Shown here piece by piece: positions 1 to 64,000 of a DNA stretch of 64,000 nucleotides. A model generated the notes under the pieces. The model was not told the DNA's origin and searched no databases. It saw only the letters and a list, made by a program, of their open reading frames with translations. Position numbers and translations under genes: made by a program. The stretch is taken from NCBI RefSeq assembly GCF_020382885.2, contig NC_058499.1, positions 9,471,872 through 9,535,871 on the forward strand. Direction: 5' to 3'. The DNA is from Scatophagus argus (lineage: Eukaryota; Chordata; Actinopteri; Scatophagidae). Within the stretch, counting starts at the first letter, position 1; each line of letters begins with the position of its first letter.

Positions 1-582
1 TTGCAACCAAAATAAAGTCACACTGTGTGTCTTTTAACTCCATACTTACAAACCAAAGCCTGTGAATGTAAACAAAAGTCATAGCATTGATTTATTTCAA
101 CATTTCAACATTTTCTATTTTTTTTTATATATATGTGTTTTACAGAATCTTTTCCTTTTAGTACTCCTTTAAATTGGTCTGAATTAAATGTAGAAACCTT
201 GAGTCTGTGGAGTGTAGAAGTTTACCAACATCTTTTTATATTACCATGGTGGTTAAAACCCCTTTACACTGTGTGAGTATTGGGCTGTCCCAAAGGAAAG
301 AATCTTCATTTTTAGTATGACATACGTCATGCACCAACAGGTAATGCTGCTCTCTTTTTCCACATATGGGAAGACGCCGTCCTCCTCCTCGATGTCATGT
401 GTCTGCTTGAAACTAACTTTATTTATATTAGGCTCATCGCTCACAGTGTGATGTGAAAAGGACAATATTGTTGTTACTGGAGTGTGGGCACCAGAATGTC
501 ACAAGGTGCAGTTTAGTCAGGAGTAAATCCACTGTCTGTCTGCCTTTTTAACAAGCTCAGTTAACTGCCACCGTCCTTACAG
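1..582 (+). other. adam10: adam10, last intron (3' part)
   Basis: This stretch precedes the final adam10 exon and ends in a polypyrimidine-poor but usable acceptor (ccttacag, 575-582). No coding segment was recognised in it. It is AT-rich with a short T-run near 117-128. Assignment as intron follows only from the exon that comes after it. Confidence 0.7.
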
Positions 583-803
583 GCACCTTGAAGAGGCGGC
601 GAGCGCAGCAGCATGCCAGCTCCCAGGTGCAGCACCAGTCTCAGCACCCGCATTCCCACCAGCACGGACACGGCGGGCATGGCGGCCACGGCGGTCACGG
701 CGGTCAACGGCAAGCCCAGAGGCAGCCTCAGCGGCAGGCGCAGCCACAGAGGCACCACCGTCAGCCGAGAGAGAACTATCAGATGGGCCAGATGAGACGC
801 TGA
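583..803 (+). CDS. adam10: ADAM10 metalloprotease, last coding exon (C-terminal cytoplasmic tail)
   Basis: ADAM10 is a single-pass membrane zinc metalloprotease that sheds Notch, cadherins and APP. Only the end of its cytoplasmic tail is here. The exon follows the acceptor at 575-582 in phase 2 and encodes 73 residues ending in TGA at 801-803. It opens with GTLKRRR and closes with RQPRENYQMGQMRR, which match the mammalian ADAM10 tail (GTLKRRR...YQMGHMRR). The RRR cluster is known in mammals as an ER-retention signal. Between these conserved ends the mammalian proline-rich SH3/SAP97-binding stretch is replaced by a much longer His-, Gly- and Gln-rich segment with four GHG/GGH-type units (about 658-710), followed by RQPQRQ-type repeats. 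Mammals have about 32 residues in this exon as I recall it. The catalytic and disintegrin exons lie left of the window. Confidence 0.9.
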
Positions 804-3640
804 GACCCTGCATCCCGCCACCGCCGCCCCCCCTCCCCCAATGCCTTGGCTCCTCCTTGTGCCTACAGTGGGAAACAAAAGCGTCACTCCATCCAAAGAA
901 AAGCCTGACATGGTTGTTACTCATCATCATATCCTCCATCTACAGACAAAGCAGACACAGTGAAAAAGAGAAAACACTATCTAACAACTTTATTGGCTCT
1001 TTGTGGAGTAGACTCGACCATCAGCCATTTCAAATGCAGTGCGATCTAGCATCTTTTTCCACCTTTTTTTTTTCTTTTTAAGGAGTGCCAAGGAGTTAAG
1101 GAATCATGTGTAGCTTTAGTACATTCTGTGATGTGTTTTTAGTTTCTCTTGCAACGTCTTTTTGAGTGACATGCCGTGGCTGCTGGTGATTTGTTCCCGT
1201 GCTTTTCTTTTCACCATTCTAGCCAGGACTGAGAGACACTCTGGGAATTTGCGGCACTTTTGTGATTTACACATGTCAAACGGCAAAAGACACAGGCTCC
1301 GGTCTCTCGTGCAGACAGTCTTCTGCATGTGACTGTACATATTTAGTGTATCATAAGTGAAAACAAACTATTTCTTCTACTGTAAATGTGTAATTCTTCA
1401 CTTTTTTCCTTTTATTTTTTTGGTTAGTGCTCTCAGGACTCTTTAACACATAAATTGAAGGAATGATCGTTGCGATGAGGTCCTTGGATGTTGCTACTGA
1501 GGATTTGACGCCATCAGGTTCTCTGCGCAGTCATCCAATCAGGTGGATCTCTTTCACCTTTGTCAGATTGCTAGATTTTGAACAACAAGGTCACCATATC
1601 CCATTTTTAAGGCCTTCTTTGTTCAAGGTCCCCCATTTCATCTCTTTTATTTTTTTATTGTCTTGCTAACATCATGTCATGTAACAAGCTAGTTGAGGTA
1701 AAGAGTCATGGGAACAGAAAGGGAAGATCACCTAGTTTGATTCACCTTTTTATTGTCTTTAGCGATTTGGTTTTTTTTTTGTTTTGTTTTTTTTGATAAT
1801 GAAGAATGAATAACCACTAACTGAAAAGCTGACGATGATGATTCTAACCGCACGGACATGAAGACGAGGGAAAGTGAAGGCTGCTGTGGCATAGTTTAGT
1901 GAGAGTGTATCATGTTACACAGTTAGGGTTTTACAGTGTTTACATGAGTGTGGAAATAAATTTAAAAATGACTCCGGTGTGGATGTACAAAAAAAAAAAA
2001 TTGTAAGATTAAAATCATTCTGTTATTCTTCAGATAGCGAATCTAAGAACTGTTCAATGTGGGCATGCACACACATTTATTAAATGTGACTTTTAATTGA
2101 CCAAGGTCTGTAATATTTGTATGTCACTCAACACTATTTTCTTTGAAAGCTCTTAATTAATTAATGTTAGTCTTAAAACAAGTGGAAGGAGTGGCTTAGC
2201 GCAGCAGTATTGTTACACTGTTCACACATTCCTCAGTGTGTTCACTAGATTCACAGTAGACAAGCGATGGTTTTGATTTTAAAACATAAAAAAAAACCCT
2301 CAAACTCACCTGCAGTTATCTCCCGGTCAGATTTCTTTCTTGTCCGAATCCCCTTAAGAGCTCATGACAGCAGGCGTCAATGTGAATTAACATCAGCGTG
2401 CCATAACACTTTAGAGCTAATCTCTGTGCACATGTTTTATAAAACACGGGAAGCACCTGTAACTGCTTCTGGAGCCACTTTAGATGGAAGAAATGAAGGA
2501 GATGGTCGACCTCAGGTGTTTTCTTCCTCCTCTGGCTGCGGCATAGCACGAGAGGCATTTTCGAAAATCATAACGACGCAACGGATTCGATAATCCGGTC
2601 GTGATATGTGGTGCAAGTTTGTTTACCGTGCAAAATAGGATAGGGATGTGGGTGAAAATTTTGGCCCAGACAAAAAGAAACTTAGGCGTTTTGCATCATG
2701 CATTTGGCAAAGGACTTTTTCTTGTGCTCTTTCTTTATTTTAACCTGGCATTATTATTTCTACATGTGTGCAATGCAAATCACAACTAATATCTTTCAAC
2801 ACAGTCCTGAGGGTTGTGATAATTCCACATGTGCTCTGAAGGGGACTTTTAAAAGTGATGTTTGTTTCACGTGGCAGATGAATTCAGGCAGGTCGGCGGT
2901 TGTTGTAACTTCTCGTGTCTGTACAAAATGGAGCTCTTTTTAAATTTCATCTTCTAGGCAGGGTCACAGCTGTCAAGCCTGGAGAATTTACATGTAAACT
3001 TGTACAGTACTTCGAAAATTTGCATTTCATTTGAAAATGAAAATTACATTTTGATACATCTGTTTCATTTTTTGTATTCTAATTCCAGAGTAAGTTGTTC
3101 AAAGATGTTCATATGTGACAAACTTTCCTTTCTTCTAAGTTATTTATGTTCTTATATGTGCTAGTTGAAATGGAGTTTGCTTATGATACTTTTATCCACC
3201 ATCATCAGTGGTTAAAAACAAATCAGGGTGATGGAGTTAATGTTACATTCTCATTTTTGTCTTCGTTATCCTGTGGCATGGTTTGGGTAGAAGAGCAGAA
3301 GAATAATGCCTGTAAATTTATTTTGGTTTTAATTTCGTAGTCTTGGTAAAAGTTTTTAGATAAACGTGCACTGAAAAATTGTCCAAATTGAGTTGAAATG
3401 TTGTAGGTGATGTAGGCCGAAAGAACACAAGATTAAAAAGTAATACTACTGTCTGATTTTAATGTTCACTGTGTTTTATACAGTATCAGAAATTTTTGTT
3501 CACTTTGAACATTTTTACTAAAAAAAAAAAAAAAAAAGATTTCAAATTGTATTGTGCAAAGAGATGTAATTTTTGGAGTACTTGAAATGCATTAATTAAA
3601 AGACTCGTTCAAAATAAAATAGACCCCTGTTTACTGTCTG
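804..3640 (+). other. adam10: adam10 3' untranslated region and downstream flank
   Basis: No gene-like ORF is seen after the adam10 stop. Canonical AATAAA signals on the plus strand occur at 1955-1960 and 3613-3618, so a short (about 1.2 kb) and a long (about 2.8 kb) 3' UTR are both possible. The stretch is AT-rich with A- or T-runs near 1770-1795, 1989-2000 and 3520-3538. The distal limit is inferred from the second signal only. Confidence 0.55.
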
Positions 3641-5318
3641 TAATGTGTGCTCTCTTTGGCTTTTTCTACACCTTTGCTGCAGCTTTTATTTCTTTTTGCT
3701 CTGTATATACAGAGGTTTTATGTGGAAGAAGGGCAACTCAACACACACATGTTAGATATGGACATTACTCATCACACTGAGTACTGCTCAGCATGTGAAA
3801 ACGGTTGCATGATGCCGTGTGGGGCCCTGATGCTCTCGTTAGACTTACTTCAGATTGGGCTTGAAAAACTTCAAAACACAAAGCCTGTGTTCCAAACTAA
3901 CGGGGTGGAGTTTGAAAGATGTGAGTGTTTAACATGTGGGCGGGAAGGGTATAAGAAGAGACCCCTTGGATTATGTTATGAGCCACCGCCGCTTTAATTT
4001 CACTGTTTCTCCATCAAGATCCCTGCCCGCTGCCAGACGGGAGCTGCTTCAGCTGAGAAAAGCATCTGTACACTCAAGGCTGTGCAATGTTCATTTACTG
4101 AGGCGGCTTTCAGTCAGAGATCCTCAAATCTGTCCATTCACTTTTAAAAACCTTTTTTTTTTTTTTGGTGATACTTGAAGGTCTCTGACTGAGGATCTGA
4201 GTGTGTGGATGTTTTCCCTCTTTCATTTTTATAAAATCTCCTGTTTGCAAATTGTCCAACGTTGTGAAAGTGTAACTCTTCATCTTCATTGCTGCAGTGC
4301 CCTTTCTAAAGCTGACCTCACACTAATGAACCTAATAACTTGATGTGACACGACATGTTATTAACACTGCAATGAACCACTGAAACAGTCAGAGATCTTC
4401 TGCAGATATGAACACTGACATTTTATACATGTTTGAGGACGTTCCCTGATGGAAAGCTAACCTCTGTAAAAATCCATATAGGAGAGATAAACCTGTGCGT
4501 ATGCTTTTCTTATGTTCATTATTCTTAATTATTTTTTGCATGTACTCTGTTTCTGATAAATCTCCCAACTTTGTCAGTGTATCATTTCAAGAGACTGATT
4601 TTTCAAAAATGTACCGGCGGCTTGTTTTGCTTTAATTGTCGTGTGTGTGCAGCTGAAGATCTTCTTGCAAAATGACTAGAAATGGAAAGACATGTTATTA
4701 ATACTAAGGATGGAATGAATCAGATTTTTTTTATGTTTTAAGTTCTGCATGGTGATGAAGAAGTGTGAGGTTAAAAACCTTGTGATGTGTTCAGTGTTGA
4801 ATCGAGATGAGCTGTAGCAGTATGAACAAGTGACAGAAGTCTGGTGTTTGTTTGTTGAGCTGCCTCTCCCCATGTGTTGGACTTTGGAAGCTGTGTCCCG
4901 AGTGTATGATTTAATGTGTTTAATGTATAATTTAATATTGTTAAGTTCCTGTAAAGTAAGCATGTCCACACAGCTGAATGCAGTAGAGGGGCGTCCACAG
5001 CAGAGGGAGCAGCTGTGGGTGACGTGTTGGGACCAGAGGTTTTGGAGTCACTAACATCAGCACCACAAAGCCATATTCATCTTCTCATCTTCTCTGTTTC
5101 CACAGAGTAGTCACAGCACCTGAGACAGCTCATCTCAAACATCGTGTGGGCCCAGCAACAGCCTTTTTGTTTGAGTGACGTTGGCAGAAGGAAACACAAA
5201 TTTAGACACCTTCATTTTCCTCCAGCACAACAGTTAATTCACAGTATGATCCGTGTGTTTGTTACACACTTCATAATTCATTGCCTTTACTTATTGATGA
5301 TTTTTTTTCCCCACACAT

Positions 5319-5335
5319 TGTGTGTGTGTGTGTGT
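5319..5335. repeat. (TG)n microsatellite
   Basis: A short TG run of about eight units in the adam10-aqp9 intergenic region. Confidence 0.85.
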
Positions 5336-7214
5336 TTGATGATGCAACAGCCATAGCAAAGTGTATGTCAGATCCTGCAAGCACGCATTAGCACATGCAG
5401 TGGAATGTGGCTTGCTATTGATTTTCAATGCGGATCCTCAGCTGCAGTCGCTTGCTGTGACATGAGCAGGCACAGTCACCGACAACAACAGCGTAGGTTC
5501 GATATTTAATATAATAACGCAGGCGCTGGATTGTTTTCCAGTAAGTTTGTGTTGTTGTAACTACAAGTGCTGGAGTCCGTTTTCTCATGTCCTAGCAGGG
5601 AGTTTCCAGCCCTGCTCAGTCGTCCACGTTTAGAGTTTCAGCTCTGTGCAAGGAGCTGACGTCACGGCCGATGAGCAAGCAACGACTTTTGTCCCTCCCT
5701 GCATTGACAAAGCGTTATTGTAAAAGTGGCACCGGCCTGCAGAGTGTCATCCAGGCTGGACTGAGCGGCAGCAAGCACTCGCTCCAATCAGCAGCTGACC
5801 CTGAAGACTGCAAAACAAAGAGTATAACTCCCAGTTCATTGTCCTGCATCGTGGCCAACAGAGTCTCAAGGCTCCTCCATTCAGACCGTCTGCGTAGATT
5901 TACTCTCTGTGTTTCATGAAATCATTTGCTGCTGCGAGAAAGAAAATGACCGATCATCACAACATGCTGCCAGGTGGAAAAATCCTCATTGCTTATCATC
6001 AAATCTCGCTTTCACTCAACCTCACCCTTATTTTCCTTCAATTCAAACCACCCACATCTGGGTCTGCACCTTGCAGCCACACTAATGGGGTCCTTCGGGT
6101 CCTTCTGGCTGACCAGCTGTCCTCTACTGCTGCCATTTCTGTGACAACCTTCTCCTGCAGATTCAGTCTCCACAACATCAGGAGGTCATCAGGATGTCTC
6201 CTCCTCACCCAGGAGGGGGTGCGGGCTCTGATCTGGCTCATCTTGCTGGTCACTATGAGGGGGGTCCAGGCACTGCTATACAAAATCGGTGCAATGAGCT
6301 ACCAGAAACTCATCTGTTTGGACTTCACCGTGGCTCATACATTTTTTTTTCTCTCTTTGAAACTATTTAAACTCACTTTTTTCAGTAGTATCTACAAGGT
6401 CAATGTACTCTTTGTACTTAAACACTTAAACAGATGTACTGTAACAGAGTGAGGCCATTTTGCTGTTTCATTCGTCATCGTGAACCCATTTGGTGTATCC
6501 ATGTAATTTCACAGAGACTAGGAGATCCAGATCCAGTTCTCAGAGGGCTGGTGCCTGTTTATGCTGAGATGCCTGTCACGTGATCCTTCAAAGCAGGCTG
6601 AATCGGCACAGCACAACGTCTGACCTGCAGGTGAGAGACGGGAGAATCACATGCACCTGCACATGTATTGTTATCGAGCAGCCAGTAAGTCTATACAAAC
6701 TGATTTTCCTCCCTGCTTCATGTACGTAATCATCTTGTGTACACACGACACACTGACATGAGCAGTGATGTGGTTTGGCCCTCAGGCTGGCGTCTAATTC
6801 AGTGCATCAAACTCTGCCCCACTCAGTACTTTTGGTGGTGGGTTTGGAGGTTTCTTGTTCTGGTCTGCTGGCATCTCTGAAACTAATTCTGCATGAATGT
6901 TGAATTGGGGTTTAATGTTGGCTGGCCAGAGCTTCTTCTCTTGGAGATGAAGGCCTCTTTGATTCTCTTGCTCTCGTTCTTTTTTGCTTTTTTGGGCAGC
7001 CACAGACAGACACAGACCCAGACAGCGGTGGGAGGTGACTGAGCTTATGGTGCTTAAGGTGCTTATATTCTTATACTCCACTGAAGAAGAACATATTATT
7101 GTTTTGACTCCACTTAATGTATGTAATAGCTGTGGTAAATGGTTGTTTTGTGGATTTATATTTGTAAAACATTTGCTTGCTCATGAAATTTTTAAGTTTA
7201 TGTGGGTGGAGGGT

Positions 7215-7300
7215 GTGTTTTAATTTAGGACCTCTACTTGTAGCAGAGCAACTACTGATACTATAAGTAAATGGTCAGAATACTTCCTCTACTACCAGTG
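7215..7300 (-). repeat. Fragment of a common teleost interspersed repeat
   Basis: The stretch with 'ctacttgtagcagag' and 'cagaatacttcctctacta' resembles the tail of a widespread fish repeat known for alternating 'tacttttacttg' and 'gaatacttcttccacc' phrases. Recognition is from memory of the repeat's phrasing. Family name and exact limits are not claimed. Confidence 0.4.
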
Positions 7301-8497
7301 ACTGAAGGTGTGAGGAGTCTCTGAACTTTTTAATTCACCATGTGTAACCCATTTCCTTCTACAGCTTCAAATGGAAGGTTCCTGCTGAAGTAAAAAGCAG
7401 ACGTACTACTGTCACTCACATCGTCTTTTACCTGCGGGAAGGAAATATTATCCGGCATAATGCTCCGAGCTGCCATCGTGAGGTGTAACGATCCTCTGCA
7501 ATCCTGTCAACCAAACACAAATGATCTGTCTCTGGTGTCAGCGCAGGTGTTCAGTCAAGGCTAATAAATGCACCTGTCTGCTGAAGAGGTTTGCTGGAAA
7601 GATTCATGTCTGCTGTTGCTCATCTCTTCATCGCTCTGTGTGACGACATATTGGATGAATGAAATAGATGTTGGAGTCTCTGCTATGAGTCGCTGATGTG
7701 GATGTAAAAATATAAAGGATAAGATCGATAGTTGTAGAAACTTTAATGTAGACAAAACAATACTGAGTAAAATACAAATGTTAATAATGAACAGGGTGGA
7801 GGATCCCTCACAGTTTGAAAAAGACAAAAATGAGTATAAATTAGAACAAAAACAAAAACCCATGTGAATATACAGATATCATCACAAGCACTGCAGACAA
7901 CAGGAGAAAAACTTAACCTAATGGAAAACTATTAATCCAATAGTAACTGCTTCCAAGTGAATACAGACAAATAAAAGGTGTTGTTCGTCTAATATCTACA
8001 GTATTTACAACATGTGAAAAGTCATGACTTTTTTTTAGGATTTTCATGTGTTTGTGAGACATAAAACATAAAAATTTAAATTGCAAAGAAGACAGTCCAG
8101 TGTTTGGACGCTGGGTTCAGTACTTTACAAAGACGGTGCAACATTTTGCTTGTTTTCTGCATTTCTACGCACAGCACAGACCACAGCAGCACCGCAGTGG
8201 TCAGTACAGCTGCAGTTTCTCTATCTAAAATGTTTCTTAGTTTGTGTTTGACCTGTAAATGTTCTATTTTTGTCATGACTGAGCTGAAAAGCGTGCCTCT
8301 GCAGAGCATTGAGTCAATCAGAAGAGTAACTACAGCCTATGCTGCTATTAAGGGGTTTGCCAAAGAGGGCACACTGACAGAGGAAGCTTGTCCTTACAGG
8401 TGGAAGCTGTGCTGGCCATTCTCCACCTGACCCACAGTAAAACAGCTGAGTGTGTCTCAGTTAAGGTTAATGTCTTTTTTTCTTTCTTTCTTTCTTT

Positions 8498-11400
8498 TTA
8501 GCTCATGGTGATCATCTCGTATTTGTCCTTCAGACTGCTGTCCTCGTCCTCTTCGTCCTCCTCTTCCTCCTCTTCCTCTTGGGGCTTCTCGGGGTCATCG
8601 CGGTGGTGGTGCAGCTCGATGAGCAGGTAGTAGATGACGGCTGCGACCACGCCGCCCACCATGGGCCCCGCCACGGGGATCCACCACCAGTAGTCTGCAG
8701 TGCTGTAAGCGCCAAAGCATAAAGACAAGTAAGAGCAGAGTTAAATGCATGTGCGACAGTCACACAAGCAGAAGGCACAGAGGCCACCGTAGGTCACCGG
8801 TGCCATTGCTGGATCATTCACAAGCATCGACTGCATCTGTACAGTGCATGTGACGTTATATAACACCGCGGTCCCTGTCAGCAGTTCAGTTCACTTCAGT
8901 TAAAGTTTAGTAAATTAATGTATGGTAGAAAACGATATACATATAGCAGGATGGTTGGTAAATCATATGTAAAATAATTCACCAACTGTGGACATTGAAC
9001 TGTAATTGTAACTCGCCTTAATATTGGACTAAAATTATTTATTTAAAAAGATCAGGTGCATTTCTTTAAATAAGAAAATTTACATTATTTAACACTTACA
9101 TAAAGTTCAACAAGTGTGAAAGTGAAAAGCCTGATCTGTATTCTGCTGCCGCACAAGTTACCTGAAGACCTCCATCCCCCATCCTGCTACAGCTGTGAAC
9201 AGACGGGGTCCCAGGTCTCTGGCAGGGTTCAGGGGGTAGCCACAGTTCAGTCCCATGGACACGCCGATGGCCATGATGATCAGCCCAATGGCCAGCGGCT
9301 CCACACCTTTGGGAGCTCCGATGTTTCCACCATCAATGATAGCCAGGATACACAAGACCAGCATACCTGTCCCCACCACCTGCACGAGGAGGAACAAAAT
9401 CATTTGTTTGATGTTACTGCAGAGTTTAATGACAAACATTGGTAACTTCCCAGCGACGATGAAACCCAATCTCTTTCTCCTCTTTGTTTTCAGCCTTGAC
9501 TCTTAGATCTCAGCTTCCTCTCCTGCACAAGCTTTTAAGTTAACGTATATTTAAGTTTATGTAGGTGTAAGCCTGTCTGTCTGTATGTGCATGTCTTGTG
9601 TACATACCATATTTTCTATAATAATCTTTTTAAAATAGATAAATTATGTAGATTTAAACTATCAGGCTGTACTGTGTCATCTGGATATCACAAAACCAAG
9701 TAAGATTAATCTTAATGGTTCAAATCAAAATAAATAAAAAATTCAAAAGTTTTGACTGCTGTTAATTGTTTCAACAGAAAATATTTAGGGTCAGCAACCT
9801 GGACAGAACCAGAACCAGAACCAGGCTTACACAGAACACATTAGACATTAGCACAATCACCCTGATTAAACTTATCTCAGTGGTTCACCTGGTTTTCAAC
9901 AATATTAGACTATGTTATTTTTGGATCACTGCACTGCCTAAAAAGACAGAAAATGGTGTTAAGTATGGATCTGACCTTCCAGTGAACACCAGGAAATGGG
10001 TCATTAGACCCAAAACTGAGCAAAAGGGGTGTGGGGGGTTGGTGGGGTTAGTGTTCTCAGACTAACTGGGGCAATCAATGTTGCATTAGCTGCATTTGCC
10101 AGACTTCGCAGGATTTAGAGCTTGAATGGGAGCGGCGGAGCACAACAGAGGGGAGGTCATTGGGTCACGAGGACCAGAACTCACTTGATCGATGAAGCCG
10201 CCGAGGACTGACAGGTGTCTCGCAGGGTAGGAGGCAAAAATGTGACCTGTTGCATTGATTCCCGTCACTGACAGAATCCCACTGGTGAAGTCCATGAAAG
10301 CATCTGCAAGGAGGACAAATGGAAAGTCCTAACTGTGCACAGGGATCCATTAGTGTCTCATATTGATGAACATGCAGCTGTAATATTTGTACTGTGACAG
10401 CTGAGTGATGACACTCCCAGTTTTAAAAGTGTTGGCCCTTTTTCAAGTAAGGGAGAAACAAAGTATTTGGAGGTCAATAACAACCATTAATCTTCAGCAT
10501 GCATGTGTAAAGGAATAAAGTTCAGTTGTGTTCACCATAGTATAAGCCAAAGACTGCAGCAGCTCCAGCAAAAGCTCCAAGAAACTGAGCGATGACATAG
10601 AAGGGGAACTTCCAGATCTTCAGTTTGCCCAGGATCACCATGGCCAGAGACACAGCAGGGTTCACATGACCCCCTGGGACAGAGGACAAAGCAGAGGGTG
10701 AGAGAGGGGTGCACTGGGTGGGGGTGGCTGGCATAATATCCTCTCCATCATTAGAGAGGCCGTCACTTTTACGAGGGGCAGCAGAAGGGGGCCGGCCCCC
10801 TCAGGGCAGTGCAGGGTTTTGTTATGTATGTTCCCGAGCAAAGAGGCAGAATAATGGTCACATATTAGAAATTCATCCCATAAGAGAGAGAAAAAAACAA
10901 AACACAACAATAAACAAAGGGAGCATTATTCTGTTTCCTTTTTAATCAAGTTGTGCTCACATCATGCTAGCTTTTAACTTTAAAAACATGTTATAAATCT
11001 GTCAGTGTTCAGTCTTAATCAAATCTGTTTGGTCCTTTTGATGTTAAATTGGAATTAGCTGCTGCTCAGACGAGGCGAGCAGTTTCGTTTCGGTCTGGGC
11101 TCTGTCATAGACAGATGAACGTAGCCTATGATCAATGGGAATTTGCAGGACATTTAGTGCCCAGGGTTATGTACGACCCCAGTGTGTGTGTGGTTGTGTA
11201 CTAGCACTAACAAATCAATGCTCAGTACACATTCATTGAATCTGGACAGAGAGCTGGCACGTTCCTGCCGACACCAGAGCCGTGGACGTGGCCCACGGCT
11301 GGACAGGAAGCCATAAAGTTATATTATTACAAGCTGCAAGCCTCATGGGTAACGTTGCTTTCATTACAACAAACACAAGTGAACTGTGTCAGACTGTGTA

Positions 11401-12160
11401 TATGTTCTGGCACAGGTTGTTTGTATTAAGTGCAGTCTGTAGTGTTTAACAGTAGATTAAATGCAGCAACGAATTGATGATTGTTATATCACTAAAACTG
11501 ATTCTATTTTTCAGTTTATTTGATGGGATGCCAGTGTACCCACTTAGAGTAGCAAAAACATCCACTGACAATTATTCATTAAACTGTACTACACATGCAT
11601 CAGATTCAAAGTACCTTATCAAACACTGCTAGTGTGCTGTGACGGCTCATGTGAGACGTTTTGCCACTTTTACGTGGAAAGAAGGAATCAGGTGCGTGAA
11701 ACTGCTTTTACCTGACACTCCACCAGCCACATACGCTGCCATCATGAGTCCTACGGAGAAGCCGATGTGGACGGTGAGAGGCTCCCCCAGGGTGTTTCGA
11801 CTGAGGACAGTCTGAGCGACCGAGCCGCAGCCAAACAACTGACAAACGCAGAGGAATGCAAGAGAAAAGTTTAACCCACATCTGTCCATTTGACTTCAGT
11901 CTCTTTTCAAAGATAAACACGACAAAGCTGCACACAAGGTGGAGCACGAGCATTTCTGGACACACGTTGGAAAGCACTTTAAACAGAGATACAACGTTAA
12001 AGAACTTTTAAACACAATATGTTGTGTAAAATAAACAATAATAAAAATAACAAATAAAAACAATAGAAAATATGCTACTTACAACCAAGACAAATGTCCC
12101 CAGGAATTCTGCAAGGAATTCCTTGAGTATTCCATGTTTGAGTGCACAGTGTTGCCTCAT
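8498..12160 (-). CDS. aqp9: Aquaporin 9, aquaglyceroporin (complete)
   Basis: Six-transmembrane plasma-membrane channel conducting water, glycerol, urea and small neutral solutes. Exons (minus strand): 12160-12083, 11838-11712, 10673-10536, 10303-10185, 9379-9162, 8702-8498, giving 885 nt and 294 residues, typical for AQP9 (about 295). All junctions are GT-AG and in phase. The first NPA box is residues 73-75 (GHVNPAVSLAM). The second is 205-207, followed by R208 and the aspartate D209 that marks aquaglyceroporins. FLGTFVLVLFGCGSVAQ, YVAGGVSGGHVNPA, FPFYVIAQFLGAF and AGWGMEVFR follow mammalian AQP9 closely, and AQP3/7/10 fit less well. The start ATG at 12160 opens MRQHCALKHGILKEFLAEFLG. The C-terminus is odd: after HHH comes a run of Glu/Asp (14 of about 15 residues acidic) before the end KYEMITMS. 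Synteny with cgnl1 and tcf12 supports AQP9 over its paralogues. Whether it is the a or b teleost copy cannot be told. Confidence 0.92.
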
Positions 12161-12864
12161 GGTGCTCTTGCGTTGAACTTCAGTGTATCACCGTGCCAAC
12201 TGCTGTTAAAACTACAAGATGTCCAGTCCAGTGTGAACCTCTGGAGTTCAGAGCTCTCATGTCAAATCTCCACCTCTGCCCGACCACAGCCATTCAGCAC
12301 AGACCATTGATCCATTTGTACGACAAGTTTGACAGCGGAGGGCGTTCAGAGTGATTGGGAGATGCGGTTTGTATTGCAGCTCCTTCGGATTCAAATCTGA
12401 TTTTCTCATTTCTTCGTGTGCAGGATGAACTCATCATAAGGCTGGATTTACTTAAAGACTTTTAAGACTTTCTGGATGTGAATAAACACGAGTGAATTTT
12501 CAGGAATGTATTTAAATACATTTATTCATTAGGTTTGCAGTTTACACCATATTAACTCACACCACAAGTGAATAACTTACATGACAAATTAATCAATCTG
12601 AGTACAGGTAAATAAGGCAGTTTGTTGCATTGTAAAGGATCAGTTTGTCAGATATTGTAGTTTTACATGTTGCCACAAGAGGTCAGCCTTGGCAAGGTGC
12701 CACAGTCCTCACAACTGGAAACATAATGAAATCACACCTGAGATGTTAATGGAGTTATGGTATCAAGGATACTTCACAGTCAAATATTCCTTAATAAAGT
12801 CTCCAGAAGTGACTGTTCTGTTATAGTGTGTTTTCTTTTTATTAAACCTCAGTCAGCCAGTCAG
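12161..12864 (-). other. aqp9 upstream region overlapping the cgnl1 3' end
   Basis: Only about 700 bp separate the cgnl1 stop (12865) from the aqp9 start codon (12160) on the same strand. A minus-strand AATAAA lies at 12843-12838, about 22 nt after the cgnl1 stop. Another lies near 12519-12524. The aqp9 promoter and 5' UTR must therefore fall within or just after the cgnl1 3' UTR, or in an unseen upstream exon. No TATA box was convincingly identified. Confidence 0.5.
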
Positions 12865-15800
12865 TCAGTCAGATCCAAAGTCTTCCACATCGTTCACACT
12901 GTCCTCCGCAACCCTAATGAGAGGAGGTGATTTCTTCTTGCGCCTGTGATTGCAAAAAAATAAACAAATAAATAAAATCACCACACTGAGTCAATGAGAC
13001 CCTGCACATGAAACACAGAAATTTGGCGGCAGAAGGTCAGCGGTCACCTCATCTCATTCCTCAGTGCATTCAGTTGGCTGTGAAGCTGCTCGTTGGCCTC
13101 GATCTGCTCATCCAGTTCTCTCTGCAGCTTCTTTTTAGCGTGTTCCAGACGCTCGATCTCCTCCTCCGCCTCATCCATCTGCCTCTTCGCAATCTTCAGC
13201 CTCTGAGTCAGCTGCGGAGTTTACACAAGTTACATATTGAATCACGAGTCAAATCAGCTGCCCCCCCCCCCCCACAACTTGATATCTGTTTTGTTTCTTT
13301 GTGGCTAAAGAACGGGTCTGACCTGATCTCTCTCGCTCTGCAGGTTGATGTGTTCCTCATCCGCTTGCATCTTCATCTCCTTCACCTTGCGCTCCAGCTT
13401 GCGGTTCGCTTGTTGCAGGTTATTGTTGTCTCTGAGGCCAAAAGCAGCAAGAGATCACATCACTGCTGCAGCTTCCTGTAACTCAACACCTTGCTAGTGT
13501 GTTTGGGACCAGCGATACTTCCACTCTTACAACCACAGGGAAAGTGATACGAGTGGGTTCACTGCACGACAGCTGCCATCAAGCATCTCGTGAAAGCATC
13601 TCATGGAAGTGTTCTTCTAAGTGTCATCCTCCTCTGGTAAATCATCTCTGGATACATTAATGAGCTAAAAAAAAGGCCATTATTTAACGTACAGGTGCTC
13701 ACCTCTCTTCTTCTTGCAACCTCTCCTCGAGTTCCTGGATGCGGCTGTTAAGTTTGGAGACGAGTGAATCCTGATTGGTCCTCTGTGATCCTTCCAGATG
13801 AGTCACTCTGCTCTTCAGGTCTTTATTCTGACAGAGAGGAAATCAAGCAGCCATTACTGTCATGAATCTGGCTAACTTGAAAGGTACCCTGGAGGAGTTT
13901 TTGACATTTAGAAGGGCTGTGGAGCAACGTTTTTGTGGGTGTAAGCACACAAGGACGCACATGTTAGCACACTTGCAACAAGAAATGCAGCATAGTGAAA
14001 AGGAAGGGAGGAAGAAAAGTGCTAGCAAGTAACTGTGGGATGTAAACAGTGCAGGCTGGTTCAAGGATACACACAACTTTTGTTTGTTTAAAGGAAAACT
14101 CAACAGGGGAGATTTAAGGAGGTTTATACTAACATTTAGATGTCAGCAGAGAGTAATGATCCTGGATTATCTGTTGCTGTTTAAAAGATTTAACTCTGAT
14201 TTGTTTCACAGACACCATGTGGTGTTATTCTCCGGGGTCAGTACCTGTCTGTGGGGTCAGTAATTTTCTCAGGGGTCAGTACCTGTCTCAGGGGTCAGTA
14301 ATTTTCTCAGGAGTCAGTACCTGTCTCTGGGGTCAGTACCTGTCTCCGTTGTCAGTACCTGTCTCAGGGGTCAGTACCTGTCTCAGGAGTCAGTACCTGT
14401 CTCAGGGGTCAGTACCTGTCTCCGTTGTCAGTACCTGTCTCAGGGGTCAGTACCTGTCTCAGGAGTCAGTACCTGTCTCTGGGGTCAGTACCTGTCTCAG
14501 GGGTCAGTACCTGTCTCAGGGGTCAGTACCTGTCTCTGGGGTCAGTACCTGTCTCCGTTGTCAGTACCTGTCTCAGGGGTCAGTACCTGTCTCAGGGGTC
14601 AGTACCTGTCTCAGGGGTCAGTACCTGTCTCAGGAGTCAGTACCTGTCTCTGGGGTCAGTACCTGTCTCTGGGGTCAGTACCTGTCTCTCCAGGCTCATC
14701 TTGTCACACTCCAGGTCCTGCCTGATCGCTCTCTCCTGCATCAGCTCATTCCTCATCTGATCCATCTGTCACGTACAACAAACAGAAAGGGAAACTCAGT
14801 TTAAGCATTCAGCAGTGTTGGAAAGTAACAAAGTACATTTCTTCATGTACTGTGCTTTAGTTTCTAGTTACTCTATAGATTTATTTAGACAATTTAACAC
14901 ATTATTAAACAATAAGTTAGCAGCTCAAATTCTTCTTGTCTTGTGACAGCTTAACCTCTTGTCATGTTTCAAAAGTCGACACGTTCTTTTCCTTCTAAAC
15001 TTCTCAGACAAGCTCATTTAAGTACCTGTTTGAGGCTCAAAGAGGTCAACACATCAAGTGTGAACATCTTGTGATCCTTTGGCCCTGCCCCACACGTTGG
15101 GAACCACTGGGCTAAACTGGCAGATTGTAGTCCTGATTGAATTCTTTGGGCCAATTTCTAACCATACAGCTAAATAAGGACTTGAGCTTCATATGTACTG
15201 CCTTCCATACTGAATGAAAACACAGCTGGACCTTATTAAAAGGGCACCAACTGTTGACAAGCACTTTCAGGTTAAATGAAAAGTTTTCAGCTTAATGTCT
15301 AAACTCAGAGGAAATGCTGTCTGGTCCAAGCAGCCACATTGGATCTGAAGGCTCTCTCCTCTCTAATAACATCCAGAGGCCCAGTGAAGGGAGTGTGAAT
15401 AGCTGCTCACAATAGTTAGCTGTTTTATGTCTTTGCAGTGCACCCAAAACAGTGTTTTGTGTCAAATTAGTCTGCACCACTTTGCTCCCATGAATGGTGG
15501 CCTACTTTACAGCTACACTGAGGATGTGGGGCTCTTGTGATGTGACGCCATCAGGGATGAAGAAACATCCATGAAGTCAGCAGGGTTCAGTCATATATCA
15601 CGGTGAAGAAAACATTGAGAAACAAAAATGAAACTTTCACAGCCAGCCTGGAATCACCAATCAGCAGCTTTCAGTGAGGAGAAATGTGAGCACTCAGCCC
15701 TAAATCTGTTTATGATAAAAACAGATGTAGGGTTGGGTGCTCCAACTTAGGATGGGTCATAATTCACTCTTTTCACAGTTGGAGAGATTTATAAATGTTA

Positions 15801-18800
15801 GCAAACACAAAATGAGACTTTGTGGGAAAAAAAAGCTAGTAGGGAGTAAACCTTGCCTGCACTTTGGTCTTGTCTAATCGCTCCATCATTCGGTCAGCAC
15901 CGCTGCGCTCATCATGGAGATCTTCCTCTAGTTGACTGATACGTCCCTGAGGGGAGAGGAACACGGGAAATATATCAAACAATCATCAGTTTAATATACG
16001 CTACATAGACAAAAGTATTGATGCACCTGACCATTGTACCAACAGGGACTTTAATGTCATTGCATTCTAAATACATAGGCAGCTTTGCAGCTATAGCAGC
16101 TTCCACTCTTCTGAGAAGTCTTTCCACAACATTTTGGAGTGTTTCTGCGCCCATTCGTGCAGAAGAGCATTTGTCTCCATTCCAGTTCATCCCAAAAGTG
16201 TTGGATGGTGTTGAGGTCAGGGCTCTGTGTGGGCCAGTAAAGTTTGTCAACACAAACTCATCCAGCCATGTCTTTATGGACTTCGCTTTGTGTAATGGGG
16301 CTCAGCCATGCTGGAATAGAAAAGGCCTTCCCCAAACTGTTGCCACAAAGTTGGTAGCATAGCAAAATGTCCAAAATGTCTTGGTATGCTGAAGCATTAA
16401 GATTTTCCTTCGCTGGAAGTAAGGGGATGAGCCCAACCCCTAAAAAAACAGGCCATAAAGAGATCTGAATACTTTTATCTATATAATGTATATTGCATCG
16501 CATTGTCACACAGAGGACATGATGGATCGCATGCTTAGAAGACAGACAGATTTTAAAAAAGAGTAACAAAACATGAGGAGAACCTCCAGAAAATAACATC
16601 TGATTAAACCTGTGATAACTAACTTTAAACAGTCGTTAACTGCTGAATGGATCTGATCATTCAACACTGGAAAGCGTGAAAGAAGACTCCTGAGAACACC
16701 CAGACAGGTCTGATAACTTTGTACGGTAAACATGAGCTTCCTCGGTTGATATGCAGTGTCAACAGTGCACACACTGGTGTCAGCGTGTGATGTTTTGTCA
16801 TCATCAAGACAAACAGTGCTGAGCTGGGAGGTGTATTGTTGAATGACTCTTTTCAGCACTCTTGTACTTCAAAGGCGGAACCACTGGAACAGAAAAACAC
16901 TTCAAAACATGTGATAACCTCAAGTGTGTTTGACTGTTTGACGCAGTAAGAGTGAGGCCACTTTATAACTTTATTAGCTCCCAATGATCATCAGTTCTGA
17001 CATGTAGCTTTTTACTAAAGATTATTAGGTCACAGAACACTGCTGTTGTCATCTAAACACCTTATGATTAACTTAAAAATCATAAATGAAAAAAATTTGT
17101 ATGTTTAACTGCCGCCAAAAGATGACATTAACTTCATAGTATAACTATGATATGGACACAAGTTTATCCGCTGATAGCATCTGACATGGACACGTGAAGA
17201 TCAGAACAGTTGTATAATGTCTTCTGGAGGGAGGTTTGAAGTCTGGGAGGTCAGCTGGGGCTTGGAGACCACAAATCTACAACAGAAACCTCACAGTGCA
17301 AACTGAGGAGTCTTATGAGTGATACTATTGAGTTATGGGAACAAAACAGTAGTTTTTGTTTAATTTTAACCACAATAAAGTTTAAAAGTGAGGATATCTC
17401 ATCAGCTTTAACGCTTCTTTCTAAATCAATCTAGAAGCGCTTTACTAAAGGAGACATTTACCTCCACGAGCTTGACCTGCCGCTCTCTCTCCCCCACCAT
17501 GGCTGCGTTCCTCTCCTCCAGCTCCTCCACCCTCTGCTCCAGCTGCCGGCCCCTCAGCTGGGCCTCCTGCTGCTCCCTTCGACACCGGCGCAGATCCTCC
17601 TCCAGAGGAAGCAGCTGGACACAGAACAGACCACAGAACAAACACACACCGTAAGATAAGACAATCAGTCATTAATCTCACACAAACACCTTTAAAACTT
17701 GTTTAAAACTAGCACGTAATCAGAAGAAAAACACAGAGAAAAAGGGACATAACTTTTTCAAATCCTTTTCTTGACTTTTTAGCTCACTTCATTTGTGACT
17801 AAGACAGCTGAGTCCACATATTGATGAATCAGAGAAACAATGAGCACCACACCTCTTCCTGCAGTTTTTTGGCTGCCTGTCGAGATTTCTCCAGTTCTGC
17901 TCCCTTTTCCTGCAGCTGTCTCCGCAGCTCGTCCAACTCCCTCTGACTCTTCTCTCTGGCTTCGTCGACCTGATCCTGAAGTACATCTGTAGACGCCTCG
18001 CACTCCTCCATGATGCTATTCATCTGAGAACAGAGATAAACAAAGAGCCTCCAAAGTGAGATAAGTGGACCCCCAAGGAAATGGGTCATAATGCATCTAA
18101 TCCAAGCATAAAAAAAATTCAAGGGTTAAGAAAACAGATTTTCACATTGCATTTGATTACAAAAAATGCAGAATTTTCCCATAGGACCCAATAAATAGTC
18201 TGGTTCCACCCCTCACCTTCCTCTGCAGTTGCTCCACAGTCCTGTCCTGCAGCCTCCTCTCATCCTCCAGTGCAGTTTTTGTCTTCCACAGTTCCTCTGT
18301 TTGTTTCCTTTCCTCCTTGAGCTTCTCCTTCAGGTCCCTGTGCTCATGATTTAGCTTGGTCAACTTACTCTGTAAAACAACGGAGAGAAGGACAGACTGT
18401 GAGCTTCCATTAGGGTTAAAAAAAAGTCTCATGTCAAGATATCAGACATCATGATCTAAATCTTACAGCGCTTTACCTGCACGTCCTCCAAGCGAGTGAG
18501 CAGCGACTGGTTAGACTGACACATCTCCTCCTCATTCCTCCTCACGTCTTTTAGTGCTTCTTCAACTTGCTGCTTTTCCCTCTGGGAATCACGGAGAAAA
18601 CAGGGGTGGACATAGAAAATGGAACAATAGCTTACATCCGTACTTTAAATGTTAATTTGAAAAGAAAACATCGAGAATCAAACTTATCAGGTAAATCAGA
18701 CATTTTGAATTGGTTTCCATAGAGTTTGCTACCTCCAGCTGCTTTGCTCTCTGCTCCAACAGTCTCTGTGTGGTTTGACACTCCTGGATGGCCTGATTCA

Positions 18801-21800
18801 GCTGATCCACCTTGTTGTTCTGCTCCTGCACCTTTCCTCTCAGCTGATCTCTCTCCTGGTTCAGCTCCTTCAGCTGCAACTTGGCTGCACCTCTCTCTTC
18901 CTCTGCTTTGACCTGTTCTTGACCCAGTAGAGCATTGCTCTGGGAGACAGGATTGAATAATAAATGACGATGAAGACAGAAGGCAAAAAACCCCACAATG
19001 TTTTAGTTTCTGGAAATAAGAAGTAGTAGAAGTATGCATCTTCTCTGTCACCTCTTTGGCCAGATCTAAATCCCTGAGCAGCTTCTCAAGCTCATTTTCA
19101 TATTCTTCCTTCAGGGCAGCCATGTAGTTATCATGAGTCTCCACCTCCTCTTTGAGCGCCCCCTTCAAGGCACTGAGCTCCCTCTCCCTGTGGTGCAGCA
19201 CCTCCTCCTGCTCCTCCTTTACCTGTAGGATCTCCTGAAAGTCTGCACGCAGCTGCGCCATATCCTGACAGACATCCAACATAGTTCAACATCACTACCT
19301 CGAGTGAAGGGGCTTCACAGCTGCTGTTGATTTGCGAGGTGTGTCTCCTTCATGTGTTTTCATTTACCTTTAGAAGGACTTCTTTCTCGGTATTTATCAC
19401 CTCTGCCCTCTTGGCTTGGTCCAGCTCATCGTGCATCTCCGAGAGCTGCTGCTGAAGGTCTTTCATCTCTGTCTTAGATCTTTCTCTCTCTGCCTTCATC
19501 TGAGTCAACCTGACAACATACAAAAAAATGCAGGGAAGGGACCTTTAAGTTTTTGATTCACATTTTATATCAAAGAGAGAAGCCTGCTTACTCTGCTTTA
19601 TAGTTTCACAAAGGTGCTTGATGGGACTAGATAACAAAAAAGGATATCTGCACACTTAATCCAAATGGTATTCGACTTTCTGTTTGGTCAAATGACTTTC
19701 ATCAGATCATGCATCACTGTTCACTCAAATGACCTTAGAGTGTGAGCACCAGTTTAGTTAAAGAAAGCGTAACACAGCATTGAGCAAAAGCACATTGGTG
19801 TCCTATCTAATTCCACTGAAAACATCTAACTTCATTTGATTCAGACAGACAAATGTAGGAATCATTTAAAGGCAGAGTTCAGCATTTTTGGGACTACACT
19901 CTGGGACTGACACCACTCTTACATCTGTATGATAACTATGAAGCTACAGTCAACAGTGTGTTAGCTTAGCTCAACAGAAGAGTTGGTCACGGAGGGAAAT
20001 AGGTAGCCTGGCCCTGTCCAACAAACGGGCCCATCAGCACATTTAAAGCTCAGTAATTTACATATAATGTCATTTGTTTAATCAAAAATCTGTCTGATTT
20101 CTTGACCAGGAACAGCGATTTCCAGAAGCCAAGAAATAGCTTGTCCATAGGAGGCCAGTCTTTATGCTAAGCTAAGCTAATCCACTGCTTGCTCCAGCTT
20201 CATATTTAGTGTAAGAGTAGAATCAATCTTCTAATCTATCTCTTGGCAAGAAAGTGAACTGTTGCATTCCCAAAATGTTGAGTTATTCCCCCAGCCAGAT
20301 GCTTGTGAACTGTCTGTCTATCTAGTTTATTACAGAGAGGGCTGACAAGAAAGAAAGAAAAAGTACAATCTTTTAATTTTCAGGGACAAGGAGGTCAGAT
20401 CATTACTGCTGTTTGGTTGACTGAAGTTCTGCCTCAATGTCTGCCAGTCTGTCCCTGAGTTTGAAGAGCTCTTCCTGACTTTTAGCCAACTCTTCCTGAA
20501 GTTTCTTCTTCTCTGTCCTGGCCTTTTCACAAGCCTTGGCCAGAGTCTTTTCATTCTGCGCGACACAGCAACAGAAAGGAACATCATCAGTCACAGGAAC
20601 AGGAAGTGAGCGTTTGAGAGATGAATCAGCAGGACGTGACCACACAACACCTTCATCTCGGTTTCCAGTTGTTGATTTAGCTCAGACAATTCTTTCTCCA
20701 GCGCTACCTGCTTCTGCTGCAAGAGCTTCACCTCAGCTGCACAAATCTACATATGGATAAAAGGAGACATTCGAAATCACAGTATTGTTATTTTCAGACA
20801 TTAAAATCATGCTTAACAATGATTAACCCAGGCAAACATCTCATCCCGACACACTTTCTCCTCCTCCTCCCCATTTTCGGCAGTCTTCCACTTGACCTTG
20901 TTGACCGTTTCAAGCAGCAGGGTGACTTTCCTCTGAGTGGTGGAGTCATCATCAGTCGTCCTGCGAAGAAAGGAACATACTTTAACTGACAGTGCAATGA
21001 TTAAATTTAGTCTGTTCCTACACAAAGACGTGGCTGAACAAATTGTGGGGAGAAAGAAAAACTCGTATTCTTTTCACTCAACCTGCCTGAGGTAGGTATG
21101 CAGGGGTTTTTTTCTGTTTTTTGGTAAAATAACAGCCTCACCAGCACATATTTTATAAAAGGCACCAATGGATCTTAAAAACTTTCCATGTGAGGAAGTT
21201 ATTTTATCAGTGGAAACAAGTTCGTGCTCTGCATTCCTGACTGTTGCATGAGCACACGCAGCTGGAGCAGCACCGTCTTATCTGACTGTGTACACTACAT
21301 GATCACAACCAACCAAGTAATCATCAAAGGTGATTGTGGGTTAAAAAATCAGAGACAGAAACAGAATGTCTCACAAACTCATTTAGTAAGCTGTTTTAAA
21401 GGAATAGCTTGACATTTTGGGAAATACTGGGGCTTATTTGCTTCATGGCCATCAGTTAGCTAGCTAGTAACCGGCGTAGCTTATGTTAGCTTAGTTTAGC
21501 TTTGCGTAGAAACTCGAAACAGGGGGACACAGCTTACCCTTGGCTCCAAAGGACTCACTAATTAACACATTACATCTCATTTGTTTCACTCCGGGAAATT
21601 AGTGCACTGGAGCCAAGGAGTAGTCCAGGACAAAACCCCTCGTAAAACCACATCTTGTCGTTTCTACATGATGTTTTTTGCGCACATGTAAACAAATTCA
21701 CACAGACTCCAGTCTTTTAACTTTAAAGCACTTTGAATGACAAATCTATACATAAAGTTGCTCTCATTCACTCTCACCAGGAAAGCCATATTTCCCAAAA

Positions 21801-22975
21801 TGTCAAACTATCCCTTTAACTACAAGTACTCAGTGCTAAGGGGTTCTTACCCATCCTTTAGGTAAGTGAACAGTAATTGTTTTGCTGCCTCTTCAGGTGG
21901 GTCTACTGAGAGTTCTTGCTGTCCTTTCAGAAGATCAGGAGTGACCTGGTTAGAGAACATACAGCAAATAAATGCACCCTTTTAAATTGCAACTGTGCCC
22001 TAGTGTAAATCTCTTTACCTGCATGTCTCTTTCATCAGAGTCATCAGTCTGCTCACTACATGATCTGGCGACAGAAGGTTTCTCTACTCTGTGAAGCAGC
22101 TTTGCAGCACATGGAGACATCGACTCTTTTCCATTATGTCCTTTAAGCAGTCTGTTGGACTTGTTCTCCTCCCTCTTGTTCACCAAAGAAGCCTCTCCGC
22201 CGAGGAGTCGAGCTCTTGCTGACCCGGGAGGATATATCCCACCTGGTGTCTCGCCCCTGATGCCCTTCAGAGACGAGGCTCTGCTGGAGGAGGGGGATGA
22301 GGATGAGGAGTCTGAAGTTCGACCGCTGTCCACGCTGCGTGACCTGCGACACTGCTCTGGGTCCATCCTGTTCCTCGGGCCTCCCCTTCCCCTCCGCTGG
22401 CTGCTGTTGAACTGGCTTATTAGCTGCCCTACAGATAAGATGGAGTCGGTCTCTACTGAGTTTGGGGACCTTGCCGGGAGCTGTCGACCTGAAGGAGGTG
22501 TCTTGGTCGGAGCCACATCACTCTGATCTCCCTCTGGGCCCTCAGCAGGCAAAGGGATCCTGGGTTTATTTGCATTAGCAGTCTGGGTTGTCTCAGGAAG
22601 GAGTGCGGTGTTCAGTTGCCTGGGTTGAGCAACTGAAGCTGGTGAAGGAATGACTTGGTTCAGGTTATTACTTTCAGGGTCATAAGGTCTTAGAATCTCT
22701 GGGTGTTTATGATAATGAAACGCGGAGGAGGCTGCGGCCCTCAGTGACTCAGATGGAGAGGATCTATCATCCACAGACCTCCTCACCATGCCTGGATTGT
22801 ACCCTGACTGGTGAGTGATGACGGAGATGTCCCGGTGGCCCTCCTGGCCAGAACTGTTCAGAACCACATAGGGCTGACCTTTAATCCCTTGGACCTGGAC
22901 TCTGACTCCAAACAAGTTGTCCTGGTTGCCTCTGGGACTGTGCTGCTGCATGTAGCTCAGTCTATGAGGCTCCAT
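12865..22975 (-). CDS. cgnl1: Cingulin-like protein 1 (paracingulin), complete coding region
   Basis: Cytoplasmic plaque protein of tight and adherens junctions that binds ZO-1 and Rho/Rac regulators. Eighteen coding exons: 22975-22019, 21945-21851, 20960-20818, 20736-20651, 20555-20407, 19509-19368, 19264-19052, 18939-18733, 18581-18477, 18369-18217, 18023-17853, 17614-17462, 15946-15857, 14765-14682, 13827-13703, 13431-13323, 13211-13048, 12943-12865. They total 3225 nt, 1074 residues, somewhat shorter than mammalian CGNL1 (about 1300). The head (roughly 1-400) holds [20 protein letters not shown], like the ZO-1-interaction motif of cingulins, and a Ser/Arg-rich stretch ([10 protein letters not shown]). 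The remainder is a long heptad coiled-coil rod (for example [31 protein letters not shown]) ending in a short basic-then-acidic tail, RRKKKSPP to VEDFGSD. Exon 20960-20818 has the weakest donor (GTTAAG). Intron 15856-14766 has a GC donor. Intron 14681-13828 begins with a splice-site minisatellite. CGN is the alternative; synteny favours CGNL1. Confidence 0.85.
13261..13273. repeat. Poly(C) tract in a cgnl1 intron
   Basis: Thirteen consecutive C residues lie about 50 nt from the acceptor of the 13211-13048 exon. On the minus strand they form a G-run within the intron. Confidence 0.8.
14238..14692 (-). repeat. 19-bp minisatellite built from the cgnl1 exon-intron border
   Basis: About 24 head-to-tail units of 19 bp. 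The plus-strand unit is tcagtacctgtctcagggg, with variants ending in ggag, tgggg or cgttg. On the minus, transcribed strand each unit contains GACAG/GTACTGA. The unit at 14675-14692 straddles the authentic donor of exon 14765-14682 (CAG at 14684-14682, GT at 14681-14680), so the array begins in coding sequence and runs about 440 nt into the intron. Twenty-two of 24 units keep the GT; units 2 and 4 (14257-14275, 14295-14313) carry taattttc instead. Because 19 is not a multiple of three, the array is open on the plus strand in shifted frames, which produces spurious ORFs. It has no spacers, so it is not a CRISPR array. Confidence 0.95.
14811..15115 (+). repeat. Degenerate teleost interspersed repeat in a cgnl1 intron
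   Basis: It opens with agcagtgttggaaagtaac and 'aagtacatttcttcatgtac', resembling the start of a fish repeat usually read as 'ggaaagtaactaagtacattt'. It ends near 'cacgttgggaaccactggg', another phrase common in fish repeats. It may be a composite of two elements. Boundaries are approximate. Confidence 0.45.
15855..15857 (-). other. cgnl1: GC-AG splice donor in cgnl1
   Basis: The exon 15946-15857 ends GTGCAG and is followed by GCAAGG, so the donor dinucleotide is GC (15856-15855). Exon length (90 nt) and the join KTKVQ to MDQMRNEL match the cingulin family only if this GC donor is used. The neighbouring GT (AAG/GTTTAC) would break the frame. Confidence 0.8.
15997..16490. mobile_element. Non-autonomous DNA transposon with terminal inverted repeats
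   Basis: The left end (15997-16020) reads tacgctacatagacaaaagt and the inverted right end (16490-16467) reads tacattatatagataaaagt, about 80 percent alike, with TA dinucleotides on both sides (15995-15996, 16491-16492) as in TA-target insertions. The interior contains phrases typical of fish transposase genes on the minus strand ('ggtcagggctctgtgtgggcc' read in reverse gives the WP.QSPDLN-like segment), but frames are broken. It lies in the cgnl1 intron after exon 17614-17462. The Tc1/mariner superfamily is likely; the exact family was not determined. Confidence 0.7.
19865..20292. mobile_element. MITE-like element, copy 1 (cgnl1 intron)
   Basis: Starts tttaaaggcagagttcagca and ends with the near-inverted 'cccaaaatgttgagttattc'. 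Its interior has gctaagctaagctaa and 'acagcgatttccagaagcc', shared with the copies at 21395-21819 and 30260-30700. It sits between cgnl1 exons 20555-20407 and 19509-19368. It is non-coding and degenerate. Confidence 0.65.
21395..21819. mobile_element. MITE-like element, copy 2 (cgnl1 intron, best terminal repeats)
   Basis: The left end, ttaaaggaatagcttgacat plus tttgggaaata, is mirrored at the right end by tatttcccaaaatgtcaaac plus tatccctttaa, giving inverted repeats of about 30 bp with few mismatches. The interior carries 'gcttagtttagctttgc' and 'gaaacagggggacacagct', phrases I recognise from an abundant teleost repeat. No ORF is present. It lies between cgnl1 exons 21945-21851 and 20960-20818. 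Confidence 0.75.
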
Positions 22976-24560
22976 TGTGACTCAGCTGGTTTAACAGATG
23001 AACTGGTGAGAAAAACAAACCAGCATGTTAAAAATGACACTGAAGAAAACCGACCCTGCATGGGAACTGAAGTTGACTGATGCATCAAGTTGGTCGAGCT
23101 GAGGTTTGTGTTTACACAACATGAGGCGTGGAGCCACACGGGGACACAATGACAAGACGTCCAGGCAGCTCCTCACAAAGCTGCACTCAGCCAACGTAAA
23201 AGACAATAAACGGACACTGACGATAGCCTGATATTGCTGTGCAATGAAAACAGCTCCTTCTGTGTGCTAATGACAGTGTACTATTGTACAGCCAAAGATG
23301 AGCCAACTGCATTACGACTACAGCTGACCGAGGTCTCCGAGGTGACGTCACCCACGTCACAGTGTAAGAGGAAAATGTGTGGTAACAAATGTGTTACTGT
23401 GAAGTTACAAGAATACCAGGAGTGCTGCGCAGCAGACTAAATGGTATCTTCTCAGGAACAGCGTGGACATATTCATTTTAAACACAACAGACTGAATCTA
23501 AATAATAACAACAATTGCCATAAACAATATATATATAGTAATTATGTTATAATGACAATAATAAATTTAAACAGCATTTGATTCATTAAACATTTGTATT
23601 AATGCTTAATAAATTATTTGCTAATGTTATTTGATCGGCTGTAAGCCACTAACAAGAAACTTTTGGGTTGCCAAGTTGTGAAAATCCTTCTCCAGCATGA
23701 CTTTATCATTGTGGCAGAATTCATCTGTTGTACCACCAACATCCATTTATTACCACCTTTTAAGTTACAAATATTGTGGTAAATTGTCAAACAGTCAGTG
23801 TAAGAGCTAGTTAAAAAGACAAACCAATTGTCATACAACCAGGGAGATTTTATACAACCTAAATGATGTTCTTATTATAACTCAAAACTGTTCTATGAAA
23901 TATTAGCAGCCTAAATGAGCTATTGATTATTAATAACTCCACTACTGCTAATAAACCCTTTATAAAGTATTTGTCCAAATCATATTCCTATAGATTTAGC
24001 CAAAAACTTGTGTGTTTGTTTTTCCTCACACTTCTTAACTTCTCCTTTACTGTTAGTGAATCCCATCCAAGTACAAGCTGGCTATGAAAATGCAGGCTGG
24101 GCTGTTTGCAGAGGATCTGCGTTTACTTCACTTCACCCTCACGCTGTTCTACTTTAGACAAACAGGCTACAGTTAGAACAAAGCCTTCGGTGCTACATTA
24201 AATGAAGGCACATTAACGATAAATATCACAGAATACTTAGTGAAGTATTATACAAGGACCATAACCCACTGACAGATAAAGTAAAGGTGGGGGGGGAAAA
24301 ACTCTGAAGTACATTAAGTCAGAAACAAGCAGCGGAGACACACTATAACTCGCTTTTCAAGCAATATCGTCTTTCTTACTTTAAGGAAAATTGTTTTCTA
24401 AAGACATCGATGTGAGCTGAGACTTACCCGCTTTGTGTCCACTCCGAGTGTTGAACGCAGTCCTCCTCCTCCTCCTCCTCCTCTCCTGCTGTCCGCTCCG
24501 CCCGGACACGATCACTCCGTCCTGCTCCGAGAGGCGTTCACTGACTCCTCCGAGCCAGAT
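22976..24560 (-). promoter_or_regulatory. cgnl1: cgnl1 5' region: non-coding first exon, first intron, promoter
   Basis: Upstream of the start codon the 5' UTR reads back to an acceptor (ttttctcaccag, exon base 23002), so the ATG lies 27 nt into exon 2 with context tcacaATGG. A strong donor CGG/GTAAGT at 24428/24427 on the minus strand marks the end of a non-coding first exon that probably begins near 24560. That exon is GC-rich with a (GAG)n run, seen as (CTC)n at 24463-24482. A CRE palindrome TGACGTCA sits at 23343-23350 inside intron 1, with a second CACGTCA half-site 4 nt later. Transcription start is inferred, not seen. Confidence 0.6.
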
Positions 24561-24889
24561 ATCCAAACCATATGACTACTATTACCGCTGCTGCTGCTTC
24601 ACGCTTCGTAGGATGAAATATATGAATTTACTGAAATCTAATGACGAGAACTTAACTAATCTGATAGTGTAGCCTTGATCTGCGTGTAGTGGGAAATATG
24701 ATTAACAATAATAAGGACTGTTAGGTGGGTGAAAGAGGCTCTAAAAAGCGTTTTGTGTTCAATGAGTACTTCAGGCGAAAGGCTGTTGTAGTGATCCTCT
24801 GGTTTTTGTTGGACTGATCACACTTATGAGGGAGAAATTGTGAAAAAAGGGTCATCCGGTATCATAAAATATAGAAGATACAGACTCAA

Positions 24890-25454
24890 AATATTTGAAA
24901 AAAGACATTTATTGCTACATTATCATTTTGACACATGCCTGTAGGCTACTTCAAACTGTACACATACTGTACATGTTATGATAGGAGTATTTCAGATTAT
25001 TTTTGATTATTATTATTATTATTATTATTTATTCACTTGTTCAGCAGTGTGATAAACAAACAAGACATTGATTATTCTGTAATACTGCTCCGAGCATGAA
25101 ATGTGGCTATGTCTAGTAAAACTGCACAAAAAAACGGGTTTTCTTGTGTAAAATCTGAGTTGGTAAAAGTAAATAGAGACAATATGAAATTCACAATATT
25201 TGTATAAAAGATAAGTTACATAACTTAGAAAAAAGCTGAAATCCTCTATTAAAAACTCAAACATGCAAAGAGCTTCGACTACATCTGAAGAGTTACACTG
25301 AGAAGAAGAGGGCTGCTGTCCAACAGCGTGTCTTTAAGTGTAATAACAGTGCTATAACACAAATTTATAACTAATATACAAATAACTGACGATGCCCACA
25401 TGTTAAAGAACATTCTCGGAGATCTGTTCATTCACAGAATGGTCAAACTCCTGC

Positions 25455-25490
<36 letters not shown>

Positions 25491-26141
25491 ACAAATGAAA
25501 TCCCTTGTCTGAACACACAAAGGTGGGAATGTCAGTCCTCTGAGCTCTGTGGAAATCCCGAGTGTACGTGATAAATAGTGATACACTGTAAAAGCTCTGC
25601 AGATGACATCTTGTCACTACTGGGTTTCATCCTTTCAGATAAATCCAAACAGACAGATAATCAATAAATATACAAAATATGTACAAAACATCGGCAGCTT
25701 ACAATGCATTTGTCTCTTACAAGTAAACTTTAGGCACAAAATTGGAAGTCCGTTTGGGAAGTGAGGAGATGATTGTTCAACTGCATCACGCTTTCCGAAC
25801 GAAGAGGCTGACCTCTCCGCTGGTCTGGTCCAAATTCAGAAGAAACACTGGACATCCACAAACAGCTGGACGCTCCTGGGATATTCTTCATTCAACATCT
25901 GGATGTCGAAGAGAAAACGGCCAAAATGAGACCTTTCAAATGAGTATTAGCTACGCATTTTTGAAGGGCTTTTTCTAAATAGGCGTTATGTCCGGACAGA
26001 ACCAGTTCACAATTCACTTTCTCAGGAACAGAGACTTTGAAGAATGATTTCAAATTTACCACTGACAATTACAAAAAATTGTTAAAGTTGAACCAGTGCT
26101 ACATACTTGATGCTGGATTTGATGTAGCCACTATCAGATGC
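24890..26141 (-). other. tcf12: tcf12 3' untranslated region
   Basis: It follows the tcf12 stop codon. A minus-strand AATAAA at 24913-24908 predicts cleavage near 24890, which leaves about 330 bp to the presumed cgnl1 first exon. The region contains a (CA)n run at 25456-25488 and no coding potential that I can support. Confidence 0.6.
25456..25488. repeat. (CA)n microsatellite in the tcf12 3' UTR
   Basis: A continuous CA dinucleotide run of about 16 units. It reads as (GU)n in the tcf12 transcript. Confidence 0.9.
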
Positions 26142-35541
<9,400 letters not shown>

Positions 35542-37439
35542 AACTCTGTCTGGTTCAGTGCAAGACTCCAGGCTCACGATACAGTCCACACACAGCTCGT
35601 CTCTCCGTGTCTCTACTCATGTGTGTGTAGTCCACATGCACTCCTTCCCCCTAACCTACCCCTGCTGGTCATGCAGCTACCCGCAGACAACTTATGCAAA
35701 TCAGGGTTGGACCATTCCAGGCGGCAGAGAGGGGTGGCCAAGGGTTGATGCTATTACTGTACTACAAGCCAGGTCCAGACTATTATGAGCATCCCTCTTT
35801 TTTGTACTTTATTAGAGAGAGTTCAGTTATAAAATAGACACGGTTAGTGTATATTGTTAAGTGCCTAGTGTGTGTTGACTTTTGAGAAGCCTGTAAAATG
35901 GCACCATGAAAATAACTGACACTTGGATTAACAGGGAATTCCCCACCCACGCATGACCAAACACCTTGACCACACCAAAGCAAAGAGAAAAAGAGCAGCC
36001 ATCACCAGTGTGGGTTACATTTTGTTGTTTGGCATCACTCATGCTGTTCCTATGACATCCTATGTTGATGTTAAATCATATGCAAGCAAGCTCAGAAATC
36101 CCTCCTCTGGACCAGAGAGCGGTGATGACGGCACGAAGATTATCTCGTGTTAGACAGGTAGAGGTTTCCAGTAAACAGAGGATACCACACCCCTGTCTGC
36201 CCTACTTTTACAAATAGAACAAAGTCTTAGTTTGTAAGCACGTGTAGCGTGGCAAGTTCTTCCAGCGGCTGGGTTAAAGGTTATTTATACATTACAGCCT
36301 GTCTGGGTGATCTGCTAACATAAAACACCTGAACAGTCAGACTTCCTGTGAGGTAAAATCCACTGTCTGCTGCCCTGGTGCTGATGCCGACAGTGACAAG
36401 ACCTCTCAGATTTATCAAGTCTGAATGATTTCTCCACAAACTGCCATTAGAAAGTCTCGCCAATCAACTGCTCCTGTGAAAATACTTCAACAGCCAGAAT
36501 AGACAAACAGCACAAGGGGCTGCCCTGTTGTGTTTTGTGCAGTAGAAACACTGCAGTTGGCGTGATGCTGCGACCTGCAGTGTGCCACGCTGTTCTGGCA
36601 TGGTATTTGGTCCTAACTAGACCTCACAAGAATCCAATCAAATAATTCCCGAAGTCTTTACCTTAAACACTGTCTTACTAACAATCCAGTGTTTACATTG
36701 AAGCCAAACGGGGCTGAGTGTAATGTGGCGTAACTAACAATGCTTTGGAATCTCTCCATAACCTCGATGTCTATTTAAGTCTTTGACAGAATGTATGCTG
36801 TGGTTTCCCAGTGTGTGACGTTTAATGCACAGTCAGTGATTTATTTATTTATTTTTTTAAATACAGTGAAAACTATTATTCAAGCAACAGGATCATAATC
36901 AGAAGACATATGTTTACTGTGGGAAGAAAGTGCAACAAAAACTAATCTGAGTGCAGAAAAGCAAAATGTTGTCTCCTGGTTTCAGGCTAACTGAAGGTCA
37001 GCTGTGCAGTCAGTGCAGCTTCCTTAAAGTCAAAGTGTAATCCTGACTATCCACGCTGGTGCTAACTGGGTTAGGAGGTCAGTTTCTTTCACTGAACAAT
37101 AATATGTTGACCAGTCCTTCTTCTTCTTCAGGAATAGCGTCTGTTCTCAGATAATTCTTAAGTTAACATACAGGTCTTGAATTTCCCTCGAGAAAAGAAT
37201 CTATCCATCTATCTATCTAGGTCATAAAGAGGAATCATTTCACAATGCAGGTGTCTTATGAGTACAAAATAAAGCATTTTTACAAATAATGCAAGTAACA
37301 GGATGACCTTTTCCTCTGACAGAGATCAGTTCTCCTATCTGACGCAATAAGCATGCATAAAGCCCATGTGTGCGCATGCACACACACACATACACACACC
37401 TATCTTGGGTAAATGATCCAAGAGCAAATATATACAGTC

Positions 37440-37640
37440 CCCTAACCCTGAACTTTGCATCAATCTTTGTTAATTGCAGTCTTGTCAGGACTGCGATTAT
37501 TCAAACAGGTAATGCAAATGTTAATGAGTTCAGATTTGCATATCTTTATTTTCCCATGGTTGAAATGTCATTGGTTATGACGCTCTACAATGAAGAATGT
37601 CACTCCTGATGGCCCCCTGATACGCTGCTGGCCATTAGGA
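37440..37640. promoter_or_regulatory. Candidate regulatory element with paired octamer motifs
   Basis: It contains ATGCAAAT at 37512-37519 and its reverse complement ATTTGCAT at 37534-37541, 22 bp apart start to start, within a moderately complex stretch free of repeats. These are POU-domain (Oct) binding consensus sites. The element lies upstream of the HEBAlt promoter of tcf12. Function is inferred from motif arrangement only. Confidence 0.35.
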
Positions 37641-38749
37641 GGCCAAAAAAGAGCAAGTGAAGGGGACTGAGGAGAAATAAATAAAGGGCCGCGCTCAAAA
37701 TAAAAGAGGGGAAATGAGGAGTTTTATGTGGAAACATATAAAAACACATTCAAGCAGTCACGCCATCATTGCAGCCCTCAGTTATCAAATTGGATTTCTG
37801 CACAATATTTTAGTGCAGGGCAGGAAATCTGATTATATTACATAAAGGAGAAAAAAAATCTATACTGATATAGCCGACCAATAAGGATAAAGAGAAAGCA
37901 TGTACCCCTTTGCAGGCTGAAGCCATGGTTGTCCTTTTACTGTAAGATCTACTGTCGTGCATATTACGCTTGCAACACACATCTCAAGTGTTGTTGGCAT
38001 ATTGCTCATCGTCATGCGCCTGATTTGACATGGCTTAAATAACTATCTTCCTGCCAGTGATTGGCATTCACACAAGAAGGGGTGAGTGGGACTGGGGAGC
38101 AGATGGTGACATTCCACATGACCAAACTGATCAATCAGCATGCTGGGACGCAGGTGCAGCACAGGCGGGCAGCACCACACCATCTATTTCACCATCTACG
38201 GGGCACAAACACATGGGCACCAATCGTGGCACCCTGAGGGTCTGCATGCTCCTCTGTCCCGCTGTGCCAAGGTTGATGACATCAGAATTTCCCATCCGCT
38301 CTTCCACAGGACGCCAAGAAAAAGGAAGAAAAAACACACACACAGTATAAAATCTGTAATAACAGCCTGGCCTGGGATAGGTTGTATAAGTGACGTCAAA
38401 GCCAGGGACTCCCGTATTTCACCCTTGTACTGAGCTGATAAACCAAAAGAAAATGTAAACAAAAGTATCTACTCATCAGTGTTATTTTAGGAGTCAGATG
38501 ATTAAAATTTCTCCTTGACTGCAGACACACAGGAGATGTGTTTGTCTTTAGCAGCGTTACAGGGCACTATCCTAACATTTAGGTTTTTACACTTTATGTA
38601 AACTAATGATCATTTTCATTATTCATTCTTCTGTAGATTGTTTTCTGTCTGTACAATACCAGAAATACAAAGAATTATTGTTTCATATGATGTATTTAAA
38701 TTGGGACCCCCCCACACCACCACCACCAAAAGCTCTTCAGTTTTCTCTC

Positions 38750-38930
38750 ATTTATTTTGAAAACGCAGCAAATCTTCACAATTTAACAACTGGGACCATT
38801 AAACGATTGGCATTTTTGATTAAAACCTGATTGGTAACAATGACATTATAGCCAGAATAGTTCCCATTTAACTTCTGTTAATGGCCTGATAAATTATTGA
38901 TTAATCCTGTCATGTTCATGACACCACACA
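38750..38930 (+). repeat. Partial copy of the same repeat as at 46550-46825
   Basis: 'agcaaatcttcacaatttaa', 'aactgggaccatt' and 'aaattattgattaatcctg' parallel the order of phrases in the better copy at 46550-46825. It is degenerate, with approximate limits. Confidence 0.45.
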
Positions 38931-40449
38931 AAAATATTTTGTTTTATTCTGCACTTTAAGCATATGATGTGACTGTGTCAGCATTATGTCTGAGCTTAAA
39001 AACCCAACTGACAAACAAATCCTGGTTTACCAGTGTTGTAAACACAAGCTAAAAGTCTGCCATCTTTTTTTCCCTTTTTTAAAATTTCTAGTTCTTTGTT
39101 TATGCAAAAACAATTCATACACCAAATATCTGTAAAATCCCTTCAGGGGACATGTCAGTGAATGCATCCTAACAGCAAACAGGCCAATATGCTCCCAGAG
39201 GTAAGTGGGTTGGTGGTGGTGTTTGATACCTGCTGGCGTGACTCTATGCTGAGGATACTGCCTCTTTGGGATAAGACTTGACCACAGCAAGCTGATCTTA
39301 TAGTCTGGCCTGAGTGCTGTAAGAAGTGGGGGGTTGTAAGAGGATTGGAGCAGCCAAGGCTTCACGGTGCACGTGAGAGCCAGACTCAATGACCTCTACA
39401 CCACAGTGACCTCGCTGTCCCACATTCACCATAACCGCCGAGGAGAAGACGGGTGGCTTTAGGTCACTGCCAGTTTACTGTGTGACCTGGAAATGTGTTG
39501 TGAAATCAAAACTTTAAAACGTATAAAATTAGGTGTATGAGGGCAGTACGTGTGCTTCAGTGTCTGGTCATGTTCCGTATATTTTAAGCTACAACACACA
39601 GCAAAAGGTACAGAATATTAGCTTTCTCTTGAAACAAAATGATCTCAAAAAATACAATGTTGTTTGGCTCCTGCTGTTTGTCAATGCTGGATCGTTCTTG
39701 ACACCTTTGTTGTCATATATTTTGCTTTATATTGATGTCTATTTGTACATTTCAAATATCTACAAAATAAGTATGTATAAATATGGCACAGCGCAGTGTG
39801 ACAGTGTAACATATATCCTATCAAAAGCTGTATTTACTGTAAAACATGAATAATAAAGTAAAAACAAGAGACACGACTCGGGACTAAGTAGGCTGCATTG
39901 ATGAGATGTTGTAAATTGTCACCATGGCACAAAAAATGGCAGCGACTTTGGAGGGAGTGTTGTGCAAATCATAACATTCGGAAGAATGAGCAAGGGCAAA
40001 GAGTGCTGAGATGAGACCTTCCAGTCCAAATCAGAAGTGACAGGAGATTGACAGTAAAATAAATCAGTCCAGAATAGCCAGCAACCAAAGGTCAAAAATA
40101 GAGTGAGAAAACAATGACTAACAAGGAAACAACATTTTCTTGAGATTTAGATGAAGTGTCACAGCTCCTCACCCCCGGTGTTGTTAACAAGCCAGCAAAT
40201 GACAAGCTTTGATGGATGTGTATGGTACTTTATGGAAAGAGGGAGAAATGTTCCAGAGTGTCAAAATGTTGACGCACAGATCCGTTTCTTTAAATCACAC
40301 ATTGGAAATCTGATTAGAATTAAACCAGTTGCCATTTAAGAAGCCTGAATGAGAAAATAGTTTTGCAATTTCAGAGACTATCCGGTGGCAAAATAATCTT
40401 ACACCTTTAAATTGTTTTTTCTTCTGTTCTATTCCAGTTCAGTTTCCAT

Positions 40450-40760
40450 TTTTAAAGGTCCGTTGTGAGAAACTTATCTATTGGCAGAAATGAAACATAA
40501 TCATCACTATGTCAACAGAAACCGAGAGCTGTTGTGTTTTTGTCACCTCAGAACGAGCACTTCAGGGGGCTGCCATGTTCAATGTCGCCATGTTTCTACA
40601 GTAGACCGGACAAACCAAACTCTGGCTCCAGAGGCGGCCGTCTGCCTTTTTTCTCATTTTCAGTGACCACCGTAAGTTAATACGAGGAGCGTTTGTTTCA
40701 GTGTGCAAGCAATCTGCAGTCTGCAAGCCAAACACAGATGTGTGAAGAAGAAACTCCATG
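40450..40760 (+). repeat. Teleost interspersed repeat (TIR-type, degenerate)
   Basis: It begins 'ttttaaaggtccgttgtgag' and contains 'ctattggcagaaatgaaac', 'cgccatgtttctacagtag' and 'cggacaaaccaaactctggc', phrases in the order of a very common fish repeat. No transposase is encoded. Confidence 0.65.
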
Positions 40761-43700
40761 ATTCAGTCTCACAGGAGTGAACAGGGCAGCTGCTCCAACA
40801 TTTTCAAATATGAAAGTTTTATTAACACAAAGCCCGAAAATTTTAAACCCTTTAAATGTATTTCAGTAGCAGTAGCTTCTGCAAGTCTTAGTTTTACCTC
40901 TTTTATTCAGTTAGTTGGCCTGTGGGGGTCTTGGACCACATGTTGCTCTGCATGTGTCCACATGGTGGCAGGCTATCAGACTGCAGGCACAGATGTTTAA
41001 TGCATGCAAAACATGAAGCAGTTTGTATTGTGCCTAATCAACCGAAAGGTGCATTTAATCGATTGATGATGTTCAAGATGCTACATTCACTGTCACCGTT
41101 TGCTTTGTCACTCAGAGTGTCTCCGGTCATGATGCCTTTGAAGTGCGTGTGTAAAACCGTGTGTGTTTCTGCTGCTGTACTCTACTCAGGCCTCTAGCAA
41201 AAGAAATCTTGATCTCAGTGAGGCCACCTGGTTAGATAAGCACAGATACTGTACAGATATAACATAATCCAGTCCTGCCCCCGTGTGGACATGCTGAGAA
41301 GATGTTGCCAAACTGAAAAAACACCATGGAAACATCTTGCACCAGTGCTTCCTAATGTCCCACAAGAAGACAGATGAAATTACTTGTCACAAAGAATAGC
41401 AGCAACAACAATAATAATAATTAAGAAAGGATAACAGACACGTCTTAGTGATAGTAGTCTCAGTCTAGTCTGTAGTGACGGATGAAGTGTTTGTGATTAC
41501 AGCATCAGAGAATTGATTTGTATGGATATTAATATCAAAATGACATGTCACTTAAGAGTAATGGCTGTAACAGTGTAGTAAACGTAGTAGTGTGATAGTA
41601 ATTAAGTAACCATATGAAGAAAAGAGGAAAGTCCCAAAGGGTGTGGTGTGTGCAGAGCACGTAGCTGGCAGTGCAGCAGTGCTAATGTACAATGTGTGAG
41701 TTAAAACACTCATCCCTCCACGGTGTCACTGACTCTGTTGTGCTGTCATTTTTGTGAATCGTGGATTTTTATTATATGTGACAGGACAGGATATGTGGTG
41801 ACATAAGAAGCTTCACTAGCCCTGCTTTTCTTAATTTACCACCACAGTCTTCCTTTATGACACAAGAGTGACATTTAAATTGGGATTATTTGAATATGTA
41901 TCCTGTGATACTGTAATATTCATATTATCGCTCAAATCCCGTGTCCTTGTAAGACAACAGTTCAATCAAACTGAACAATTATCACCTGAAACATGTTTAT
42001 GGGTTGCAAAATTTTTAAATGCTCACTTTTTGCTACTTCCTGTATCTCTTGTATTTCATCATTACATGATGTAAGGTTGAATTGCTGACTTTACTTACAA
42101 AAATGAGAGGCTTTTCTGTTTCATGGGTCACAACATCAGGTTACAAAATAGAAAAACATTTGTACCAACAGTGTGTAGCCTGTGTGTGACCTGTGCTTAG
42201 TGTGTAAGCAGGTCAGGTGACATTAAATAAACATGTACAAACTAAACTGGAGCAGAAGAGTTTCAAACCCTTACAAACAAACAAAGAGCAAAGGGCAACA
42301 TTTCCACTATTTTTGTCTTGTTCCCGTTTTTTGTTTTTAACTAAACAGGTCATCCAAGTGACTGTGGCCCGTACATGTACATACATGCCTTTCCCATGCG
42401 TGTCTGAGTCTATTGCTGTCTTGCATTATGTTTCATTGCCCTGGTGTCAGTGGAGCAGTGGAGTAACATTACTTGTTTCTATCAACAGATGGCAGTATAA
42501 AATAAGTCATGATGGAAGAATTTATTTGGGTCTTGTTTTTCTTGACCTGGTGGCATCAGTCCTCTTCATTTTGACATGTTTATTTTCACGAAGGGGCCAT
42601 ATAGACGGCTGCTAATTATTATGAGGTTAAAAACAGCAGCCTAATTATGATCACATTAACTGAATATGTGTGCAATGGATTTGCATGTCATTTACAGCAG
42701 GTTTACTACTGTGACATAACTGAATGTTTTATTTATATATCTGGTACAGACAGTCTCCATATCTTTCATCCTCCCAGGTTATTTTTTCCGCCAGCTGTGT
42801 CTCAGATTTCAGCCGGAGGAAAAAATAGTAGGATGTGTGATGAGCAAAGAAAAATCTTGGAACAATCTGTCGGTGTGGTCTGTCTGGTGTTTCAGTATTT
42901 CCTCGGTTTGATCATGTTATCACTCGATAGAAGCATATTTGTAGATGTGGAGATCAACACACGCGTTGGTAAACGACCGGTTTACATGGTGAAGTGATAT
43001 CACCCTGGCTGTTTACCCGTCATTGTCACTATCTGATCAACCAGCTTCCTGCAGCAGCGCCCCTGCAGGCTTACGACGGAACTACAGCCCATAGACCAGC
43101 GTCAAGTTACAGGTGACAGCAATGAAAAACTAAAATCCTCGTCGCGTTTTTTAAAATTAAAAGTCGGTAAAAAAAAAACCAAATATGACACCACAATTAA
43201 AGGAAATAACAGGGCGAAGATGGAGTCATTTATTAAGTGGGGACACACAGCCCTTACTTATTATACCAGGGCCCCTGTGGAGTTTTATCTGGACCTCATT
43301 CACACCTCAACCCTGCTCCCCTGCATTTCTCTGTATTTCTAAATGGATATATTCATGCTCTTTCAAGTTTGTCTTAAAAATTAAAGCCATCGGGTCCCCA
43401 TGTGTACATGCAAATAGTTTTTGCTTGTTCTAATCATTCTACCTGTTCATACTAGCCACTAAATGATCCATGTGTAATAGGGCCAGTATTTACAGTCAAG
43501 TGTTCTGTTCTGCAGTCTGGTTATGTTGGAGTTTTTTCAGTATGAAATTCCTTCTTTATGTTATTTTACACGTGGAAACACCAGTTTGTGGAAACATCGA
43601 GGGTTTTCTGTACTAAAAGAACTGTAACTTCGGATTTGAAATGCACATGGACCATAGATTTTGACCATCATTTTTTTCCTTGGTATGCATGTTAGAAAGG

Positions 43701-43859
43701 GATTATCTGATGGCCGGTATGAAAAGCAGAAATGATTAAAGCAACCAAACCTCTCATTTGAGCATGTGAGTTGTGTTTTAAGACAGACCCGCTTGATTTA
43801 AATGTGAAACTATGACTCAAACATTAAAAACTGTATATATATTGCCATGCTTTTATTTT

Positions 43860-44197
43860 GAAGGCCAAATCCCTCCGTATTTCCGGGCTTGTCTCTGCTA
43901 CCTGTGCGTAACTTCACGCAGGCAGCTCGTCTGTAGCTGCTGCTGGCTGCTGCAGGCGTGCTATTTGCGGCAGCGGAGACATCTCTGCGAAATGCCTTTT
44001 GTATTCCCGGGTGTTTTTTTTTCGTTTTCATTTGTGTTTTGCGAGGGTCAGATCACAGTGTTTGTAGCCATGCCCTGTGGTGGATTCAGCGGACTGTCCT
44101 AGCTGACTGAGCCGCTCCAGCAGCGGTGGGTCCGGTGCACTGCACAGCCGGGGATGAGGCCTACTTGTTAAAGCTCCCCCACCACCCCTCCATCGTG
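43860..44197 (+). promoter_or_regulatory. rfx7: rfx7 promoter and 5' untranslated region
   Basis: A GC-rich, CTG-rich stretch with more CpG than its flanks precedes the rfx7 start codon. The reading frame upstream of the chosen ATG stays open to an upstream ATG at 44126, but the RFX7 family begins MA(D/E)(D/E)QQQ, so the ATG at 44198 is preferred. No TATA box was identified. Confidence 0.5.
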
Positions 44198-54976
<10,779 letters not shown>

Positions 54977-57940
54977 TGTTATCTTTTATCCTGATATGAT
55001 TTCCGTTCTCTGTTGTTCGTTTGGTGCGTATGTAGTATATCTGTTTTTAAAGTATAGGTTGTTGGGATTTGTCTGGACTTTGCCATTTGTTCTGTTAAAA
55101 GTGCCAGGCTTACCAGAAAATCTCTCCTACTGACGTTTAGTTACTTCTCTCCTTTTTCATTTGTCACCCAGAGGTTCAGTGCTTAACCACTTTTCTCCCT
55201 CATCTGAAATTAGACATGTACACATTTCAAGGAAAAACAAATGTGATTACTCGGTTGCAGCATGCACTTGCAAATAACAGGTTTGTATGGTATGAGCATT
55301 AAGAGAAACATAACCTTCCATGTTATAACCCACCTATAATGCAATATTTGTATTTAACAAACACATAATGTAAGGAAATTTGGCACAAAAGACCAAAAAC
55401 GAATGCTGTTGTATGCTATTTTCAGTTTGTGCAGTTTTAAGTTCAACCAAATGAAGACAATATTGGAATTGTAGTATATGCACATAAGAGTTGTAGTAAA
55501 TTTGCCTGCCATATCTGAATATTTAAAAGGGCGGCATCTTATGCTGCCAGGTGCTGAATTTTGACATAATCTTTATACTTTATCATATACCAAATCAGTG
55601 GAAAACTGATTCACATCTGAGCATTGTCCAAGAGAGAAATTTTTTTAAGCCTATACTTCTTGTACTGTTTAATATCTTATAAAGGGAGTAGATGAATCAG
55701 TGTGGAGAAGATGGGAATTCAGGCCACTGTGGACTATACATTGAAAGGAATCAACAACTGGCTGCCTTATTCCCAAAGTCCAAGGCCTTATGCCATCTGT
55801 AGAGAGACTGTATATAGTATAATGTCAAGAATCTTCGGAACCATCCAGAGCTTCATCATATCAAGGCAGCTGTTACTCTGATATTTTCAGCACTCTTTCT
55901 TATTGTTTTTGTTCTGCAGTGTTACGATATAGATGTGTATTGTACAGGTTAACAACTACACTGTGTGTGCCCTTAAAAGTAATGGATTCAGAAGAATTTG
56001 ATGTGTTGTCATTTCATGAAAATCAAAATCAAGGCAGGCACACTTTCAGTCATGAGATTTTGGTTGGGGTTTTTTTTTGTTTGTTTGTTTGTTTTGTTTT
56101 TTTATTTTTTTTTTTTTTTGGCATGTTATACTCCCAGCTTGGATAAGGATATCAATGGTATGGAGAAGGCTTCGTTACACAGAAGGCTAGAGGCTGACTT
56201 GTATGTTCTGATGTCATCTGGAGATCGAGGAAATTAAATTATGTTTGTGGAGAATCCAGCCTTATTTCCATACCAAAGATGATCTGTTTGAATAAGATAA
56301 GAGATTATTACACATAGAGACACTCCTAGTAAACATTAACAACAACGGGAAACGGGCAGCCTCAGAGATATAAAAGAGTTATATTGCATTTGAGGAAAAG
56401 GATTAAGTTGCATAATTCTTATGTACAGTATGTAAATTTGTGAAATGGTCACTGTCCTATGTTTAATAGGTAACCTTGGACCTGAAAGCATGTTGAAACC
56501 ATCACTGCTAGCCAGGTAGGCTATGTGATACAGTAGGATGCTTGCTTGAGTTTTTGGCTATTGTCAATGTTGTATAAGTCATGTTTAAGCTCCATCTGTA
56601 AATAGGATAGATACATAGAGATTTGATGTATCAAGACACTATATTATGGCCATTATTCTAGCTAAGTATGTGCCATCTTAAAAGGAAAAAAAAGCTTAAC
56701 AGATCTATAGTCGGCAAGATACTGTATGTTGTGTGTTACATTTCTGGCTCAGTGTGTCGTAAAAGTAATGCTGTCTGGTCTCGCTTGCTGATTTTATTTT
56801 ACCTTTTTTCTATTCAAAGATAATAGGTCTCTGCGGTTGCAGAAGTGATGTGTGCTTTGAGCAGGATCAATAGCATGGTATATTGAGAAAAAAAAAGTTG
56901 TGATACTGTTAGCTGGTTGCAAACATCTCTGTGACAGACATTGCGCTCAAAGCCTTTCAGCAGACACTGGAAAAAAAAAAAAAGATTACTCATGTTTCAA
57001 CAAACTTTGGAGGTTCACATTATTGCACTAAATTTTTATGACACATGGCTTTGCCACGTCTTTATGGACAAATGTAATGATGGATGCCCACAAAAAAAAG
57101 AAAAAAAAATATTTTTTATGACAAGATGAGTAGGGAAATTACCTGTCAGAGAATGACTAATTGTCTTGTAGCAAAATGTGCATTAATCTCAGTGAGATAC
57201 ACATTTCTTACTCATTCTCATACATGAGAATATAAAGCATTGAGGGAAAAAAGTTAAATAACCTTTTAAAAACCTACATGCTCATTATGTTGATAAATGA
57301 TTGTACGCACGCATGTGTGATGACTTCTGTTGTACTTTGTATTCTTGGTAACCACTGTCTTCTGTGATTTGGGCAGGTTCTGTTAACCAGACTGGCGGTG
57401 CTAGTTTCTTGAGTTACATTACTTTTGTTGTGTGCTGTTTACTAAGTTAATGTTGTTCTACATGTTATGTTGATGACTGTTTTCTGTCGATCTTACATAT
57501 TCTTGTTTTTTTGCAAAATGCATTTGTGAAGAAATTTAACATTTTCTCTTATTTCTTTTCTTCAAAAATAAGGCACTGATATTTGAATTTGAATGAAGGA
57601 ATGCACCTCTTTATGAGTACAGGAGCTCCATCAAGCAGTGACTCTCGATTCTTTACCTTTGACTGACCCAGAACCAACTCTGTTTGACTATCTTGTCCAT
57701 TTCTACCAGTAGAGAAAAAAAACCCTCCTCTGTGGTGTTGTCTGGTGTACTGCTTAATGTACAGTAGCTTGTTAATATTGCAAACGCGTTGTTTCTTTTT
57801 TCAATGGAAAGTACTCACTGGTGAGATTTTTAAAGTGGTTTTAAAAGCCAATAAACTTTTTTTAAAGAATGTTCTTGAGTGTGTATGCGCTGATGATTTT
57901 TGCAATTTATTTATTGCCGTAAATAAAAAGATTCTTCAAA
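54977..57940 (+). other. rfx7: rfx7 3' untranslated region
   Basis: About 2.9 kb of AT-rich sequence without a supportable ORF follows the stop codon. Plus-strand AATAAA signals are at 57850-57855 and near 57921-57926, so the mature 3' end is probably between 57870 and 57945. T-rich tracts occur at 56071-56119 and A-rich ones at 56971-56984 and 57092-57112. Confidence 0.6.
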
Positions 57941-58149
57941 TCATGAGAAGTAATCTTTCAGGACTTAATGGTTAACAAATAGTCATATAGATATAAATAG
58001 CTGAATAGGTTAATTTAATAGGGATGTCTCCAGTACAAACATTTTGATTCTGCTGTCTCCAGCTTGGTATTGATTTCTTCAAACATTATGCTCACCATGC
58101 ACTTTTAATATTTTAATAAGTCAAGTCTAAGCAAACTCTAAACCTTTCT

Positions 58150-58420
58150 ATCACCATCTTGGCATGGGGTTAGAGGTCATCAGCTCTTCAAATGACCTCC
58201 GAGGTCTGGAGGAGGGGAGGCCTCTCCCAGAGACAAGCTTCAGCCAATCAGAGCCAAGTTGACAGGTCCCCTGCTCTGCTTTCCCAGGGCCTCGTGTTAT
58301 TCATAACATGTTAATGACCTTAACCCTATTGATCGTGTCCAAACAGCCTAACCGTAAGCCATGTGGAGCCCGGTGGTCAATTTGACCTCCACACCACAAC
58401 ATTTGGTGACAGATTTCAAT
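58150..58420. promoter_or_regulatory. Candidate regulatory element rich in nuclear-receptor half-sites
   Basis: AGGTCA at 58174-58179, and TGACCT at 58193-58198, 58315-58320 and 58383-58388, occur within 215 bp, with a CCAAT box (agccaatcag, near 58230). Complexity and GC are higher than in the flanks. It lies 2.1 kb upstream of prtg and just past the rfx7 3' end. Conservation was not tested. Confidence 0.35.
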
Positions 58421-58462
58421 AGCAATACAGGGTCACATTTCTTGTTTGTATGTATATCAATG

Positions 58463-58508
58463 TATATCAATATCCAAAACTACCTCTATAGTTTTGGATA
58501 TTGATATA
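58463..58508. repeat. Perfect 20-bp inverted repeat with 6-nt loop
   Basis: Arms tatatcaatatccaaaacta (58463-58482) and tagttttggatattgatata (58489-58508) are exact reverse complements around the loop cctcta. Transcribed in either direction it would fold into a 20-bp hairpin. No flanking target duplication was noticed. Confidence 0.9.
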
Positions 58509-60329
58509 TGAGGCAGCAATACGGATAAGTCATGTTTTGTTTACTTGAGACGTTGACATCTTGCCGTCCTTTTCCATCAACTAAAATCATCAGTTGAGGT
58601 TTTGTGACTTTGCAGAGAACATTTTTTAAATTTGAATGTGTTTACCACCTCACACATGGTAATAACTGCTGTCCGAACACACTTAATGTCAGTGAACTAG
58701 TTAACAACTTCCCATGACTAATAAACTACAACATGGATGTGTTTCCTTCTGAAGACAGGATCATTTAAGTACATAATACTAGATGCAGGATAAATAATTA
58801 TGATAATTAAAAAAAATAATTAAAAAATCTAAACTATTGAGTAGACGCATCACACGATGCTATTAACCTGACAATTGGTTTGGAGCCTTGAATTACAACT
58901 ATGAGGCTTTAGATGATTAAATCAATAGTTAGCTCTAATCAATACATAATTACACTCCACACTCCTCGTCTGATTGGATATTGAAGTGTGTGGCAGTAAT
59001 CCCTTAAAATCATTACACAACCTTTCATACATATTGCTGAGAAAAAGACTTGTGTAATATCCTTTGGAAGGCACAACACATTTCAGTCCGAATGTGATGA
59101 CTGCATTTACCTGTACTGACGGACGGGTGTTTTGCTGATGCAGCGTGGCCGATCTCACAGCTGGAGTCCATTGTGCTGCTATTGAATGAGGGCTGGGAGA
59201 CGGGAGGGTCATTGTCAAAAGGCACGGTCGCAGGATCAATATCTGAATTCATTTGGCAGCTGACTTGCGGTCATCAATATCTCTTCATAATTACCAGGTT
59301 CTGTGGTAGAAGCAGATGCCGTTCAGTGCGATCTTATTAAAAGTGGCCTTTGGTAACTAGTATTCCCTGTATTCATCTTATTTTGTTGCTTTAAATATCT
59401 GATGCACAGTGAAGAACATCTCAATAGGCCGAGCTGCTATACCGGAAATCAGTGGGCGATTACCAATAACATAGTAATTTGTAAATTACTGTAGTCTACA
59501 GACCTGATCAGAGTTTAATATGCAACTGCATTTCAGTGTGTAAACTGTGCATAAACTGTTCGACTGAAAGAAATAAATTCTCTTAACTTGTTGAACAGCT
59601 AAAGTCATGTCTGGTCAGCTTTGTTAATAAAGTCCGAAATCACAAATTTGCCTCAAAGAGCTTTAGAAATGATTCAACACACATCCTCCATCACCCATAG
59701 ACCCTCTGTTTGGATAAGGAAAACTTCCACCAAAAACCTCTTTGAGAGGAATAAACAGATAATTCACAGATGAAGGATCCATCATCAACAGACGTGCAAT
59801 AAATGTCTTTATGGATCAGAAAGCAACTTTAAGATGCAGTTAAGTACTGATAGAAAGTGGACCAGAAAACAGCTAGTTAGTTGAGCTTAATTTAGTCAGG
59901 AGATGTCATTTAGATGAAGATATGTTTTACGTCAGAGACCATAGAACACTAAAGATATAAACTACATTACAACAAGACAATTCAGTCACACAGCAAACGG
60001 AAAATTACCGCAGGGAGAAACTGTAGGCTGTAGTTAAGTGCAAATTTAAAAAGTTCCTCGCTGTGTTAACTTCCCAAAAATTCTCAGCAATTTATACTGA
60101 ATGAGATTATTTATATATGACTAGGCCACACAGACCCTGTTTGGTTTACACGTGACCCTTTTATGAGGCCAGTTTCACCTCCAGGTGAGGATCTATCAGG
60201 AAAGAATCAGTCTCTGATCATTACCTCATCTTGTAGGTGCAATGAATGAAACTGCTGTGAAAATTTCCATTTCCACATTTTGTGACAGTTCCTCCCGGGG
60301 GCCCTTGGGGTCCCCAGACCTCACCGCAG

Positions 60330-60534
60330 CACACGCACACATATACACACAGAGAGCACGCTTAATTCTGCCCGTCTGCGCATGCGCATGAGGGCGGGGG
60401 TCGGGGAGCCCCCGGCACCCCTGTAGAGCCACTGGTCCTCCGGTACTGGCAGAAGTGATTTGGGGATATACGGACAGCACGCGTGAGAGCGGTGGTTCGC
60501 GAATGGGGGGGAAATGACACAACAATTGGGATAA
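60330..60534 (+). promoter_or_regulatory. prtg: prtg promoter and 5' untranslated region
   Basis: A GC-rich island directly precedes the prtg start codon. It contains a full NRF1 palindrome TGCGCATGCGCA at 60377-60388 and a GC box (gagggcgggggtcg, about 60390). No TATA box is seen, consistent with a CpG-type promoter. The transcription start is not determined. Confidence 0.55.
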
Positions 60535-61505
60535 ATGGCCAAGTTTAAGATGAAAGACTACCGGCACTGGTTGCTTTTTGTTTTGTTTCTTCCTTTATCA
60601 GGTAAGTGTCTCGTTTTCTGTCTGTGGTGTTACCGTCGTTAAGTGTGCTGACCTGGTTTGCGGTCCGCCGCGCCGCACCGCACGGACTGTTGACTAACAT
60701 GAACTGCCTTGCTAGCTGTCGTCCCTCTCTTAAATACGTGTGATGTTAGCTAGTTTGATGAAAACAAACGTTGTTTTCTGAACCACGTTGACCTAAGAGG
60801 AGATAACAAGACCGGTTGTTAAACTTTAACTGTGTACTTTCTAGTACTCCTGTGGGTTTTTTTTTCTGTCATTAATGTCCGTTGAACGTTGCGTCGGTTC
60901 GGATGTTCACTTACTTCATTTTTGATATTTGTGAGGGCAAATACTAAAACTCCAAGCATGCATTATAGTGAAAGAAAAAAGTGTTGTAAGGGTTTTTTTA
61001 TTGTTAGCATATGACAACGTCCTAATCCAGCTGCTATCTCTTGACCAATGTTATACTGAAAAATAAACGTTTGCCAGCAACTTAATTATGATGTAATTTT
61101 TTAACAGTTTCTTGTACTGTCAGTGTAGTTTTGTTATAATATTCCTGTAGGACATATGTGTCACGTCCACAACTCTTAACTAATGTTCCCATTCTTTTCC
61201 TATAGGTGTTTTATGTTTCAGTGAGTTGTCCTTCATCACAGAGCCCAGTGATGTTACTGCACTACCAAAGGACCCTGTTGTCTTAGACTGTCAGGCTCAT
61301 GGGCAGCCTCCAGTCACCATCAAGTGGCTGAAGAATGGAGTAAGGTTGGCAGAAAGTGAACACATACAGTTTCTGCCAAACGGCTCTCTGTACATACCAA
61401 AGATAAAACATACCAAGGAGGAATCAGATGAAGGATTTTACCAGTGCCTCTCTCAGAACAAATATGGAGCTATTCTCAGCCAAAGATCACGTCTGACTAT
61501 CGCAA
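60535..61505 (+). CDS. prtg: Protogenin, first two coding exons (5' partial; gene continues past the right edge)
   Basis: Protogenin is a single-pass receptor of the DCC/neogenin group with four immunoglobulin and five fibronectin III domains, active in early neural and somite tissue. Exon 1 (60535-60601) encodes a signal peptide, [20 protein letters not shown]. Exon 2 (61206-61505) encodes the first Ig domain. [12 protein letters not shown] and [15 protein letters not shown] match mammalian PRTG ([25 protein letters not shown]). The Ig cysteines are C51 and C103, the core tryptophan is W63, and an N-glycosylation sequon NGS is at 81. Exon 2 ends in phase 1 (A/GTAAGT), usual for Ig exons. NEO1 and DCC fit less well, and synteny with rfx7 supports prtg. 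The second Ig exon is not in the window. Confidence 0.9.
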
Positions 61506-64000
61506 GTAAGTATGGAGCTCAGAGTGAAAGAAATTCCCTGGGGCTAACGTGGCCTTTATTACTGTTTTTCAATGTTGGGACCAAGATGAGGATGGTTTAA
61601 ATTTGTTGGTGATGCACACTTTGTGGTGTCAATATGCAGGCATCAGAAAGGCAAGTTCATGGGTTATTAACCTTGAGATGGGAAGCAGATGTACCCCACC
61701 CCACCCTATCTTTTCTTCACTGAGGAAAAACCTCTAAAGTCTGGCTTTCCATGTTATTGGAAGTTGTTCAGACTTGGCTGTGCTTGAGTTTAAAGCTGTC
61801 AGTCCAGTTATAGGATCATTTTAAGAGACAGTTAAAGATAGATGGAGAGTCAATCTAAAAGCTCATAAATACTCCATAAATAGTCAGCCTTGGGTCTGAG
61901 TACATTTCAGGTATTTTCAGTTGTGTGCAAGTACAACTTGCAGGAAATGCTGGCGAAAAGTTAGAAATTAGCCTTCTCTCTCTTCTTATATTAGTGGGAT
62001 TGCATTGTCACTGCAGACCATGGATCTGTGTAATTGCTGAATGGTCTGCTACACAGAGGAATCTCTGAAAGGCCATTTGCCTTTTAGCCTTTGTTTGGAG
62101 TAACCCTGACCGCCCCAGAAGAAAAGCCTTGGTTTTCAGGGCATTTGTTTGCCCACATATCAGTGGACAGGACAGCTGGGTCTATTCAATGGACCTGGTC
62201 TACCATGGACATTTTTCACCAGTCTTAGAGTGGATGTCCCATGGCTGGTGTCAAGGAAACTAGCATGGCCTTCTCAGATATACTTATTTTGACACTGACA
62301 CTGAGGATAGAAGGTTTGAGGCAACATGTCCTAATTCTCAACAGGACACAACTATGAAGAACTGGATGCAGTTATTACACAGGAAGAGGTTTGGAAATAC
62401 AAACAGTAAAACAAATCTCATACACTTATAGACAAACCAACTGTGTTTTGACAAGCTTGTTGTAATTGTTGTCAGTTTGTTAAAGGGCAACAAAAAAAAT
62501 AATTTTCCTATAAAAACTCTGAAATGTCAAGGTTAGTCTGGTGCCCAGCCTTTGTCAGTGAAAGGGTTAAAGGTTTTTGGTCAGCTGTAGGCAGGGAGTG
62601 GAGGATGGGCCTCCTCTGTGCTCCCCTTCTGTCCAGAGGTCCCGGGGGTCAGGGGTCAGCAAGGAAAGGCTTTGTGATGTCACAGGCCTGCTCTGGCTGG
62701 GCTGCCCTGCTGTTCTCTCGCCCCCTCTCCAGCCCACAATCCCTTTCACTGGATCAGACCCTCTGTTGCCCTGTCAAAGCAGGGCCCTTTTGTTATAGCA
62801 AGGCCAGTTTGTCATGTGAATGAACAGGCCTGATATTTCAGAAAAAAGTTCAACGTTGATCCTTTCAAAACATGTTTACATTCAGGATGTGTGTTGCTTG
62901 TAGTTCTACAACTGCATCACTAGATTCAGCACCTTTTGGATTTGCAGAAGGTGTCAGATATTTAATATATTTCTTACAATATTTGCAAACAAGTACATAT
63001 GTGCTTGCTGTTGTAATTTATTACTACTGTACACATGCACATTTGATAAAAGACATAAACAACACAAGAATCACATGGGTTGTCTTTTGTAGACTAATTG
63101 TAAACTGACTTCGATCTGGCTCTCAGTTTGGGCTAAAATTGAATGGACAGGGGGTAGAAGTGAACTTTGACCTCTTTAGAGAAACCTTTGTGCTGTTTGA
63201 CCTAGACATTGATTTGTTCTTAACAACAGAGGTGACCATATTAGCAGATCAGCCTGAGCAGGCCACACCCACCATCTACATCACTGACCCCCACAAGAGT
63301 GAAGATGGTGTGTTATCTCTCAGTGGAGGGTAAACAACATTGGTTTGAACTTCTTGCTAGGTGCTTGCATGGTGCTCACCAGTCAGCCATGTTGTCTGGA
63401 GGTATAGATGGATCATTCCAGACTTCAGGATAAGACTGAACAATGGAAAATGAGTTGTTGACATGGGATTTGGTTGCCATGTACTGACCATAAGCCAAAA
63501 ACTACTGCCATGAGACAGGAATAATTCACAAGCAAACCAAGATAATTTCTTTCTGGTCTTGATTTAGGCTAAACTCCTAGTGCACTTTACATAAGCAGGG
63601 TGCAGGGTTACTAGTGTATTTATGTAATATTGATATGAGATTAGGTCTTGAATTAAAGGATTGCTCTTTAATATGGTGTTTCAGTGGGAGACCAGGGTAT
63701 TGATTTCCCTTAACATGATATTGACTTCCTTCCTGTGCGTGAGTGGAGAGGCAGAGGGTTTTCACCTTAATGAATGAAGGTCATTGGTCATATCTTACAG
63801 AATATTCTGGAGGTAAATGTTTGGGGGGTGGACTGATTATTGGAAGACCTCCAGAATACACGTCGACAGAATATGACTCAGCAAATTATGCACAATTGTT
63901 TTTATAATCTTAAAGTATTTTGATACTCAATTAGTGACTACATAGCAGAGCTGAAGTAGAACATTTACATATGCATAGCTGGAAAATTAAATCATTAAAC
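61506..64000 (+). other. prtg: prtg intron 2 (5' part)
   Basis: No second Ig-domain exon was found through the right end, so this is read as intron. A more GC-rich, repeat-free block at about 62520-62830 differs from the AT-rich surroundings and could be regulatory. The frame at 63139-63333 matches nothing I know. Confidence 0.65.

Follow-up and report, generated by a model that had tools for sequence, protein, structure and literature searches.

A minisatellite built from copies of a functional 5′ splice site in a presumed cgnl1 gene of Scatophagus argus

We analysed a 64-kb stretch of Scatophagus argus DNA (hereafter the window) containing a coiled-coil gene that we take to be cgnl1. Domain searches elsewhere in the window found RFX DNA-binding, bHLH, aquaporin-type channel and Ig I-set domains, from genes that are presumably RFX7, TCF12, AQP9 and neogenin. 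The minus strand carries an 84-nt coding exon (14682–14765; 28 codons, open in frame 0). It joins in frame to the next coding exon, of 125 nt (13703–13827), which follows the acceptor TCTCTGTCAG/AATAAAG. The peptide of the two exons matched Myosin_tail_1 in Pfam (E 3.7e-11) and the tails of non-muscle and smooth-muscle myosins in the PDB (best E 9e-07), and the assembled coiled-coil peptide of 453 aa matched Myosin_tail_1 at 8.7e-16; the domain search gave no match for the head region of the assembled gene. Myosin-tail matches are expected for a coiled coil of the cingulin type.

The 84-nt exon ends in CTGGAGAGACAG and the following intron (14681–13828, 854 nt) starts with GTACTGACCCC on the minus strand. 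The last 8 bases of the exon are the start of a tandem repeat that extends 453 bases into the intron. The first-pass annotation had described this repeat as a minisatellite made of copies of a 5′ splice site and had placed it at 14238–14692. The Tandem Repeats Finder (TRF) bears out the array and shifts its bounds to 14229–14688, with a period of 19 bp, 24.2 copies, 89% matches, 0% indels and a score of 731, the highest among the 27 TRF rows for the window. Individual inspection of the 24 units on the minus strand showed CAG/GTACTG in 22, in agreement with the earlier count of about 24 units with the GT kept in 22. Copy 1, with its GT at 14680–14681, is the splice site of the exon itself, and 21 downstream copies with the identical 9-mer (units 2–20, 22 and 24) lie at 14243–14663. 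The donor is gone from units 21 (14297–14305) and 23 (14259–14267), which contain AAATTACTG and read AAA/TTACTG. On the opposite strand, all three frames are open over the array (214, 153 and 152 aa, within 14160–14804); we do not take them as an antisense gene, the open frames being a by-product of a 19-bp unit that holds no antisense stops.

Within the window, CAGGTACTGA occurs exactly 22 times, every time inside the array, and 27 times with up to one mismatch, compared with a mean of 4.94 in 100 shuffles (sd 2.08, maximum 11). A two-unit pattern with up to two mismatches gave at least 16 matches in the source genome (570.7 Mb, 48 contigs; very common words were skipped, so that counts are lower bounds), all of them within the cgnl1 array, and an exact 33-base array pattern had no match in the viral contigs searched. 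As no second genomic place and no viral contig was matched, we ruled out a widespread satellite or mobile element. Assembling repeats of this kind is difficult and this one comes from a single assembly, which could mean an inflated copy number or a misassembled locus. However, instead of exact copies the array shows an interspersion of several unit variants, with repeats that extend over multiple units, and the genome was assembled to chromosome scale (48 contigs), so an artefact is very improbable.

Three paralogous loci in the genome, on C1, C17 and C9, have the two exons separated at the same place. Their junctions read CTGGAGAGACAG/GTACACAC, CTGGAGAGACAG/GTACTGCT and ATGGAGAGACAT/GTACAAAC, two of the three sharing CTGGAGAGACAG/GTAC with cgnl1. 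TRF with a minimum score of 30 found no array at any of the three junctions; a 6-bp repeat was detected elsewhere in one locus. Because array-free paralogues share the junction, copy 1 is, by this comparison of sequences, the ancestral donor, and the array arose later by expansion. The founding unit corresponds to bases −8 to +11 of the junction (AGAGACAGGTACTGACCCC, 8 exon and 11 intron bases), which is matched at 19/19 positions by copies 1, 2 and 9 and at 15/19 or more by all 24 copies. When 19-mers are counted from the GT, units 1–19 consist of four variants and units 20–24 differ from all four; the degenerate end is therefore the intron side. Columns 2–8 of the unit are invariant in 24/24 units, and the variation falls mostly in columns 9–13. 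Neutrality alone does not require such an invariant donor core, although few independent mutations are involved; any case for selection on the donor cores would draw on these few independent changes, and homogenisation could yield the same pattern.

Since one 9-mer is common to all 22 donors, any score based on 9 bases is equal for all of them. We scored this donor against other exon ends of cgnl1; nine ends yielded six donors, as two lacked a GT and one GT was not accepted as a donor. With a weight matrix, the array donor scored 4.3, the second lowest of the six (3.9 to 10.8), and its pairing with U1 was −7.1 kcal/mol, the third best of the six (−6.3 to −10.1), compared with −14.0 for the consensus. 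A role for RNA structure was ruled out, as the RNA of the exon plus array (528 nt) is less folded than its shuffles (z +2.64; 100/100 shuffles fold at least as well). AG/GT is present in every donor unit, and the pyrimidine fraction upstream of the array AGs is 0.29–0.53 (mean 0.44, n = 23), compared with 0.76 and 0.65 for two real acceptors; this content is too low for the array copies to be considered recursive splice sites. The motif TACTGAC, which is near the branch-point consensus and overlaps the donor, is found in 24/24 units.

This same motif, together with CAG/GTACTG in the donor units, means that a CAG joined to a downstream GTACTGA would restore the same donor. In principle, splicing between a copy and any copy further downstream could shorten the array stepwise and leave no trace in the mRNA, and if this were true a very long donor array could be tolerated. 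We think it highly improbable that the array erases itself in this manner.

We then translated the product of each donor. Copy 1 keeps LERQ/NKDL across the join, as proposed in the first-pass annotation, and is the only donor with an open frame. The earlier tracing of the other outcomes was likewise reproduced: donor 2 gives GAA TAA after the join (product ending in TE and a stop), donor 3 gives a TGA at the fourth codon of the next exon (product ending in IKT and a stop), and translation of the retained intron reaches a TGA in the third unit. The remaining 19 downstream donors stop at this same TGA. Every slip was predicted to produce a premature stop, and this holds for 21/21 downstream donors and for intron retention; each of these stops precedes the next junction by 112 nt or more. 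Skipping of the 125-nt exon 13827–13703 also leads to a premature stop, directly after LERQRQQ.

The first-pass annotation suggested that variation in array length or donor choice could tune functional cgnl1 mRNA. In that view these stops could be seen as the mark of a regulatory device, in which identical donors compete and array length or trans factors set the share of mRNA that goes to nonsense-mediated decay, and hence the level of cgnl1. The 22 identical donors, the stop after every slip and the stop after skipping of the next exon would all suit such a device. However, in simulated arrays of period 19, stops followed all 23 slips in 1.00 of GTRAGT units (2000 units) and in 0.485 of random 19-bp units (2000 units); at periods 18 and 21 the all-stop fraction was 0.10 to 0.20, with 0.10 and 0.12, respectively, for GTRAGT units. 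A stop is brought into frame within three units because GTRAGT holds TAA or TGA, GTACTGA holds TGA, and the period is indivisible by 3. The stop after every slip is thus automatic for a donor unit with such a period and provides no evidence for a designed switch. In addition, the paralogues manage without the array. We consider control of cgnl1 by donor choice improbable, and the human data described below bear on it from both sides.

Human ABCA7 carries a similar repeat in intron 18, a VNTR with a 25-bp unit in which exon 18 has its canonical donor at the first GT; the reference has 23.7 units and alleles range from about 12 to 427 units (PMC5954066). Use of the second-copy donor lengthens the product by one unit, and the resulting frame shift leads to a premature stop; this one-unit retention amounts to ~2% independently of VNTR size (PMC5954066), which argues against array length acting through donor choice. 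Overall ABCA7 expression drops as the VNTR lengthens, as control of expression by the array would predict, but the authors do not credit the drop to the retention transcripts (PMC5954066). Skipping of ABCA7 exon 19, in contrast to retention, rises strongly with VNTR size (PMC5954066).

The two arrays are alike in that the GT of the first unit is the donor of a coding exon, in their copy numbers (23.7 and 24.2 units), in a period indivisible by 3, and in the frame shift and premature stop that follow a slip to the second copy. The genes and the unit sequences are unrelated. Length variation and RNA effects were measured in ABCA7, whereas the cgnl1 array is known from the sequence of one assembly, and the exon skipped in ABCA7 is in frame (44 codons), whereas that of cgnl1 has 125 nt and is out of frame.

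In human CBS, alternative donors within a repeat of this kind are used. This 31-bp VNTR lies at the boundary of exon 13 and intron 13 (c.1444_1467+7, 16–21 units), and lower enzyme activity has been reported with a higher number of units (PMC2630376, PMC5188458). As in cgnl1, the CBS unit straddles the exon end and the first intron bases; by its notation it comprises 24 exon and 7 intron bases, compared with 8 and 11 in cgnl1. A search of one open library returned no donor-spanning array in fish, which is weak evidence of absence. In the cgnl1 array, the first unit includes a coding exon's canonical 5′ splice site, later units hold 21 further copies of CAG/GTACTG, and a slip to any of these leads to a premature stop; in these respects the array matches the ABCA7-like donor-spanning VNTRs. 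It is a fish example of an arrangement already published for human genes such as ABCA7, and enlarges a short list of minisatellites in which a working splice donor is copied.

The ABCA7 exon-skipping data raise another explanation, in which the array is an intronic element of variable length that promotes skipping of exon 13827–13703 or intron retention, through U1 decoys, protein-binding sites or lengthening of the intron. The strong rise of exon 19 skipping with VNTR size (PMC5954066) and the premature stop that skipping would cause in cgnl1 are consistent with this explanation, which we nevertheless hold to be unlikely, if less so than control by donor choice. A passive array offers a third account, which we judge possible but somewhat doubtful: copy 1 would do all the splicing and the array would have no effect on the mRNA. 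The absence of arrays from the paralogues, the unstructured array RNA and the poor array acceptors agree with a passive array, but the identical donor 9-mer at 21 other sites does not, nor does the low-level use of copy 2 that has been measured in ABCA7 (PMC5954066).

Taken together, the array is probably a neutral or mildly costly donor minisatellite, with copy 1 as the main splice site and low-level slippage that is cleared by decay. As the units themselves show, tandem duplication acted on the 19 bases that span a real 5′ splice site from −8 to +11, and each intact unit is thereby a full copy of the donor. The exon sequence upstream of copy 1 is unchanged, and this copy, which occupies the original end of the exon, is therefore most likely still the main splice site. 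Judging from the identical 9-mer, the 21 other copies could bind U1 snRNA equally well, and we would expect low-level use of them. The mRNAs from slipped donors carry a premature stop and, following the usual rule, would be subject to nonsense-mediated decay. The ABCA7 measurements make length effects plausible in cgnl1, more likely by a route other than the 19-nt donor ladder; by analogy, array length may act by weakening the definition of the downstream exon or by delaying removal of the intron. Three points stand against a neutral or mildly costly minisatellite dominated by copy 1: the first donor is not strong by the weight matrix (4.3), though its U1 pairing is mid-range; copies with equal 9-mers at a single locus might, in principle, share splicing more evenly than those of ABCA7; and the donor core is invariant among the units, as described above.

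The simulations show a simple rule, that a GTRAGT array with a period indivisible by 3 must stop after any slip, so that errors would be cleared by RNA decay whatever the history of the array. Donor arrays are also natural experiments on how the splicing machinery selects one of many identical donors at regular spacing.

A second donor-spanning array was found in the same genome, on C19 (L030, 1494–1624; matched at 497192–497302). Its 34-bp unit, present in 3.9 copies, consists of 10 bases from the end of a coding exon and 24 from the start of the intron, and provides four donors with CAG/GTGAGT. The intron is 144 nt long, of which 42 nt would be left if donor 4 were used, and 3/3 downstream donors lead to a premature stop. 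Like the cgnl1 array, it has a unit that spans the exon end and the intron start, and downstream donors that lead to a stop; it differs in having a longer unit (34 bp), fewer copies (3.9), a strong donor and a short intron. A paralogous junction at 16.5 Mb on C19 has no donor array. Searches of Pfam, PDB and NCBIfam gave no name for the gene, which presumably resembles an MRCK (CDC42BP) kinase. The presence of a second array suggests that donor-copying arrays may be a recurrent and overlooked class. The periods of the donor-spanning arrays (19, 34, 25 and 31) include no multiple of 3, and are too few for this to have meaning.

Across the genome, there was no excess of tandem donors: triples of CAGGTRAGT gave 6 matches versus 11 for the reversed control, and triples of AGGTRAGT gave 10 versus 25, with patterns of consensus donors that miss the cgnl1 array, whose donor is GTACTG. 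The CAGGTRAGT triples fall in five places, among which the one on C19 has a coding exon running into the first of the four donors. The AGGTRAGT triples fall in 7 distinct places; a coding frame runs into the first donor at C19, and inspection by eye found no clear coding frame at the other six, which may include non-coding exons. At C8:19550–19621, close to the end of a contig where telomere-like repeats occur, a 34-bp repeat carries the consensus donor CAGGTAAGTAT, after which come a T-rich tract and TATAGG; no coding frame was seen, and the arrangement resembles a string of mini-introns.
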